A stretch of DNA of 64,000 bases from Streptomyces humicola (GTDB lineage: Bacteria > Actinomycetota > Actinomycetes > Streptomycetales > Streptomycetaceae): positions 186,001 to 250,000 of the forward strand of contig NZ_JANFNG010000004.1 of the NCBI RefSeq assembly GCF_024436035.1, read 5' to 3'. Under the pieces are notes generated by a model. That model ran no database searches, was not told the origin of the DNA, and was given only the letters and a program-made list of their open reading frames with translations. Made by a program: the position numbers and the translations under genes. Of this stretch, positions 1 to 64,000 are shown piece after piece. The first letter of the stretch is position 1; each line of letters opens with the position of its first letter.

Positions 1-367
1 GAGAGCCCGTCATGTCGACGGCGAGGACGAGCCAGCACGGGCGGCCGGCGCTGTCCGGCATCGGGACGACGCGTACGCCGAGCGTCGCCTTGCGGCCGTC
101 GCAGCGCACCGCCTTCAGGACACCGGCCCAGCCGGCGTCCTTGCGGCATCGCTGCGCCAGGTCCGGCATCCTCGCCGCGTCGTCGGGGGCAAGCAGGGTG
201 GCGACGCATGTGCCGAGGACGTCCGCGGCCTGGTGGCCGAGCACGCGCTCAGCGTCCTTCGTCCAGTTCCTAACGATTCCGCGGTCGTCGAGAAGCAGTG
301 TGGCGGCCTCCGCCACGTCGAATGATGCTCGCGGTCCGGTGAGGTTCTCTCCCACAGGTATCCCCAC
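1..367 (-). CDS. PAS-domain protein, N-terminus (runs off the left edge)
   Basis: The minus strand is open from GTG 367 (alternative GTG 355, four codons later) to base 1 with no stop. About 118-122 residues are visible. They form a single PAS-like sensor domain: [20 protein letters not shown], then HQAADVLG, then a C-terminal strand ending [20 protein letters not shown]. In Streptomyces such N-terminal PAS domains commonly precede a PP2C/SpoIIE phosphatase, but the rest of this gene lies outside the window, so the output domain is unknown. It is divergent from the alcohol dehydrogenase at 563. Neither GTG has a strong ribosome site; GGAG lies nine bases before the first. Confidence 0.7.
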
Positions 368-562
368 AGCCAGCCACTCCGTCTGCGCACGCTATCCCCA
401 GTCCGTGCGCTTTTAATCATGTATTGGCGGTTATCACCACTCTACGGCCCATGGCAGGCCTCCATGCGGGTGCGCCGGGCGCGGCGGAGACGGCAGAGAA
501 GGAGAAGGCAGAGAATTGGAATGAGTGACGCGCACAGGGACGGCCGATGCGAAGGAGCCGCG

Positions 563-1618
563 ATGCCCGCCGACACCGCCCCCGCCGACAGCGGCCGCGC
601 CGGGACGATGGCCGCGTGGGTCGTGGAGCGCCCGGGCCCGGCCGGCTCCGGCCCGTTGCGCAAGGTACGGCGCGACCGGCCGCAGCCGGGGCCCGGCGAG
701 CTGCTGATCGATGTGCGCGCCTGTGGCGTGTGCCGTACCGACCTCCATCTGGCCGAGGGGGATCTCCAGCCACACCGGCCGCGGTGCACACCCGGACACG
801 AGGTCGTCGGGCGGGTAGCGGAGGCGGGCGCGGGGGCGGAATCTCAGGGGTTCGCGGTCGGCGACCGGGTCGGCGTCGCATGGCTGGCGGGGACGTGCGG
901 CCAGTGCCGGTACTGCCGCAGGGGCGACGAGAACCTCTGCCCCCACTCGCGCTACACCGGGTGGGATCTCGACGGCGGCTACGCCGACTACACGGTGGCG
1001 GACGCCCGTTTCGCTTACCGGCTGCCGGACGACGACCGGCCCGACGAGGAGCTCGCACCCCTGCTCTGTGCGGGGATCATCGGCTACCGTGCGCTGCGCC
1101 GGGCCGAGCTGCCGCCCGGCGGGCGCCTCGGCATCTACGGCTTCGGGGCCTCCGCGCATCTGACCGCGCAGCTCGCCATCGCACAGGGTGCCACCGTGCA
1201 CGTGCTCACCCGGGCCGAGGAGGCGCAGCGGCTCGCGCTCGATCTCGGCGCGGCCTCCGCGCGGGGCGCGTACGACGCCCCTCCGGAACCGCTGGACGCA
1301 GCGATCCTCTTCGCGCCGGTCGGCGACCTCGTGCCGGTCGCGCTCGCCGCGCTCGACCGGGGCGGCACGCTGTCGGTCGCGGGCATCCACCTGAGCGACA
1401 TCCCCGTCCTGCGCTACGAGGACCACCTGTTCCAGGAACGTACGCTGCGCAGCGTGACCGCCAACACACGCGACGACGGCCGCGCCTACCTGGCCGAGGC
1501 GGCCCGGCTGCGCCCGCGCGTGCAGGTGCAGCGCTACCCGATGAGCCGCGCCGACCAGGCGCTGGCCGACCTCGCGGCGGACCGCGTCAACGGGGTGGCC
1601 GTCCTGATGACCGACTGA
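563..1618 (+). CDS. Zinc-dependent alcohol dehydrogenase (MDR family)
   Basis: A 351-aa medium-chain dehydrogenase. ATG 563 is chosen because AAGGAG (552-557) precedes it; the open frame extends further upstream without another good site. The catalytic zinc region is CGVCRTDLH followed by GHEVVG. The structural zinc cysteines are [17 protein letters not shown]. The Rossmann fold has the nucleotide loop [10 protein letters not shown]. The family oxidises primary alcohols or reduces aldehydes with NAD(P). The lone-domain organisation and the sequence around the zinc sites resemble the CAD2-like zinc-binding alcohol dehydrogenases. The substrate cannot be told. Two bases separate its stop from the next gene, so the two are probably co-transcribed. 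Confidence 0.85.
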
Positions 1619-1620
1619 GC

Positions 1621-2682
1621 ATGCCGGGGCAGCAGAACGGCGACGACAGCGATGAGCGGCCCCTCCCACGGTTCTCACGGCCCGGCCGCGCCTGGTGGCT
1701 CGGGGCACTCGTCGTCATCGTCGCCGCCGTGGTGACCGCCCTGACCCGGCGCGCCGAGTTCGTGAACGCCTCCCGGCTCATCGCGCGGGTGGACGTGGCC
1801 CGGCTCGCGGTCGCGATCGGCTTCGAGGCGGCGTCGCTGGTGGGCCTGGCGGCGATGGAGCGGTGGCTGCTGCGGGCAGGGCAGGCGGCGGCGCGGCTGC
1901 GCCTGATGGTGGCGCTGACGGTGGCGGCCAACGCCGTTGCCGGCGTCCTGCCGGGCGGGGCGGCGTTCTCGTCCGCGTGGTACTACCGGCAGTTGCGCAG
2001 GCGCGGCGTGGCGCAGGTGCTGGCGGCCGCGGTGCTGGTGGTCGCCGGGGCGCTGTCGGTGATCAGTCTGTTCACCCTGCTGCTGGCGGGTGCGGTGGCG
2101 GCCGGGTCGTCGGGGCCGGGGGCGAGCCTGCGTCCCGTGATGCTGGCACTGGCCGGACTGCTGCTGGTGGGTACGGCGCTGATGGCCGGGTCATCCCGGT
2201 TCCGGCCGGCGCGGCGTGCGGCCTGGCGTCTGTGGCGACGCATCGGCGTACGGTCCCGGCACGCCTGGAGCGTGGAGGACGCGCTGGCCCGCCTGGTGCG
2301 GCAGGCGCGCAGCGTCGAGCCGGGCGTGCGGCCGTGGCTGCAGCCGTACGGCCTCGCCCTGCTGAACTGGCTGTGCGACGCGGCGTGCCTCGCCGCCTGC
2401 CTGTGGGCGCTGGGCATCGGCGTACCGTGGCGAGGTCTGCTCGTGGCGTATGCGTTGACGCAGGTGGGCGGCAGCCTGCGGCTCACCCCAGGCAGCCTCG
2501 GCATCGTGGAGGCGAGCCTGACGGCGCTGCTCGTGCTGTACGGGCTGCGCGGCGAGCAGGCGATCGCAGCCACGCTGCTGTACCGGATCCTCAGCTACTG
2601 GGCGCTGCAGCCGATCGGCTGGGCGTGCTGGTTCGGCCTGACGCTGCGTGGCGCCCGGCCCTGGATGGGGAATACCCCATAG
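1621..2682 (+). CDS. LPG synthase-type integral membrane protein (UPF0104/YbhN-like)
   Basis: A 353-aa protein with about eight hydrophobic helices, the first at residues ~24-43. It shows family-like features: an aromatic and Gly-rich stretch ([20 protein letters not shown]) and, near the C-terminus, [19 protein letters not shown]. This is the membrane part of lysylphosphatidylglycerol synthetases without the catalytic aminoacyl-transfer domain, found alone in many actinomycetes. A role in lipid or polyisoprenoid flipping is often suggested for the family but not proven. It starts two bases after the dehydrogenase stop. Its stop codon lies inside the copper operator of the next gene. Confidence 0.75.
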
Positions 2683-2688
2683 GGGTAT
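2672..2688. promoter_or_regulatory. CsoR-type copper operator
   Basis: ATACCCC-ATA-GGGGTAT is a perfect 7-3-7 inverted repeat 41 bp ahead of the copper ATPase start and overlapping the stop codon (2680-2682) of the preceding gene. It matches the known Streptomyces CsoR operator type (ATACCC...GGGTAT). Copper-responsive derepression of the ATPase is inferred. No csoR gene is in the window. Confidence 0.8.
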
Positions 2689-2729
2689 ATCGTTGGCGCC
2701 TGGAGAACAGGAGCGAGAGCGAGGACCGC

Positions 2730-5018
2730 ATGACGACGGCACCTTCGGCACCTACCGAGCGGCTCGACGGGCCCGACCGGGTCGAGCTGGAGATCGGCGG
2801 CATGACCTGCGCCTCGTGTGCTGCCCGCATCCAGAAGAAGCTCAACCGGATGGACGGCGTCAGCGCGACCGTCAACTACGCGACCGAGAAGGCGAGCGTC
2901 TCCTACGGTCCGGGGGTCGAGGTCGCCGATCTGATCGCGACCGTCCGGGCCACCGGCTACACGGCAGCGCTGCCGGCTCCCCCGCCCGCGCCCGATGAGG
3001 CGCGGGCGGAGGCCGGCACCGGGGGTGACCACGAGCTCGCGGCCCTGAGGCAGCGTCTGCTCACCGCCGCCGTCCTCTCGGTTCCCGTGATCGCGTTGGC
3101 CATGGTGCCCGCGCTGCAGTTCCGCTACTGGCAGTGGCTGTCGCTGGCGCTCGCCGCACCCGTCGTGGCGTACGCGGGATGGCCCTTCCACCGGGCCGCC
3201 TGGACCAATCTGCGCCACCGCGCCGCCACCATGGACACCCTGATCTCGATGGGCACGCTCGCCGCGTTCGGCTGGTCGGTGTGGGCGCTGTTCTTCGGGA
3301 CCGCCGGGACACCGGGGATGAAGGACCACTTCACGTTCGCCGTCTCGCGAGGCGGCGGCAGCGGCTCGATCTACCTGGAGGCCGCAGCCGGGGTGACGGC
3401 GTTCATCCTCGCCGGGCGGTACTTCGAGGCGCGCGCCAAGCGCAGGGCGGGCGCCGCGCTCCGGGCGCTGCTCCACCTCGGCGCAAAGGATGTTGCCGTG
3501 CTCCGCGGGGGGCGTGAAGTGCGCGTGCCGGTCGCCGAGTTGGCGGTCGGCGACGTCTTCGTCGTTCGTCCCGGTGAGAAGATCGCCACTGACGGCGTGG
3601 TGCGCGAGGGCACCTCCGCCGTGGACGCCTCGATGCTCACCGGTGAGTCGGTGCCTGTGGACGTGGTCCCGGGCGACGGCGTCACGGGCGCCACGGTCAA
3701 CGCGGGCGGACGCCTCGTCGTCGAGGCGACCCGGGTCGGCGCCGACACCCAACTCGCCCGGATGGCCCAGCTGGTGAAGGAGGCGCAGAGCGGGAAGGCG
3801 GCCGCGCAGCGGCTCGCCGACCGGATCTCCGCGGTCTTCGTGCCCGTCGTCATCGTGCTCGCCCTCGCCACCCTGGGCTTCTGGCTGCTCGCCGGCGCGG
3901 GCGCGACGGCGGCCTTTACCGCCGCCGTCGCCGTACTGATCATCGCCTGCCCGTGCGCCCTCGGTCTGGCCACGCCGACCGCGCTGCTGGTGGGCACCGG
4001 CCGGGGCGCCCAGCTCGGCATTCTCATCAAAGGGCCCGAGGTTCTGGAGTCGACGAGGAGCATCGACACCGTGGTGCTGGACAAGACCGGCACCGTGACG
4101 ACGGGTGTGATGACGCTGTCGGCGGTGCACGCGGCGGAGGGGGAGGACGAGAAGGAGGCGCTGCGGCTCGCCGGCGCCCTTGAACACGCCTCCGAGCACC
4201 CCGTCGCCCGTGCCGTCGCCAGGGCCGCCGAGGAGCAGGTCGGCGAGCTCCCGGCCTCCACGGAGTTCGCTGCCCACGCCGGTCTCGGCGTGACAGGCGT
4301 CGTCGACGGTCGCACGGTCCTCGTCGGGCGCGAGGCACTGCTGCGCGACCACGGGCCGGCTGTGTTCCCCGCCGCACTGGCCGACGCGAAGGCGCAGGCC
4401 GAGGCCGAGGGGCACACCGCCGTCGTGGTCGCCTGGGACGGACGGGCGCGCGCGGTGCTCGCCGTCGGCGACGCCGTCAAGCCGACGAGCGCCGAGGCGG
4501 TAATGGCGCTGCGCTCGCTCGGCCTGACCCCTGTGCTGCTTACCGGCGACAACGCGATCGCAGCGAAGGCGGTCGCCGCGGAGGTCGGCATCGACGAAGG
4601 GGACGTCATCGCCGAGGTGCTGCCCCAGGACAAGGTCGCGGTCATCAAGCGGCTGCAGGCCGAGGGCAGGTCGGTGGCGATGGTCGGCGACGGCGTCAAC
4701 GACGCGGCCGCGCTCGCCCGGGCGGAGCTGGGCCTCGCCATGGGCACGGGCACGGACGCCGCCATCGAGGCGGGTGACCTGACGCTGGTGCGCGGCGACC
4801 TGCGTGTCGCGGCCGACGCGATCAGGCTCGCCCGCAGCACCCTCGGCACCATCAGGGGCAACCTCTTCTGGGCCTTCGGCTACAACGTCGCGGCACTGCC
4901 GCTGGCGGCTGCCGGACTGCTCAACCCGATGATCGCGGGCGCGGCGATGGCGTGCTCCTCGATCTTCGTCGTCGGAAACAGCCTGCGGCTGCGACGCTTC
5001 CGTTCGATGAACGGCTGA
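2730..5018 (+). CDS. copA: Copper-translocating P1B-type ATPase
   Basis: A 762-aa heavy-metal efflux ATPase of the plasma membrane. The order is an N-terminal metal-binding domain with GMTCASC (Cys27, Cys30), paired helices, an actuator domain with the TGES loop, the transmembrane CPC motif (Cys407-Pro-Cys409) that identifies Cu(I) pumps, the phosphorylation motif DKTGT (Asp451), the SEHP nucleotide-binding motif, and GDGVNDAA near residue 653. It has one HMA domain, the usual number for actinomycete CopA. The start is ATG 2730 after a purine-rich GGAGCGAGAGCGAGG. The CsoR-type operator upstream indicates induction by copper. No copper chaperone gene is adjacent. Confidence 0.93.
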
Positions 5019-5109
5019 CTGCGTCAGCGGCGTCGACTCGAAGCAGTCGGGGGCCCGTCGTAGGGTTGCGCGCAGGCGACACATGCAACACAGCGACGAG
5101 GAGCGAACG

Positions 5110-6750
5110 ATGTCCGAACGGCTTGACCAGCTGCCGCAGTGGGAAGCGCTCGGCAAGCACCGCGAAAGCCTCGGGGAGGTGCATCTGCGGGAGCTCTTCG
5201 CGGGCGACGCCGCGCGCGGCAGCCGGTACGTCCTCGACGTCGGCGACCTGCGCATCGACTACTCCAAGCACCTGATCACCGACGACACGCTCGAACTGCT
5301 GCGAGAGCTGGCCGAGGTACGTGGCGTGGCACGGCTGCGGGACGCGATGTTCCGCGGCGAGAAGATCAACGTCACGGAGAAGCGCGCGGTACTGCACACG
5401 GCGCTGCGGGCGCCGCGCGACGCGGTGATCGAGGTGGACGGCGAGAACGTCGTTCCCGCGGTGCACGCCGTGCTCGACAAGATGGCGGACTTCTCCAACC
5501 GGATCCGCTCCGGCGCGTGGACCGGGCACACCGGCAAGCGGATCCGCACCGTCGTCAACATCGGCATCGGCGGCTCGGATCTGGGCCCGGCGATGGCGTA
5601 CGAGGTGCTGCGCTCGTACACCGACCGCGAGCTGCAGTTCCGTTTCGTCTCCAACGTCGACGGCGCGGATCTGCACGAGGCCGTACGCGACCTGGACCCG
5701 GCCGAGACGCTCTTCATCATCGCGTCGAAGACCTTCACCACCATCGAGACCATCACCAACGCGACCTCGGCCCGCACCTGGCTGCTCGACGGGCTCGGCG
5801 GGGACGAGGCGGCGGTCGCCAAGCACTTCGTGGCGCTGTCGACCAACGCCGAGAAGGTCGCCGAATTCGGCATCGACGTCGAGAACATGTTCGAGTTCTG
5901 GGACTGGGTCGGCGGCCGCTACTCCTACGACTCGGCGATCGGGCTGTCACTGATGATCGCGATCGGTCCCGACCGTTTCCGCGAGATGCTCGACGGTTTC
6001 CGCCTCGTCGACGAACACTTCCGGACTGCGCCGCCCGAATCCAACGCACCGTTGCTGCTGGGGCTGCTGGGGGTCTGGTACGGGGCGTTCTTCGACGCGC
6101 AGACGCACGCGGTGCTCCCGTACTCGCACTACCTGTCGCGCTTCACCGCGTATCTGCAGCAGCTGGACATGGAGTCCAACGGCAAGTCGGTCGACCGGTC
6201 GGGACGTCCGGTGACCTGGCAGACCGGACCGGTGGTCTGGGGCACGCCCGGCACCAACGGCCAGCACGCCTACTACCAGTTGCTCCACCAGGGCACGAAG
6301 ATGATCCCGGCCGATCTGATCGGTTTCGCACAGCCGGTGGCGGACCTGAGCCCTGAGCTGGCCGGCCACCACGACCTGCTGATGGCGAACCTCTTCGCGC
6401 AGGGCCAGGCGCTCGCCTTCGGCAAGACCGCTGAGGAGGTCGCCGCCGAGGGCGTGCCGGCCGAGCAGGTGCCGCACCGCACCTTCCGCGGCAACCGCCC
6501 GACCACCACGATCCTGGCGCGCGAGCTCACCCCGTCGGTGCTCGGCCAGCTGATCGCGCTCTACGAGCACAAGGTCTTCGTGCAGGGCGCGATCTGGGAC
6601 ATCGACTCCTTCGACCAGTGGGGCGTCGAACTCGGCAAGGTGCTGGCCAAGCGGATCGAGCCCGCGCTGACGGAGGGCGCCGAGGTGCCCGGTCTCGACA
6701 GCTCGACGGCCGGCCTGGTCGCTGCGTACCGCGCGATGCGCGGGCGTTAG
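5110..6750 (+). CDS. pgi: Glucose-6-phosphate isomerase
   Basis: A 546-aa cytosolic enzyme interconverting glucose-6-phosphate and fructose-6-phosphate in glycolysis and gluconeogenesis. The family signatures are visible: [28 protein letters not shown], and the second signature around [17 protein letters not shown] followed by [14 protein letters not shown]. The length is normal for the large (about 550 aa) form. ATG 5110 follows GAGGAGCGAACG. It is convergent with the carboxypeptidase gene, and a strong shared hairpin lies between the two stops. Confidence 0.97.
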
Positions 6751-6770
6751 GCGTTAAGGCGTCAAGTGAC

Positions 6771-6813
6771 CCGGTGGCCGGGCGCGCGCGGGGAGCGCGG
6801 GCCCGGCCACCGG
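6771..6813. terminator. Bidirectional hairpin between pgi and the carboxypeptidase gene
   Basis: CCGGTGGCCGGGC (6771-6783) pairs perfectly with GCCCGGCCACCGG (6801-6813): a 13-bp GC stem with a 17-nt loop, lying between two convergent stop codons. There is no T-run, as is common in Streptomyces, so a terminator role for both genes is inferred from position and stability. Confidence 0.75.
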
Positions 6814-6817
6814 AATG

Positions 6818-9256
6818 TCAGCCGAGCCGGGTCAGCTTGGCGCCGAAGGACGGTGCCGTGAGGTCCGACTGCAGCGCGACGGGAACCTTCACCTGGCCCG
6901 GACCGCCGCCGACGGTGAGCGTGCCCACCGTGGTGCCGGCCTTCGCCGAGTGCGGGATCCCGGACGGCGAGGCGTCCAACGCGACGGTGACCTTGTTGCC
7001 CGCCCAGCCGATGGCTTGGACGTTCTGCGTCGCCACGACCGGGGTCCTGCCGCCGAGACCGTCGTCCACATAGCCGACGACGTCGCCCTTCTTGATGATC
7101 TGGTCCGCGGTCAACGACTGCTGTGCCGAGACGACGAGTTGAAGGCCGGCGGCGGTGACGGTGTCGAGGATCGATGGCTTGTACTGGCCGAGCACGACAC
7201 CGAGCACCAGCTGCGTGGTGCCGCCGACGCTCTTGGTCGCCGCGAAGACGAGGTTGCCGCCCGCGGCAGTGCTGGTACCGGTCTTGACGCCGATCACGTT
7301 GTTGGTGCCGACGAGGTGGTTCCAGTTGTTGTACGAATCACCGCTCGCCGTCTTGAAGTTCGGCTGGTCGACGACCCGCCGGAACGTCGCGTCGCCCATC
7401 GCCTTCTGCGCCAGCTTCAACTGGTCCGAAGCGGTGCTGACGGTGGTCGCATCGAGACCGCTCGGATCGGTGTAGGTGGTGTTGCCCATGCCGAGCTCCT
7501 TGGCGGTCGTGTTCATCTTCTGGACGAACGCCGCCTCCGATCCGGCATCCCAACGCGCCAGCAACCGCGCCACGTTGTTGGCAGACGCGATCATGATGTC
7601 CTCGAGTGCCTCGAACTCGCTGATCTGCTCTCCCGCGGTGACCTTGACGACGGACTCACCCTGCGTTCCGAGGCTGAAGTCGTTGACCGCCTGCTGATCC
7701 ACGGCGATCTTCGGGCCCTGGCCCGAGGTGATGGGGTGGTCACGCAGGATGATGTACGCAGTCATCACCTTGGCCACGCTCGCGATCGGCAAGGGCTTCT
7801 GCTGCCCGTACGTCCCCATGCTGCCGAGGCCCTTGACCTCCAGCGCGGCCTGCCCCTCACTCGGCCAGGGAACGGAGGGCGCGGCCCCCGGGAAGGTGTA
7901 CGAAGAGGCGCTGGTCAGCGCCAGCTTCGGGCTGGGCAGCGGGCGCACGGCCTGCACGACGCAGAAGATGATCGCGAGCAGGACGACGAGCGGCGTCCAG
8001 ATCTTGACCCGCCGCACGACGGTCCGGACAAGGGTCTCCGGCGGGGGCGGCGTATTGGTGAGCTCCGCGAGCAGCTTCAGCGGCTCCCCGGGCAACGGAG
8101 GCAACGGCTGCTGCTTCGTCTTCTCCAACGGGCTTTCCGCCGCCGCGGCCTTTGCCTTGGCCTTGGCCGCCGGCGCCTTCACGGCGGGCGACGCCCCGCC
8201 GGCGGCGGCAATCTTCGCCGTCGACGCGGCGGGCGCGGCGCCCGCGGCGCCGTCCTTCTCCGCGGACGACTCCGCAGCGTCGCCCTTGGAGGCGCCCGAC
8301 TCTGCATCGACCTCCGAGACGGCGGACGACTCGTCGGCGTCGCCCTCGGGCCCGTCCGACTCCGCAGCATCGCCCTCGCGCACGCCCGACTCCGCACCGC
8401 CCTCCGAGACGGCAGGCGACTCCTCGGGGTCGCCCTCGCGCGCGCCCGACTCGGCACCGCCCTCCGAGACGGCGGACGACACCACGTCGCCGGACTCGTC
8501 CGCATCGTCCTTGGCCGCGGACGACTCCGCAGCATCGCCCTTGGAGGCGCCCGACTCGGCCGCGTCGCCGTCCGGCGACTCCGCAGCCGCCTTCGCGTCA
8601 TCCCCCTTCGGGTCATCCCCCTTCGCGGCAGACGACTCCTCGTCGCCCGGCTGCTCGGCATCGACCTCCGCTGCAGCGCCGTCCTGCGGCTCGGCCGCCT
8701 CCGCGGCAGCGTCCTCGGACTCCTCCTCGGACGCGTCCTCAGCCGCGGCAGCGTCATCCGCATCTGAATCGGGCGCCGGCGCGGGCGCGGGCGCGGGCCG
8801 AGCGTTCTTCGAGTCGCCCGACGCAGCATCAGGCGGCGCCTGCTCCGTACGCGTCGCGTCGACGGGTTTCCGGGTGGTCGCCACGTCGTTCGACGGCCGT
8901 TCGGGCGACGTCTTGGACGTAGATTCGGTCGGCGAAGTGTCTACGTCCGTTCCGCCGTTCGGCGTAGATTCATCCGAGTGGTCCACCGGGTGTCCGCGCT
9001 CCTTCTCGGGAGGCGCGACCCGCTTCACGTGGCCGCCGGGGTCCCCGGGGATCCGGATCTGCCGCGTCGCCCGCGAGCCCGTCGGCGCATCGTCGGCGCC
9101 GCCGCCCCGGCCCTTGCCGTTGCGCGCCTCGTCCGCCCCCCGCGCCCCCTGGGGCGCCTTCGTCTCTCGGCTCACGGCCAGCCGCGGATCCTTCGCCTTC
9201 GCCGTCTCCCCCGACGACTTTTCCTGCTCCGCCCTGCCGGGGGATTTGCCCGCCAC
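6818..9256 (-). CDS. D-alanyl-D-alanine carboxypeptidase (PBP, S11) with long acidic N-terminal region
   Basis: An 812-aa protein that trims the peptidoglycan stem peptide. GTG 9256 is preferred because GGGAGG sits five bases before it; longer in-frame starts give an Arg-rich extension of low plausibility. Residues ~1-130 are charged. Residues ~140-340 are an Ala/Glu/Ser/Asp low-complexity tract built from repeats such as GDAAESSA. A transmembrane helix (WTPLVVLLAIIFCVVQAV) lies near 420-437. The extracellular penicilloyl-serine domain follows, with SVAK (Ser ~491), SANN (~555) and KTGTS (~658). The catalytic set is complete. The cytoplasmic acidic tract is much longer than in typical S11 enzymes, so a regulatory or scaffolding role is possible but unproven. 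Confidence 0.9.
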   Translation of the reverse strand: MAGKSPGRAEQEKSSGETAKAKDPRLAVSRETKAPQGARGADEARNGKGRGGGADDAPTGSRATRQIRIPGDPGGHVKRVAPPEKERGHPVDHSDESTPNGGTDVDTSPTESTSKTSPERPSNDVATTRKPVDATRTEQAPPDAASGDSKNARPAPAPAPAPDSDADDAAAAEDASEEESEDAAAEAAEPQDGAAAEVDAEQPGDEESSAAKGDDPKGDDAKAAAESPDGDAAESGASKGDAAESSAAKDDADESGDVVSSAVSEGGAESGAREGDPEESPAVSEGGAESGVREGDAAESDGPEGDADESSAVSEVDAESGASKGDAAESSAEKDGAAGAAPAASTAKIAAAGGASPAVKAPAAKAKAKAAAAESPLEKTKQQPLPPLPGEPLKLLAELTNTPPPPETLVRTVVRRVKIWTPLVVLLAIIFCVVQAVRPLPSPKLALTSASSYTFPGAAPSVPWPSEGQAALEVKGLGSMGTYGQQKPLPIASVAKVMTAYIILRDHPITSGQGPKIAVDQQAVNDFSLGTQGESVVKVTAGEQISEFEALEDIMIASANNVARLLARWDAGSEAAFVQKMNTTAKELGMGNTTYTDPSGLDATTVSTASDQLKLAQKAMGDATFRRVVDQPNFKTASGDSYNNWNHLVGTNNVIGVKTGTSTAAGGNLVFAATKSVGGTTQLVLGVVLGQYKPSILDTVTAAGLQLVVSAQQSLTADQIIKKGDVVGYVDDGLGGRTPVVATQNVQAIGWAGNKVTVALDASPSGIPHSAKAGTTVGTLTVGGGPGQVKVPVALQSDLTAPSFGAKLTRLG

Positions 9257-9498
9257 CCGTACCTCCCGTACACATTCGACGGGGCGCCTCGCGCGGCGCC
9301 CCGCTTGCCCGTACCCAGTGTCCTTCGCCCACCTGTGCCTGCCACGCGGGACCCGCCGGGGCGTCCTCTGCGCCACCGCCACCCCTCGTGTAGACGAGAA
9401 CGACATACCTGCCGGTTCCCGCCGATAAGGCAAAGGCACTCTCGACACAACGGTGTGAGAGGCGTCACCCTGTCATTCATCCACGCGGGGAGGCATGG

Positions 9499-10209
9499 AT
9501 GGGCAGGAGCCGCAGAACAATTCCGGAGGAGCTATTGCTGCTCGCCCTGGACCCGGCGACCGGGACCACGGCGCAGCCGCAGTCGCTCGATCTCGGTCTC
9601 GCCGGGGCGCAGCTAGTGGAGCTGGCCCTGGCCGGACGAATAGCCCCAGACGGGGATCGTATCGCCGTGGTGCATCCGCGGCCGACAGGAGATCCGACGC
9701 TGGACAGCGCCCTGGAGCTGCTGCGCCGCCGTGGCAGCCCGGTACGCGCTGTCGCATGGATAGGCGGTCCGCGGCTGGGGTTGCGTCAGACGTATCTCGC
9801 GCATCTCGAACGGTGCGACATGGTGCACGCCGTACCGGGCCAGATGTGCGGCGTGTTGCCGACGACTCGCTATCAGGCGACCGACAGCGCGGTCAGCCGG
9901 GAGATCAGGGCCCGTCTCGACAGCGCGATCCGCACCGGCGTGCCGCCGGACCCGCGGACCGCGGCGCTCGCCGCGCTCGCCCACGCCGTGGGCCTGGGCA
10001 AGCACCTGTACCCGGGTAACGAGGGCCGGTCCTCGCGGTCGCGTCTGAGGGACCTGATCAGGTATGACCCCATGGGCGGACTGGTGGCGCACGCCGTCAT
10101 GGACGTCCAGAACGGCGTGGCGGTCCAGCCGCGGCGGGCACCCGGACAGGACCGGCAGGCCCGGGCCGCGGGGCCAAGCCGCAGGATGGCCCGCGCCGGC
10201 GTGCACTGA
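9499..10209 (+). CDS. GPP34 (GOLPH3/Vps74-like) family protein
   Basis: A 236-aa protein starting TIPEELLLLALDPATG, followed by the LAGAQLVELALAGRI segment characteristic of the GPP34 fold. The eukaryotic homologues bind phosphatidylinositol-4-phosphate at the Golgi. Streptomyces carry several bacterial copies whose role is not settled; a peripheral membrane adaptor is the usual guess. ATG 9499 is used; an out-of-frame ATG lies at 9495, and GGGGAGG precedes both. The Arg-rich C-terminus could favour binding to acidic membranes. It is divergent from the carboxypeptidase gene. Confidence 0.85.
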   Translation: MGRSRRTIPEELLLLALDPATGTTAQPQSLDLGLAGAQLVELALAGRIAPDGDRIAVVHPRPTGDPTLDSALELLRRRGSPVRAVAWIGGPRLGLRQTYLAHLERCDMVHAVPGQMCGVLPTTRYQATDSAVSREIRARLDSAIRTGVPPDPRTAALAALAHAVGLGKHLYPGNEGRSSRSRLRDLIRYDPMGGLVAHAVMDVQNGVAVQPRRAPGQDRQARAAGPSRRMARAGVH

Positions 10210-10506
10210 CGGCACGCGACAGCGCAACAGAACGAGAGAACGACGCACCCACCCCCGTCCCCACAGATCGTCGATCGGTACGGGAGCCGCCACGGCGCGC
10301 GGGCCGGTGGGCCGGCATGGGCCGGCTCGCCGTTCCGCGCGCCGCGTCGTTTCCGGCGTGTCGCGGTCCACGGCGTGCGCACATCCGTCCACCATTACCC
10401 CTCGCCCTACCCCCGCCGTCGCCGATTTCCCAGCGAGACGATGACCGCAAGTGGCAGGCTGCTGACCGGTAGTACAAGAGCAGTTCGAGCCGGAGGTGCA
10501 TCTCTC

Positions 10507-11364
10507 ATGGCGTCCAGTGTCAATCCCACCGTCAGGCGACGCCGTTTGGGCTCGGAACTACGCAAACTGCGCGAGCAGAAGGGCATGACGGCCGAGGAGG
10601 TCGCCGCCCGGCTGCTGGTCTCCCAGTCCAAGATCAGTCGTCTCGAGAACGGCCGGCGCAGCATCAGCCAGCGTGACGTCCGCGATTTGTGCGGCGTCTA
10701 CGGCGTCGAGGACCACCGGATCGTCGACTCCCTGATGCAGATGGCCAAGGAGTCCCGCCAGCAGGGCTGGTGGCACGCGTTCGGCGACGTCCCGTACAGC
10801 GTCTACATCGGCCTGGAGACGGATGCGGCCTCGCTGCGCGTGTACGAGTCGCAGATCGTGCCCGGGCTGCTGCAGACCAAGAACTACGCGGAGGCGGTGA
10901 TCGCCGGCAACCTGCCGGAAGCCACGCCCGAGCAGGTCGAGAAGCGCGTGCACGTCAGGTTGCGCCGCCAGGACCGAGTCAACGACCCGGACAGTCCGCT
11001 GCGGCTGTGGGCCGTCATCGACGAGGCGGCGCTGCGGCGCATCGTCGGCAACCACGAGATCATGCGGGAGCAGCTGGAACACCTCGTGCACCTGAGCACG
11101 CTGCCCCATGTGACGGTGCAGCTGCTGCCCTTCGACTCGGGCGCGCACCCGGGGCTGAGCGGGCAGTTCGCGATTCTGGAATTCTCGGACGCGACCGACG
11201 CGAGCGTCGTCTACCTCGAGGGGGTCACCAGCGACCTGTACCTGGAGAAGGACACCGACGTGCACACCTACAGCGTGATGTACGAGCATCTGCGGGCCCA
11301 GGCGCTGAGCGCGGAGCAGACCCGGCAGTTCATCAGCGACGTCGCCGAAGAATACGCGGGATAG
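10507..11364 (+). CDS. XRE-family regulator with DUF5753 (Scr1-like)
   Basis: A 285-aa DNA-binding protein. Residues ~14-70 form a Cro/CI helix-turn-helix (LREQKGMTAEEVAARL, then SQSKISRLENGRR). The rest is the DUF5753 domain, recognisable from YESQIVPGLLQTKNYAEAVI, LRRQDR, and LPFDSGAHPGLSGQFAILEF. ATG 10507 has GGAGG ten bases upstream; the open frame continues further but lacks a site. This family sits beside a small DUF397 protein in many actinomycetes, as here (next gene). Some such pairs influence development or antibiotic production. The ligand and targets are unknown. Confidence 0.88.
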   Translation: MASSVNPTVRRRRLGSELRKLREQKGMTAEEVAARLLVSQSKISRLENGRRSISQRDVRDLCGVYGVEDHRIVDSLMQMAKESRQQGWWHAFGDVPYSVYIGLETDAASLRVYESQIVPGLLQTKNYAEAVIAGNLPEATPEQVEKRVHVRLRRQDRVNDPDSPLRLWAVIDEAALRRIVGNHEIMREQLEHLVHLSTLPHVTVQLLPFDSGAHPGLSGQFAILEFSDATDASVVYLEGVTSDLYLEKDTDVHTYSVMYEHLRAQALSAEQTRQFISDVAEEYAG

Positions 11365-11576
11365 AGCCGGGACAGGGCCGGGACAGGCGGGCTGACCGCA
11401 CAGCGGTCACCGAAAGGCGGCAGAGTACACCTGCGCCACATGAACGCGGAAGACCCACAGGGAATATGCCATCCGGTCGAGTGAACAGGCTCTCTGCCCA
11501 GCGATGTTGACGAGTAGCGTCGATCTCGTCTTCACCACGTGGCGCAAAGACGCCACTTGCACACACCGGAGCAATC

Positions 11577-11786
11577 ATGGCAATCAAGCTCGGCAGCACC
11601 CACGCGTGGATCAAATCCTCCCGCTCCGCGGGGAACGGCGCCTGCGTGGAGGTGGCGTCTCCCGCCCCTCGTACCCTCGCCGTGCGCGACTCCAAGAACC
11701 CGGGCGGCCCTTCGCTCGCCTTCTCCCCCGAGTCGTGGACGGCCTTTGTGGCCGATGTCGAGTCCGGCGCCCACGACCTGGACTGA
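11577..11786 (+). CDS. DUF397 small protein
   Basis: A 69-aa acidic protein with the DUF397 pattern: WIKSSRSAGNGACVEVA, then VRDSKNPGGPSLAFSPESW and FVADV. It is the usual companion of XRE-DUF5753 regulators and lies 212 bases downstream of one here. The family is thought to act with or against the regulator, perhaps in toxin-antitoxin fashion, but the mechanism is not established. GGAGC precedes ATG 11577. The 212-base gap suggests it has its own promoter. Confidence 0.85.
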   Translation: MAIKLGSTHAWIKSSRSAGNGACVEVASPAPRTLAVRDSKNPGGPSLAFSPESWTAFVADVESGAHDLD

Positions 11787-11937
11787 CCTCAGCGGTACTC
11801 ACAACGGCACCACACACGGCAATACACTCAGCAACACCGTCAAGAGCCCTCTCGACTGGCCCGCCGTCCTGGCCGAGGGGGCTCTCTGGTGCGCGGGCAC
11901 GGGGCCCCCAGTCCGTGGAACATGCCCCCAGAAAATA

Positions 11938-11956
11938 AGTGGACACTGCATCCACT
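11938..11956. promoter_or_regulatory. Inverted repeat upstream of the aminotransferase gene
   Basis: AGTGGA-N7-TCCACT is a perfect six-base inverted repeat ending 17 bases before the aminotransferase start, where a repressor could block initiation. No adjacent regulator gene points to its ligand, so the operator role is a suggestion from position only. Confidence 0.4.
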
Positions 11957-11973
11957 CTCCGTAGGGTGCGGTC

Positions 11974-13176
11974 ATGAACAGAGCCGACGTTCCCGCCCTC
12001 GCCGCCCGTGCCGCTTCCGTCGCCGCCTCGCCGGTACGCGAGATCCTGGCGCTGACCGCGCGGCCCGAGGTGATCTCATTCGCGGGCGGGCTGCCTGCGC
12101 CGGAGCTGTTCGATTCGGCGGGCCTGCGCCAGGCGTATGCGGACGTGCTCGCCGATGCGCCGGAGCGTGCCTTGCAGTACTCGACGACCGAGGGCGACCC
12201 GGAGCTGCGCCGCGCCGTCGCCCGGCGGCTGGGCGACCGCGGTCTGCCGACGCACGCCGACGACCTGCTGGTGACGACCGGATCGCAGCAGGCGCTGACG
12301 CTGGTCGCGGGCGCCCTGCTGGAACCCGGCGACGTGGTACTGGTCGAGGACCCGGGCTATCTGGCGTCGTTGCAGTGCTTCGGCTTCGCAGGCGCACGGG
12401 TCGTGCCGGTGGCGTGCGACGAGGACGGGATCGATCCGGCGGCGCTGGACGAGGCGGTGGCGCGCAAGCGTCCCAAACTCCTCTATCTCGTGCCGACGTT
12501 CTCCAACCCCACCGGGCGCACGCTGTCGTCCGAGCGGCGCGCGGCGATCGCGCGGATTGCGGAGCGGCGCGGGCTGTGGATCGTCGAGGACGACCCGTAC
12601 GGCGAACTGCGGTACGAGGGCGAGCCGGTGCCGTGGATCGCGTCGCACCCGGAGGCGGCGGACCGCACCGTGCTGCTCGGCAGCTTCTCCAAGACCATGG
12701 CGCCGGGACTGCGCCTCGGCTGGCTGCATGCACCGGCGGCGCTGCGACGGGCCTGCGTGATCACCAAGCAGGCCGCGGACCTGCACACCTCGACCGTCGA
12801 CCAGGCCGCTGCGGCGCGTTACCTCGCGCAGGCCGATCTCGACGCGCATCTGCGGCGGGTGACCTCCGCCTACCGCGAGCGGCGCGACGCGCTGCTCGCG
12901 GGGTTGCCCGCTGCGCTGCCGGCAGGCAGCGAGTGGAACGTGCCGCAGGGCGGGATGTTCGTGTGGGCGCGGCTGCCGCGCGGGTACGACGCGACGGCGG
13001 CGCTGCGCACGGCCGTTGAGCACGATGTCGCGTATGTGCCCGGTGCGCCGTTCTTCGCCGGGGAGCCCGACATGGCGGCGATGCGGCTGTCCTTCTGTAC
13101 GCACACGCCTGACGAGATCCGGGAGGGATTGCACCGTCTCGCCACCGCCCTCAGATGCCTCTGTCCTCATATATGA
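11974..13176 (+). CDS. PLP-dependent aminotransferase, class I/II (LysN/Aro8-like)
   Basis: A 400-aa fold-type I aminotransferase. It starts like the 2-aminoadipate/aromatic group (SPVREILALTARPEVISFAGGLPAPE). The key motifs are SNPTGRTLS, DDPYGELRY, and the Schiff-base lysine in GSFSKTMAPGLRLGW. A C-terminal VPQGGMFVW and an Arg-containing MRLSFCTH region bind the substrate carboxylate. It lacks the GntR domain of MocR regulators, so it is the stand-alone enzyme. Likely reactions are transamination of aromatic or branched amino acids or 2-aminoadipate; the specificity cannot be read. ATG 11974 has only a weak ribosome site and may be close to the transcription start. Confidence 0.88.
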   Translation: MNRADVPALAARAASVAASPVREILALTARPEVISFAGGLPAPELFDSAGLRQAYADVLADAPERALQYSTTEGDPELRRAVARRLGDRGLPTHADDLLVTTGSQQALTLVAGALLEPGDVVLVEDPGYLASLQCFGFAGARVVPVACDEDGIDPAALDEAVARKRPKLLYLVPTFSNPTGRTLSSERRAAIARIAERRGLWIVEDDPYGELRYEGEPVPWIASHPEAADRTVLLGSFSKTMAPGLRLGWLHAPAALRRACVITKQAADLHTSTVDQAAAARYLAQADLDAHLRRVTSAYRERRDALLAGLPAALPAGSEWNVPQGGMFVWARLPRGYDATAALRTAVEHDVAYVPGAPFFAGEPDMAAMRLSFCTHTPDEIREGLHRLATALRCLCPHI

Positions 13177-13319
13177 ACAGCGATCAGGTTTCTGAATCGT
13201 TACCTCCGTTTGTCTTGTTCGAACGCCGGTGCCATGTGACCGTTGGCACACCTTCTCCAGGTGATCATCCAACGGCCCGTCAAGTGCCATGCGGCGACGA
13301 TGAATAGAGGCGATTCAGC

Positions 13320-14783
13320 GTGCGAGAAACGGCAATGGCGCCGGCGCCGGCGCCACGGCAGGTGAGCAAAGGCACTCTGTACTTCTTCGGCGCACTCGGC
13401 GGGATCCTCTTCGGCTACGACCTCGGCGTGATCTCCGGAGTGCTGCTGTTCATCAAGAAGATCTGGGCCCTGAGTTCACTCGCTCAAGGTGTCGTGGGCG
13501 GCTGCCTCGCCTTCGGCGCCGTGTTCGGCGCAGCGATGGCAGGAAAGCTGACCGACCGGCTCGGTCGGCGTGTCACGATCATGCTCGCGGCGTCGATCTT
13601 CGCGCTGGGCACCATCGGATGCTCCTTCGCCCCGAATTTCACCGTGTTGGTCATCGCCCGTACCGTGGTGGGCATCGCGGTCGGCACCTCATCCGCAACC
13701 GTGCCGACGTACCTGTCGGAACTGGCCCCCACGAAGGTGCGCGGTGCGCTGTCGACGCTCAATCAGCTGATGATCGTCAGCGGCGTCCTCGTCGCCTACG
13801 TCGTCGACTGGGCGCTGAGCGGCCCGGCGAACTGGCGTGCCATGTTCGCCGCCGCGCTGATTCCGGCGCTGGTGTTGCTCGTCGGCATGATGTTCATGCC
13901 GGAGACCCCCCGTTGGCTGGTGAAGGCCGGCCGCGAGGACGAGGCTCGTGCCGTGCTGCGCAGCACACACGAGGCCGCCGAGATCGATCCAGAGCTGGAC
14001 AACATCCGCGAGGTCATCCGGTTGGACAGCGAGCAACAGGGCCGATTGCGCGATCTGGCGGCTGCCTGGGTGCGCCCCGCGCTGATCGTCGCGCTCATCC
14101 TTGCCATCGGCCAGCAGCTCTCCGGCGTCAACGCGATCAACCTGTACGCGCCCACGATGTTCACCGACCTCGGGTTCGGGAAGTCCTCGTCGCTGCTGGC
14201 CTCGATCGTGCTCGGCGCGACCAAGGTCGCGTTCACCGCATGGGTGATCTTCACGATCGACCGAAGGGGCCGCAAGCCGCTGCTGCTCCTGGGGAATGTG
14301 TTCATGGCAGCGACCCTGTTCCTGCTGGGCGTCGTGGTGCTCTCCCTCCACAGCCACACCGCGGTCGGCATCATCACCCTCGTCCTGCTCATCGTCTACC
14401 TGGCCGGCTACGAGCTGGGCTGGGGTGCGGTGGTCTGGGTGATGATGGCTGAAATCTTCCCGCTGAAGGTCCGTGGCGTGGGCATGGGCGTGGGCAGCGT
14501 TGCCCTGTGGTCGGCGACCTTCGCCATCACGTTCATCTTCCCGGTGATGGACTCCAACCTCGGACTGGCCTACTCGGCCTGGATCTTTGCGGCCATCAGC
14601 GTGGTGCTGTTTGTGCTGGTGCGACGGCGCGTACTGGAGACGAAGGGCCGCAGCCTGGAGCAGATCGAGCTGGACCTGCGCGGCGCGAGCGACGGCCGCT
14701 GCGCGGCGATCCCCTCCCAGCACCGCGACCAGCACCGCGACCAGCACCGCGACCAGGAGGTCCCGGAGACACCGGCCCCGTAG
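13320..14783 (+). CDS. Sugar-porter family MFS transporter
   Basis: A 487-aa, twelve-helix transporter. Sugar-porter signatures are clear: GGILFGYDLGVISGVLLF, DRLGRR after helix 2, PETPRWLVKAGRE after helix 6, GQQLSGVNAINLYAP in helix 7, and IDRRGRKPLLL. It probably imports a monosaccharide by proton symport. GTG 13320 is used; ATG 13335 is an alternative and neither has a strong ribosome site. The C-terminal tail ends with a threefold QHRD repeat encoded by a perfect 12-bp tandem repeat (14718-14753), which lies outside the membrane core and is likely variable. Confidence 0.88.
   Translation: MRETAMAPAPAPRQVSKGTLYFFGALGGILFGYDLGVISGVLLFIKKIWALSSLAQGVVGGCLAFGAVFGAAMAGKLTDRLGRRVTIMLAASIFALGTIGCSFAPNFTVLVIARTVVGIAVGTSSATVPTYLSELAPTKVRGALSTLNQLMIVSGVLVAYVVDWALSGPANWRAMFAAALIPALVLLVGMMFMPETPRWLVKAGREDEARAVLRSTHEAAEIDPELDNIREVIRLDSEQQGRLRDLAAAWVRPALIVALILAIGQQLSGVNAINLYAPTMFTDLGFGKSSSLLASIVLGATKVAFTAWVIFTIDRRGRKPLLLLGNVFMAATLFLLGVVVLSLHSHTAVGIITLVLLIVYLAGYELGWGAVVWVMMAEIFPLKVRGVGMGVGSVALWSATFAITFIFPVMDSNLGLAYSAWIFAAISVVLFVLVRRRVLETKGRSLEQIELDLRGASDGRCAAIPSQHRDQHRDQHRDQEVPETPAP
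14718..14753 (+). repeat. 12-bp tandem repeat, three copies
   Basis: CAGCACCGCGAC is repeated three times in frame near the end of the sugar transporter gene, giving (QHRD)3 in the cytosolic tail. It is a simple expansion and may vary between strains. Confidence 0.9.
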
Positions 14784-14798
14784 CGCCCGGGGCCCGGC

Positions 14799-14939
14799 GA
14801 CCTCCCCACCGCCGACCAGGCGGCCGTTCGCCGCGCTCTTCCCCGGCGCACGCAGCGCATCGGTGCCGGGAGCCCACTTCCCTGGGTCACCGCCCCCGAG
14901 GAGCTCACCAAGGCGGTCCAGCGCTTCCTCGACGACTGA
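14799..14939 (+). pseudogene. Possible C-terminal remnant of an alpha/beta hydrolase
   Basis: After the transporter stop, the same frame stays open and reads ...QRIGAGSPLPWVTAPEEL then TKAVQRFLDD-stop. This resembles the closing segment of alpha/beta hydrolases (GAGHxPWxxxPEExxxAVxxFL) with the catalytic His position changed. There is no start codon or upstream domain, so if real it is a decayed fragment. The match is short, so a chance resemblance remains possible. Confidence 0.35.
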
Positions 14940-14987
14940 CGGCGGCTGACGACGACTGACGACGACTGAGACGGCGCTGCGCGGGCG

Positions 14988-16091
14988 CTACGCGTTGGGG
15001 TAGCGCGCCAGCCACGCTGCCGATGACGCGCCGGGGCCGTGCAGCGCGGTGCCCTGCGTCATCTCCATCGCGAAATCGTCCGCGAGCTCCAGAATCGCCG
15101 CGCGCCCCTCCAGCTCCACCACCCATGCGGGCGGCAGCGCCGTCTCCCCGTGCTGGACGCCGAGCAGGTTGCCGCAGATCGAGCCGGTCGAGTCGCTGTC
15201 GCCCGAGTGGTTGACGGCAAGCAGCAGCCCGTGCCGGACGTCCTCGGCGACGAGCGCGCAGTAGACACCGATGGCCAGCGCCTCTTCCGCCGTCCAGCCC
15301 TGGCCGAGGGATTCGACGCGCTCCGCGGTGGGCAGGCCCTGGCGCACCGCGCCCAGCGCCCTCTGCAGTGCTTCCGTGGTCTCCTCGTGGCCCTGGTGGG
15401 CCGAGAGCTGCGCGAGCGCCCGCTGCACGGCCGCGTCGAGCGGGTCGCCCTGGGCGACGGCATGCACGATCACCGCGAAGGCGCCGGCCGCGAGGTAGCC
15501 GGTGGGGTGACCGTGGGTCTGGGCGGCGCACTCGACGGCGAGCTGGAAGACCAGCTGCGGCTCCCATCCCACCAGAAGGCCGAAGGGCGCCGAGCGCATC
15601 ACCGTGCCGCACCCCTTCGAGCCGGGGTTCTTCGGGTCGGCGAGGGTGCCCATGCGCTCGTCGCCGAGGCCGGAGAGGCAGGCGCGTCCCGGTGCGCGCT
15701 GCGAGTACAGCCACTCCTCGCGGGCCAGCCAGCCGGCGTCCTGTTTGCGCTCGTCCGGCCCCCAGTCCGCCTGGGTGGCGGCCCACCGCAGGTAGGCGCG
15801 ATGCACGTCGGTCGGCGGGTGCCACGCGCCGGAGTCACGCCGTATGTGGGCGCGGACCAGCCCTTCGACGGTGAACATGGTCATCTGGGTGTCGTCGGTG
15901 ATCGCCCCGCGCCGCCCGAACGCCGGTACGTAGTCGGTGACCCCCTGCTCACCGTGGTTGCGCCGGATGTTCTCCAGCGAATCGAATTCGATGCCCGCGC
16001 CCAGCGCGTCCCCGATGGCGCCGCCGAGCAGGCAGCCACGCACCCGGCTGCGGAAATCCTGCTGCTGTGCCCGTCCCCATATCTGGGTCAT
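14988..16091 (-). CDS. ADP-ribosylglycohydrolase family protein (DraG-like)
   Basis: A 367-aa enzyme with the di-metal site motifs of the family: GGAIGDALGAGIEF near residue 25, TDDTQM near 66, and the C-terminal GDSDSTGSICGNLLG. These Asp/Thr residues bind two Mg or Mn ions that activate water to remove ADP-ribose from proteins or small molecules. All the metal ligands look intact. ATG 16091 follows a purine-rich GGAGGGGAGCAGGAG. It is monocistronic, with fbiC upstream on the same strand across about 116 bases of repeats. Confidence 0.9.
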   Translation of the reverse strand: MTQIWGRAQQQDFRSRVRGCLLGGAIGDALGAGIEFDSLENIRRNHGEQGVTDYVPAFGRRGAITDDTQMTMFTVEGLVRAHIRRDSGAWHPPTDVHRAYLRWAATQADWGPDERKQDAGWLAREEWLYSQRAPGRACLSGLGDERMGTLADPKNPGSKGCGTVMRSAPFGLLVGWEPQLVFQLAVECAAQTHGHPTGYLAAGAFAVIVHAVAQGDPLDAAVQRALAQLSAHQGHEETTEALQRALGAVRQGLPTAERVESLGQGWTAEEALAIGVYCALVAEDVRHGLLLAVNHSGDSDSTGSICGNLLGVQHGETALPPAWVVELEGRAAILELADDFAMEMTQGTALHGPGASSAAWLARYPNA

Positions 16092-16155
16092 CTCCTGCTC
16101 CCCTCCCTCGCACTTCGGCCAAGCACTGTAATCGACCCTCTGATCGACCGCCTTC

Positions 16156-16210
16156 GGCGCAGGTCAGGCGCAGGTCAGGCGCAGATCAGGCGCAGGCCGG
16201 TCGCAGGTCA
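16156..16210. repeat. 11-bp imperfect tandem repeats
   Basis: Five units of the type GGCGCAGGTCA (two identical, then variants) lie between the fbiC stop (16208) and the ADP-ribosylglycohydrolase gene. No hairpin or protein-coding sense is evident. Confidence 0.8.
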
Positions 16211-18829
16211 GTCGCCGACGATCGGGAGCAGCTCCGGCAGGTGGCCGTCGGAGGCGCGCCCCGCGACCAGGCGTTCGGCCGGCACCTGTCCGTAGACGGT
16301 GTCGCGCTGGCGGGCCGGGCGGCCGGCCGCTTCGGCGATCGCCACCAGGTCGCGTATGGAGCGGTACGAGCCGTAACTGGAGCCCGCCATGCGCGAGATG
16401 GTCTCCTCCATCAGGGTGCCGCCGACGTCGTTGGCTCCCGACCGAAGCATCTCGGCCGCACCCTCCGTACCCAGTTTCACCCAGCTTGTCTGGATATTGG
16501 GGATGTGCGGGTGGAGGAGCAGCCGGGCCATTGCGGTGACCGCTCGGTTGTCGCGCCGCGTCGGGCCGGGCCGGGCGATTCCCGCCAGATAGACGGGCGC
16601 ATTGGTGTGGATGAAGGGCAGGGTGACGAATTCGGTGAAGCCGCCGGTCTCCTGCTGGATCCGGGCGAGCAGGCGCAAATGGCCGAGCCAGTGCCGCGGC
16701 TGGTCCACATGTCCGTACATCATCGTGGACGAGGAGCGGATGCCCAGCTCGTGCGCGGTCTTGATCACCTCGATCCAGGTGGCGGCCGGCAGCTTGCCCT
16801 TGGTGAGCACCCAGCGCACCTCGTCGTCGAGGATCTCGGCCGCCGTGCCCGGGATGGTGTCCAGGCCCGCTTCCTTGGCCGCCTGCAGCCAGTCGCGGAT
16901 CGACATGCCCGTGCGCGTGGCGCCGTTGGCGACCTCCATCGGCGAGAAGGCGTGCACATGCATGCCGGGCACGCGCTCCTTGACCGCCCGAGCGATGTCG
17001 AAGTACGCGGTGCCGGGCAGGTCGGGGTGGATCCCGCCCTGCATGCACACCTCGGTTGCGCCGACGTCCCAGGCCTGCTGGGCGCGGTCGGCGACCTGTC
17101 CGAGGGAGAGGGTGTAGGCGTCGGCATCGGTGCGGCGCTGCGCGAAGGCGCAGAAGCGGCAGCCCGTGTAACAGACGTTGGTGAAGTTGATGTTGCGGGT
17201 GACGATATAGGTCACGTCGTCGCCGACCGCCGCGCGCCGTACGTCGTCGGCGATGCGGCACAGCGCGTCGAGGGCCGGTCCGTCGGCGTGCAGCAGGGTG
17301 AGCGCCTCGGCATCGGTGAGCCGGGTGGGGTCGTCGGCGGCGGTGGCGAGAGCCGCCTGGACGTCGCCGTCTATCCGCTCCGGGACGAGGCCGGGGGCGG
17401 CCTGTTCGCGCAGCGCCTCCCAGTCGCCGTAGACGTCGTCGAAGTCGTCACGCCGGTCCGTGGTACGGCCGATGGTGTCGATGGTGGTGTGCAGGTCCGT
17501 GCGGCCGCTTTCCGCGAACGCCTCTTCGGGCTCCTGCCAGGGCAGCCCCGACGGGCGGACGCTTTCGTCGGCGAGGCCGGTGCGCGGGTCGGCGAGCGCG
17601 CGGACATGCGGCAGCACCCGCGGATCGAGCCACGGCTCCCCGCGCTGGACGAACTCCGGGTAGACGGGAAGGCGTTCGCTCAGAGCGAAACCCGACTCGG
17701 CGGCACTTGCGGCGATCTGATCGATGTGCGGCCACGGGCGCTCGGGGTTGACGTGGTCCGGCGTGAGCGGCGAGACCCCGCCCCAGTCGTCGATCCCGGC
17801 GGCGATCATCCGCGCGAACTCGCCGTCGACGAGGTTCGGCGGCGCCTGGATGCGCGCCGAGGGGCCGAGGATGAGCCGCGCGACGGCGATGGTCGCCACC
17901 AGGTCGTCCAGCTCCGCATCGGGCATGCCGCGCATGGCGGTGTCCGGCTTGGCGCGGAAGTTCTGGACGATGACCTCCTGGACGCTGTGGTATTGCCGGG
18001 CCACCTTCCGTATCGCGAAGAGCGATTCGGCGCGCTCGGCTCGGGTCTCGCCGATGCCGATCAGAATGCCTGTGGTGAACGGCACGTTGGAGCGGCCCGC
18101 GTCCTCCAGGACACGCAGCCGCACCGCCGGCTCCTTGTCGGGTGAGCCGTAGTGCGGCCCTCCCGGCTCGGACCACAGCCGCGTCGCCGTGGTCTCCAGC
18201 ATCATTCCCATCGACGCGGCGACGGGCTTGAGCCGCTGCAGCTCCGTCCAGGACAGGACACCGGGGTTGAGGTGCGGCAGCACCCCCGTCTCCTCCAGCA
18301 CGCGGATCGCCATCGCCCGTACGTAGGCGATGGTGTCGTCGTAGCCGTGCGCGTCCAACCACTCGCGCGCCTCGGGCCAGCGCGCCTCCGGCCGGTCGCC
18401 GAGGGTGAACAGCACCTCCTTGCAGCCGAGTTCGGCGCCGCGCCGGGCGATCTGAAGCACCTCGTCCGGCGAGAGGTACGCCCCCAGACTTCGTCCGGGA
18501 GGTGCCCCCGCCCGGCCCTCGCGGCGCAGCTTGCCGGGCACGGTCGCGAAGGTGCAGTAGTGGCACTTGTCGCGGCAGAGCCGGGTGAGCGGGACGAAGA
18601 CGCTGCGCGAATAGGTGATGACCCCCGATCGGCCCAAGGCTTCCAGTCCCGCGTCGCGGATGCGCGCGGCGACGGCCGTGAGCTCGTCCAGGTCATCGCC
18701 GCGCGCCGCCAGCAGCACGGCGGCCTCCGCCGCGTCCAGCGCGACGCCGCTGCGCGCCCGGCTCAACGCACGGCGCATCGCATTCGCGCCCGGAGGCTCT
18801 TCCTGGGGCCGCGGCAGATCATTCGTCAT
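16208..18829 (-). CDS. fbiC: 7,8-didemethyl-8-hydroxy-5-deazariboflavin (FO) synthase, CofG-CofH fusion
   Basis: An 873-aa fused radical-SAM enzyme making FO, the chromophore of coenzyme F420, from tyrosine and the ribityl-diaminouracil intermediate. The N-terminal CofG half carries its cluster motif CRDKCHYC. The C-terminal CofH half carries CYTGCRFC. Both halves look complete, which is the normal actinobacterial arrangement. ATG 18829 is taken as the start. F420-dependent families are encoded nearby (two LLM oxidoreductases and a deazaflavin nitroreductase). The other F420 genes (fbiA, fbiB) are not in the window. Confidence 0.95.
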
Positions 18830-18978
18830 TTAATGAGGATACGAAGTGGCAGTGAGCGTCGCACGCGAGCGGGCGGAGGGGGCACCTCCCGCCGTGGGCA
18901 GAGGGAGGGCGGAGAAGCGAACACAGGCCGGTTACAGCGGCACTCGGGGCGAGGCCGACGCGGAGTCGTGCTCCGCCC

Positions 18979-20709
18979 TCACCCCGTCGCCACCGTCCGC
19001 GTGTCGCGCCCCGAGCGGAGCACCGTGCCCGGGATGGCGCCCGTCACGGCGTCGTCCCGCAGCGTCTCGACGCCGCCCACCCGAACGCTCACCACACCCA
19101 GTGCCTTGGAGTCCAGCCGGGGGCTGTCGCCCGGCAGGTCGTGGACTAGAGTGGCCGGTCCCGCGTCGATGCGCTCGGGGTCGAAGAGCACCAGGTCGGC
19201 GTGGTGGCCCTCGGCGATGCGGCCCCGCTCGCGCAGTCCGAACAGCCGCGCAGGGTCGTCCGTCAGCATCTGCACCGCACGCTCCAGACCCACCAGCCGG
19301 CGTCCGCGCAGGCAGTCGCCGAGGAAGCGGGTGGTGTACGGAGCGCCGCACATGCGGTCCAGGTGGGCGCCTGCGTCCGAGCCGCCGAGCATGACGTCCT
19401 CGTGTTCCCAGGTGCGGCGGCGCAGCTCCCAGCTGTCCGGGTCGTTGTCGGTGGGCATGGGCCACAGCACCGTCCGCAGCCGGTCGTTGGCGCAGATGTC
19501 GACGAGCGTCGCGAAGGGCTCCTGTCCGCGCTCGGCTGCGACGTCCTGCACACGGCGGCCGGTGAGGCCGGAGTTGGCCTCGGAGTAGGTGTCGCCGATG
19601 ACGTAGCGGCCGAAGGTGGCCAGGCGCCGGAAGACGCCCGCCTCGGGACTGTTGGCGCGCCGCAGCATCTCCTCCCGCACGGCGGGGTCGCGCAGCTTCT
19701 CGATGCGCGCGTCGACCGGCAGGCCGAGGATCTCGCCCCAGCCGGGGATGAGGTTGAGCGCGCAGAAGGTGCCGAGCGACATGTTCATGGGGGTGAGGAT
19801 CGGCATCGTCAGGGCGACGACGCGGCCGCCGGCCTTGCGGGCCCGTTCGGAGGCGCTCAACTGGCGTGGTACGCGGTCGGGAACGGCCGCGTCGATCGTC
19901 AGTACGTTCCAGTTTAGGGGCCGTCCCGCCGCCGCGCTCATCTCGGCGAACAGGTCGATCTCCTCGTCGCTGAACTTGTCGAGGCAGCCGGCGACGATGG
20001 CCTCGATCTGTGTGCCGTCGTGTTCTCCCACGGCGCGGCTGAGGGCGAGCAGTTCGTCGCGTGCCGCGTGGCGCGAGGCGACGGGCTTGCCGTCGCCGTC
20101 GGAGTGGGTCGCGGACTGGGTGGTGGACAGGCCCCAGCCGCCGGCTTCCATCGACTCGTGGAAGAGGCGCAGCATCTGCTCCAGCTGGGCCGCAGTGGGC
20201 TGGCCGCCGACCGCGTCGGAGCCCATGACGTGGCGGCGCAGGGCGCAGTGGCCCACCATGAAACCCGCATTGACCGCGATCCGGCCCTCCAGCGCGTCGA
20301 GGTAGGAGCCGAAGCTGGTCCAGTTCCAGTCGACGCCGTCCTCCAGCGCCTTCAGCGACATCCCTTCGACCTTGGACATCATCCGGCGGGTGTAGTCGGC
20401 GTCCTCGGGCTTGAGCGGTGCGAGCGTGAAGCCGCAGTTGCCGCCGGCGACAGTGGTCACGCCGTGGTTCATCGAGGGGGTGGCGAAGGGATCCCAGAAC
20501 AGCTGAGCGTCGTAGTGGGTGTGCGGGTCGACGAAGCCCGGGGTGAGGACGAGACCGGTCACGTCCTCGCTGCTGCGCGCCGGCTCGTCGGTGGTGCCGG
20601 GCGCGGCAACGGAGGCGATCCGGCCGGCACGCAGTCCGATGTCCGCGGTGTACGAAGGTGCGCCCGTGCCGTCCACCACGGTCGCGCCCTTGATGAGGTG
20701 GTCGAGCAT
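18979..20709 (-). CDS. N-acyl-D-amino-acid deacylase family amidohydrolase
   Basis: A 576-aa TIM-barrel metal hydrolase. It has the amidohydrolase HxH strand (GFVDPHTHYDAQ), the GGNCGF loop whose Cys is the D-aminoacylase metal ligand, and GSDAGAHLDRM near the C-terminus with the catalytic Asp. ATG 20709 follows AAGGGG; the open frame runs further upstream without a good site. The annotated activity is removal of acyl groups from D-amino acids, but many actinomycete members sit in catabolic clusters where the substrate is unknown. It lies 149 bases downstream of the LLM gene on the same strand and may be read through from it. Confidence 0.8.
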   Translation of the reverse strand: MLDHLIKGATVVDGTGAPSYTADIGLRAGRIASVAAPGTTDEPARSSEDVTGLVLTPGFVDPHTHYDAQLFWDPFATPSMNHGVTTVAGGNCGFTLAPLKPEDADYTRRMMSKVEGMSLKALEDGVDWNWTSFGSYLDALEGRIAVNAGFMVGHCALRRHVMGSDAVGGQPTAAQLEQMLRLFHESMEAGGWGLSTTQSATHSDGDGKPVASRHAARDELLALSRAVGEHDGTQIEAIVAGCLDKFSDEEIDLFAEMSAAAGRPLNWNVLTIDAAVPDRVPRQLSASERARKAGGRVVALTMPILTPMNMSLGTFCALNLIPGWGEILGLPVDARIEKLRDPAVREEMLRRANSPEAGVFRRLATFGRYVIGDTYSEANSGLTGRRVQDVAAERGQEPFATLVDICANDRLRTVLWPMPTDNDPDSWELRRRTWEHEDVMLGGSDAGAHLDRMCGAPYTTRFLGDCLRGRRLVGLERAVQMLTDDPARLFGLRERGRIAEGHHADLVLFDPERIDAGPATLVHDLPGDSPRLDSKALGVVSVRVGGVETLRDDAVTGAIPGTVLRSGRDTRTVATG

Positions 20710-20858
20710 CGTATGGTTTCCCCTTGGTCCCTTGTTCTGCCTCGGCGTGCTGGGGTGGTCCCCGGCCGGACCCGACGGCCGCTGCGAGGGGCGGGTCCGG
20801 GCCGGGGTCCGGGGCGGCGGCCCGGGAAGACGCCGCCCGGCTCGGAACGGCGTACGTC

Positions 20859-21986
20859 TCAGGCGCCGGCCGCGCGCCGCAGCCGCGTCGTGCGGTGGAC
20901 CGGATCGGTGTCTATCTTCGGGATGACGTGCTCGCCGATCAGCTTGATCGTCGTCATGGTGTCGTCGTACGGAATCCCGATCGGCATACCGAAGACCAAC
21001 TGGTCGGCGCCAGCGGCCTCCCACCGCTTGCACTGGGTGAGCACCTCGTCGGGGTCACCGCAGATCAGCAGCTCCTCGGCGACCATCAGGTCGATGATCT
21101 CCTCGGTGTACTCGGGCAGCAGCTCCGGCCACTGCGGTATGACCTCCGGCCGCGGGAAGGTGTCGTGGTAGCGGAAGAGCAGCGACTGCAGGTAGTTGAG
21201 GCCTCCGGCCGCCGCGATCTGCCGTGCCTTCTTCGAGGTCTCCGCGCAGATCGCCGTCGACGTCACCATCACGTTGTCGTTGACGTAGGCGCCGACCGGC
21301 TCGGCCTCCCGGATGGCGGTCTTGTAGGAGTCGAGGACCCACTGCATGTCGGATACCTTCTGCACGCTGAAGCCGAGCACCCCGAGCCCCTTGCGTGCGG
21401 CCATCTCGTACGAGGACGGGGAGCCGGCCGCATACCACATCGCCGGATGGGTGCCCCCGTACGGCTTCGGCAGCACCTTGCGCGGCGGCAGCGACCAGAA
21501 CGTCCCCTGGAAGCCCTCGTAGGTGTCCTGCAGCCACATCTTGGGGAATTCGGCGATCGTCTCCTCCCAGATCGCCTTGGTGTGGTTCATGTCGTCGATC
21601 CCGGGGATGAAGCCCAGGATCTCGTGGCTTCCTGCGCCGCGCCCGGTGCCGAATTCGAACCGTCCGCCGGAAAGGTGGTCGAGCATGGCGACCCGCTCGG
21701 CGACCTTTGCGGGGTGGTTGACCTGCGGCAGTGGGTTGAAGATGCCGGAGCCGAGGTGGATCCGTTCGGTCGCGTGGGTCAGGTAGCCGATATAGACGTC
21801 GTTGGCGGAGAGGTGTGAGTACTCCTCCAGGAAGTGGTGCTCGGTGATCCAGGCGTACTTGAATCCGGAGCGGTCGGCCTGGATGACGTACTCGGTCTCC
21901 TCCAGCAGTGCGTGGTGCTCGGCCTCGGGGTCGGCCTTCGCCCGGCTCGCGGGCACATATCCCTGTACGAAGATCCCGAATTCCAA
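20859..21986 (-). CDS. LLM-class flavin/F420-dependent oxidoreductase
   Basis: A 375-aa bacterial luciferase-fold protein: MEFGIFVQGYVP, WITEHHF, then HLSGGRFEFGTGRGAG. The start is TTG 21986 (TTGGAATTC), the only start in this frame that keeps the conserved N-terminus; a GTG eight bases upstream is out of frame. Members oxidise or hydroxylate small molecules using FMN or F420. A perfect CTGAC-N5-GTCAG palindrome lies 26-40 bases upstream and places it in the same regulon as the steroid genes. The substrate is unknown. A role in opening or oxidising a ring is a guess from context. Confidence 0.85.
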   Translation of the reverse strand: MEFGIFVQGYVPASRAKADPEAEHHALLEETEYVIQADRSGFKYAWITEHHFLEEYSHLSANDVYIGYLTHATERIHLGSGIFNPLPQVNHPAKVAERVAMLDHLSGGRFEFGTGRGAGSHEILGFIPGIDDMNHTKAIWEETIAEFPKMWLQDTYEGFQGTFWSLPPRKVLPKPYGGTHPAMWYAAGSPSSYEMAARKGLGVLGFSVQKVSDMQWVLDSYKTAIREAEPVGAYVNDNVMVTSTAICAETSKKARQIAAAGGLNYLQSLLFRYHDTFPRPEVIPQWPELLPEYTEEIIDLMVAEELLICGDPDEVLTQCKRWEAAGADQLVFGMPIGIPYDDTMTTIKLIGEHVIPKIDTDPVHRTTRLRRAAGA

Positions 21987-22011
21987 GGGTTCACCGCCCT
22001 ACTCCGAATTT

Positions 22012-22026
22012 CTGACGCTACGTCAG
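22012..22026. promoter_or_regulatory. CTGAC-N5-GTCAG operator, LLM promoter
   Basis: CTGAC-GCTAC-GTCAG, perfect arms extended by T and A to 17 bp. On the minus strand it contains TAGCGT, a TAnnnT -10 box for the LLM gene (start 21986), so a bound repressor would block RNA polymerase. Confidence 0.8.
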
Positions 22027-22100
22027 ATCCGTCTCACCGGCGACTCTGGCAGCGCCGGGCCACAGGGTCAAGAGCTGCAGCGCCAGTAGCTGACTGGGCA

Positions 22101-22898
22101 TCAGAAAACTGAGACACCGGCCAGCCATCCGCCGTCGATCACGAACGGCTGCCCGGTGATGTACGAGGAGTCGTCCGAGGTGAGGAAGAGCGCGAGCCGC
22201 GCCACCTCCTCCGGGCGCCCTATCCGGCCGAGCGGCACCAGCTTCGCGTACAGCTCGTCCACGGCCGCCGACACCTCCTGCGGGTCGGCATCCGGATCCA
22301 GCTGCGCGGGGTTGGTCATCGGGGTGTCGACCGCGCCCGGGCACATCGCGTTGACGCGTATCTTCTTCGGCGCCAGCTCCATCGCCGCAACCCGCGTCAT
22401 CCCGACGATCGCCGCCTTCGTCGCGGCGTACGAGGTCAGGAAGGTCATACCGGTCAGGGCGGTGTAAGAGGCGGTGTTGACGATCGTGCCGCCGCCCGCC
22501 GCCTCCAGCGCCGGGATCACCGCCCGCATGCCCAGGAATGCACCGATCTGGTTGACCTGGACGACCTGCTGGTACTCCTCCAGCGGGGTGCTCGACAGCT
22601 CGTTGAAGCGCAGGATGCCCGCGTTGTTGACCAGCCCGTCGAGCCTCCCGAAAGCGCCCTGGACCGTGTCGAGTGCGGCCGCCCAGTCGGTCTCCCGGCC
22701 CACGTCGAGATGGACGTAGCGCACCCGCTCATCGCCCGCCTCCTTGGCCAGCTCACGCGCCAGCGCCTCCCCCTGCTCGTCAAGGACGTCGGCGAGCGCG
22801 ACCTTCGCGCCCTCCGCCACGAACAGGCGCGCCTCCTGCTCACCCTGGCCGCGCGCCGCGCCCGTGACGAGCACGGCGCGTCCATCCAGTTTGCCCAT
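22101..22898 (-). CDS. SDR oxidoreductase, 3-alpha/20-beta-hydroxysteroid dehydrogenase-like
   Basis: A 265-aa classical short-chain dehydrogenase: GAARGQGEQEA (TGxxxGxG-type NAD site), NNAG, catalytic Ser in NTASYTALTG, and YAATK. It ends ITGQPFVIDGGWLAG. The general pattern (LADVLDEQGEALARELA and the overall length) resembles the Streptomyces 3-alpha/20-beta-hydroxysteroid dehydrogenase. It is the last gene of a three-gene run from the promoter at 25.1 kb and follows an LLM gene by 29 bases. A sterol or hydroxyacyl substrate is inferred from the surrounding cluster. Confidence 0.85.
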   Translation of the reverse strand: MGKLDGRAVLVTGAARGQGEQEARLFVAEGAKVALADVLDEQGEALARELAKEAGDERVRYVHLDVGRETDWAAALDTVQGAFGRLDGLVNNAGILRFNELSSTPLEEYQQVVQVNQIGAFLGMRAVIPALEAAGGGTIVNTASYTALTGMTFLTSYAATKAAIVGMTRVAAMELAPKKIRVNAMCPGAVDTPMTNPAQLDPDADPQEVSAAVDELYAKLVPLGRIGRPEEVARLALFLTSDDSSYITGQPFVIDGGWLAGVSVF

Positions 22899-22927
22899 GT
22901 CCGTCGATCACTCCTTCGGTAGAGCCT

Positions 22928-23863
22928 TCAGTCCAGGTGCGGGGCCACGTCGGAGGCGAACGCCTCCATCTGGTCGATCAGTTCGCCGAGGTCACGGCTG
23001 CGGAAGCGGACCTGGATCTGGCCGACGCCCATCGCCGCGTACTCGCGCAGGGAGGCGGCGATCGCCTCGCCCTTGCCGGTGAGCGTGCGGCGCCCTACCG
23101 GCCAGGAGGGCTCCCCCACGTACAGCGGTTCGGCGATCGCGCCGATGTCGAGCGTGGGGCCGTCGCCGCGCAGCGTTTGCAGCCTGCCGATCTGCCGCGG
23201 CAGCTGCTCGCGCGGATCGCCCTGCGGCAGCCAGCCGTCGCCGCGCTCGGCCGCGCGGCGCACCGCGGCGGGCGACGAGCCGCCCACCCAGACCGGCGGC
23301 CCCGACGACTGTGCCGGCCGCGGCCGTTGCCCCAGGTCGTGGAAGGCGAAACGGTCCCCTGCGAACTCCGGGAACTCCTCCGGTCCCAGCGCCGCCCGCA
23401 GCGCGTCGATGGTCTCGTCGAGCACGGCGCCGCGCCGCTCGAAGTCGGCTCCGAGCACGGCAAACTCCTCCCGGACATGCCCTGCGCCGACACCGAGGAT
23501 CAGCCGGCCTCCACTGAGGTGGTCGAGCGTCGCGTACTGCTTGGCGGTGAGCAGCGGATGGCGCAGCCCCGCCACCGCCACATGGCTCAGCAGCCGCACC
23601 CTGCTGGTGGCCGCCGCAATGTAGGCCAGGGTGGCGACCGGGTCGTACCACGTGGTGCTCATCGCGTCCGAGAGCCGTCGCGGGATGGCGACATGGTCGC
23701 AGCATGCGACGTAGAAGAACCCGAGCCGGTCGGCCGCGCGGGCCACCCGAAGCAGATCGGCGGGAGCGGCCTCGGTCTCCCACGGCTCGGCGTAGATCGT
23801 GCTCAGCGACTGTACGGGCAGCTGCATCCCGTAGACCAGCCGTCCCTCCGGCAGAATCCGCAT
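22928..23863 (-). CDS. F420-dependent LLM oxidoreductase (TIGR03619-like)
   Basis: A 311-aa luciferase-like protein. It shows GFFYVACCDH, then TLDHLSGGRLILGVGAGHVREEF, and PPVWVGGSSPAAVRRAAERGDGWLP, the typical F420-binding LLM pattern. ATG 23863 has GGAGG about eight bases upstream, which is preferred over the much longer open frame. It lies 13 bases after the amidohydrolase and 29 before the SDR, so the three form an operon. The reaction is unknown; desaturation, oxidation or ring hydroxylation are possible for the family. Confidence 0.85.
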   Translation of the reverse strand: MRILPEGRLVYGMQLPVQSLSTIYAEPWETEAAPADLLRVARAADRLGFFYVACCDHVAIPRRLSDAMSTTWYDPVATLAYIAAATSRVRLLSHVAVAGLRHPLLTAKQYATLDHLSGGRLILGVGAGHVREEFAVLGADFERRGAVLDETIDALRAALGPEEFPEFAGDRFAFHDLGQRPRPAQSSGPPVWVGGSSPAAVRRAAERGDGWLPQGDPREQLPRQIGRLQTLRGDGPTLDIGAIAEPLYVGEPSWPVGRRTLTGKGEAIAASLREYAAMGVGQIQVRFRSRDLGELIDQMEAFASDVAPHLD

Positions 23864-23876
23864 CTGCGCCGCCTCC

Positions 23877-25100
23877 TCATCCTCGGCCGGGCCACAGCCC
23901 CTCGGGGGTGAGCCCCAGCAGCTCGATGGCGTTGCCGCGCACGATGCGCTCGACGGCGTTCGCCGGCAAGTGCGCCATCTGCGCCTCGCCGACCTCACGG
24001 GACTTCGGCCAGGTGGAGTCGGAGTGCGGGTAGTCGGTCTCGTAGAGCACGTTGCCGACGCCGATCGCGTCGAGGTTGCGCAGGCCGTGGGCGTCGTCGA
24101 AGAAGCAGCCGTAGACGTGGTCGGCGAACAGCTCGGACGGCGGGCGGAGCACCTTGTCCGCGACACCGCCCCAGCCGCGGTTCTCCTCCCAGACCACGTC
24201 GGCGCGCTCCAGGATGTAGGGAATCCAGCCGATCTGCCCCTCGGCATACATGATCTTCAGCTCGGGAAAACGGTCGAACTTGCCGGACATCAGCCAGTCG
24301 ACCATCGAGAAGCAACAGTTGGCGAAGGTGATGGTGGAGCCGACGGCGGGCGGTGCGTCGGCGGAGGTGGACGGCATCCGGCTGGAGGAGCCGATGTGCA
24401 TGGCGATGACGGTGCCGGTCTCGGCGCAGGCGCGCAGGAACGGGTCCCAGGCGTCGGTATGGATGGACGGCAGTCCGAGGTGGGGCGGGATCTCGCTGAA
24501 GCAGACGGCGCGCACGCCGCGTTCGGCGTTGCGGCGCACCTCGGCGGCGGCGAGCTCGGCGTCCCACAGCGGGATCAGGGTGAGGGGTATGAGCCGGCCG
24601 TGCGCCTGCGGGCCGCACCACTCCTCGACCATCCAGTCGTTGTAGGCGCGCAGGCAGAGCAGCGCGAGGTCGTGGTCCTTGGCCTCGGTGAAGGTCTGTC
24701 CGCAGAAGCGAGGGAAGGTGGGGAAGCAGAGGGCGGACTGGACGTGGTTGACGTCCATGTCGGCGAGCCGCTCGGGCACGGAGTGCGAGCCCGGGCGCAT
24801 CTGCTCATAGGTGATGGCTTCGAGGCGCACCTCGTCACGGCTGTAGCCGACGGCGGTATCCAGCCTGGTGAGGGGTCGGTGCAGGTCCTCGTACACCCAC
24901 CAGTCGGCGATAGGCCCGTCGTCTCCGGGCGCGCCCATGCGCGGGGCGAACTTCCCGCCGACGAAGGTCATCTCCTTCAGCGGTGCGCGGACGATGCGGG
25001 GGGCGGTGTCGTGGTAGGCGGACGGGAGCCTGTCCCGCCAGACGTCGGGCGGCTCGACCGTGTGGTCATCCACCGAGATGATCTCCGGGAAGGGTTCCAT
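23877..25100 (-). CDS. Amidohydrolase-2 family protein (ACMSD-like)
   Basis: A 407-aa TIM-barrel metal enzyme. It begins ISVDDHTVEPPDVW, the DxH metal motif of this family, and continues with CFPTFPRF, AMHIGSSSRMPST and ETDYPHSDSTWP, whose Asp-His ends the active site. Relatives decarboxylate or hydrolyse ring-cleavage products, and paralogues are common in actinobacterial sterol and aromatic clusters. ATG 25100 has no ribosome site; TAGCGT six bases before it suggests a leaderless transcript. The shared operator sits at 25121-25135. It is first in the operon with the F420 LLM and SDR genes. Confidence 0.85.
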   Translation of the reverse strand: MEPFPEIISVDDHTVEPPDVWRDRLPSAYHDTAPRIVRAPLKEMTFVGGKFAPRMGAPGDDGPIADWWVYEDLHRPLTRLDTAVGYSRDEVRLEAITYEQMRPGSHSVPERLADMDVNHVQSALCFPTFPRFCGQTFTEAKDHDLALLCLRAYNDWMVEEWCGPQAHGRLIPLTLIPLWDAELAAAEVRRNAERGVRAVCFSEIPPHLGLPSIHTDAWDPFLRACAETGTVIAMHIGSSSRMPSTSADAPPAVGSTITFANCCFSMVDWLMSGKFDRFPELKIMYAEGQIGWIPYILERADVVWEENRGWGGVADKVLRPPSELFADHVYGCFFDDAHGLRNLDAIGVGNVLYETDYPHSDSTWPKSREVGEAQMAHLPANAVERIVRGNAIELLGLTPEGLWPGRG

Positions 25101-25120
25101 ACGGATACGCTACGCCGGAT

Positions 25121-25135
25121 CTGACGGATCGTCAG
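25121..25135. promoter_or_regulatory. CTGAC-N5-GTCAG operator, amidohydrolase promoter
   Basis: CTGAC-GGATC-GTCAG, perfect, 21 bases before the amidohydrolase start and just upstream of its likely -10 TAGCGT. Confidence 0.8.
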
Positions 25136-25188
25136 TAAGTGTGAGCCGCGCACTTGCGCCGACCGCATACGTCCCGTGGGACGCGCGC

Positions 25189-25938
25189 TTACGCCCAGGG
25201 TTCCGGTGGCCGGGCCGACACCCGGACCCCGCGGCCCTCGTGGACCGGGAGCAGCAGCCGCCACACCGCGTCGTCGACCCCCTGGACCGACGCGATCCAG
25301 CCCAGCTCCTCCTCGCCCGCGCCGAGCCGCGACGCATCCGCCAACTCCCGCAGGACGCCGAGTAGATCCCCGTGGGTGAACGCGGGCTCGAGGCGGCCGC
25401 CCATCCGGTCGCCGGGGGCACCCGGCACGAAGCGCCGGTACGCGTCCGCGTCCCGCAGCACCCCCACCGGCCGCCACCACTCGGCGAGTTTCCAGACCGA
25501 GCGGCCGCCGACCATCTCGCCGTCCGCTTCGAGCACCGGGACGCGGTCCCGGTTCACCGGCAACGGCGACCAGCCGTCGGCCGAGGTCAGCACCGCTGCC
25601 GGAGCCACCCGTTCGACGGCGACCGCGACCCCGCCCGCCTGCGCGCCTGCCAGCAGGTACGGCACAGCGACCATCCCGGCGTACAGACAGCCGTAGAGCG
25701 CGCCCGCCAGGTCCGGCCCCTGGCGGTAGGCGAGCAGCACGCGGCTGCCCGGCGGCAGCGCACCACCGAGCCGGGCGGCCACCGCCCGTGCCCGACGGTC
25801 GAGTTCGGCGTAGCAGCAGGATGCGGTCTGCGCGAGCGGCACCCCGGGCAGCGCACCGTACGGCACCGCTCCGGGTACCTCCGCCGCACGCCTGCGCAGC
25901 ATCCGGCCCGGCATCAGGGCCGCACTCATCGGCTTCAT
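25189..25938 (-). CDS. Truncated, degenerate fatty-acyl-AMP ligase-like protein
   Basis: A 249-aa protein resembling only the N-terminal part of adenylate-forming ligases. It has YAELDRRARAVAARL, then GSRVLLAYRQGPDLAGALYGCLYAGMVAVPYL. Where the Gly/Ser/Thr-rich P-loop should be there is only RFVPGAPGDRMG followed by FTHGDLL. The place of the SWLPxYHDMGL segment reads LGWIASVQGVDDAVWRLLLP, and the protein then ends. The C-terminal domain and catalytic lysine are absent, so it is unlikely to adenylate anything. It could be a decayed FAAL or a binding-only paralogue. It is divergent from afsR. The start (ATG 25938; also 25929) is uncertain. Confidence 0.6.
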   Translation of the reverse strand: MKPMSAALMPGRMLRRRAAEVPGAVPYGALPGVPLAQTASCCYAELDRRARAVAARLGGALPPGSRVLLAYRQGPDLAGALYGCLYAGMVAVPYLLAGAQAGGVAVAVERVAPAAVLTSADGWSPLPVNRDRVPVLEADGEMVGGRSVWKLAEWWRPVGVLRDADAYRRFVPGAPGDRMGGRLEPAFTHGDLLGVLRELADASRLGAGEEELGWIASVQGVDDAVWRLLLPVHEGRGVRVSARPPEPWA

Positions 25939-26261
25939 CCCCGCGCGCACCGGATCCCGTCCTCCCCCTGCACCGCGGGGGGACCCTCCCCCTGCTCCAC
26001 GGGGGGACCCCCTCCCGACGCCCCTTGGGCACATGACAGGTCCGTCACTCCTCTTCCCCACTGGCCACACAGTCGGAATGCCAAATTCCGCACATTCTCC
26101 ATTGATTGGCGCACAACCATCCATGAGGACGTGACCTGGCCCGGCACGACAAGGCAAACTGGCCGTCACGCGGCTGTACACACCACACCCGGAGATGGTC
26201 CCGGCGGGCGATGAACGATCGATATACGGCCATCGCGCCCCGTGCGGAATGGGAGTCCACC
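25939..26261. other. Divergent intergenic region before afsR
   Basis: No gene is seen. GC-rich near-repeats (GGGGGGACCCTCCCC-like, about 25972-26015) lie next to the ligase-like gene. The middle (26080-26125) is relatively AT-rich and could hold the afsR promoter. A weak TGAC-N6-GTCA at 26034-26047 does not have the spacing of the regulon palindrome. Confidence 0.5.
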
Positions 26262-29198
26262 ATGGATGGCGGAACGGCGCCGGCACTGCGCTTCGCGCTG
26301 CTCGGCCCGGTACGGGCATGGCGCGGCGACGAGCCGCTGCCTGCGGGCTCGCCCCAGCAGCGTGCCCTGCTCGCCGCACTCCTGCTGCGCGGCGGCCGCA
26401 CCGCGACCGCCGACGAGCTCATCGACGCGCTGTGGGGCGAGGAGCCCCCGGACAGCGCGCTCGCCGCCCTGCGCACCTACGCCTTCCGGCTGCGCAAGAT
26501 CCTCGGCGCCGAGACGCTCGTCTCCGAATCCGGCGGCTACGCCCTGCGCATCGCGCCCGGCTCGCTCGACTCCGACAGCGCCGAGCGGTATGCGGTCGAG
26601 GCCGACAAGGCGCGCGCGGCGGGCGACTTCGCCCGGGCGCGCGAGCTGCTCATCGCCGCGCTGGAGCTGTGGGACGGCGAACCGCTCGCCGGGCTGCCCG
26701 GACCATACGCCGACACCCAGCGCACCCGGCTCGCCGAGTGGCGGCTGTCGCTGCTCGAAGCCAGGTTCGCGCTGGACCTCGACCTCGGCGGCCACGGCGA
26801 CGCCGTCTCCGAACTGACCGCCCTGTCCGCGGAGCACCCGCTGCGCGAGCGGCTGCGCGTGCTGCTGATGCTCGCCCTCTACCGCGGCGGACGGCAGGCA
26901 GAAGCGCTCGGCGTCTACGCCGACACCAGGCGGCTGCTCGCCGACGAACTCGGCGTCGATCCGTGCGCCGAGCTCGCCGAGATGCACCAGCGCATCCTGG
27001 AGGCGGATCCGGAGCTCGCAGCGCCTGCGAACACGGGGGCGGCGGCGCCCGCCCCGGCGCCCGTCCGTCCCGCCCAACTCCCTGCTGCCGTTAGCGACTT
27101 CACCGGACGCGCAGCATTCGTCACGGAGCTCGTCGAGGAGCTCGCCGACGCGCGCAGCGGCGTCATGGCCCTGTCCGCGGTGGCCGGCATCGGCGGCGTC
27201 GGCAAGACGACGCTCGCCGTGCACGTCGCGCACGCCGCCCGGGACGCCTTCCCCGACGGCCAGTTGTACGTCGACCTGCAGGGCCAGGACGCACGCCCGG
27301 CCGAGCCCGAGTCCGTCCTCGCCTCCTTCCTGCGGGCGCTCGGCACCCCGGACTCGGCGATACCCGACGGCCTGGAGGACCGCGCGGCGCTCTACCGCTC
27401 CGTGCTCGACGGCCGGCGCGTCCTCGCCCTCTTGGACAACGCACGCGACGCCGCCCAGGTCCGCCCGCTGCTGCCGGGCACGCCCGGCAGCGCCGCCCTG
27501 ATCACCAGCCGGGTGCGCATGGTCGGCCTGGCCGGCGCCCACCTGGTCGACCTCGACGTGATGAGCCCCGAGGAGGCGCTCCAGCTCTTCACCAAGATCG
27601 TCGGCAGGGAGCGGGTGCTCGCGGAACGTCAGGCCGCCCTCGATACCGTCGCCGCCTGCGGATTCCTCCCGCTCGCCATCCGCATCGCCGCCTCGCGGCT
27701 GGCCACCCGCCGCACATGGACGGTCTCCTTCCTCGCCCGCAAACTGAGCGACGAGCGCCGCCGGCTGGACGAGCTCAAGGCGGGTGACCTGGCGGTCAAG
27801 GCCACGTTCGAGCTGGGCTACGGCCAACTTGCCCCTGAACAGGCCCGTGCCTTTCGTCTGTTGTCACTGCCCGACGGGCCCGACTTTTCCCTGGACGCGG
27901 CAGCCGCCGTCCTCGGCATGGACCCTTACGAGGCGGAGTCGCTGCTGGAGGCACTGGTCGACATCAGCCTCCTGGAATCGGCGGCGCCCGCCCGCTACCG
28001 CTTCCACGACCTGCTGCGCCTGTACGCGCGCGAGTGCGCCGCACGCGACGAGACACGCGAAAGCCGTGAGGCGGCGCTCTCGCGGCTGCTGGACTTCTAC
28101 CTGGCGTCGGCGGTCTCCCTGTACGAGCTGGAGAATCCCGGGGACCGAGCGCTGGACCATATGGCGCGCACGACACATGCGGGGCTGACGTTCGACACTC
28201 AAGCAGGCGGCTTGGAGTGGCTCTTCGCCGAAGCGGCGTGCATGCTGGCAGCCGTGCAGCAAACAGCGACGAACGGACGCGTCGCACCGCTGCGGCGAGC
28301 AATCGATCTGCTCTTTGCCTCCCAGAATCTGATGGAATCCGGCATCCACGTTCGCCAGTACGAGCTGGCGCTGCTGGCATTGATCGAGGCGGCAGCGGTC
28401 CGCGGCGAGCCGCTCGTCGAAGGGCGTGCACGGGTGCTGCTCGGCAGGCTGCTCAACTGGACTCGTGGGCGCCTGGAGGAGGCTGATGCCGAAGCGCGGC
28501 GCGCCCACCTGCTGGGCCTGTCCGTGGAGGATCCGCTCACCTGCAGCTACGCGCCGAACCTCCGGGGACTGATCGCCCGGGACCAGAGCCGCTACGAGGA
28601 GGCGGTGGCGTACTACCAGCACGCGCTGGAAGCCTTCCGCGAAGACGGGAACCACAACGGTGAAGCGGCCGTGCTCGGCAACCTCTCCCGCGCCCGTATC
28701 GAACTCGGCGACGTCGAAGTGGCGGTAGCCGCTGCCGAGGAAGGGCTGGCTCTCTATCACGATCTCGACATCACGGGATTCCGCCGTGCCACGTGTCAGT
28801 ACCAGTTGGCGGTTGCCCTGACCGCCGCCGACCGCACCGAAGAGGCCCTGGCCCACCTCTCCGAGGCCCTGACCGAGTTCCGCGGGGCACGGCAACATCT
28901 GTGGGAGGGCCTGACGCTCTTCCGCATGGCAGATGCCCACCTCACGGTGGGGAGGCACCGGCAGGCAGCAGCACACGCCGATCAGGCGCTCGTGCTTCTG
29001 AACGACAACGCAAGCGAGTTGCGCAAGGCCGAAGTACTGATTGTTCTCGGCCATGCCCTGACGGGAATCGGCCAATCTGACCGGGCACAAGCCTGCTGGC
29101 ACGACGCGCTGACCATCTACGCCGCTCTGGACTCGCCGGAAGCCGACGCGGTCCGAAGCCTGCTGAGCGACCCGTCGGCACCAACCGTTGCTGTATAA
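26262..29198 (+). CDS. afsR: AfsR-type SARP regulator (BTAD, NB-ARC, TPR)
   Basis: A 978-aa cytosolic transcription activator. Residues ~9-90 are an OmpR-type winged helix (FALLGPVRAWRGDEPL) and ~95-245 the BTAD domain. NB-ARC follows, with Walker A GIGGVGKTT (Lys ~315) and LALLDNARDA. A C-terminal TPR array of roughly 330 residues includes QSRYEEAVAYYQHALEAF. Length, order and long stretches such as LPLAIRIAASRLATRRTWTV fit S. coelicolor AfsR (993 aa). ATG 26262 is chosen because GGGAG lies six bases before it; an in-frame ATG at 26211 lacks a site. AfsR is known to be phosphorylated by AfsK and to activate afsS. Both an AfsK-type kinase and small genes at the afsS position are present here. 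Confidence 0.88.
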   Translation: MDGGTAPALRFALLGPVRAWRGDEPLPAGSPQQRALLAALLLRGGRTATADELIDALWGEEPPDSALAALRTYAFRLRKILGAETLVSESGGYALRIAPGSLDSDSAERYAVEADKARAAGDFARARELLIAALELWDGEPLAGLPGPYADTQRTRLAEWRLSLLEARFALDLDLGGHGDAVSELTALSAEHPLRERLRVLLMLALYRGGRQAEALGVYADTRRLLADELGVDPCAELAEMHQRILEADPELAAPANTGAAAPAPAPVRPAQLPAAVSDFTGRAAFVTELVEELADARSGVMALSAVAGIGGVGKTTLAVHVAHAARDAFPDGQLYVDLQGQDARPAEPESVLASFLRALGTPDSAIPDGLEDRAALYRSVLDGRRVLALLDNARDAAQVRPLLPGTPGSAALITSRVRMVGLAGAHLVDLDVMSPEEALQLFTKIVGRERVLAERQAALDTVAACGFLPLAIRIAASRLATRRTWTVSFLARKLSDERRRLDELKAGDLAVKATFELGYGQLAPEQARAFRLLSLPDGPDFSLDAAAAVLGMDPYEAESLLEALVDISLLESAAPARYRFHDLLRLYARECAARDETRESREAALSRLLDFYLASAVSLYELENPGDRALDHMARTTHAGLTFDTQAGGLEWLFAEAACMLAAVQQTATNGRVAPLRRAIDLLFASQNLMESGIHVRQYELALLALIEAAAVRGEPLVEGRARVLLGRLLNWTRGRLEEADAEARRAHLLGLSVEDPLTCSYAPNLRGLIARDQSRYEEAVAYYQHALEAFREDGNHNGEAAVLGNLSRARIELGDVEVAVAAAEEGLALYHDLDITGFRRATCQYQLAVALTAADRTEEALAHLSEALTEFRGARQHLWEGLTLFRMADAHLTVGRHRQAAAHADQALVLLNDNASELRKAEVLIVLGHALTGIGQSDRAQACWHDALTIYAALDSPEADAVRSLLSDPSAPTVAV

Positions 29199-29225
29199 AT
29201 CCAGGTCAGCAACGTCAGCGCATGC

Positions 29226-29243
29226 GTTTATCGGTTGCTTATC
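29226..29243 (+). promoter_or_regulatory. SARP-like direct repeat ahead of small gene 1
   Basis: GTTTATC (29226-29232) and GCTTATC (29237-29243) match in six of seven bases at an 11-bp period, the geometry of SARP operators. A weak -10 (CACGAT, 29253-29258) follows nine bases later. Binding by the adjacent AfsR-type protein is inferred. Confidence 0.45.
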
Positions 29244-29276
29244 TCTCGCTGCCACGATTCCATCACGTCAACAGCT

Positions 29277-29315
29277 GCCCGCCTGGTGACGCACGGGGGT
29301 CGCCACCAGGCGGGC
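29277..29315 (+). terminator. Strong hairpin between afsR and small gene 1 (terminator or leader structure)
   Basis: GCCCGCCTGGTG (29277-29288) pairs with CACCAGGCGGGC (29304-29315): a perfect 12-bp stem with a 15-nt loop and no T-run. It may end the afsR transcript. If the small gene starts near 29265 it would lie in its leader, 29 bases before GGGAG. Confidence 0.6.
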
Positions 29316-29354
29316 GTCAAGCCACCACCACACAACACCCAACGGGAGAATCCA

Positions 29355-29549
29355 ATGGCCACAGACCTTCCAAACACAGGAACGGGTCCGGGCCCACGCC
29401 GGAACCTCGGCTCGGGCATCGGTTCGGGGGAGTTCGAGGAGCCGAAGGCTCCCGAGCAGCGGCCGCTGGTTGGTGGCGAGGAGGAGGACGAGCTCCTGCC
29501 GCAGGTCGAGAGGCCGATCGTCAAGCCCGACAACTGGGCAGGCGGCTGA
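29355..29549 (+). CDS. Small acidic protein at the afsS position, PDNWAGG C-terminus
   Basis: A 64-aa acidic, Gly/Pro-rich protein with no signal peptide or membrane segment. GGGAG (29344-29348) precedes ATG 29355. It ends RPIVKPDNWAGG. It occupies the place and size of AfsS (63 aa in S. coelicolor), but AfsS is known for repeated DNHxP-type motifs and this has none, only one PDNW near the end. The last nine residues match the pattern at the end of the next small gene (V-[KR]-P-x-N-W-[AG]-G-G). It could be a divergent AfsS, a signalling peptide precursor or a ribosomally made peptide. No maturation enzyme is adjacent. Confidence 0.65.
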   Translation: MATDLPNTGTGPGPRRNLGSGIGSGEFEEPKAPEQRPLVGGEEEDELLPQVERPIVKPDNWAGG

Positions 29550-29596
29550 TCGGATCCGCCCGTTGAGGGCAACGGGGGTACGGGGGACCACTCAGA

Positions 29597-29636
29597 GCCG
29601 GCCATGGCGTGGAGGGGGCGCCGTGGCCGGCGTTTT
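29597..29636 (+). terminator. Intrinsic terminator between the two small genes
   Basis: GCCGGCCATGGCG (29597-29609) pairs with CGCCGTGGCCGGC (29619-29631), 13 bp with one G-U, a nine-base loop, then GTTTT. This is a classic rho-independent terminator. It means small gene 2 probably has its own promoter or depends on read-through. Confidence 0.8.
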
Positions 29637-29681
29637 CATGGCGATCGACGATCAATCGCCCATCAGGGGAATGGAGCAGAC

Positions 29682-29831
29682 ATGACTGCGATGCACAGGG
29701 CCGCCGTCGTGGCGGTCGGCCTCGTCGCAGCCTTGGCGGTGCTGATACTGCCCGTGACGAACGCGAGCGCGGACAGCCCGACCGCCTCACAGCCGACCAC
29801 GGTGCGGCCGGCCAACTGGGGCGGCGGCTGA
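29682..29831 (+). CDS. Small secreted peptide precursor, PANWGGG C-terminus
   Basis: A 49-aa protein. Residues 1-30 look like a Sec signal: a short basic start (MTAMHRAA), a hydrophobic core VVAVGLVAALAVLILPV, and a likely cleavage after NASA. This would release about 19 residues, DSPTASQPTTVRPANWGGG. GGAG (29673-29676) lies about five bases before ATG 29682; ATG 29691 is an internal alternative. The last nine residues, VRPANWGGG, echo VKPDNWAGG of the preceding small protein. Position next to a TPR-containing regulator suggests a peptide signal, by analogy with RNPP systems. That is inference and no receptor evidence is in the sequence. Confidence 0.65.
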   Translation: MTAMHRAAVVAVGLVAALAVLILPVTNASADSPTASQPTTVRPANWGGG

Positions 29832-29852
29832 ACCGCCCCGCGCCCATCAGCC

Positions 29853-29887
29853 GGGGTGGCGGCGGACAGGGGGGTCGCCGCCACCCC
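29853..29887. terminator. Bidirectional hairpin between small gene 2 and fadD3
   Basis: GGGGTGGCGGCG (29853-29864) pairs with CGCCGCCACCCC (29876-29887), a perfect 12-bp stem with an 11-nt loop, between convergent genes. It lacks a T-run. Confidence 0.7.
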
Positions 29888-29907
29888 ATCCTCATGCCCG
29901 GCGCACA

Positions 29908-31521
29908 CTAAGGCTGCCGGTCGGCAGTCCCGCGTGACCTCAGCTCGCGCTTGAGCACCTTGCCGCTCGCGTTGCGCGGGAGTTCCCGTACGAACTCCAC
30001 CGTGCGCGGCACCTTGTAGTTGGCCATCTCACGGCGGGACCACGCGATCAGGTCGTCCGCGGTGAGCGCGGCATCCGCGCGGCGGACCACGTACGCCTTG
30101 GCGACCTCGCCGAGACGCGCGTCCGGGACGCCGATCACCGCCGCGTCGAGCACGTCGGGGTGGGCGGCGAGGATCCGTTCTATCTCCGCCGGGTAGGCAT
30201 TGAAACCCCCGACGATGAACACGTCCTTGATGCGGTCGGTGATGCGCAGATTGCCGTCGGCGTCCAGCTTCCCGACGTCGCCCGTGTGCAGCCAGCCGTC
30301 GGCATCGATCGCCTTCGCGGTCTCCTCCGGCTCCTCGAAGTACCCCGACATCACGTGATAGCCGCGCACCAGCACCTCGCCCGACTCCGCGATCCGTACC
30401 TGCGTGTCCGGGATCGCACGGCCGCTCGTCGTCGCGATGGCCTCGGCGGGGTCACCGCTGCGGCACATCGTCACCGTGCCGGACGCCTCCGTCAGGCCGT
30501 ACGCCGTGAGCACCGTGGCGATCTTCAGCTCGGTGCGGAGGCGTTCGACGAGTTCGAGGGGGACGACCGACGCTCCGGTCACCACCAGACGCAGGGCCGA
30601 CAGGTCATGGGCTCCACGCGACGGGTGGTCGAGGATCGACTGGTGCAGCGTCGGCGGGCCCGGCAGCACGCTGATGCGCTCTGCCGCGATGTTGGCGAGC
30701 GCCGTCTCCACATTGAAGACCGGTTGCGGGACCATCGTGGCCCCGCGCATCAGGCAGGCGATGATGCCGGCCTTGTAGCCGAAGGTGTGAAAGAAGGGGT
30801 TGACGATCAGATAACGGTCGCCCTCCGTGAGCCCGGCCAGTTCGCTCCACACTCCGTAGACGCGCAACGTCTGCTCATGGCTGATGACCGCGCCCTTGGG
30901 ATGGCCCGTGGTGCCGGAGGTGAAGGTGATGTCGGAGGGCACCGACGGGCGTACGGCGTCCGCCCGTTCGCGTACCACGTCCGGCGACACCCGCTGTCCG
31001 CTGCTAAGGAACTCCGTCCAGGAGCGGAAGTCCTCCGGGGCATCGTCGGCGAGCACCACCACCTCGCGCAGATGCGGGAGCCCCGGCAACGGGCCCGGTC
31101 CGCTGCCCCTCCCGACGCCTCTCCCGCTGTCCGTTCCCGCCGCGCGCCGCAGCGACGCGACGTACGACGTGCCCAGGAAGGTGCCGGTCACGAAGAGCAT
31201 GGCGGCCCGCGTCCGCTGCAGCACATAGGCCGCCTCGGCCCCCTTGATGCGGGTGTTGAGGGGTACCAGGACGCCCCCGGCCGACACCGCGCCCAGCGCG
31301 GCCACCACCCAGTCGAGGGTGTTGGGCGCCCAGACGGCGACCCGGTCACCACTCTGCAGCCCCGCGGCGATGCAGGCCGCCGCCGCGCGCTCGACGCGCT
31401 CGCCGAGCTCGGCGTAGCTGATCCGGGTACGGCCGTCGACGACAGCCTCGCGCATCCCGTACCGCCGCGCAGCCTCCCGTACCAGCCGGGGGATGGTCCC
31501 GAACTCCAGGTCACCACGCAT
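29908..31521 (-). CDS. fadD3: FadD3-like acyl-CoA synthetase (HIP-CoA ligase type)
   Basis: A 537-aa adenylate-forming ligase. Key motifs are TSGTTGHPKG (P-loop), NPFFHTFGYKAG, SVLPGPPTLHQSILDHPSR, AYGLTEASG, WLHTGD, GGFNAYPAEIERIL and NASGKVLK with the catalytic Lys. These segments match the mycobacterial FadD3 pattern closely; FadD3 activates the propionate side chain of HIP, the C/D-ring remnant of cholesterol. ATG 31521 follows GGAGGCGGGACC. It is transcribed away from the Ltp2-like gene across two shared palindromes. A low-complexity Gly/Pro insert (DSGRGVGRGSGPGPLPG, residues ~130-146) is unlike the mycobacterial protein. Confidence 0.88.
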   Translation of the reverse strand: MRGDLEFGTIPRLVREAARRYGMREAVVDGRTRISYAELGERVERAAAACIAAGLQSGDRVAVWAPNTLDWVVAALGAVSAGGVLVPLNTRIKGAEAAYVLQRTRAAMLFVTGTFLGTSYVASLRRAAGTDSGRGVGRGSGPGPLPGLPHLREVVVLADDAPEDFRSWTEFLSSGQRVSPDVVRERADAVRPSVPSDITFTSGTTGHPKGAVISHEQTLRVYGVWSELAGLTEGDRYLIVNPFFHTFGYKAGIIACLMRGATMVPQPVFNVETALANIAAERISVLPGPPTLHQSILDHPSRGAHDLSALRLVVTGASVVPLELVERLRTELKIATVLTAYGLTEASGTVTMCRSGDPAEAIATTSGRAIPDTQVRIAESGEVLVRGYHVMSGYFEEPEETAKAIDADGWLHTGDVGKLDADGNLRITDRIKDVFIVGGFNAYPAEIERILAAHPDVLDAAVIGVPDARLGEVAKAYVVRRADAALTADDLIAWSRREMANYKVPRTVEFVRELPRNASGKVLKRELRSRGTADRQP

Positions 31522-31552
31522 GGTCCCGCCTCCGCCGCCTCCGCCCAGATAG

Positions 31553-31594
31553 CTGACTATCTGTCAGATTAGCGGTAGCCTGACGCGCTGTCAG
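31553..31594. promoter_or_regulatory. Two CTGAC-N5-GTCAG operators in the fadD3/ltp2 divergent promoter
   Basis: CTGAC-TATCT-GTCAG (31553-31567) and CTGAC-GCGCT-GTCAG (31580-31594), both perfect, centres 27 bp apart. TAGCCT (31576-31581) is a likely -10 for the rightward gene, and GATAGT inside the first site serves the leftward gene. One repressor could control both directions. Confidence 0.85.
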
Positions 31595-31622
31595 CAATGA
31601 TGAAGCGCCATGGAGGTGGGCG

Positions 31623-32774
31623 GTGGGGGCATTGGTCAAGGACGCTACCGCGATCGTCGGCATAGGCCAGACTCCGTTCGCAAAACGACTCGACGAGCCG
31701 GAGAAGACCCTCGCCTGCCGGGCGATCCTGGCCGCACTCGACGACGCCGGCATCGACGCATCGGAAGTCGACGCCTTCGCCTCCTACACCATGGAGGAGA
31801 CCGACGAGGTCGAGATCGCCAAGTCGATCGGCGCAGGTGACGTCACCTTCTTCTCCAAGGTCGGGTACGGGGGCGGAGGCTCGTGCGCGACCGTCGGCCA
31901 CCTCGCGGCCGCGATCGCCACCGGCCAGGCGAGCGTCGGCGTCGCGTGGCGCTCCCGCAAACGCGGCTCCGGCAAGCGCCCCTGGACCGACACGCAAGTG
32001 CAGCTGCCGACCCCCGCGCAGTGGACCAGGCCGTTCGGGCTGCTCCGCCCCACCGACGAGATCGGCATGCTCGCCCGCCGCTACATGCACGAATACGGCG
32101 CCACCCGCGACCACTTCTTCAATGTCGCGCTCGCCTGCCGCAACCGGGCCAACCAGAACCCGGCGGCGATGATGTACGAGCGCCCGCTCACCCGCGAGAT
32201 GTACATGACCGCCCGCTGGATCAGCGAGCCGCTCTGCCTCTTCGACAACTGCCTCGAGACGGACGGCGCGCTGGCCTGCGTGATCACCTCGGCGGAACGT
32301 GCACGCGACTGCCGGCGCCGCCCCGTCTACGTCCACGCCACCGCGCAGGGGCTGCCCGCGCAGCACCACGGCATGGTCAACTACTGGGCCGACGACCCGC
32401 TGTCGGGGCCGGCCTGGACCGCGGCCCGCCACCTGTGGAAGACCGCCGACTTCGGACCGCAGGATATCGACGTCGCGCAGATCTACGACGCCTTCACCCC
32501 GCTGATCCCGCTCTCCCTCGAAGGCTACGGCTTCTGCGGGCGCGGCGAGGGCGCGGCGTTCACCGAGGGCGGCGCGCTGGAGCTGGGCGGACGGCTGCCG
32601 CTCAACACCTCCGGCGGGGGGCTCTCAGAGGCCTACGTCCACGGCTTCAACCTGATCACCGAGGGCGTCAAGCAGCTGCGCGGCACCTCCACCGCGCAGG
32701 TGCCGGACGCCGCGACCTGCCTGGTCACCGCGGGTGAGGGCGTGCCCACCTCCGCTCTGCTGCTGAGGAGTTGA
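31623..32774 (+). CDS. ltp2: Ltp2-like thiolase-fold protein (steroid side-chain aldolase type)
   Basis: A 383-aa thiolase-superfamily lipid-transfer protein. It has YGGGGSCATVGHLAAAIATG, ARRYMHEYGATRDHF, ETDGALACVITSAERARD, IYDAFTP and NTSGGGLSEAYVHGFN, ending TAGEGVPTSALLL. These align by eye with mycobacterial Ltp2, which with a DUF35 partner performs the retro-aldol removal of the last side-chain carbons at C17. The catalytic Cys of true thiolases is absent from the usual position. GTG 31623 has GGAGG six bases upstream. The DUF35 gene follows at once, as expected for a complex. Confidence 0.82.
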   Translation: MGALVKDATAIVGIGQTPFAKRLDEPEKTLACRAILAALDDAGIDASEVDAFASYTMEETDEVEIAKSIGAGDVTFFSKVGYGGGGSCATVGHLAAAIATGQASVGVAWRSRKRGSGKRPWTDTQVQLPTPAQWTRPFGLLRPTDEIGMLARRYMHEYGATRDHFFNVALACRNRANQNPAAMMYERPLTREMYMTARWISEPLCLFDNCLETDGALACVITSAERARDCRRRPVYVHATAQGLPAQHHGMVNYWADDPLSGPAWTAARHLWKTADFGPQDIDVAQIYDAFTPLIPLSLEGYGFCGRGEGAAFTEGGALELGGRLPLNTSGGGLSEAYVHGFNLITEGVKQLRGTSTAQVPDAATCLVTAGEGVPTSALLLRS

Positions 32775-32775
32775 G

Positions 32776-33234
32776 ATGACTGCTGCTGCGACTGCGACGT
32801 TGCTGACCCCCGTCACGGACGACGACGGCGCGCCCTTCTGGGAGTACGCCGCACGCGGTGAGCTGCGTATCCAGGCGTGCTCCGGGTGCAAACGGCTGCG
32901 CTTCCCACCACGGCCCTGCTGCCCGTACTGCCGGTCGTTCGAGAGCGAGTGGCGCAGGATGTCCGGACGCGGCCGGATCTGGTCGTTCGTGATCGCACAT
33001 CCGCCGCTGCTGCCCGCATACGCGGAACAGGCCCCGTACAACGCGATCGTCGTCGAGCTCGCCGAGGCGCCGGGCATCCGGCTCGTCGGCAATCTGGTCG
33101 CGCGCCCCGACGCGCCGCTCGACTCGGTCGATCGGGCGCGGTTGCGCATCGGCGCCGCGGTGAAGGTCTGCTTTCACCGCATGGGCAGTGCGGACGGCGT
33201 CACCGTGCCGCGCTGGCTGCTGGAGCGGCCGTGA
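32776..33234 (+). CDS. DUF35 OB-fold protein (ChsH2 C-domain-like), Ltp2 partner
   Basis: A 152-aa protein with a rubredoxin-like zinc knuckle, CSGCKRLRFPPRPCCPYC (residues ~35-52), followed by an OB-fold. This architecture binds acyl-CoA and docks on thiolase-like lipid-transfer proteins; in mycobacteria the equivalent domain is the C-terminal half of ChsH2. Here it is free-standing, and no MaoC-like hydratase domain is fused or adjacent. It starts one base after the Ltp2-like stop. Its own stop overlaps the next start (GTGA). Confidence 0.85.
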   Translation: MTAAATATLLTPVTDDDGAPFWEYAARGELRIQACSGCKRLRFPPRPCCPYCRSFESEWRRMSGRGRIWSFVIAHPPLLPAYAEQAPYNAIVVELAEAPGIRLVGNLVARPDAPLDSVDRARLRIGAAVKVCFHRMGSADGVTVPRWLLERP

Positions 33235-34007
33235 CGACCGGGGTGGACGTCGATGTGCGGGGGAAGGACGGCATCGCGGTGGTCAGGCTGGGCCGCCCCG
33301 AGCGGCTCGGCGCGATCGACCCGGCCACCGCCGGTGAACTCACCGCCGTCTGGCGGAGGTTCCGGATGTCGGACGAGGTCCGCGTCATCGTCCTCACCGG
33401 CTCGGGCGACAAGGCGTTCTGCACCGGCCTTGACAGATCGGCCGATGTGCCGCAGCCGCCCTCCCCGTACGCGATCGACGACCCGTTGATCGCCATCGGA
33501 CCGAAATCCGCCGACCTGTGGAAGCCGGTGATCGCCGCGGTCAACGGAATGGCGTGCGGCGGAGCCTTCTACCTGCTCGGGGAGTGCGAGTTCATCATCG
33601 CCGCCGAGCACGCCACCTTCTTCGACCCGCATACGACGTACGGGATGGTGAGCGCGTACGAGTCCATCGGCATGGCGCAGCGCATGCCGTACGGCGAGGT
33701 GATGCGCATGGCGCTGATGGGCACGGCGGAACGGGTCGGCGCGCGGCGCGCCTACGAGACCGGGCTGGTCTCCGAGGTGGTGCCGGGTCCTGAGCTGCTG
33801 GACGCGGCGCTGCGCGCGGCCTCCGTGATCGCCGCCTGCCCGACGGAGGCCGTGCAGGGCACGGTACGGGCGGTGTGGTCCGCGCGCGAGGCGGCACGGG
33901 CGCAGGCACTGGCCTACGCGCCCCACCTGATCGCGTTGGGCAACGCGGCGCCCGCCCGGCAGGCGGAGCTGTTCGCCGACCGGGGGCGTGAGTTCCGCGT
34001 GCGCTGA
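33231..34007 (+). CDS. Enoyl-CoA hydratase/isomerase family protein
   Basis: A 258-aa crotonase-fold protein starting at GTG 33231, which overlaps the DUF35 stop; GGAG lies six bases upstream. The oxyanion-hole segments are AFCTGLDRSA and NGMACGGAFYLLGE. The catalytic Glu positions of classical hydratases are not obvious: the second region reads PHTTYGMVSAYESIG. It is third in the ltp2 operon. It may hydrate, isomerise or cleave a steroid-derived enoyl-CoA; the exact reaction cannot be read. Confidence 0.82.
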   Translation: MTTGVDVDVRGKDGIAVVRLGRPERLGAIDPATAGELTAVWRRFRMSDEVRVIVLTGSGDKAFCTGLDRSADVPQPPSPYAIDDPLIAIGPKSADLWKPVIAAVNGMACGGAFYLLGECEFIIAAEHATFFDPHTTYGMVSAYESIGMAQRMPYGEVMRMALMGTAERVGARRAYETGLVSEVVPGPELLDAALRAASVIAACPTEAVQGTVRAVWSAREAARAQALAYAPHLIALGNAAPARQAELFADRGREFRVR

Positions 34008-34046
34008 GCCGACGTTGAGCTGCGACCGGCGCGCCTGACTCAGGCC

Positions 34047-34064
34047 TGACTCAGACCTGAGTCA
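34047..34064. terminator. Inverted repeat between convergent hydratase and kinase genes
   Basis: TGACTCA-GACC-TGAGTCA (34047-34064), perfect seven-base arms, preceded by a second copy of CCTGACTCAGG. It lies between two convergent stops and may work in both directions. The short stem makes this moderate. Confidence 0.5.
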
Positions 34065-34072
34065 CGCCCGGC

Positions 34073-36466
<2,394 letters not shown>

Positions 36467-36610
36467 TGCCCTGCCACCTCCCCGTATCCCCCGGAATTGT
36501 CGCAGCCCCTCGGGCCGTCCCACCGTCAACCGTCCGGGGCACGGTCCCTGATTCTTCCTGGGAAGCGCCCCGGTTGCGAACCCGGGCCGATTTTGTGCGT
36601 GGCGCGGACC

Positions 36611-37648
36611 TCAGCGTGGAGGGCAGGCGGGGGCCGGATCCGGCCCGAGGAGGTCGTCGGCGACGGCCGCGCGGTGGTGAGCCGCGTCACCCCAGGCGGA
36701 CGACAGGGCCCACACCCGGCGCAGCCACAGCGACAGGTCGCACTCCTCGGTATATCCGATCGCGCCATGCACCTGGAGGCAGGCCCGGGCGGCGAGATCG
36801 GCGGCGTCGGAGGCGAAAACCTTGGCCATGGCGGCGTCGCGGGCGGCGGAGGGGAGCGCGTGATCGTAGGAGTGCGCGGCGCGCAGCACCGTCGGACGCG
36901 CGAACTCGATCGCCGTCAGCACATCGGCGAGCTTGTGCTTCACGGCCTGGTACGTCCCTATGGAGCGGCCGAACTGCTCACGCCGGCCCGCGTACTGGAC
37001 CGTCAGGTCGAGCATCGCGCGGGCCGAGCCCAGCAGATCCGCAGCGGCCGCGATCGCGCCGAGCCGGGCCGCCTCGGCGAGCGCTGCCCCCTGCCCCGTG
37101 GCGAGCAGGAGCGCGGCGCCGGGGGCACGTACGACGGTGTCGATCCGGCCGAGCGCACGGCCGGGGTCCACCCCGCCGACCGGGACGATCCGCGCTGCGG
37201 CGGCCGGCATGCCGTACAGCGCATCGTCCCGCGCGACCAGTACGAAGTCCGCGTGGACGGCGTGGGCCACCGGCGCCGCGGGGCAGAGTGCGACGGCCGC
37301 GGTCGCGCCGCCGTCGGCGAGCGCCCGCAGCCAGTCCGCCGCACGTCCGGTGTCCTTGCCGTCGGCGGCGTGGGTCAGGAGCGCGGCCGCAACCGCCGCC
37401 TCGATCACCGGCTCGGGCGCGCAGGCGCGTCCGGCCTCCTCCGCGACGGCCGCCAGCTCCCCGGCGCCGAGGCCGAGACCGCCGTACTGCCCGGGCACCA
37501 GGAGCCCGGGGACGCCGATCCCGGCGAGCGCCTCCCACCGCTTCGGCGAGAACCCGGCGCGCGCGTGCTCCGGCATGCACTCGCGCCCGAGCAGCGCACG
37601 CACCGACGCGGCGAACAGCTGCTGATCCCTGTCGTGACCGAGCCTCAT
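36611..37648 (-). CDS. Acyl-CoA dehydrogenase, second subunit of a heteromeric pair
   Basis: A 345-aa ACAD-fold protein. It has VPGQYGGLGLGAGELAAVAEEAGRA, then QYAGRREQFGRSIGTYQAVKHKLAD, and HGAIGYTEECDLSLWLRR near the C-terminus. Its ATG overlaps the stop of the upstream dehydrogenase gene (ATGA), so the two are translationally coupled. Paired ACADs forming alpha2beta2 enzymes are a hallmark of actinobacterial steroid catabolism (for example FadE31/FadE32). Which partner carries the catalytic Glu is not certain from reading. afsK follows on the same strand after 144 bases. Confidence 0.87.
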   Translation of the reverse strand: MRLGHDRDQQLFAASVRALLGRECMPEHARAGFSPKRWEALAGIGVPGLLVPGQYGGLGLGAGELAAVAEEAGRACAPEPVIEAAVAAALLTHAADGKDTGRAADWLRALADGGATAAVALCPAAPVAHAVHADFVLVARDDALYGMPAAAARIVPVGGVDPGRALGRIDTVVRAPGAALLLATGQGAALAEAARLGAIAAAADLLGSARAMLDLTVQYAGRREQFGRSIGTYQAVKHKLADVLTAIEFARPTVLRAAHSYDHALPSAARDAAMAKVFASDAADLAARACLQVHGAIGYTEECDLSLWLRRVWALSSAWGDAAHHRAAVADDLLGPDPAPACPPR

Positions 37649-38826
37649 CGCCGGCCCCCCTTCGGTTCCCGCTCCATGCCGAGCAGCCGCTCCGCGATCA
37701 CATTGCGCTGGATCTCGTTGGTCCCTGCATAGATCGGCCCGGCGAGGGCGAAGAGATACCCGTCCAGCCAGGGGCCGCCGGTCTCGGCATGGGGGCCGAG
37801 GAGGCGTTGCGCGGTGGTGTGCAGGTCTGCGTCGAGCTCGGACCAGAAGACCTTGTTGAGGCTGGACTCCGCGCCGACGACCACCCCGCCCTCCTGCAGC
37901 CGGGTCACCGTCTGGAAGACGTACAGCCGGTATGCCTCGGCGCGCATCCACGCGTCGGCGACGGCGTCCCGGTATGTGTCCGGCGTGCGGCGGCCCGGTG
38001 TCGTGCCGGCCCGTACCTGCCCGTAGAGCGCGACCAGTCGGTCGGCGGCGGCGAGGAAGCGCCCCGGGCTGCGCAGGCTCAGCCCGCGTTCGCTGCCCGT
38101 CGTCGACATCGCGACGTTCCAGCCCTGACCCGGCTCGCCCAGCACATCGGCGTCGGGGACGAAGACGTCGTCGAGGAAGACCTCGGCGAATCCCGGCTCG
38201 CCGTCGAGCTGGCGGATCGGCCGTACGCTGACGCCGTCCGCCGCGAGGTCGGCCATGAGGTAGGTCAGGCCCCGATGGCGTCCGGCCGCCGGGTCGGTGC
38301 GGAAGAGCCCGAAGAGGCGGTGCCCGAAGGCGCCGCGTGAGCTCCACGTCTTCTGGCCGCTGAGCACCCAGCCGCCCCGCCGCTCGTCGCGCACGGCGCG
38401 GGAACGCAGCGCCGCGAGATCCGATCCCGCGCCGGGCTCGGACCAGCCCTGGACCCATATCTGCTCACCGCGGGCCATCGGCGGAAGGATGCGGTTCTTC
38501 TGCTCTTCCGTTCCATACTCGAAGAGGGTGGGCGCGAAGAGGAAGATCCCGTTTTGTCCCACCCGGCCGGGAGCGCCGGAACGCCAGTACTCCTCCTCGA
38601 AGATCAGCCACTCGAAGAGCGAGGCGTCCCGTCCGCCGTACCGTGCGGGCCAACCCACCACAGCCCAGCCCGCGTCGTACAGCTCGCGTTCCCACTCCTG
38701 GTGGGCACGGAACCCCTCTGCGGTGTCCATGGACGGCAGGGGCTCACGGGGAACATGAGCCGCGAGCCATTCGCGTATCTCGCACCGGAAGTCTTCTTCG
38801 GCAACAGTGAAGGCAAGGTCCGTCAC
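37645..38826 (-). CDS. Acyl-CoA dehydrogenase, first subunit of a heteromeric pair
   Basis: A 393-aa FAD enzyme with WPARYGGRDASLFEWLIFEEEY, WVQGWSEPGAGSDLAALRSRA (FAD/substrate loop), GQKTWSSRGAFGHR, and the C-terminal AGPIYAGTNEIQRNVIAERLLGM. GTG 38826 is taken as the start because TATGCT sits seven bases upstream and no ribosome site exists, pointing to a leaderless mRNA. ATG 38838, four codons earlier, is the alternative. The regulon palindrome lies at 38842-38856, between this gene and the divergent fadA6. Confidence 0.87.
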   Translation of the reverse strand: MTDLAFTVAEEDFRCEIREWLAAHVPREPLPSMDTAEGFRAHQEWERELYDAGWAVVGWPARYGGRDASLFEWLIFEEEYWRSGAPGRVGQNGIFLFAPTLFEYGTEEQKNRILPPMARGEQIWVQGWSEPGAGSDLAALRSRAVRDERRGGWVLSGQKTWSSRGAFGHRLFGLFRTDPAAGRHRGLTYLMADLAADGVSVRPIRQLDGEPGFAEVFLDDVFVPDADVLGEPGQGWNVAMSTTGSERGLSLRSPGRFLAAADRLVALYGQVRAGTTPGRRTPDTYRDAVADAWMRAEAYRLYVFQTVTRLQEGGVVVGAESSLNKVFWSELDADLHTTAQRLLGPHAETGGPWLDGYLFALAGPIYAGTNEIQRNVIAERLLGMEREPKGGRR

Positions 38827-38841
38827 CCGCGCTAGCATAAT

Positions 38842-38856
38842 CTGACAGAGCGTCAG
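38842..38856. promoter_or_regulatory. CTGAC-N5-GTCAG operator in the ACAD/fadA6 divergent promoter
   Basis: CTGAC-AGAGC-GTCAG, perfect, flanked by T and A. TATGCT (leftward) and TATAAG (rightward) -10 boxes lie directly on either side, so one site can control both genes. Confidence 0.85.
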
Positions 38857-38893
38857 ATATAAGAGCCGGTCCATACGATTGGAGCACCCCCTC

Positions 38894-40045
38894 ATGGCCG
38901 AGGCCTACATCGTCGAAGCGGTACGCACCCCGGTCGGCCGCAAGAACGGTTCGCTGGCGTCCGTCCACCCCGCAGACCTGGGCGCACACGTCCTGACCGC
39001 CCTGGTCCAGCGCAGCGGAGCCGACCCGGCAGCCGTCGAGGACGTGATCTTCGGCTGCCTGGACACCATCGGAGGCCAGGCGGGCGACATCGCGCGCACC
39101 TGCTGGCTGGCCGCGGGGCTGCCCGAGCACGTGCCCGGCGTCACGATCGACCGGCAGTGCGGCTCGTCGCAGCAGGCCGTGCACTTCGCCGCCCAGGCGG
39201 TCATGTCGGGCACCAGCGACCTGGTGGTCGCGGGCGGGGTACAGAACATGTCGCGGATCCCCATCGCCGCCGCGTTCCGGGTCGGGAAGGAATACGGGTT
39301 CGACGATCCTTTCTCCGGGTCGGACGGCTGGCGCAAGCGCTACGGCGACCAGCCGATCACCCAGTTCAACGGCGCCGAGATGATCGCGCACCAGTGGGAC
39401 ATCTCGCGTGAGCGCATGGAGCAGTTCGCGCTGACCAGCCACGAACGGGCACTGCACGCGATCGACAACGGATGGTTCGGGGCCGAGACCGCGCCGCTGG
39501 CTGAGCTCGCCGTCGACGAGGGGCCCCGCCGGGACACCACACTGCAGAAGATGGCCGAGCTCAAACCGCTCGCCCCCGGCGGGAGGCTGACGGCAGCCGT
39601 CTCCTCGCAGATCTCCGACGGCGCGGCAGCGCTGCTGCTGGCGTCCGAACGAGCCGTCAGGGAAAACCACCTCACCCCTCGCGCCCGCATCCACCACCTG
39701 TCGGTGTGTGGCTCGGACCCCGTCCTGATGCTCACCGGCCCGATCCCGGCGACCGAACGCGCGCTCGCGAGGACCGGCATGTCGATCGACGACTTCGACG
39801 CCATTGAGATCAACGAGGCCTTCGCGCCGGTGGTGTTGGCCTGGTTGCAGGAGACCGGCGCGGACCCCGCCAAGGTCAACCCGTGCGGCGGGGCTATCGC
39901 ACTCGGCCATCCACTGGGCGCGACGGGCGCGCGGCTGATGACTACGCTGCTGCACCAACTGGAGCGCACCGGCGGTCGCTTCGGCCTCCAGACCATGTGC
40001 GAGGGCGGGGGCCAGGCCAACGTCACCATTATCGAACGCCTCTGA
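38894..40045 (+). CDS. fadA6: FadA6-like acetyl-CoA acetyltransferase (thiolase)
   Basis: A 383-aa thiolase. The nucleophile lies in TIDRQCGSSQQAVHFAAQAVMSG. Other family motifs are NEAFAPVVLAWL, GGAIALGHPLGATGARLM and the C-terminal LQTMCEGGGQANVTIIERL with the second Cys. All catalytic residues are present. Segments such as GGQAGDIARTCWLAAG and VAGGVQNMSRIPI follow the mycobacterial FadA6 pattern, a thiolase of the HIP/C-D-ring pathway. ATG 38894 follows GGAG by nine bases. It is a single-gene unit, convergent with the VOC gene. Confidence 0.9.
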   Translation: MAEAYIVEAVRTPVGRKNGSLASVHPADLGAHVLTALVQRSGADPAAVEDVIFGCLDTIGGQAGDIARTCWLAAGLPEHVPGVTIDRQCGSSQQAVHFAAQAVMSGTSDLVVAGGVQNMSRIPIAAAFRVGKEYGFDDPFSGSDGWRKRYGDQPITQFNGAEMIAHQWDISRERMEQFALTSHERALHAIDNGWFGAETAPLAELAVDEGPRRDTTLQKMAELKPLAPGGRLTAAVSSQISDGAAALLLASERAVRENHLTPRARIHHLSVCGSDPVLMLTGPIPATERALARTGMSIDDFDAIEINEAFAPVVLAWLQETGADPAKVNPCGGAIALGHPLGATGARLMTTLLHQLERTGGRFGLQTMCEGGGQANVTIIERL

Positions 40046-40075
40046 ACGGCGGCCATCGGACGACAGCAGCTGACA

Positions 40076-40870
40076 TCACGCAGGCGGCTCACCCACCTTC
40101 CTGGACATGTCGATGACGACGAATGCGGCGCCCTGGTCGTCGATGACGGCCGCGTTCCGGCCGTACGGGCTGTCCATCGGCTCGCGGTTCACCCTGCCGC
40201 CCAGCTTCCCGACCGCCGCCACGGCGGCGTCGCAGTCGTCGACCCCGAAGAACAGCTGGAAGTGCGAGGGAAGCTCGGCCGGAAACTGAGGACCCATCTG
40301 CATGCGGCCGAGCTGCGGTATGCCCGGCTCGTCCTGCACCGACCACACCTCATAGTCGAAATCGCCGCCGGCCTCACCTATCTGCTTGCCCTCGTAGCCG
40401 AACACGGCTCGGTAGAAAGGATCGACACGCGCGCTGTCCCGGGTGAGCAGCTCGGTCCACGCGTACGAACCCGGCTCGCCCTTCTGCCCGAAGCCGGGCT
40501 GTGTCCCCGCCTGCCAGACGCCGAAGACCGCGCCGCCCGGATCGGCGGCCATCAGCATCGTGCCGTGCTCCCCGACCTGTCCCGGCCCGACGATGACCTG
40601 CCCGCCGGCCTGACGTACCTTCTCCGCACTCGCGGCCGCGTCCGGGGACGCGAGATAGATGTTCCACACCGTCGGCATGCGGCCGTCGGTCTTGGGAAGC
40701 AGCGCCGCGACCGGCTTGCCGTCGAGCACCGCGATGGTGAATGCGTTGCGGTCGCCCTCGTCGTCCTGGAACGTCCAGCCGAACAACTCACCATAGAAGC
40801 GCTTGCCCGCCCCCATATCGGGGATGAATGCGTCCGCCCAGCAGGGGACGCCCTCAGCGAATGCGGCCAT
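40076..40870 (-). CDS. VOC-family (glyoxalase-like) two-domain protein
   Basis: A 264-aa protein made of two vicinal-oxygen-chelate modules: residues ~8-125 (ADAFIPDMGAGKRFYGELFGWTF, then DPGGAVFGVWQ) and ~135-262 (FYRAVFGYEG to AVIDDQGAAFVVIDM). This is the tandem arrangement of small stand-alone VOC proteins such as the antibiotic hydroxylase-like group. Metal ligands are not obvious in the second module. It lies 60 bases after ipdC on the same strand, so it may be read with that operon, but nothing ties it to the pathway. Confidence 0.75.
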   Translation of the reverse strand: MAAFAEGVPCWADAFIPDMGAGKRFYGELFGWTFQDDEGDRNAFTIAVLDGKPVAALLPKTDGRMPTVWNIYLASPDAAASAEKVRQAGGQVIVGPGQVGEHGTMLMAADPGGAVFGVWQAGTQPGFGQKGEPGSYAWTELLTRDSARVDPFYRAVFGYEGKQIGEAGGDFDYEVWSVQDEPGIPQLGRMQMGPQFPAELPSHFQLFFGVDDCDAAVAAVGKLGGRVNREPMDSPYGRNAAVIDDQGAAFVVIDMSRKVGEPPA

Positions 40871-40930
40871 GGCCCTCGTTCCTCCCGTTCCCTTTCGAAG
40901 GGATGTTCACGAAGCCACGCTAGCCCTCGA

Positions 40931-42073
40931 TCAAGACACCCGCCCGCCCTGTGGATAACCCTGCTGTGGATAACTCGGGTCCGCTGCAGGCTCTTCTGCA
41001 CGGCCCGCCGCCGCGCGGCCCCAGGGCGCCATCCGCTCCTCCGCCTGCGCCACGATCCGCTCCACCAGCTCGACACACGACGGCAGATCCTCGATCACCC
41101 CCGCCACCTGCCCGGATGCCATCACCCCCAGGTCGACACGGCCCTCGACCATCGCCGCCCGCAGCAGCACCGGCGTGTTCGCCGCCATCATCACCTGCGG
41201 CCACGTCAACCCGCGCGCACGGCGCATCGTGCGCCCCTCACGCACCATCGCGCCCAGCGGCATACCCGACAGCCGGGCGAACCGCAGTGCATTGCCCAGC
41301 GCCCTGACATAGCGCCGCAGCTGGCCACCGCGCTCCAGCGACCGCACGAAGCCGGTGTCCAGCACCCGGTGCGGCACGCCGTCCACCTCGCGAGTGACCC
41401 TCGTCCCCGTCACGTCCGCCGCGAGATAGCGGTCCTGGACGACGCGCGGCACGGGAGCGTCCGAGGTGAGCAGGAAACGCGTCCCCATGGCGATGCCGTC
41501 CGCACCGTAGGCGAGAGCGGCGGCGAGCCCGCGCCCGTCGAAGAACCCCCCGGCCGCGACCACTGCCACACCCGAGCCGTCAAGGGCGTCGACGACCTGC
41601 GGCAACAGCAGCGTCGTCGGCACCGCACCGGTGTGGCCGCCGCCCTCGCCGCCCTGCACGACGACCGCGTCGACGCCCCAGGCGGCCACCTTCTCCGCGT
41701 GCCGCCGCGCGCCGATCGACGGAACGACGACCATCCCCAGATCCTGCGCCCGACGGATCAGCTCGCCGCGCGGCGCCTGCGCGAACGAGGCCACACGCAC
41801 GTCCTCCCGTCCCATCAGGTCGATGCGCCGCGCGGCATCGGGCGCGTCCGCACGCAGGTTGACGCCGAACGGCAGGCCCGGCGCCGCCGCCCTGACCTCG
41901 CCGATCGCCCGCTCCAGCTCCTCGTAGGTCATGGTGGCCGAGGCGAGGATCCCCAGCGCCCCGGCGCGCGCAGTCGCCGCGACCAGGCGGGGGTAGGCGA
42001 CGTATCCCATCGCAGTCTGGACGATCGGGTGCTCGACACCGACGAGCTCCGTCAGCCGAGTGCGGATCGTCAA
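40931..42073 (-). CDS. ipdC: IpdC-like flavoprotein (nitronate monooxygenase fold)
   Basis: A 380-aa FMN TIM-barrel protein. It has VEHPIVQTAMGYVA, GILASATMTYEEL, VVQGGEGGGHTGAV and AAGGFFDGRGLAAALAYGADGIAMGTRFLLTSD, the sequence pattern of mycobacterial IpdC, which acts in ring-C opening of the HIP pathway as an oxidoreductase rather than a nitronate enzyme. Its TTG start (42073) overlaps the ipdB stop, giving TTGA. The order ech-ipdA-ipdB-ipdC here is the same as in mycobacteria. The last ~30 residues are a variable Ala/Gly tail. Confidence 0.9.
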   Translation of the reverse strand: MTIRTRLTELVGVEHPIVQTAMGYVAYPRLVAATARAGALGILASATMTYEELERAIGEVRAAAPGLPFGVNLRADAPDAARRIDLMGREDVRVASFAQAPRGELIRRAQDLGMVVVPSIGARRHAEKVAAWGVDAVVVQGGEGGGHTGAVPTTLLLPQVVDALDGSGVAVVAAGGFFDGRGLAAALAYGADGIAMGTRFLLTSDAPVPRVVQDRYLAADVTGTRVTREVDGVPHRVLDTGFVRSLERGGQLRRYVRALGNALRFARLSGMPLGAMVREGRTMRRARGLTWPQVMMAANTPVLLRAAMVEGRVDLGVMASGQVAGVIEDLPSCVELVERIVAQAEERMAPWGRAAAGRAEEPAADPSYPQQGYPQGGRVS

Positions 42074-42885
42074 GCCGTCACCTCACGATCGCGCAGTGAC
42101 GCCGGGTCGAGCACCTCGCGGATGAGGTGCAGCTCAGCGGCGTCCGGGGTCCGGGTCGTGGGGACCTCGGCGGCGTCGACGAGAGGCTCGAAGCCGGTGG
42201 CGGCGAGGACGTCGTCCACCGTCACCCCCGGATGGACGCAGGCGAGCCGCATCCTGCCGTCAAGGGTGTCGAAGTCGAAGACACACAGATTGGTGACGAC
42301 GCGCCGCAGATCGTGAAAGCGCGCGGCGGGTCCCGGCAGAGCCGCGGCACGGTCGTTGCCGACCCCGCAGACGACATCGACGCGCTCGGTGAAGACGCGG
42401 GGCGCATGCCGGGACACCCAGTAGCTCGTCGCGTGGTTGACGGAGTTGCCGGGTGCGCCACGGGCGCCGAGCAGTTGGCGCGCGGGACGGTTCCAGTCGC
42501 CGATGCAGGAGATGTTGGCGTTGCCGTAGGCGTCGATCTGGACCGGGCCCATCATCACATGGCGCCGTCCGCCGGCGAGGGCATCGAGCACGGTCCGATA
42601 CGGCAGCCAGCCCTCGACGGTCAGCGCTTCGGAAGACGTCCCGAGCGGAACGTCCCCGTCGACGACGTAGGCGAGCCCGTCGGTGAGGACGAGATCCGGT
42701 TCACCGGTGGCACGGGCGAGGCGGGCACCGAGGGTGGGGATGGTGCCCATCGGGCTGGCGATGATCTCGCCGTCGCCGCGCCATGCGTCCGCGCACGCGG
42801 CGACGCAGACCTCGGCGCGGGTGGCGGCGCGGGTGGCGGGTCGGGTGACGCCTCGGGTGGCGGCTCGCGAGTGGTTGGTGATCAC
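42070..42885 (-). CDS. ipdB: IpdB-like CoA-transferase-fold hydrolase, beta subunit
   Basis: A 271-aa protein. From residue ~23 it follows mycobacterial IpdB: AEVCVAACADAWRGDGEIIASPMGT, MGPVQIDAYGNANIS, GAPGNSVNHATSYWVSRH and HLIREVLDPASLRDRE. IpdAB opens the last steroid ring (a retro-Claisen-like hydrolysis of COCHEA-CoA) rather than transferring CoA. GTG 42885 overlaps the ipdA stop (GTGA) with GGAGG seven bases before it. The first ~22 residues are an Arg/Thr/Ala-rich tail with repeated TRAATR units, absent from the mycobacterial protein. Confidence 0.92.
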   Translation of the reverse strand: MITNHSRAATRGVTRPATRAATRAEVCVAACADAWRGDGEIIASPMGTIPTLGARLARATGEPDLVLTDGLAYVVDGDVPLGTSSEALTVEGWLPYRTVLDALAGGRRHVMMGPVQIDAYGNANISCIGDWNRPARQLLGARGAPGNSVNHATSYWVSRHAPRVFTERVDVVCGVGNDRAAALPGPAARFHDLRRVVTNLCVFDFDTLDGRMRLACVHPGVTVDDVLAATGFEPLVDAAEVPTTRTPDAAELHLIREVLDPASLRDREVTA

Positions 42886-43757
42886 TTGGCATCCTCCACG
42901 GCTCGCTGGTAAGCGGGCTCGTCCGGAGCTCCGAGGAAACGTTCCGTGAACGCCGCCCACCGCTCCGGATCAGCCGCGGCCTGTGCGTACGCCCGCTGGA
43001 ACGTCTCGTCCCGCCCGTACTGCGGCAGGCATTCCGTGAAATGCGCGCCGTACGGCGCCTCGACGACCCCGGCCGTCAGATGGCGGTGGATCGTCAGCGC
43101 GTGCACACAGCCGGCCTCGTCGAGCAGGTCGCAGGTGGGCACGATGCGCTCCGCCGAGACGTAGGCCGCCTTCGCCGCCTGGCAGAACAGGTCGTCGAAA
43201 TACGGATCGGGGCCGGTCAGCGCGGCGTTGCCGCGCCGGTCCGCAAGATTGGCGTGCACCAGCGCGACGTCGAGTCCGAGCGGCGGCATCGCCACCACCT
43301 CGTCCCCGCTGCCGTAGGGATCGGCTATCGTGCGCAGGGCGGGCGCATTGCGCAGCACGTCGGAGCCGATCCCGGCGCGCACGGGCATGAAGGGCAGCCG
43401 CAGCGCGGCAGCGCGCAGTCCGGCGAGGAACATGCCCTCGTCGAGTTCGAGCGCCTCGACCGCCCCGGACTCGCGCGCGGCCCGGAAGTGCGGTTCCAAC
43501 GGGATCGAGTCGAGCGAGACAAACCCGTAGACGACCTTGCGCGCCTTGCCGGCGGCGCAGAGCAGGCCGACGTCAGGGCCTCCGTAGGAGACGATCGTGA
43601 GCTCCTTGACGGGCGATCGCAGCAGCGCCCGTACCAGCGCCATCGGCTTGCGGCGCGAGCCCCAGCCGCCGATGCCGACCGTCATGCCGTCCGCGATCTG
43701 CGCGACGGCCTCGTCGGCAGTCATGCGTTTGTCCGTCACTTGCCTCACGTGAGACAC
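42882..43757 (-). CDS. ipdA: IpdA-like CoA-transferase-fold hydrolase, alpha subunit
   Basis: A 291-aa protein with the IpdA pattern: AVAQIADGMTVGIGGWGSRRKPMALVRALLRS, SYGGPDVGLLCAAGK, VYGFVSLDS, and VEAPYGAHFTECLPQYGRDE. It pairs with IpdB to form the ring-C hydrolase of steroid degradation. The translated start is GTG 43757, served by GAGGAG within a 10-bp repeat tract; two more in-frame GTGs follow three and six codons later. It is coupled to ipdB by GTGA overlap. It lies 31 bases after the EchA20-like gene, with which it shares the promoter at 44.57 kb. Confidence 0.92.
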   Translation of the reverse strand: MSHVRQVTDKRMTADEAVAQIADGMTVGIGGWGSRRKPMALVRALLRSPVKELTIVSYGGPDVGLLCAAGKARKVVYGFVSLDSIPLEPHFRAARESGAVEALELDEGMFLAGLRAAALRLPFMPVRAGIGSDVLRNAPALRTIADPYGSGDEVVAMPPLGLDVALVHANLADRRGNAALTGPDPYFDDLFCQAAKAAYVSAERIVPTCDLLDEAGCVHALTIHRHLTAGVVEAPYGAHFTECLPQYGRDETFQRAYAQAAADPERWAAFTERFLGAPDEPAYQRAVEDAK

Positions 43758-43797
43758 CTCAGTTCTCCTCAGTCCCCCTCAGTCCCCCTCAGTCCCC
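43758..43797. repeat. 10-bp tandem repeat between echA20 and ipdA
   Basis: Four units of CTCAGTCCCC (plus strand; the first is CTCAGTTCTC) run from the echA20 stop codon to the ipdA start. On the coding strand each unit reads GGGGACTGAG, so each carries a TGA, and the last unit supplies the GAGGAG ribosome site for ipdA. Confidence 0.85.
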
Positions 43798-44538
43798 GTC
43801 TCCTCGTACGAAGCCGTCGCGCAGCCGGTCGCTGACGCCGGTGAGGTTGAGTTCGAAGGTGAAGCCCTGCTCGTAGCGGTAGGAGCGCTTGACGTCGACC
43901 GGGTCGATGCCGTTGAGCGACTGCTTCGCGGCGCGGATGACGGCCGGGTCCTTCGCCGCGATCCGGTCGGCGATCTCCAATGCGGCGTCCCGCAGTTCGG
44001 CGCGGTCGACGACGGCGAACACCGAGCCGTAGGCGTGCAGCTCGGCGGCGGTCGCGCTCTCGGCCGTGTAAACCATGTGCCGCATCCGGTGCTGCGGCAC
44101 GAGGCGGGCGAGGTGGGTGGCGGCGCCGAGCGCACCGCGGTCGACCTCGGGAAGACCGACGTATGCGTCGTCGGCGGCGACAACGATGTCTGCGTTGCCG
44201 ACGAGGCCGACTCCTCCGCCGAGACAGTAGCCGTGCACGGCCGCGATCACCGGTACCGGGCAGTCGTAGACGGCCGCGAAGGCCGCCGCACACCCGGAGT
44301 TCGCGCCGAGCAGTGCCTCGAACCCCGATGTGGACTGCATCTGCTTGATGTCGACTCCGGCGCAGAATCCGCGGCCTTCGGCGCGCAGCACCACGGCCCT
44401 GGTGGCCGGGTCCGAGCCCTGCGCGGTGAGGGCGTCGGCGAGCTCGAACCACCCCTTCACGTCGAGGGCGTTGACCGGCGGGGCATCGAGCACGATCTCC
44501 GCGATGTGCGGTCCGTGACGGCCCGTGCGTATCGCCAT
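43789..44538 (-). CDS. echA20: EchA20-like crotonase (steroid ring-D hydrolase type)
   Basis: A 249-aa crotonase-fold protein. It has LDAPPVNALDVKGWFELADAL, RAEGRGFCAGVDIKQMQ, GYCLGGGVGLVGNADIVVA, GLPEVDRGALGAATHLARLVPQHRMRHM and YEQGFTFELNLTGVSD. The pattern matches mycobacterial EchA20, which hydrolyses ring D of the HIP-derived CoA ester. ATG 44538 has GGGAGG four bases before it; longer in-frame starts lie in the operator region. It is the first gene of the ech-ipdA-ipdB-ipdC operon, driven by the divergent promoter at 44.57 kb. Confidence 0.9.
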   Translation of the reverse strand: MAIRTGRHGPHIAEIVLDAPPVNALDVKGWFELADALTAQGSDPATRAVVLRAEGRGFCAGVDIKQMQSTSGFEALLGANSGCAAAFAAVYDCPVPVIAAVHGYCLGGGVGLVGNADIVVAADDAYVGLPEVDRGALGAATHLARLVPQHRMRHMVYTAESATAAELHAYGSVFAVVDRAELRDAALEIADRIAAKDPAVIRAAKQSLNGIDPVDVKRSYRYEQGFTFELNLTGVSDRLRDGFVRGDGD

Positions 44539-44568
44539 CAGCCCTCCCGTCCAGCCTGCTCCGACTAT

Positions 44569-44583
44569 CTGACGTTGTGTCAG
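44569..44583. promoter_or_regulatory. CTGAC-N5-GTCAG operator in the echA20/SDR divergent promoter
   Basis: CTGAC-GTTGT-GTCAG, perfect, between echA20 (start 44538, leftward; GATAGT as -10) and the SDR gene (GTG 44606, rightward). Confidence 0.82.
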
Positions 44584-44605
44584 TTTCTCTGGCACGATAG
44601 CCCAC

Positions 44606-45505
44606 GTGACCTACGACCTGGAAGGCCGAGTGGCTCTCGTGACCGGCGGCACACGCGGCATCGGGCGCGCCATCGCGCGGCGGCTGCGCGACGCGGGGGC
44701 GCAGGTCGCCGTCTGCGGCCGCACCGCACCGGGAGGGACCGCCGGATCCGCCACGACGGGCGCGACGGGCGCGGCGAGCACGACGCGGGCGCCAGGCGCG
44801 ACGAGCACGACGCGGGCGCCAGGCGCGACGAGCACGACGTGCGCGGCAGGGGCGCTGCCGGGCGGGATCACCTTCTTCCCCTGCGACGTCCGTGACCCCG
44901 ATGCCGTCGGCGCCCTCTTCGAACGGCTCGACGCCACGTACGGACGCCTGGACGTGCTGGTCAACAACGCCGGGGGCTCCCCCTGCGCGGAGGCCGCCAC
45001 CGCCTCCCCGCGCTTCTCCCGCGCGATCATCGAGCTCAATCTGCTCGCGCCGCTGTACTGCGCGCAGGCGGCGAACGCGATGATGCAGCGCCGCCCCGAG
45101 GGGGGAGTGATCGTCAACATCGGCAGCGTGAGCGGTGAGCGGCCCTCGCCGGGTACCGCCGCATACGGCGCCGCCAAGGCCGGACTGTCCTCGCTCACCC
45201 GCTCGCTCGCGGCAGAATGGGCGCCCAGGGTTCGGGTGAACTGCGTCGTCGTCGGCCTGGTCCGCCCCGAAGGGCCCGAGGCGTCGGCGCACTACGGCGA
45301 CGATGCCGCACAGCGGGCGCTCGCCGGAGCCATTCCGATGGGCCGGCTCGCAACCCCCGACGAGATCGCAGATCCCGTACTCTTCCTAGCCTCTCCCGGC
45401 GCACGCTACATAACCGGCGCTGACCTGCAGGTTCATGGTGGAGGAGAGCGCCCTCCCCATTTGCAGGCAGCCAAATCGCGCGCCGATCACCCGAAGGTAA
45501 ACTGA
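44606..45505 (+). CDS. SDR oxidoreductase with a repeat-encoded insert
   Basis: A 299-aa short-chain dehydrogenase: VTGGTRGIGRAIARRL, NNAGG, INIGSVSGE-type serine (VNIGSVSGERPS) and YGAAK. Steroid clusters in mycobacteria carry SDRs next to echA20, so a hydroxyacyl- or keto-CoA reductase role is likely. Residues ~45-82, between the second and third strands of the nucleotide fold, are a Thr/Ala/Gly/Ser low-complexity insert made by a 27-bp tandem repeat. GTG 44606 has no ribosome site and may be leaderless. It ends four bases before the TetR gene, so both belong to one unit. Confidence 0.8.
   Translation: MTYDLEGRVALVTGGTRGIGRAIARRLRDAGAQVAVCGRTAPGGTAGSATTGATGAASTTRAPGATSTTRAPGATSTTCAAGALPGGITFFPCDVRDPDAVGALFERLDATYGRLDVLVNNAGGSPCAEAATASPRFSRAIIELNLLAPLYCAQAANAMMQRRPEGGVIVNIGSVSGERPSPGTAAYGAAKAGLSSLTRSLAAEWAPRVRVNCVVVGLVRPEGPEASAHYGDDAAQRALAGAIPMGRLATPDEIADPVLFLASPGARYITGADLQVHGGGERPPHLQAAKSRADHPKVN
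44771..44851 (+). repeat. 27-bp in-frame tandem repeat in the SDR gene
   Basis: Three consecutive units of the type GCGACGAGCACGACG plus CGGGCGCCAGGC encode AASTTRAPG, ATSTTRAPG and ATSTTCAAG. The repeat inflates the loop after the second beta-strand of the Rossmann fold. Confidence 0.9.
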
Positions 45506-45509
45506 CGGC

Positions 45510-46157
45510 ATGACAGGACAAGTTCGCACCGTCGACGGCCGTGTGGCCGGGCGTCGCGGGCAGGCGACGCGGCAGAAGCTGCTCGAATGCCTCAGCGAGA
45601 TGCTCAGCACATCGCCGTACCGGGACGTCAAGGTCATCGACGTCGCCCGGATGGCGGGAACCTCCCCCGCAACGTTCTACCAGTACTTCCCCGATGTCGA
45701 GGGCGCAGTCCTCGAGCTCGCCGAAGAGATGGCCAAGGAAGGCGCGACCCTGACCGATCTTGTCGCCGGCCGCAACTGGGTGGGAAAGCCCGCCTGGGCC
45801 GCTGCCGAGGACCTGGTCGAGGGTTTCCTTTCCTTCTGGCGAAAAAACGACGCGATCCTTCGCGTCATCGATCTCGGTGCGGCAGAAGGGGACAAGCGGT
45901 TCTACCGGATCCGCATGAAGATCCTCAATGCCGTCACCAATTCCCTGACGGACTCGATCAAGGAGCTCCAGGACAAGGGAAGGGTCGACAAGTGGGTCAG
46001 CCCCGCGGCCGTGGCCGGTTCGCTGGTCGCGATGCTCGCCGCGGTGGCCGCCCATCAGAAGGGCTTCCAGTCCTGGGGCGTCAAGCAGGCGGAGCTGAAG
46101 CCGAACCTGGCGCTGCTCGTGCACCTGGGCGTCACCGGGAAGAAGCCGACCAAGTAG
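45510..46157 (+). CDS. TetR-family regulator, candidate repressor of the CTGAC-N5-GTCAG regulon
   Basis: A 215-aa protein. Residues ~17-65 are a TetR helix-turn-helix (GQATRQKLLECLSEML, VIDVARMAGTSPATFYQYFP). The C-terminal domain is helical, with FWRKNDAILRVIDLGAAEGD and the tail VHLGVTGKKPTK. By eye it is neither KstR nor KstR2. It is the only TetR gene in the window, sits within the catabolic block, and is read with the SDR gene controlled by the operator at 44.57 kb, giving feedback. A degenerate copy of the palindrome (45502-45516) overlaps its start. The role is inferred from position. A mainly unrelated global role is also possible because similar TetR proteins seem widespread in Streptomyces. 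Confidence 0.8.
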   Translation: MTGQVRTVDGRVAGRRGQATRQKLLECLSEMLSTSPYRDVKVIDVARMAGTSPATFYQYFPDVEGAVLELAEEMAKEGATLTDLVAGRNWVGKPAWAAAEDLVEGFLSFWRKNDAILRVIDLGAAEGDKRFYRIRMKILNAVTNSLTDSIKELQDKGRVDKWVSPAAVAGSLVAMLAAVAAHQKGFQSWGVKQAELKPNLALLVHLGVTGKKPTK

Positions 46158-46182
46158 CGCTCACGACGCAACTTGTCGTCAT

Positions 46183-46252
46183 GAGCCGATCTTTCATGTG
46201 TCGATCTTTGAGTCGATCTTTCGTGAGTCGATCTTTCGTGAGTCGATAGTCG
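46183..46252. repeat. Imperfect 15-bp tandem repeats downstream of the TetR gene
   Basis: About five units of GAGTCGATCTTTCGT (two exact at 46210-46239, others diverged, one shortened to 12 bp) fill the start of the gap between the TetR gene and the convergent F420-reductase gene. It is AT-richer than its surroundings. No gene or hairpin terminator is clear. Confidence 0.85.
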
Positions 46253-46395
46253 ATCGTTCAATAGCCCATATCGCCAACATTTGTCTCGTCCTGCCACGCA
46301 TCGACGCGGGCGTCGGCCGGCCCTCGGGGGAGGTTGCCGGTTCGCCGCCCGCGTTTGCTGTTGCGAACGGGATAGCGGGACACCTGACGGCACAC

Positions 46396-46878
46396 CTAGT
46401 CGCGCGGTACGAGCCGGAAGAGACGGATCTCGCGGTCGACGCGTGCGGCGTAGGCGGCATACGGGGGCCAGAAGCGGAGCACCGACTCCCATGTCTGCGC
46501 ACGCTCGCGCCCTGTCAGAAGTGTGGCCGTTACAGGGACGTCACGCCCCCTCCAGCTGATCCGTGCCTGCGGATTCTTGATCAGGTTGGCCGTCCACGCC
46601 GGGTGATCGGTGCGGCCGAAGTTGCTCCCCACCAGTACGAACGTTCCACCGTCCTCCGGCATGCAGGCGAGCGGTGTGCGGCGCGGGCGCCCACTCCTCG
46701 CGCCCGTCGCGGTCAGCACCACACTCGGCAGCATCTGACTGCTCAACATCACCTTGCCGCCGGTCAGCCGGTGCACCGCCTTGTCCATCGCCGGGACGAC
46801 ATGCGGGGCGACCTTCGTGAAGGCACGGGTCGAGGAGACCCTCTGGACCAGCAGCCTGCCGCGCTCCGACGCCGTCAC
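46396..46878 (-). CDS. Deazaflavin (F420)-dependent nitroreductase-family protein
   Basis: A 160-aa split-barrel protein of the Ddn/FDOR type: LPSVVLTATGARSGRPRRTPLACMPEDGGTF, then VGSNFGRTDHPAWTANLIKNP and ISWRGRDVPVTATLL. These are the F420-phosphate contacts of the family. Such enzymes transfer hydride from reduced F420 to enones, quinones or nitro compounds, so reduction of a steroid-like enone is possible. The GTG start (46878) overlaps the stop of the upstream acyl-CoA dehydrogenase (GTGA), tying it to the regulon. FO synthase is encoded in this window. Confidence 0.87.
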   Translation of the reverse strand: MTASERGRLLVQRVSSTRAFTKVAPHVVPAMDKAVHRLTGGKVMLSSQMLPSVVLTATGARSGRPRRTPLACMPEDGGTFVLVGSNFGRTDHPAWTANLIKNPQARISWRGRDVPVTATLLTGRERAQTWESVLRFWPPYAAYAARVDREIRLFRLVPRD

Positions 46879-48260
46879 GCCACCGCTCCTGCCGTCGTCC
46901 GGGCCGACCGGGGTCGAACGGCGCCGGAGAAGAGTCCGGTGCGGTGCGCGGCCTGCGCCCGCAGCCGGTGCGCAGGGCCGAAGAGCAGGTCGTCGCAGGC
47001 AGCGCGCTTGACGTACAGATGCGCGTGATGCTCCCAGGTGAAGCCGATGCCGCCGTGCAGTTGAACGGATTCGGCGGCGGCGGAACGCAGCGCTTCCAGC
47101 GCCTGTGCGAGCGCGAGCGGGCCCGCCACGGCGATCTCGTCCCGCCGGTCCCGGTGGCCGCCGCCGTCGTGGCCCTCGCCCTCGCGGCCGTCGCCGCCTG
47201 GGCTGCCCTGGCCGGCAGCCCAGGCGGCGTAATAGGCGGCGGAACGCGCAGCCTGCACCTGCACGTAGAGATCCGCGAGACGGTGCTTGACCGCCTGGAA
47301 CGAGCCGACCGGGCGTCCGAACTGCTCTCTGACCTGCACGTACTCGACCGTACTCGACAAGGAGAAGTCCGCGGCACCGACCGCTTCTGCGGCCAGTACG
47401 GCGGCGGCGAACTCACCCGTGCGAAGCAACTGCGCTGCGAGGTCGCCGGGCTGCTGCGCGTCGTCGCCGAGCGGCATCGCCGGGACGTCGCGCAGCTCGA
47501 TGCGCGCCTGCGGCCGGGTCTCGTCGAGGGTGGTCAGCCTGGTACGGACAATGCCGGGCGCGTCCGGCTCCACCAGGAAGAGGCGCGTGTGGCTGCGCGC
47601 GTAACCTCCGCAGTGCGCGGCGACAAGCAGGACCCCGGCGCTGTGGCCGTCGAGCACGCCGTCTGCCTCCCCGTACAGCCGCCATCCGGCGGTGCACGCG
47701 CCATCGGCGTCGTCGGTGCCGCCGGTGCCGCCGGTGCCGCCGGTGCCGCCGGTGCCGCCGGTGCCGCCGGCGGCAGCGAGCGGTCCCGTCCGGCGAGCCT
47801 GTATGCCCCCGGCTCGGCCGCCGCCCGACCAGTCGCCGTCGTTGGCATCGGTGAGGCCGAGGGCGGCTCCGAGGGGCCCGGGGACGGCCAGTGCCGCCGT
47901 CAGCTCGCCGGAGGCGATGCGCGGCAGCAGGGCGGCGCGCTGCTCGTCGAAGCCGAGAGCGGCGATCAGGGGGGCGGCGAGCACCGCGGTCGCCAGCAGC
48001 GGGGAGGGCAGCAGGGCCCGGCCGGTCTCTTCGCAGGCGAGGGCAAGTTCGGTCGGTCCGCAGCCGACGCCTCCGTAACGTGCCGGCAGGGCGAGACCCG
48101 GCAGGCCGAGGTGTTCGGAGAGCCGTCGCCAGAGAGGCTCGTCGTAGCCGGCGGAGGTGCGGGGCGCGGCCTTGACCTCGTCGGGCCCGCAGTGCTTGTG
48201 CAGCAGTTCGCGCAGGGTGCGCCGTATGGCGCTCTGCTCCTCGGTGAACCTGGCATCCAT
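46875..48260 (-). CDS. Acyl-CoA dehydrogenase with two low-complexity inserts
   Basis: A 461-aa ACAD-fold protein: MDARFTEEQSAIRRTLRELL, LPARYGGVGCGPTELALACEETGRALLP, EYVQVREQFGRPVGSFQAVKHRLADLYV and QLHGGIGFTWEHHAHLYVKRA. About 80 residues longer than its relatives, it carries a (GGT)n tract near residue 165-185 and a Gly/Asp/His/Arg-rich stretch ([17 protein letters not shown]) after residue ~365, inside a helix-rich region. ATG 48260 has AGGAG upstream. The operator at 48319-48333 precedes it. A role in steroid side-chain or ring acyl-CoA desaturation is inferred. Confidence 0.85.
   Translation of the reverse strand: MDARFTEEQSAIRRTLRELLHKHCGPDEVKAAPRTSAGYDEPLWRRLSEHLGLPGLALPARYGGVGCGPTELALACEETGRALLPSPLLATAVLAAPLIAALGFDEQRAALLPRIASGELTAALAVPGPLGAALGLTDANDGDWSGGGRAGGIQARRTGPLAAAGGTGGTGGTGGTGGTGGTDDADGACTAGWRLYGEADGVLDGHSAGVLLVAAHCGGYARSHTRLFLVEPDAPGIVRTRLTTLDETRPQARIELRDVPAMPLGDDAQQPGDLAAQLLRTGEFAAAVLAAEAVGAADFSLSSTVEYVQVREQFGRPVGSFQAVKHRLADLYVQVQAARSAAYYAAWAAGQGSPGGDGREGEGHDGGGHRDRRDEIAVAGPLALAQALEALRSAAAESVQLHGGIGFTWEHHAHLYVKRAACDDLLFGPAHRLRAQAAHRTGLFSGAVRPRSARTTAGAVA
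47715..47768. repeat. 9-bp tandem repeat, six copies, in the ACAD gene
   Basis: GGTGCCGCC is repeated six times without error and encodes a Gly-Gly-Thr tract in the minus-strand dehydrogenase. Perfect copies suggest recent expansion by slippage. Confidence 0.92.
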
Positions 48261-48318
48261 CGGCGGGCTCCTCACGACCACAGATCCGGCCACACAGATA
48301 TGTCATGCGCTTGCATAC

Positions 48319-48333
48319 CTGACGGATCGTCAT
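48319..48333. promoter_or_regulatory. CTGAC-N5-GTCAT operator (one mismatch), ACAD/F420 reductase promoter
   Basis: CTGAC-GGATC-GTCAT, nine of ten arm bases, 59 bases before ATG 48260. Apart from the last base its core matches the perfect site at 25121. Confidence 0.7.
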
Positions 48334-48392
48334 CTTAGGGAGAGGGGACCCGCAAGCACAGAGCCACGCACGGTTCGGTGCATCATCGACCC

Positions 48393-48650
48393 ATGGAAGA
48401 GAAGAAGCCCAGAAGTGCGGCGGTGCGCTGGTTGTCGCCGGGCGAGGACAGCTCGGCGACGCAGTTGCGCTGGACGGTGGGACTGTGGTCGGCACTGACG
48501 GCGCTTTGGATCAGCTGGCAGTTCTGGGGCGACGGATCGGCGCCGCGGCGGGGCCTGATCGCACTGCTCACGGTCATCTCGCTGATCCAGGCACTGGGCG
48601 CGCTCGGGCTGCTACGCAAGAAGCGCGGGGCGACACCGAGACGCAGGTGA
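48393..48650 (+). CDS. Small two-helix membrane protein
   Basis: An 85-aa protein of unknown function. It has a charged N-terminus (MEEKKPRSAAVRWLSPGED) and two hydrophobic helices (~27-45, VGLWSALTALWISWQFW, and ~54-74, LIALLTVISLIQALGALGLL). The basic C-tail (RKKRGATPRRR) puts both ends inside the cell. No family is recognised. It lies between the divergent ACAD promoter and the next thiolase-like gene, and has its own weak start region at ATG 48393. It is not obviously part of the pathway. Confidence 0.6.
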   Translation: MEEKKPRSAAVRWLSPGEDSSATQLRWTVGLWSALTALWISWQFWGDGSAPRRGLIALLTVISLIQALGALGLLRKKRGATPRRR

Positions 48651-48663
48651 ACACCTCGACAAA

Positions 48664-48678
48664 CTGATGTACCGTCAG
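48664..48678. promoter_or_regulatory. CTGAT-N5-GTCAG operator (one mismatch) over a leaderless promoter
   Basis: CTGAT-GTACC-GTCAG, nine of ten arm bases. It contains TACCGT (48670-48675), which ends seven bases before ATG 48683. The transcript would start at or near the ATG and the operator covers the -10. Confidence 0.72.
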
Positions 48679-48682
48679 ATTC

Positions 48683-49864
48683 ATGCCGAACGCCATACGC
48701 ACCGCCCCGCGCAAGGTGGCCGTCGTCGGCGTGGCCCTCGCCGACTGCGGTCGGGTCGACGAGGCCACGCCCTACGCCCTGCACGCCCAGGCGGCGCGCC
48801 GCGCGCTTGCCGACTCGGGGCTGGACCGATCGGTCATCGACGGCTTCGGTTCGGCTGGTCTGGGCACCCTGGCGCCCGTGGAGGTCGCCGAATACCTCGG
48901 CCTGCGCCCCACATGGGTGGAATCGACGTCGGTCGGCGGTGCGACGTGGGAGGTCATGGCCGCCCACGCGGCGGACGCGATCGCCGCCGGGCGCGCCAAC
49001 GCCGTGCTGCTCGTCTACGGCTCGACCGCACGTGCCGATCTAAAGGCCGGGCGCCGCACCGCGAACCTCTCGTTCGGCTCGCGCGGACCGCTCCAGTTCG
49101 AGGTGCCGTATGGGCACACCCTGGTCGCCAAGTACGCGATGGCCGCCCGCCGCCACATGCACGAGTACGGCACGACGCTCGAACAGCTCGCCGAGGTGGC
49201 CGTCCAGGCACGTGCCAACGCGGCCCGCAATCCCGAGGCGATGTACCGCACCCCCATCACTGTTGACGACGTGCTGTCCGGCCCATTGATCGCAGACCCG
49301 TTCACCAAGCTCCACTGCTGCATCCGTTCCGACGGCGGCTGCGCCGTGCTGCTCGCCGCGGAGGAGTACGTACCGGACGCAGCCACGACGCCCGTGTGGA
49401 TCCTGGGCGCGGGTGAGCATCTCTCCCATGCCGCGATGTCGGAGTGGGACGACTTCACCGTCTCGCCTGCGGCGGTCTCGGGGCGTCTCGCCTTCGAGCG
49501 GGCCTGGGTGCGGCCCAGCGACGTCGACATCGCCGAGATCTACGACGCCTTCACCTACATGACCTTGGTGACCCTGGAGGACCTGGGCTTTTGCGAGAAG
49601 GGCGAGGGCGGCGCGTTCGTGGAGAAGGGCAGACTGCTGGCGGACGGCGAGCTGCCGGTCAACACCGACGGCGGCGGGCTCTCGGCCTGCCATCCGGGCA
49701 TGCGGGGGCTGTTCCTGATCGTGGAGGCGGTGCGGCAACTGCGCGGCGACGCCGGCGAGCACCAGGTGCATACGGCCGGCGGTCGCACGCCCGAGCTTGC
49801 CGTGGCCTCCGGAACGGGCGGATGGTTCTGCTCCTCCGGCACGCTCGTCCTCGGCCGCGGCTGA
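48683..49864 (+). CDS. Thiolase-fold lipid-transfer protein (Ltp3/Ltp4-like)
   Basis: A 393-aa thiolase-superfamily member: VAVVGVALADCGRVDE, GLGTLAPVEVAEYLGLRPTWVES, SVGGATWEVMAAHAADAI, HEYGTTLEQLAEVAVQARANAARNPEAM, IYDAFTYMT and NTDGGGLSACHPGMRG. It has no nucleophilic Cys in the thiolase position, like the lipid-transfer/aldolase group. It is a second such protein besides the Ltp2-like one at 31.6 kb. A DUF35 gene lies convergently seven bases after its stop and is a likely partner. No ribosome site precedes ATG 48683, consistent with a leaderless transcript. Confidence 0.83.
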   Translation: MPNAIRTAPRKVAVVGVALADCGRVDEATPYALHAQAARRALADSGLDRSVIDGFGSAGLGTLAPVEVAEYLGLRPTWVESTSVGGATWEVMAAHAADAIAAGRANAVLLVYGSTARADLKAGRRTANLSFGSRGPLQFEVPYGHTLVAKYAMAARRHMHEYGTTLEQLAEVAVQARANAARNPEAMYRTPITVDDVLSGPLIADPFTKLHCCIRSDGGCAVLLAAEEYVPDAATTPVWILGAGEHLSHAAMSEWDDFTVSPAAVSGRLAFERAWVRPSDVDIAEIYDAFTYMTLVTLEDLGFCEKGEGGAFVEKGRLLADGELPVNTDGGGLSACHPGMRGLFLIVEAVRQLRGDAGEHQVHTAGGRTPELAVASGTGGWFCSSGTLVLGRG

Positions 49865-49870
49865 ACGCGG

Positions 49871-50281
49871 TCAGTCCGTGGGACGGAAAACGGGGACGGC
49901 CGGGGCACCGGCCTCGGCGCGGAAAAGCACCCGCAGGGGCATACCCACCCGAAGGTCGCTCCCGGCGCAATCGACGATCTCGGTCATCATGCGCGGCCCC
50001 TCGTCGAGGTCGACGACGGCGGCCACGTAGGGGACGCGGTCGCGATGCGGCGCCAGGTCGTTCAGGTGGACCACCGACCAGGTGTAGAGCGCTGCCCGGC
50101 CGCTCGCCTCCTCCCACGCGACGTCCTCGCTCCAGCACCGCGGACAGAATTCGCGGGGGTAGTGATGCGCGGCACCGCAGGCACCACAGCGGCGTATCAG
50201 CAGACGGCCGTCGGCGGCGGCGTCCCAGTACGGACGGGTGAACGCGTCGATGTCGGGCAGGTCGAAGCGCGCAGTGGGCAT
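49871..50281 (-). CDS. DUF35 OB-fold zinc protein
   Basis: A 136-aa protein with CGACGAAHHYPREFCPRC (zinc knuckle, residues ~32-49) and an OB-fold with YTWSVVHLNDLAPHRDRVPYVAAVVDLDEGPRM split across two strands. This is the acyl-CoA-binding partner type for thiolase-like lipid-transfer proteins. The most likely partner is the convergent gene ending at 49864. It is encoded with the DoxX protein, 36 bases downstream of it. Confidence 0.85.
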   Translation of the reverse strand: MPTARFDLPDIDAFTRPYWDAAADGRLLIRRCGACGAAHHYPREFCPRCWSEDVAWEEASGRAALYTWSVVHLNDLAPHRDRVPYVAAVVDLDEGPRMMTEIVDCAGSDLRVGMPLRVLFRAEAGAPAVPVFRPTD

Positions 50282-50317
50282 GGCGGATTCCTCCAGGGGG
50301 AGCGTCGCAGGTCCGAT

Positions 50318-50767
50318 TCAGAAGAGCCCGAAGGCGGCATCGAGTGACCATGTCTGCCAGCTCATGGCGAAAAGGGCGACCAGCGATATCAGCGCCATCA
50401 TTCCGTTCTGCCCCTGCTCGGCCCAGTCGTGGATCATGAGGACGAGATAGAGAAGGTTCAGCACGAGGCCGCCGACCAGGGCGATGGGCGTCAGCAAGCC
50501 AAGGGTCAGGCCAAGGCCGAGGGCGAGTTCGGCGTAGGCGACGACGTAGGCCATCACCTTGGGACGTGGCGCCACTACCGCCGCGAAACCGTTCTGCACA
50601 ACGGGCCACCGGTGTTTGGCCGCCACATCGGCGGCCCACGCTATCCCCGAGCCCCGCTCGAACCAGGCCTTCTTGTCCTTGTGCCGCCAGCTCTCCAGCC
50701 ACCACAGCCCGAGGCCTATCCGCAGGACGGCAAGCCACTGCGCTCCGGTGAGCCATGTCGTATGCAT
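50318..50767 (-). CDS. DoxX-family membrane protein
   Basis: A 149-aa protein with four predicted helices: QWLAVLRIGLGLWWLESW, VMAYVVAYAELALGLGLTLG, a helix around VGGLVLNLLYLVLM, and MALISLVALFAMSW. This is the DoxX/DoxD fold, related to the small subunit of thiosulfate:quinone oxidoreductase but widespread in other contexts, including redox stress complexes. Its function here is unknown. It has a perfect regulon palindrome 21 bases upstream of the start and GGAGG near ATG 50767, so it belongs to the catabolic regulon. The DUF35 gene follows. Confidence 0.8.
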   Translation of the reverse strand: MHTTWLTGAQWLAVLRIGLGLWWLESWRHKDKKAWFERGSGIAWAADVAAKHRWPVVQNGFAAVVAPRPKVMAYVVAYAELALGLGLTLGLLTPIALVGGLVLNLLYLVLMIHDWAEQGQNGMMALISLVALFAMSWQTWSLDAAFGLF

Positions 50768-50788
50768 AGCGGGCCTCCCTGTTTCTGG

Positions 50789-50803
50789 CTGACGGTATGT
50801 CAG
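50789..50803. promoter_or_regulatory. CTGAC-N5-GTCAG operator, DoxX/DUF35 promoter
   Basis: CTGAC-GGTAT-GTCAG, perfect. Read on the minus strand it contains TACCGT, a TAnnnT -10 for the DoxX gene. Confidence 0.82.
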
Positions 50804-51116
50804 TTCAGCCGAGCCGGACGCTGCACCGCAAGACCTCGGGGCGGATCCGACGACTTCTGGTCAAAACCATTCACAAGCGGTCGACGGCGATACCCGGCGC
50901 GCCCTTGAGGATATTGATGGATGCGACACATGCTTCATGGGCGAACACCGGACAGCCGGGGGAGGGCGCGAGGCCATGCGGCTTCGGCGCGAGGCGTCGG
51001 AGCCCTGACCGGCGGGTCGGCCGGCCCACCCCCCTCCGCCGACCGACCCGCCCTCGATCGCCCCGCATCTCCCGAGACCTTCACCGCCGCAGGGCCTTTC
51101 ATGCCAACCCCTGTTC
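50804..51116. other. Intergenic stretch between divergent DoxX and synthetase units
   Basis: No convincing gene is seen; the small open frames here have no family or ribosome site. A 10-bp stem, GGCGGGTCGG (51011-51020) with CCGACCCGCC (51043-51052), could be a terminator or structured spacer. Confidence 0.5.
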
Positions 51117-51155
51117 CTGACTGCGCGTCAGTCTTAGAATCTGACTGAGCGTCAG
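51117..51155. promoter_or_regulatory. Two CTGAC-N5-GTCAG operators flanking a -10 box, synthetase promoter
   Basis: CTGAC-TGCGC-GTCAG (51117-51131) and CTGAC-TGAGC-GTCAG (51141-51155), both perfect, centres 24 bp apart. TAGAAT (51135-51140), a consensus TAnnnT -10, lies exactly between them, so the second site covers the transcription start. Confidence 0.88.
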
Positions 51156-51193
51156 TTCTTCTCTCCGAGGACCATCAGGAGCGGACGAGGACC

Positions 51194-53407
51194 ATGCTTG
51201 GATCGACACACGGAACCCTCAGCACCGACCCACGTGCGGCCCGAGCCGTTGCCTGCAGCGAGCGGTGCGGCCCGGCCGTGCGCCACTCGACCGACTTCGA
51301 CGTGGGCGGCCGTCCGCTGCACTCCCCCGTTCCCGACCTCGACCGGTTCTTCCGGCCGGAGTCGGTGGCCGTCATCGGCGCATCCGACAGCGAGGGGAGG
51401 CCGAACACCGGCATCACGCGGCAGCTCCTCGCCTGGTCCGAGCGCGTCGGTGCCCGGCTCTTCCCCGTCAATCCCGGACGCGAGAGCGTCTTCGCCATCC
51501 CCTGCCGCCCTCGTGTCGCAGACCTCCCGCATCCTGTCGATCTCGCCGTCGTTCTGGTATCCGACCCCCTTCCGGTGATCGAGGAACTCGCTGAGTCCAA
51601 AACCAAGTTCGCGGTCGTCTTCGCCTCCGGATTCGCCGAGACCGGTGCGGACGGCGCCGCCGCCCAGGAACGGCTCACCGACGCGGTCTCCCGGTCGGGC
51701 CTGCGGCTGCTGGGCCCGAACACCAACCTCAACGCCTTCGAGAAGTTCCGCGACGACCTCGACGGTCCCGCCATCGCCCTGATCACCCAGTCAGGCCACC
51801 AGGGCCGTCCCGTCTTCACGCTCCAGGAGCTCGGCATCCGCCTGAGCCACTGGGCCCCGACCGGCAATGAGGCCGACCTGGAGACGGCGGACTTCGTCAA
51901 CTACTTTGCCGAGCAACCCGAGGTCGGCGCGATCGCCGCATATGTGGAAGGGCTCCGCGACGGCCGCTCGTTCACTCTCGCCGCCGACCGAGCGGCTCGT
52001 AAAAAGGTACCGATCGTGGCCGTCAAGGTCGGCAGGACCGAGACGGGGGCGCGCACGGCCGCCTCGCACACCGGCAAGCTCACCGGCTCGGACGCGGTCG
52101 CCGACGCAGCCTTCCGGCAGTTCGGCGTGATCCGGGTCGACGGACTCGACGAACTGCAGGACACGGCGGCTCTGCTTGCCAGGGCCCGCCCCCCGCAAGC
52201 CGACGGTGTCGTCGTCTACTCGATCTCCGGCGGCACGGGAGCGCACTTCGCCGACCTCGCAGCCACCGCAGGGCTCCGCCTCCCGGAGCTGCCGCAGTCG
52301 ACCCAGGACGAGCTGCACCAGTGGATACCCCCCTATCTCAACGTCGTCAATCCGGTGGACAACGGGGGTCACCCCGTCGGCGACTGGCGCGGCCGCAAGA
52401 TCATCGACGCGATCCTCGCCGATCCCTCCGTCGGCGTGCTGGTCTGCCCGATCACCGGCCCCTTCCCGCCGATGAGCGACAAGCTCGCGCAGGACCTGGC
52501 AGACGCGGCCGAGGAAACGGACAAGCTCGTGTGCGTCGTGTGGGGTTCGCCCGTGGGAACCGAGGACGCCTATCGCACCACCCTGCTCGGCTCCTCCCGG
52601 ATCGCGACCTTCCGCACCTTCCGCAACTGCATCACGGCCGTCAAGGCCTATCTGGACCACCACCGCTTCGTCACCTCCTACCGCTCCCCCTTCGACGACG
52701 CTCCGCGCACGCCTTCCCCGTCCGCTCGAAAGGCCCGCGCCCTGACGCGCCCCGCCGGGCGGCTGAGTGAACACGCCGCCAAGCAGATGCTGCGGGCCTA
52801 CGGGATCAGGGTGCCCCGCGAGCAACTGGTCAACAGCGCGGCCGGCGCCGTACGCGCGGCGGGCCTGGTCGGGTACCCGGTCGCGATGAAGGCATCGGGC
52901 CCGCAACTCGCCCACAAGACCGAACTCGGACTCGTCAAGTTGAACCTGACCTCTGCGAGCCAGGTGCGGGACGCCTATCGCGAGCTCACCGACATCGCTC
53001 GGTACGAGGACATCGACCTCGACGGCGTCCTTGTCTGCCAGATGGTCGAACAGGGCATGGAGATGTTCGTGGGCGTCACGCACGACCCCGTCTTCGGCCC
53101 GACCGTCACCCTCGGCCTCGGCGGCGTCCTCGTCGAGGTGCTGCGGGACACGGCCGTCCGTGTCCCTCCGTTCGGCGAGGGCGAGGTGCGGTGCATGCTC
53201 GGCGAACTGCGCGGGCGCGCGCTGCTCGACGGCGTGCGAGGAGCACCTCCGGCCGATACCGACGCCCTGGTCGATGTCGTGCTGCGTGTACAGCGTATGG
53301 CGATGGAGCTCGGCGACGACCTCACCGAACTCGACGTCAACCCCCTGATGGTGCTTCCACGCGGGCAGGGCGCCGTCGCGCTCGACGCGCTGGCGGTGTG
53401 CCGCTGA
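51194..53407 (+). CDS. NDP-forming acyl-CoA synthetase (acetate-CoA ligase family)
   Basis: A 737-aa protein. Residues ~45-165 are a CoA-binding domain (FFRPESVAVIGASDSEGRPN). Two succinyl-CoA-ligase-like domains follow; the second shows VPIVAVKVGRTETGARTAASHTGKLTG and then SISGGTGAHFADLA, where the phospho-His loop is expected. The last ~220 residues are an ATP-grasp domain (GYPVAMKASGPQLAHKTELG, GVTHDPVFGPTVTLGLGG, LDVNPLMV). The enzyme makes an acyl-CoA from acid, CoA and ATP via ADP. An organic-acid product of ring cleavage is a plausible substrate. GAGGA precedes ATG 51194. An enoyl-CoA hydratase follows in the same unit. Confidence 0.87.
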   Translation: MLGSTHGTLSTDPRAARAVACSERCGPAVRHSTDFDVGGRPLHSPVPDLDRFFRPESVAVIGASDSEGRPNTGITRQLLAWSERVGARLFPVNPGRESVFAIPCRPRVADLPHPVDLAVVLVSDPLPVIEELAESKTKFAVVFASGFAETGADGAAAQERLTDAVSRSGLRLLGPNTNLNAFEKFRDDLDGPAIALITQSGHQGRPVFTLQELGIRLSHWAPTGNEADLETADFVNYFAEQPEVGAIAAYVEGLRDGRSFTLAADRAARKKVPIVAVKVGRTETGARTAASHTGKLTGSDAVADAAFRQFGVIRVDGLDELQDTAALLARARPPQADGVVVYSISGGTGAHFADLAATAGLRLPELPQSTQDELHQWIPPYLNVVNPVDNGGHPVGDWRGRKIIDAILADPSVGVLVCPITGPFPPMSDKLAQDLADAAEETDKLVCVVWGSPVGTEDAYRTTLLGSSRIATFRTFRNCITAVKAYLDHHRFVTSYRSPFDDAPRTPSPSARKARALTRPAGRLSEHAAKQMLRAYGIRVPREQLVNSAAGAVRAAGLVGYPVAMKASGPQLAHKTELGLVKLNLTSASQVRDAYRELTDIARYEDIDLDGVLVCQMVEQGMEMFVGVTHDPVFGPTVTLGLGGVLVEVLRDTAVRVPPFGEGEVRCMLGELRGRALLDGVRGAPPADTDALVDVVLRVQRMAMELGDDLTELDVNPLMVLPRGQGAVALDALAVCR

Positions 53408-53453
53408 GCCGAGCCCGCGGGCCACCGCGAGCACGACCCTCCGAAGGACATCC

Positions 53454-54302
53454 ATGGCCGACTCCCCCTCCAGTGCCCCCTCGAACTCCCCGGTCCCGCT
53501 GGGGAATTCCCTTGATTCACTTGTACTCCACGCCACTGACAACGCCGTCTCGTGGATCACGCTGAACCGCCCGGAGGCCCTCAACGCGCTCACCTGGGCG
53601 CAGCGGGAACGCGTGATAACGCTGCTGGACGAGGCATCCGCAGACCCGGGGATCCGCGCCGTCGTGATCGCCGCGAGGGGCCGCGCCTTCTGCGCGGGAG
53701 CCGACCTGAGCGGCGGGGCCGCGTCACAGGAGGCGCGTGTCGCGGGTGATGTGGCCCGTACGATCCGCCTCGGTGCTCAGCGCCTCATCGCTGCCGTCCA
53801 GGACTGCGAGAAGCCGGTGATCGCGGCGGTCAACGGGACGGCGGCCGGAATCGGGGCGCACCTCGCCTTCGCCTGCGATCTGGTCCTCGCGGCGGACAGC
53901 GCACGGTTCATCGAGGTGTTCGTCCGCCGCGGTCTTGTCCCCGACGGCGGCGGAACGTATCTGCTGCCGCGCCTGATCGGCCCCCAGCGCACGAAGGAAC
54001 TGATGTTCTTCGGCGACGACCTCCCCGCCCCGGCGGCCGAACGCCTTGGCCTGGTGAACCGTGTCGTCCCCATCGGCGATCTGGAAAAAACCACCCGTAC
54101 GTGGGCCGAACGTCTCGCCTGCAGCCCCACACGCGCGCTGGCACTGACGAAGCAGCTGATCAACTCATCTCTCGACGGCGGGCGAGCTGCCGCCTTCACC
54201 GCCGAATCCGCCGCCCAGGAGGTCAATATGACCACGGCGGACGCACAGGAAGGGGTCCGCAGCTTCATGGAGCGCCGCGCCCCGCGTTTCCGGGGCCGGT
54301 GA
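53454..54302 (+). CDS. Enoyl-CoA hydratase/isomerase
   Basis: A 282-aa crotonase with ITLNRPEALNALTWAQRERV, ARGRAFCAGADLSGG (oxyanion hole), NGTAAGIGAHLAFACDLVLAA, and FVRRGLVPDGGGTYLLPRLIG; a hydratase catalytic acid position reads Asp-Gly-Gly-Gly rather than Glu. The N-terminal ~22 residues are Ser/Pro-rich and dispensable-looking. GAAGGACATCC precedes ATG 53454. It is 46 bases after the synthetase and under the same double operator, so it probably acts on the CoA ester made by that enzyme. Confidence 0.85.
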   Translation: MADSPSSAPSNSPVPLGNSLDSLVLHATDNAVSWITLNRPEALNALTWAQRERVITLLDEASADPGIRAVVIAARGRAFCAGADLSGGAASQEARVAGDVARTIRLGAQRLIAAVQDCEKPVIAAVNGTAAGIGAHLAFACDLVLAADSARFIEVFVRRGLVPDGGGTYLLPRLIGPQRTKELMFFGDDLPAPAAERLGLVNRVVPIGDLEKTTRTWAERLACSPTRALALTKQLINSSLDGGRAAAFTAESAAQEVNMTTADAQEGVRSFMERRAPRFRGR

Positions 54303-54335
54303 CCTCGGAATTGCCCGCCTCCACACCCTTCCTAC

Positions 54336-54350
54336 CTGACGTATCGTCAG
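54336..54350. promoter_or_regulatory. CTGAC-N5-GTCAG operator, flavin reductase promoter
   Basis: CTGAC-GTATC-GTCAG, perfect, containing TATCGT (54342-54347) as a likely -10. The start codon region begins 16 bases after that -10, so the leader is very short. Confidence 0.83.
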
Positions 54351-54363
54351 TTTAAATGGATGC

Positions 54364-55008
54364 GTGATGGGACATGCAGAGATGGCGGTCGCCGCCGTCC
54401 GCTACCTCCGGTCGGTCGGCGCGGCGACCTCCGCTGCCCCCGTGGAAGCACTGCCTCCGCCGGAGCTGCGCGCGGTGCGCGAGAACGAACGCGCGCCGCT
54501 CGACACGGGTGAGTTCCGGCGCGTGCTCGGCCACTTCGCAAGCGGCGTCACGATTATCACCGCACCCGCCGCCGACTCGCACACGCCTCCGGCGGGCTTC
54601 GCCTGCCAGTCCTTTGCATCCCTCTCCCTGGAGCCGCCGCTCGTCGCCTTCATGGTGGCCCGCACCTCGACCAGCTGGCCGCGGATAGCGCAGGCCGGAG
54701 TCTTCTGCGTCAACATCCTCGGCGCCGACCAGGGCGAGTTGTGCCGTTCCTTCGCCGTGAGCGGCGCGGACAATCCGGATAAGTTCGCAGGCGTCGCGTG
54801 GAGCCCCGCCCCCGCAAGCGGCGCGCCGCGCCTGGCGGGCGTCCTGGCGTGGGTCGACTGCACCATCCACGCCGTCCACACCGGCGGCGACCACCTGATC
54901 GTCGTCGGCCGCGTGGACGCCCTGGGCACGACAGACACAGTGGAAGCGCCGTCCGAGCCCGCCCCATTGCTCTTCCACCGGGGCCGCTTCGGGCGGTTCA
55001 CCCCGTGA
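54364..55008 (+). CDS. HsaB-like flavin reductase
   Basis: A 214-aa FMN-binding split-barrel reductase. It has LGHFASGVTIITAPA, GFACQSFASLSLEPPLVAFMV, GVFCVNILGADQGELCRSFA, DKFAGVAW and DCTIHAVHTGGDHLIVVGRVDAL, a pattern close to mycobacterial HsaB, the reductase partner of the 3-HSA hydroxylase. It starts at GTG 54364 or the next codon, ATG 54367; there is no ribosome site. The first ~45 residues are an extra Ala/Pro-rich arm. The matching oxygenase (HsaA) is not in the window. It may serve one elsewhere or the LLM proteins. Confidence 0.82.
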   Translation: MMGHAEMAVAAVRYLRSVGAATSAAPVEALPPPELRAVRENERAPLDTGEFRRVLGHFASGVTIITAPAADSHTPPAGFACQSFASLSLEPPLVAFMVARTSTSWPRIAQAGVFCVNILGADQGELCRSFAVSGADNPDKFAGVAWSPAPASGAPRLAGVLAWVDCTIHAVHTGGDHLIVVGRVDALGTTDTVEAPSEPAPLLFHRGRFGRFTP

Positions 55009-55024
55009 GCGAACAAGCCGCCTC

Positions 55025-56381
55025 TCAGGCCGCGGCTGCAGGCGCCGCGATCCCTACGGTCCCAGGCCCTGCCCCTCGCCGACGGATCACCAGAGCCATC
55101 AACGCCGCTACGGCGCACAGTGCTCCCGAGCAGTACCAGGCGAGGTCGTAACTTCCGAAGGTGTCGCGCACCACGCCCGCCAGGAAGGCGACGAGCGCCG
55201 CACCGACCTGGTGGGAGGCGAGCACCCAGCCGAAGACGATGGGCCCGTCCTCGCCGAAGTGCGCCCGGCACAGCGCGAGCGTCGGCGGCACGGTGGCCAC
55301 CCAGTCGAGGCCGTAGAAGATGATGAAGAACAGCATCGGCGGTTGCACGGTGGCGGCGAAGAGCATCGGCAGAAAGATCAGCGACAGGCCGCGCAGCGCG
55401 TAGTAGACGGCGAGCAGTCGGCGCGTGTCGAAGCGGTCGGTGAACCAGCCCGACGCGATCGTGCCCGCGATGTCGAAGACACCGATGACGGCGAGCAGGC
55501 TCGCAGCCGTCGTCTGCGGCATGCCGTGGTCACACGCGGCCGGGACGAAGTGCGTGCCGACCAGGCCGTTCGTCGAGGCCCCGCAGATGGCGAAGGTGCC
55601 GGCGAGCAGCCAGAACGGCTTGGTCCGCGCGGCGCTCAGCAGAGCCCGCACGGCCCGCACGGCCGCGCCCGACTGCCGGGGCGGTACGGGCACGGGGCGG
55701 GCCGGATCGGCCCCGTACGGCTGCAGGCCGATGTCCTGCGGGCGGTCGCGCAGCATCCACACCACGAGCGGTACGACGGCGAGAGCCGCGAAGGAGACCA
55801 CGAGGGAGGCGGTGCGCCAGCCGTGACCGCTGATGATCGCGGAGACGAGGGGCAGGAAGACCAGTTGGCCGGCCGCACCGCCCGCCGTCAGCACGCCCGA
55901 GACGAGGCCGCGCCGCCCCACGAACCAGCGACTGGTGATGGTCCCCACAAAGGCCAGCGCCATCGATCCGGTGCCGAGGCCGACCAGGACACCCCAGCAC
56001 AGCAGGAGTTGCCAGCTTGCCCTCCATGAAGACGGTCAGGCCGCTTCCGGCGCTGACGAGCAGCAGTGCGCAGGTGACCACTTTGCGGATGCCGAAACGA
56101 TCCATCAGTGCGGCGGCGAAGGGCGAGGTCAGCCCGTAGAGCACCAGGTTGATGGAGACGGCTGAGCTGATGGTGGCGTCCGACCAGCCGAATTCCTTGT
56201 GCAGTGGGTCGATCATCACGCTGGGCACCGCGCGGAATCCGGCGGCGCCGACGAGCGTCAGAAAAACGACGACCGCGATCCACCAGGCGCGGTGGATGCG
56301 CGAGCGCCGCACGGCGGTCCGGGCGCGGACAGTGTTCTCGGTGCCTGTCGGCTCTGGGGATGTCTGCGTCACGCCGACCAT
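55025..56381 (-). pseudogene. MFS transporter disrupted by a frameshift near 56017
   Basis: Two overlapping frames make one major-facilitator protein. The first half starts at ATG 56381 and reads to TVFMEGKLA. The second frame continues SWQLLLCWGVLVGLGTGSMALAFVGTI to the stop at 55025. Restoring frame needs one base less at 56017-56018 (TT on the plus strand, AA in the coding strand: GGCAAGCTGG should be GGCAGCTGG). The intact protein would have about 450 residues and twelve helices, resembling MFS anion/monocarboxylate carriers. It lies 97 bases after the zinc ADH gene at the end of its operon, so it may have imported the substrate. A sequencing error cannot be excluded. Confidence 0.8.
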
Positions 56382-56477
56382 CCTGTGTGAGCCGTTTGGC
56401 CGGAACGAGTGGCCCGAAGGCCAGGATACGTAAGGATCGGGCCACGAAGTCCGACTGCCCGGGGAGTAGGCGGTCCC

Positions 56478-57545
56478 TCAGAACGTCAGGACGGATCGCG
56501 CTACCCGGCCGTGGAGGGTGTCCTCGGCGGCCTTGTCGAAATCCTCGACCGGATAGGCCTTGGTGACCAGTTCGTCGAGGAGAAGGCGTCCCTCGCGGTA
56601 CAGCTGCGCATAGAGCGCGATGTCGTGCTGCGGCCGCGAGGACCCGTAACGGCAACCGAGTATCGACTTGTCGAGATACATCGCCGAGACGAGAAAGGAC
56701 GCCTCGGCCGTGGCCGGCGGCACGCCGAGCAGCACCGCCTGGCCGTGCCGGTCGAGCAGGTCGATGGCCTGGCGTATCAGCGTGACACGCCCGACGCACT
56801 CGAACGAATGATCGGCGCCGTGCGGCAGCAGTCGGCGGACGGCGGACACGGCGTCGTCGACCGCGGACGCATCGACGAAGTCGGTGGCGCCGAACAGGCG
56901 CGCCGCCGCTTCCTTCGCCGGGTTGGCGTCGACGGCAACGATCCGCAGCGCGCCGGCGATCCGTGCGCCCTGGATGACGTTGAGGCCGATACCGCCCGCG
57001 CCGATGACCACGACGGAATCACCGCGCTCGACGCGGGCACGGTTGAGCACCGCGCCGACGCCGGTCACGACTCCGCAGCCAATGAGCGCGGCGGACGTGA
57101 AAGGTATGTCGCTGGGGATGGGGACCGCTTGCACCGCCTTGACGATCGTACGTTCCGCGAAGGCGGAGTTGGAGGCGAACGAGTAGAGCGTTTCACCCGC
57201 ACGCGTGAACGGTTGTCCGGGGCGGCCGATGGCTTTGCGGCACATGGTGGGGCGGCCACGATCGCAGTCGGCGCATGTTCCGCAGTTGGCGAGGGTGGAC
57301 AGGGCAACGTGGTCGCCGGGAGCCACATGGGTCACGCCGGCGCCGGCCGACTCGACGATGCCCGCTCCCTCGTGGCCGAGAACGACGGGGACCGGGAAGG
57401 GAATCGTTCCGTCGACGACGGACAGGTCGCTGTGGCACAGGCCGGCGGCCTGGATGCGCACGCGGACCTCGCCCGGTCCGGGTTGACGCACGTCCAGGTC
57501 GTCGACGACGTGCGTCTGCTTGCCGTCGAAGATGACGCCTCTCAT
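56478..57545 (-). CDS. Zinc-dependent alcohol dehydrogenase (class III-like MDR)
   Basis: A 355-aa enzyme: [12 protein letters not shown] and GHEGAG (catalytic zinc), structural cysteines in [18 protein letters not shown], Rossmann motif [18 protein letters not shown], and DHSFECVGR. It oxidises an alcohol to an aldehyde or ketone with NAD or a mycothiol/NDMA-type cofactor; the family cannot be narrowed further. It follows the aldehyde dehydrogenase gene by 14 bases, so alcohol to acid oxidation by consecutive steps is likely, perhaps of a sterol side-chain alcohol. Confidence 0.87.
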
Positions 57546-57559
57546 GTCTCACTGCCCCC

Positions 57560-59023
57560 TCAGGAAGGCCAGACGACGGACTGGAGTTCGCTGTACGCGT
57601 GCAGGCCGAAGGAACCGCCGTCGCGTCCGACGCCGCTGTCCTTGAAGCCGCCGAAGGGGGTTTCCGGATGCCGCTGCACGGTGTTGATGCCGACGTTCCC
57701 GCTGCGCAGCCGTCCGGCAAGATTCCAGGCGCGGCCGGCGTCGCCGGAGAAGACGTAGTCGTAAAGGCCGTACGGCGTGCCGTTGGTGATCTCGACGGCC
57801 TCCTCTTCGGTGTCGAAGGAGAGCGCGACGACGACGGGCCCGAAGATCTCCTCCTGGGCGACGCCCATGCCGGGGCTTGCGTCGCTGACGAGCGTGGGCG
57901 CGACATAGAAGCCGGGCTTCAGGTCGGGGCGGACGCCACCTGTGACGATGCGGGCGCCCTGTTCGCGGGCGGATGCGATGTACGCCTCGACCCGGTCGCG
58001 TTGGGCAGCGCTGATCAGCGGGCCCACGACGGTGGACTTGTCCACAGGGTCACCGATTGTCAGTGCCCGCGCGTACTGTGAAAGGGAGTCGACGACCTTC
58101 TCGTACAGCGCGCGATGCACGAGCACACGGGTCGGCGCCGTGCAGATCTGCCCACTGTGGAATGCCCATGTCGAACCGACAGCGCTGACAGCCGAGTTGA
58201 GCGCCGCATCCGGCAGGTCCTCGAGGACGATGGCCGCACCCTTGCCGCCCAGTTCCATCAGGGTGCGTTTCATTGTCCGCCCGGCCGCCTGCGCTATCGC
58301 CTTACCAACCGAGGAGGAGCCAGTGAAACTGATCATGTCGACGCCGGGGTGTGCGACGAGGGCCTCGCCCGCGGTCGCACCGGATCCGGTCACCACGTTG
58401 AACACGCCGTCCGGCAGACCCGCCTCCTTGAGGATCTCACCGAGGAGGAGGCAGGTCAGCGGGTCCTGAGGCGCCGGCTTGGCGACCACGGTGTTGCCCG
58501 TCGCCAACGCCGGGGCGAGCTTGCCCGCCAGATTCACGATGGGGAAGTTGTAGGAGGTGATGCAACCGACGACGCCTACAGGGCGTCGCACGGCGGCCGC
58601 GCCGATCAGGCCGCCGGGCGCGAGGGGCGAGGCCTTCACGGGAACGGGCGCGAGGGGGATGGTGTCCGTCTCCGTGGCCCCGCGCGCATACCGGCGGAAC
58701 CGCTCGGCGGCAGTGGGGAGCTGCATGGTGCCGGCCACCCGCATCGTCGCTCCGGTCTCTGCCTGCAGCAACGGTACGAGATCCGCGCTGCGCTCCGTCA
58801 GCAGCTCCGCGACCTGGTTGAGCAGGGCGGCGCGCTGTGCCGGGCTGGTCCTGCTCCAGTCCTCGTACGCGGCGCGGGCAGCCCGTACGGCGGCGTCCAC
58901 GTCATCGGGGCTCGCCTCGGGGGCATGCCCGACGACCTCCTCGGTGGCCGGGTTGATGACCGGGTAGTGCCCCTGGGCCGGGTGCTGCCACCGGCCGTCG
59001 ATCCAGTGCCCGTACCGCTTCAT
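57560..59023 (-). CDS. Aldehyde dehydrogenase (NAD-dependent)
   Basis: A 487-aa ALDH-superfamily enzyme: SYNFPIVNLAGKLAPALATGNT (catalytic Asn), FTGSSSVGKAIA, MELGGKGAAIVLEDL (Glu), and the nucleophile Cys in HSGQICTAPTRVLVH. It ends with QEEIFGPVV and NVGINTVQRHPETPFGG. All the catalytic residues are present. ATG 59023 follows GAAGGG; the open frame extends 16 codons further but without a site. It lies 13 bases after the SDR gene and 14 before the ADH. It is probably a side-chain or ring-fragment aldehyde oxidase of the pathway. Confidence 0.9.
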   Translation of the reverse strand: MKRYGHWIDGRWQHPAQGHYPVINPATEEVVGHAPEASPDDVDAAVRAARAAYEDWSRTSPAQRAALLNQVAELLTERSADLVPLLQAETGATMRVAGTMQLPTAAERFRRYARGATETDTIPLAPVPVKASPLAPGGLIGAAAVRRPVGVVGCITSYNFPIVNLAGKLAPALATGNTVVAKPAPQDPLTCLLLGEILKEAGLPDGVFNVVTGSGATAGEALVAHPGVDMISFTGSSSVGKAIAQAAGRTMKRTLMELGGKGAAIVLEDLPDAALNSAVSAVGSTWAFHSGQICTAPTRVLVHRALYEKVVDSLSQYARALTIGDPVDKSTVVGPLISAAQRDRVEAYIASAREQGARIVTGGVRPDLKPGFYVAPTLVSDASPGMGVAQEEIFGPVVVALSFDTEEEAVEITNGTPYGLYDYVFSGDAGRAWNLAGRLRSGNVGINTVQRHPETPFGGFKDSGVGRDGGSFGLHAYSELQSVVWPS

Positions 59024-59036
59024 TCGACTGTGCCCT

Positions 59037-59870
59037 TCACGGGTGTTGGGAGGAGACCGATACGACTTCACCGGTCATGTAGGAGCTGTAACCGCTGGCG
59101 AGGAAGACGATGACGTTCGCGACCTCCCACGGCTCCGCGGCCCGGCCGAAGGCTTCGCGGGAAGTGAGTTCGACGAGCGTCTCGTCGCTGGTCACCTTGG
59201 CGAGATGGGGGTGCATGGCGAGGGATGGTGCGACGGCGTTGACACGGATGCCGTACGGGGCGGCCTCGATGGCGGCGCAGCGTGTCAGCGCCATGACGCC
59301 GGCTTTGGCGGCGGCGTAGTGGGCCTGTCCGGTCTGGGCACGCCAGCCCAGGACGGATGCGTTGTTGACGATCACACCCGTGCGGCGCTGCCGCATGTGC
59401 CGCAGGGCGGCGCGTGTGCATCGGAAGGTGCCGCCGAGTGTGACGTCGAGGACGCGGTGCCACTGTTCGTCGGTCATGTCGACGAGCTCGGCGGTGCCGC
59501 CGAGGCCGGCGTTGTTGACCAGCACGTCGATGCCGCCGAGTTCGGCGGTGACGGCGGTGAACAGCCGCCGCACGTCGTCCTCGACGGTCACGTCGCACGG
59601 AACGGCGACGGCCTTGACGCCCGTGGTGGCGGTGAGCTCCTCGGTGCATTCGGCGAGACGTCGCTCATGGCGGTCGCTGATGGCTACGGTGGCGCCCTCC
59701 TCGGCGCAGCGCTTGGCGGTGGCGAAGCCGATCCCGGTGCCCGCAGCGGCGGTCACCAGGACGGTCCGTCCTGCGAGGAGGCCGTGAGCCGGTTCGTAGG
59801 CGGGCCCGTCCCCAGCACTTCCCATGTGCCTGCCAGGGCGCCGCTCGGTGTGCTGGTCGTCGCCGGTCAT
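59037..59870 (-). CDS. SDR oxidoreductase
   Basis: A 277-aa short-chain dehydrogenase: VTAAAGTGIGFATAKRCAEEGA, where the usual TGxxxGIG reads TAAAGTGIG, a small departure. NNAGLGG, NNASVLGWRAQTGQAHYAAAK with the Ser and Tyr-x3-Lys pair, and ending SSYMTGEVVSVSSQHP. Its ATG (59870) overlaps the stop of the acyl-CoA dehydrogenase (ATGA). Near-repeat context with another SDR at 61.0 kb suggests sequential steps. A hydroxyacyl-CoA or hydroxysteroid substrate is inferred. Confidence 0.84.
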   Translation of the reverse strand: MTGDDQHTERRPGRHMGSAGDGPAYEPAHGLLAGRTVLVTAAAGTGIGFATAKRCAEEGATVAISDRHERRLAECTEELTATTGVKAVAVPCDVTVEDDVRRLFTAVTAELGGIDVLVNNAGLGGTAELVDMTDEQWHRVLDVTLGGTFRCTRAALRHMRQRRTGVIVNNASVLGWRAQTGQAHYAAAKAGVMALTRCAAIEAAPYGIRVNAVAPSLAMHPHLAKVTSDETLVELTSREAFGRAAEPWEVANVIVFLASGYSSYMTGEVVSVSSQHP

Positions 59871-61003
59871 CCGCGAGGCTCCTTCGGGAGCCCGAGGACG
59901 CGTTCCGCAATGATCGTGCGCTGGATCTCGTTGGAGCCGCCGTAGATCGTGTCGGCCCGGGAGAACAGGAAGCGGTGCTGAAGCTCGTCGAGGGCGTAGG
60001 GATCCTCGGGGGACCAGCGCTTCGGACCGGCCGTGGCAGCGGGGCCGCGGACGGCCATGGCGAGTTCGCCCAACCGCTGGTGCCAGGCTGCCCACAGCAG
60101 TTTGGACATGCTCGGCGCTGCGGGGTCGTCGGTGCCGAGGGTGCGCAGGGCGTTCCAGCGCATCGTCCGCAGCTGCGCCCACTGGTGGGTCAGCGCCGCC
60201 CGTACGACGGGATCGGTGCAGGCTCCGCTTGCGGTGGCCAGCTCGATGATCTCCGCCAGTTCCCGTTCGAAGCCGACCTGTTGGACCAGCGTGGAGACGC
60301 CGCGCTCGAAGCCGAGGAGGGACATGGCGACACGCCAGCCTGCGCCCTCAGGGCCGACGCGGTGCTCGACGCGGGCGCGTGCGCCGTCGAAGAAGACCTC
60401 GTTGAAATCGCTCGTCCCCGTCATCTGGCGGATCGGGCGGATCTGGATCCGGCCCGGCTGGTCCATGGGGACGAGCAGGAAGGAGAGCCCTTGGTGACGT
60501 ATTGATTCCGGATCGGTGCGGGCGAGGACAAAGCACCAGTCGGCGTCCAGGGCGAGTGACGTCCAGATCTTCTGGCCGGTGATGCGGTAGACGTCGCCGT
60601 CGCGTGCCGCCGCCGTGCGCACACCGGCGAGGTCGGAGCCGGCGCCGGGCTCGCTGTAGCCCTGGCACCACAGCTCGTCACCGCGCGCGATGGGCGGCAG
60701 GAAGCGGTCGCACTGGGGGCCGGTGCCGTGCGCGAGGAGGGTCGGCGCGAGCAGGTTCTCGCCGATGTGCCCAGCGCGCGTCGGTGCTCCGGCGCGCGTG
60801 TACTCCTCGCCCCAGATGACCTGTTGGACGAGGGAGGCCTTCCGGTTGCCATAGTCGGCGTCCCAGCCGAGGCCTATCCACCCGGCTGCGCCCAACTCCC
60901 GTTCCCATGCGCGGGCGTCGCAGGCGTCGGACGCGTGCTCGGTGAGCCATGCCCGCGCCTCCGCGCGGAAGGCCTCGTCCTCGGGTCCGAATGCGAAATC
61001 CAT
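59867..61003 (-). CDS. Acyl-CoA dehydrogenase
   Basis: A 378-aa ACAD: FGPEDEAFRAEARAWLTEH, WDADYGNRKASLVQQVIWGEEY, WCQGYSEPGAGSDLAGVRTAA, GQKIWTSLALDADWCFVLAR, and the C-terminal FSRADTIYGGSNEIQRTIIAERVLGLP with its FAD-binding GGSNEIQR. ATG 61003 lies 15 bases after the SDR stop (61018). It is related to the first-subunit ACAD at 37.6 kb (same GAGSD and GTNEIQR-type ends), but has no adjacent second subunit, so it may act alone or with the ACAD at 46.9 kb. Confidence 0.88.
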   Translation of the reverse strand: MDFAFGPEDEAFRAEARAWLTEHASDACDARAWERELGAAGWIGLGWDADYGNRKASLVQQVIWGEEYTRAGAPTRAGHIGENLLAPTLLAHGTGPQCDRFLPPIARGDELWCQGYSEPGAGSDLAGVRTAAARDGDVYRITGQKIWTSLALDADWCFVLARTDPESIRHQGLSFLLVPMDQPGRIQIRPIRQMTGTSDFNEVFFDGARARVEHRVGPEGAGWRVAMSLLGFERGVSTLVQQVGFERELAEIIELATASGACTDPVVRAALTHQWAQLRTMRWNALRTLGTDDPAAPSMSKLLWAAWHQRLGELAMAVRGPAATAGPKRWSPEDPYALDELQHRFLFSRADTIYGGSNEIQRTIIAERVLGLPKEPRG

Positions 61004-61017
61004 CGCGGACCTCACCC

Positions 61018-61941
61018 TCAGCCCTGCACCGCGTCGGACGCGTTGGGACGGGCGCCGGCGACTGCCGCGTGGCGCATGGCCTCCAGTTGTTCGAGCATCG
61101 GCATCGGATCGACCCCGACGGTTCCGGGCAGGAAGTCGGCGATCCGTTCAGGCGTCCACGGCCCCTCCCCGTATGCGGCGCGCAGCTCGCGCGGCTGGGC
61201 CCACACCGCGATCTTGGGCCCGGCGACGGTGTACACCTGCCCCGTGATCCCCCGTGCCCGGTCGCTCAGCAGATAGGCGACGAGTGCGGCGACGTCCTCC
61301 GGCTCGCCGATCTCCTTCAGCTCCATCGGCACGTTCGCCGACATGCGGGTACGGGCGACGGGCGCGACGCAGTTCGCCGTGACCCCGTACTTGTGCAGGC
61401 CGAGGGCGGCGCTGCGCACCAGGGAGATGATCCCGCCCTTGGCTGAGGAGTAGTTGGCCTGCGAGACACTGCCCTGGTGGTTGCCGCTGGTGAATCCGAT
61501 CAGCGTCCCCGAGCATTGTTTGCGCATGACCGCGGATGCCGCACGGAAGACGGTGAAGGTGCCCTTCAGGTGCGTTGCGATGACCGGGTCCCACTCCTCC
61601 TCGGTCATGTTGAACAGCATGCGTTCGCGCAGGATGCCGGCGACGCACACCACGCCGTCGATGCACCCGTACGCCTCCGTGGCGGCGTGCACGAGCCTGG
61701 CTCCGCCCGCCATGGTGGACACGTCGTCGGCCACGGCGACGGCTTCCCCGCCCGCCGCCTCGATCTCCTTGACCACACCGGCCGCGATCTCGCTGCTCGG
61801 ATCCCCGCCGTCGACCGAGACGCCGTAGTCGCCGACCACGACCTTCGCGCCCTCCGCCGCGCAGGCGAGCGCGACGGCCCGGCCTATGCCGCGCCCGGCA
61901 CCCGTGATCGCGATGACCTTGCCGGCCAGGAAGTCGGTCAC
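61018..61941 (-). CDS. SDR oxidoreductase (17-beta-HSD4/FabG-like)
   Basis: A 307-aa short-chain dehydrogenase with ITGAGRGIGRAVALACAAEGA, VVVGDYGVSVDGGDPSSE (a long loop typical of multifunctional-type hydroxyacyl-CoA dehydrogenases), DGVVCVAGIL, FTSGNHQGSVSQANYSSAKGG and a C-terminal extension of about 60 residues. GTG 61941 follows AAGGGGCGGGAC. It is the first gene of the five-gene run SDR-ACAD-SDR-ALDH-ADH, under the imperfect palindrome at 61964. It is divergent from the cyclase gene. Confidence 0.85.
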   Translation of the reverse strand: MTDFLAGKVIAITGAGRGIGRAVALACAAEGAKVVVGDYGVSVDGGDPSSEIAAGVVKEIEAAGGEAVAVADDVSTMAGGARLVHAATEAYGCIDGVVCVAGILRERMLFNMTEEEWDPVIATHLKGTFTVFRAASAVMRKQCSGTLIGFTSGNHQGSVSQANYSSAKGGIISLVRSAALGLHKYGVTANCVAPVARTRMSANVPMELKEIGEPEDVAALVAYLLSDRARGITGQVYTVAGPKIAVWAQPRELRAAYGEGPWTPERIADFLPGTVGVDPMPMLEQLEAMRHAAVAGARPNASDAVQG

Positions 61942-61963
61942 GTCCCGCCCCTTCCATCGGTTT

Positions 61964-61978
61964 CTGACGGACCGTTAG
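61964..61978. promoter_or_regulatory. CTGAC-N5-GTTAG operator (one mismatch) in the SDR/cyclase divergent promoter
   Basis: CTGAC-GGACC-GTTAG, nine of ten arm bases. TAGATT (61976-61981) is a good -10 for the rightward cyclase gene and overlaps the site. Confidence 0.7.
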
Positions 61979-62018
61979 ATTCTAGCCCCGGGGGCGCCGG
62001 TAAGCGAGGGAGGAAGCG

Positions 62019-62945
62019 ATGCCACTACCGCAGGAGTTCCACGACATCGCCAAGCGAGTCAACAACTGGGGGCGCTGGGGCGCCTCCGACGAGATCGGAA
62101 CGCTCAACCTCATCACCGACGAGGCCGTGCGGTCCGCCGCGGCCGCGGTGCGCACCGGCCGCCGCTTCCCGCTCGCCCTCCCCCTCCAGCAGGATGGCAT
62201 CCAGACGGGCGTGATCCCCGGTCGCGTCAACCCCTTGCACACCATGGTCGCCGTCAACCTCGAGATGTTCGGCTCCGGCACCGTCGCCACCAGTGACGAC
62301 ATCGTCACCACGGCGCTGCAGGCAGCCACCCACTGGGACGGTCTCACCCACGCATCGCACTCCGGCCGTATCTACAACGGCCGCCCCGCGGACTCCATCA
62401 CCGCCCACGGCGGCTCCGAGTTCAGCGGAATGGAGAAGATCACAAACGTGCTCTCGCGCGGAGTGCTCCTCGACGTGGCCCGCGCGCTCGGCGCCGACCG
62501 CCTCCCCGTCGACCACGCGATCGGCCCCGACGACCTCGACGCCGCCGAGGAGTTGGCGAGCACACGGATACGCCCCGGCGACATCGTCCTGGTGCGGACC
62601 GGGCAGATGCGGCATTACCTCGCCGGCGACAAGCACTCGTACGGCTACCCCTCACCGGGACTTTCGATCCGCGCGCCCGAGTGGTTCCACACCCGCAATG
62701 TCGCCGCCGTCGCCAACGACACCCTCACCTTCGAGATCTTCCCGCCGGAGATCGAGAACCTGTGGATGCCGGTGCACGCCCTCCACCTCGTCGAGATGGG
62801 CATGCCACAAGGTCAGAACTGGAACCTCGAGGAGCTCGCCGCCGCATGCGCGGACGACGGGAAGTACGCATTCCTGCTCAGCGCGACCCCCGAGCCGTTC
62901 ACCGGCGCGACCGGCAGCCCCGTCGCGCCCGTCGCGGTCAAGTAG
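62019..62945 (+). CDS. Cyclase-family metal hydrolase (kynurenine formamidase-like)
   Basis: A 308-aa protein of the cyclase/KynB fold. The metal motif reads ATHWDGLTHASHSG (HxD-x3-H arrangement), followed by GRGVLLDVAR-like RGVLLDVARALG, and VRTGQMRHY. The family hydrolyses amides, lactones or similar bonds in a Zn/Mn site. Paralogues often occur in degradation clusters, where they may open a lactone or cyclic intermediate. GAGGGAGGAAGCG precedes ATG 62019. It is a single-gene unit, divergent from the SDR operon and sharing its operator. Confidence 0.83.
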   Translation: MPLPQEFHDIAKRVNNWGRWGASDEIGTLNLITDEAVRSAAAAVRTGRRFPLALPLQQDGIQTGVIPGRVNPLHTMVAVNLEMFGSGTVATSDDIVTTALQAATHWDGLTHASHSGRIYNGRPADSITAHGGSEFSGMEKITNVLSRGVLLDVARALGADRLPVDHAIGPDDLDAAEELASTRIRPGDIVLVRTGQMRHYLAGDKHSYGYPSPGLSIRAPEWFHTRNVAAVANDTLTFEIFPPEIENLWMPVHALHLVEMGMPQGQNWNLEELAAACADDGKYAFLLSATPEPFTGATGSPVAPVAVK

Positions 62946-63161
62946 CACCGCAACGCGACCCCCAGAAGCCAAGGGTGGCGGTGCGCCCATGCACACCCCG
63001 AGCTCGGCACCGCGTACCGCCACCCGGCTCCGGCGCTCTGGCCCTGGTCAGGCAGCCGGACGGTGACCCGCCATGTCGCCGAGAAGGCTCCCCAGAAGCC
63101 TCCTCGCCGTCCCCTCACAACGGATCCCCACTCCCTAGAGTGAGCAAACGGATACGGTACG

Positions 63162-63653
63162 TCAACACCTCAGCGAGATTTGGCGCGTTTTGTCCAACAT
63201 GCCGCCCATCAGCGGCGCACCCTGTGACTTGGAGCGGTCCACCTCGCACCAGATGTGCTTACCGCTCCCCTCGCGCTGCCACCCCCAGCGGTCGGCGAGT
63301 CCATCGACCAGCTCCAGGCCGCGCCCGCCGGTGTCGTCGCCGCGCGCATGGCGCGGCGACGGCGGCCGGTCGCTGCTGTCGGCGACCTCGACCCGTACCG
63401 TTCCGGCGCCGCCCGGCACCGGCCCCGCCTCCGACGTCTCGGCGCCGGGAAAGAGCATTCGCAGCACGGCCGGACAACCGGTGTGCACCACGGCGTTGGT
63501 GACCAGTTCGGAGATCAGCAGGAGCAGCGTCTCGGCCAGCGGTTCGTCGGCCCCTATCCCCGAACCGGCGAGCCGGGACCGGGCCCATCTCCGGGCCCGG
63601 CTGACCTCGGCCGGGTCAGGAAGGACTTCCAACTGCACCTGAAGCACCTGCAC
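63162..63653 (-). CDS. ATP-binding anti-sigma-factor-like protein (HATPase_c_2)
   Basis: A 163-aa GHKL-fold protein: LLISELVTNAVVHTG (N-box) and DTGGRGLELVDGLADRWG (G-boxes), ending GKHIWCEVD. Streptomyces have dozens of these RsbW/SpoIIAB-like ATPases; some are anti-sigma factors or kinases of anti-sigma antagonists, but most are uncharacterised. GTG 63653 is used; another in-frame GTG lies two codons on. The short C-tail is variable. It lies outside the catabolic block and carries no palindrome. Confidence 0.82.
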   Translation of the reverse strand: MQVLQVQLEVLPDPAEVSRARRWARSRLAGSGIGADEPLAETLLLLISELVTNAVVHTGCPAVLRMLFPGAETSEAGPVPGGAGTVRVEVADSSDRPPSPRHARGDDTGGRGLELVDGLADRWGWQREGSGKHIWCEVDRSKSQGAPLMGGMLDKTRQISLRC

Positions 63654-64000
63654 CGCTCACACGCTCCGAACCGGCGGACACATCGCCTCGCGCCTCCGTG
63701 GCATCACGGATTGTGACACCGACGGAAAACAGCATGATTGACGTACAGTCACCGCAACAAGCGCTTCAGGCATATTCCAGCGCAACGAGGTATGCGTGCT
63801 GCATACTGTGCCGCGCTCACCACGGGGAGTGGAGGCGCGGAACGCGCAGCTCGAAGCACGTCCCCGGTCCGCGCAGACGAGCGGACCGGCTGCCACGTGA
63901 GCACCGGCACACTGCTTGCGCCCTTGAACCACTCGCACCCGAAGGAGCGTACCCGAGGCAGGCCTCGACTCCGTGCCGTGACGAGTCACACGTAGGACAC
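63654..64000. other. Upstream region of the ATPase gene, right edge
   Basis: No supported gene. It holds an inverted repeat GTATGC-N5-GCATAC (63790-63806) and TGAC-N5-GTCA (63739-63751), the latter similar in spacing to the regulon palindrome but with different outer bases. A short open frame here has no recognisable family. A gene may begin beyond the window. Confidence 0.5.

Follow-up and report, generated by a model that had tools for sequence, protein, structure and literature searches.

AfsS and a putatively secreted twin share a species-specific pentapeptide that covaries with the TPR domain of AfsR in Streptomycetaceae

The afsR locus of Streptomyces humicola and its two small genes

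The window is a stretch of 64,000 nucleotides from Streptomyces humicola (contig NZ_JANFNG010000004.1, positions 186,001 to 250,000). It contains the following features, in positions of the window:

26259-29198, + strand: afsR, 979 aa; SARP (OmpR-type DNA binding and BTAD), NB-ARC/NOD, arm and TPR sensor
28407-29132, + strand: TPR superhelix of AfsR, residues about 717-958; proposed pentapeptide receptor, from covariation and AlphaFold2
Within AfsR, proposed key residues of the TPR receptor: Q689, N733, L768, R774, D775, A825, R842, L885, R922
29225-29246, + strand: afs box (AfsR operator), two 11-bp direct repeats CGTTTATCGGT / TGCTTATCTCT, upstream of afsS
29355-29549, + strand: afsS orthologue, 64 aa, ATG start, cytosolic, acidic, one motif copy
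29532-29546, + strand: pentapeptide NWAGG at the C-terminal end of AfsS (inside VKPDNWAGG)
29597-29631, + strand: stem-loop terminator between afsS and the twin, 14 pairs and a T tract
29682-29831, + strand: secreted twin, 49 aa, ATG start; Sec-like signal at residues 1-30, ASA/D; predicted 19-residue mature peptide DSPTASQPTTVRPANWGGG
29814-29828, + strand: pentapeptide NWGGG at the C-terminal end of the twin (inside VRPANWGGG)
34073-36529, - strand: afsK-like Ser/Thr kinase with PQQ beta-propeller (Pfam Pkinase 1.3e-38, PQQ_2 3.5e-45)

The product of the large gene scores 1468.7 bits against the NCBIfam model NF053617, 'SARP-family global regulator AfsR' (cut-off 1430), has Pfam matches to BTAD, NB-ARC and TPR, and is 42% identical to S. 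coelicolor AfsR (8k60) in an alignment of its C-terminal third. A preliminary description of this DNA had the adjacent regulator end in a TPR array, and the family model, the Pfam TPR matches and the TPR helix array predicted by AlphaFold2 bear this out. The afsK-like gene presumably encodes the known type of AfsR kinase, and afsK orthologues are also present in the afsR loci of relatives. Between the twin and afsK (29908-34007) lie genes for an acyl-CoA ligase, a thiolase-like protein, a ChsH2-type OB-fold protein and an enoyl-CoA hydratase. Five AfsR orthologues (G074, G104, G117, G147 and G187) contain one in-frame stop (TGA or TAG), owing to sequencing error or decay.

The 64-aa ORF is on the same strand as afsR, starts 157 nt past the afsR stop and is preceded by a Shine-Dalgarno-like GGGAGA at 29344-29349. 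The afs box upstream of it fits the published AfsR repeat CGTT(T/C)ATCGNN (PMC10972967), and a half-site of the box is kept in six relatives (L011-L016), 124-145 nt upstream of the afsS ATG. In relatives, the ORF found 120-500 nt downstream of afsR forms a graded motif series toward DxHAT repeats. The series runs from a Trp end (PDNWAGG in the window, PDNWSNT in L013, PDTWGNT twice in L011 and L012), through a middle (PDNYHTP in L017, PDNFHND twice in L018, PDNIYTEG twice in L020), to a HAT end (DWHAT twice in L021, DFHAT three times in L024, DAHAT four times in L023). One locus, L279, encodes the C-terminal region of S. coelicolor AfsR with 100% identity, and its AfsS, with 63 aa and three copies of DNHMP, agrees with the literature, in which AfsS has 63 aa and three 12-aa repeats (PMC2267785). 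As to repeats, the 64-aa protein of the window has a single motif copy, and the relatives L011 and L012 carry two. Pfam and NCBIfam searches with both small proteins gave no significant match. Based on its position, the afs box and the graded motif series in relatives, the 64-aa protein was identified as AfsS; thus, as far as sequence can tell, the gene is the known antibiotic activator afsS (afsR2) and not a new one. Like AfsS/AfsR2 of S. coelicolor and S. lividans, it is the next gene after afsR, has an afs box and encodes an acidic protein of about 63 aa with the short segment that is repeated there; unlike these, it has one C-terminal copy, with a Trp motif (PDNWAGG) and no His. The preliminary description had proposed a cytosolic relative of a secreted signal, or a new short peptide product. 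The cytosolic protein is long known, whereas the secreted twin and the idea of a ligand are new. AfsS was reportedly discovered in 1994, and its mode of action is said to be unknown.

The 49-aa ORF is preceded by a Shine-Dalgarno-like GGAG at 29673-29676. Judged from composition and the AxA site, its N-terminus has the features of a signal peptide, namely a positively charged n-region, a hydrophobic core and a cleavage-like site A-S-A/D at residues 28-31. Both ORFs of the preliminary description, the 64-aa protein ending in VKPDNWAGG and the 49-aa Sec-type protein ending in VRPANWGGG, were found in place and are conserved: AfsS and twin, both with a W motif, are kept at the same place in the six related genomes L011-L016. 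With their motifs also matching within a genome, the view that the two genes belong together stands. Each of the seven loci in the 'W' clade, to which the window belongs, carries the twin, and overall it was recognisable in 52 of 215 afsR loci whose downstream sequence covers at least 1150 bp, a lower bound given that the filter demands a ribosome-binding site and a clear signal. Missing from about three quarters of the loci, S. coelicolor included, the twin is an accessory. A genome search of S. coelicolor revealed no twin and located DNHMP solely inside AfsS. Within its own genome the window's twin has no paralogue elsewhere (second match E 0.12). When 81 Streptomyces genomes were searched with a twin profile, strong matches adjoined afsR homologues, with one or two exceptions, and weak matches (E above about 1e-5) were mostly ordinary signal peptides. 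At L121 (1498-1704, - strand), a twin with ENHSS...ENHGS has no afsR within 1.5 kb.

Typical twins read ...PAMA/DNHIPVAAAPLDSHLPMAPQDNHIPLSPQDNHIP (L056) and ...PALA/DNPMPVAPLDNPMP (L085), the slash marking the predicted signal-peptidase cut. A motif copy directly follows AxA in 26 of 45 twins, and the motif is the very C-terminus in 28 of 45. Many Streptomyces twins have a mature N-terminus D-N-H or D-S-H after AxA, an ATCUN-like Cu/Ni-binding end that is absent from the window's clade. L043 has tandem twins, 660-809 and 1073-1243 bp past the end of the afsR match, with differing motifs (DNHTT/DNHST, and DNHMT three times), and its AfsS has DNHAT. Twins with mixed or foreign pentapeptides occur at L222, L228, L256 and L206, for example DNAMP and NTHIT in one twin, and are possibly intermediates, decoys or recent transfers. 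At L129, an AfsR paralogue of 44% identity is accompanied by an AfsS-like ERHQT and a twin-like ERHQS protein of its own (1111-1257 and 1501-1686); other SARP-NOD-TPR regulators may likewise have private peptide pairs. We found no description of a secreted AfsS twin in the open-access literature; the twin is the new half of a gene pair of which AfsS is the known half.

The hairpin at 29597-29631 is the sole terminator-like hairpin on the + strand of the region, and with the two ribosome sites GGGAGA and GGAG it agrees with the earlier view of two genes, each with a ribosome site, separated by a terminator. No sigma70-type promoter was found between hairpin and twin, and no convincing afs box upstream of the twin. 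Since no such promoter was found and the hairpin lies only about 50 nt upstream of the twin ATG, read-through of a leaky terminator would be as likely a route to twin expression as an own promoter. A G+C-rich stem with a GGAGGGG-type (Shine-Dalgarno-like) loop is kept in L011-L016, L043, L053, L056, L073, L085, L105 and L114. The sequence flanking it changes across Streptomycetaceae, and the hairpin may be a terminator or a regulatory element of the twin.

A species-specific pentapeptide and its covariation with the AfsR TPR domain

The pattern P-x-N-W-[AG]-G-G-stop has exactly two matches in the 7.07-Mb genome, both at this locus and 282 nt apart, and a reversed control pattern has none, so the shared end goes beyond chance. 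The preliminary description had put the shared motif as a nine-residue end, V-[KR]-P-x-N-W-[AG]-G-G. The sharing and the conservation of a motif hold, but the nine residues are not the conserved unit; this is a pentapeptide (N-W-A-G-G and N-W-G-G-G in the window), usually after P-D or P-A, and in relatives often internal and repeated. In this general form, the motif follows nearly every afsR examined in Streptomycetaceae. AfsS proteins carry one to nine copies, and where there are two to nine, the copies within one AfsS are nearly always identical. Among 203 genomes, we found 92 different pentapeptides, with His at slot 3 in 180. Within a genome, AfsS and twin match: the mean best-copy score over 45 twins is 24.5, as compared to 9.6+-1.1 for permuted pairs (0/20000). 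An earlier independent scoring of 18 genomes gave the same AfsS-twin match, the W clade alone reaching 48/20,000. Two twins are at odds with their own AfsS (ENHAG against DTHAT in L256, DSHIT against NVHAT in L206).

Were the motif a ligand, a change in it would be expected to go along with a change in its receptor. We therefore compared motif distance between genomes with distance in every AfsR domain, using the remaining three domains as controls in each case. In a first set of 91 loci, the TPR domain gave a rho of 0.69 and a partial correlation of 0.537 (0/500 permutations), as against -0.05 for SARP, -0.01 for NOD and 0.07 for the arm. In a second set of 112 further Streptomyces, with near-duplicates removed, the partial correlation for TPR was 0.688 (0/300), and those for the other domains -0.01 to 0.06; this is a replication and not a phylogenetically independent test, because it is a separate sampling within the same genus. 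Evolutionary speed is not the cause of the TPR signal, since the arm diverges as much as the TPR domain.

The signal can be followed to single residues. Of the 20 AfsR columns that covary best, all but one fall within the TPR region (defined here from residue 756 on); the exception is in the arm. D or E at slot 1 always goes with R842 (149/149), and K842 solely with N. At slot 2, the partners at position 768 are D for N (51/61), E for S (21/24), A for M (10/10), I for V (12/13) and Q for A, and W, the class of the window, goes with L768 and Q689. At slot 5, T goes with R922 (110/111), P mostly with M or W at 922, and S with V885. As read from these alignments, the couplings are residue-specific and chemically sensible in their pairing of charge and size. 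In 101 phylogenetically independent pairs, with a Bonferroni line of 8e-5, slot 2 is coupled to N733 (3e-10), Q689 (1.5e-9) and L768 (4.5e-6), slot 3 to A825 (2e-6), slot 4 to R774 (1e-7) and slot 5 to L885 (5e-7), whereas R842 (0.011) and R922 (0.0013) miss the line. Few columns outside the TPR domain covary with the motif; two of them are N626 of the arm, which goes with slot 1 (5e-6 in the independent pairs), and F76 of SARP.

The same code extends to the twin. When the AfsR code was learned from 157 genomes without a twin, the own twins scored -0.77, as compared to -4.86+-0.50 for permuted ones (0/20000). Thus, a code that has seen no twin recognises each AfsR's own twin, which ties the twin to the same receptor as AfsS. 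The pentapeptide of S. coelicolor, predicted blind from its AfsR as D-N-H-M-T, agrees with the actual DNHMP at four of five positions; this is mild support only, because DNPMP of the nearest relative would also score 4/5. The preliminary description had a peptide act on the SARP regulator, and of this idea the partner has become firmer: the AfsR TPR domain is the best-supported one, with a covariation that is strong, TPR-specific and replicated. A ligand relation between motif and TPR domain was not found described in the open-access literature, many subscription papers lying outside it.

AlphaFold2 predicts the C-terminal region of AfsR as a TPR superhelix with pLDDT above 90. In a phmmer search of this region against the PDB, the best match other than AfsR was RapJ (4gyo, 3.3e-6), with RapH at 0.0046. 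By fold, LGN-peptide complexes come first in the Foldseek list, which also contains RapJ-CSF, RapI, NprR, RapF and Rap of phi105 with peptide. The likeness is common to other peptide-binding TPRs (LGN, KLC). For docking, TPR domain, linker and AfsS were modelled as one chain with stop codons read as Gln, a modelling device only. In the chain of the window, AfsS was disordered (pLDDT mostly 31-40) and did not dock. In that of L088, the sole linker or AfsS residues with pLDDT of at least 50 were 476-481, D-M-H-A-T-S, in the last motif copy. This motif-specific rise into the 50-70 band, judged from pLDDT values, is weak and suggestive of docking of the motif and no more. Among the top 30 covarying columns, groove-lining A helices are no more frequent than B helices (13 versus 14), and the ranking as a whole does not support a groove either, so we do not claim a mapped one.

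Alternative explanations

Linkage is the most obvious source of a spurious correlation. The genes are adjacent, the correlation sits in the 3' part of afsR and rises from about residue 700 (50-aa windows), and co-transfer of the afsR 3' end with afsS could produce this pattern with no physical interaction. However, synonymous TPR distance correlates with the motif at a partial of only 0.08, whereas TPR amino acids retain 0.53 after control for every synonymous and other-domain distance, which speaks against co-transfer as the cause; moreover, the neighbouring and equally divergent arm shows next to no signal, and the residue couplings have a sense in charge and size that is upheld in independent pairs. 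Linkage was therefore rejected on the synonymous-distance control as largely refuted, and we regard it as very improbable. It is also improbable, though a little less so, that the motif answers to some other protein that covaries with AfsR, such as the AfsK beta-propeller, RNA polymerase or another regulator. AfsK sits in the locus, and by tradition AfsS goes under the label 'sigma-like', with RNA polymerase or promoters named as its targets (PMC2267785, PMC8007912). Yet the propeller gives a partial of -0.08, against 0.39 for the AfsR TPR domain, in a weak control of 10 loci only; RNA polymerase would be far too conserved for 92 matching specificities; and one-to-one residue couplings indicate AfsR itself. 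Least probable of all is a metal site (an ATCUN-like D-N-H end after AxA) or a RiPP core, although the frequent His at slot 3 and the position of the first copy right after AxA in over half of the twins speak for it, as does the distant relationship of AfsR to the HaaT and FxSxx TPR proteins of cyclophane RiPP systems. Elsewhere slot 3 is A, S, G, a W-context residue or N, with NWAGG of the window among them, and the logic of the locus is the same; a cyclophane at X3 is chemically out of reach for G-G ends. Membership in the HaaA/FxSxx cyclophane RiPPs was rejected, since AfsR scores far below the cut-offs of the partner TPR models (HaaT 281 against 1125, FxSxx 100.5 against 300).

The alternative that deserves most weight accepts the recognition between AfsS and AfsR and concerns the twin, which would act as a decoy, have an unrelated job in the envelope, or be what is left of a duplicated afsS with a signal peptide. 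We consider this the less likely reading of the twin, albeit a serious one: the gene is patchily distributed and absent from S. coelicolor, and the few mismatched twins mentioned above speak for it. Against it, the twins of the W clade and of Streptomyces have all kept signal peptide, position and motif, a mere remnant would not be expected to preserve one reading frame, an AxA site and the motif at predicted free N- and C-termini, and both the own-genome match and the fit to the own AfsR were never reached in 20000 permutations. We thus prefer a twin that is made for the receptor of AfsS, which seems probable.

A proposed peptide ligand of AfsR

AfsR is described as a STAND-type activator restrained by its NOD and TPR domains and relieved by ATP, and the inducer of its sensor domain is stated to be unknown (PMC10936776). 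Recognition of the motif by the TPR domain is, from the covariation, very likely, and we infer, with somewhat less certainty, that AfsS and the exported twin present a species-specific peptide serving as ligand to the TPR sensor of AfsR. In the proposed mechanism, AfsR, held back by NOD and TPR, would turn on afsS through the afs box; activation of afsS by AfsR is published for S. coelicolor, and the box is present in the window. AfsS, with its one to nine motif copies, would then bind the AfsR TPR domain, and this would switch AfsR between inhibition and activity, most likely as a positive loop that carries AfsR action to further promoters such as phoRP, pstS and glnR. AfsS is most likely an inducer of AfsR, or less likely its brake, and a positive sign of its effect is modestly favoured. 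AfsR binds the pstS, phoRP and glnR promoters (PMC10972967), and disruption of afsS perturbs phoRP/pst, nitrogen genes and antibiotic production (PMC2267785); a positive loop through AfsR would therefore explain how AfsS, a protein without a DNA-binding domain, can change phoRP, pstS and glnR. Where a twin exists, the same ligand would be exported by Sec, trimmed and possibly imported by an oligopeptide permease, and the imported peptide would signal to AfsR the presence of neighbours whose pentapeptide is the same, in the way that Phr peptides act on Rap. Extracellular signalling by the twin is the more tentative part of this proposal.

Some further points count against the ligand reading. 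Multicopy afsS is reportedly active without afsR, which would call for a second receptor. Slots 3-5 of the window's motif are small residues (A/G), which is unusual for a ligand. And, according to a review, AfsS binds upstream of pathway activators (PMC8007912).

The proposed system resembles Rap/Phr and other RRNPP systems of Bacillota in its short Sec-type precursor with a C-terminal pentapeptide, sometimes in tandem copies, its adjacent cytosolic TPR receptor and its species-specific pherotypes, and the AfsR TPR domain resembles RapJ by sequence and fold. It differs in that AfsR is a STAND SARP activator (SARP-NOD-TPR) where those receptors are phosphatases or HTH proteins, in having a cytosolic multi-copy ligand, AfsS, that is more widespread than the exported form, and in its actinomycetotal host, the published RRNPP searches describing Bacillota (PMC10075063). 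Because AfsR carries SARP and NB-ARC in place of the HTH or phosphatase-type output domain of that family, AfsS/AfsR would work like RRNPP systems without being a member. With the STAND regulators MalT and GutR, AfsR shares autoinhibition by NOD and repeat sensor, released by ATP and, for AfsR as proposed here, by an inducer; unlike theirs, its inducer would be a peptide encoded by a neighbour gene and not a sugar.

Streptomycetes are known for gamma-butyrolactone signals, not for Phr-like ones. The covariation answers the questions of the AfsS mechanism and of the AfsR inducer with one testable claim, that the TPR domain of AfsR has the AfsS pentapeptide as its ligand. If it is true, the 203 genomes display 92 pherotypes and a recognition code that can be read, and short synthetic peptides could switch a global antibiotic regulator, which would be useful for waking silent clusters. 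The secreted twin would then suggest peptide-based self-recognition in streptomycetes. AfsR might be, although we put this forward with reserve, the intracellular receptor of a peptide-pheromone system of Streptomycetaceae, in which antibiotic production would be tuned by self-recognition among neighbours.
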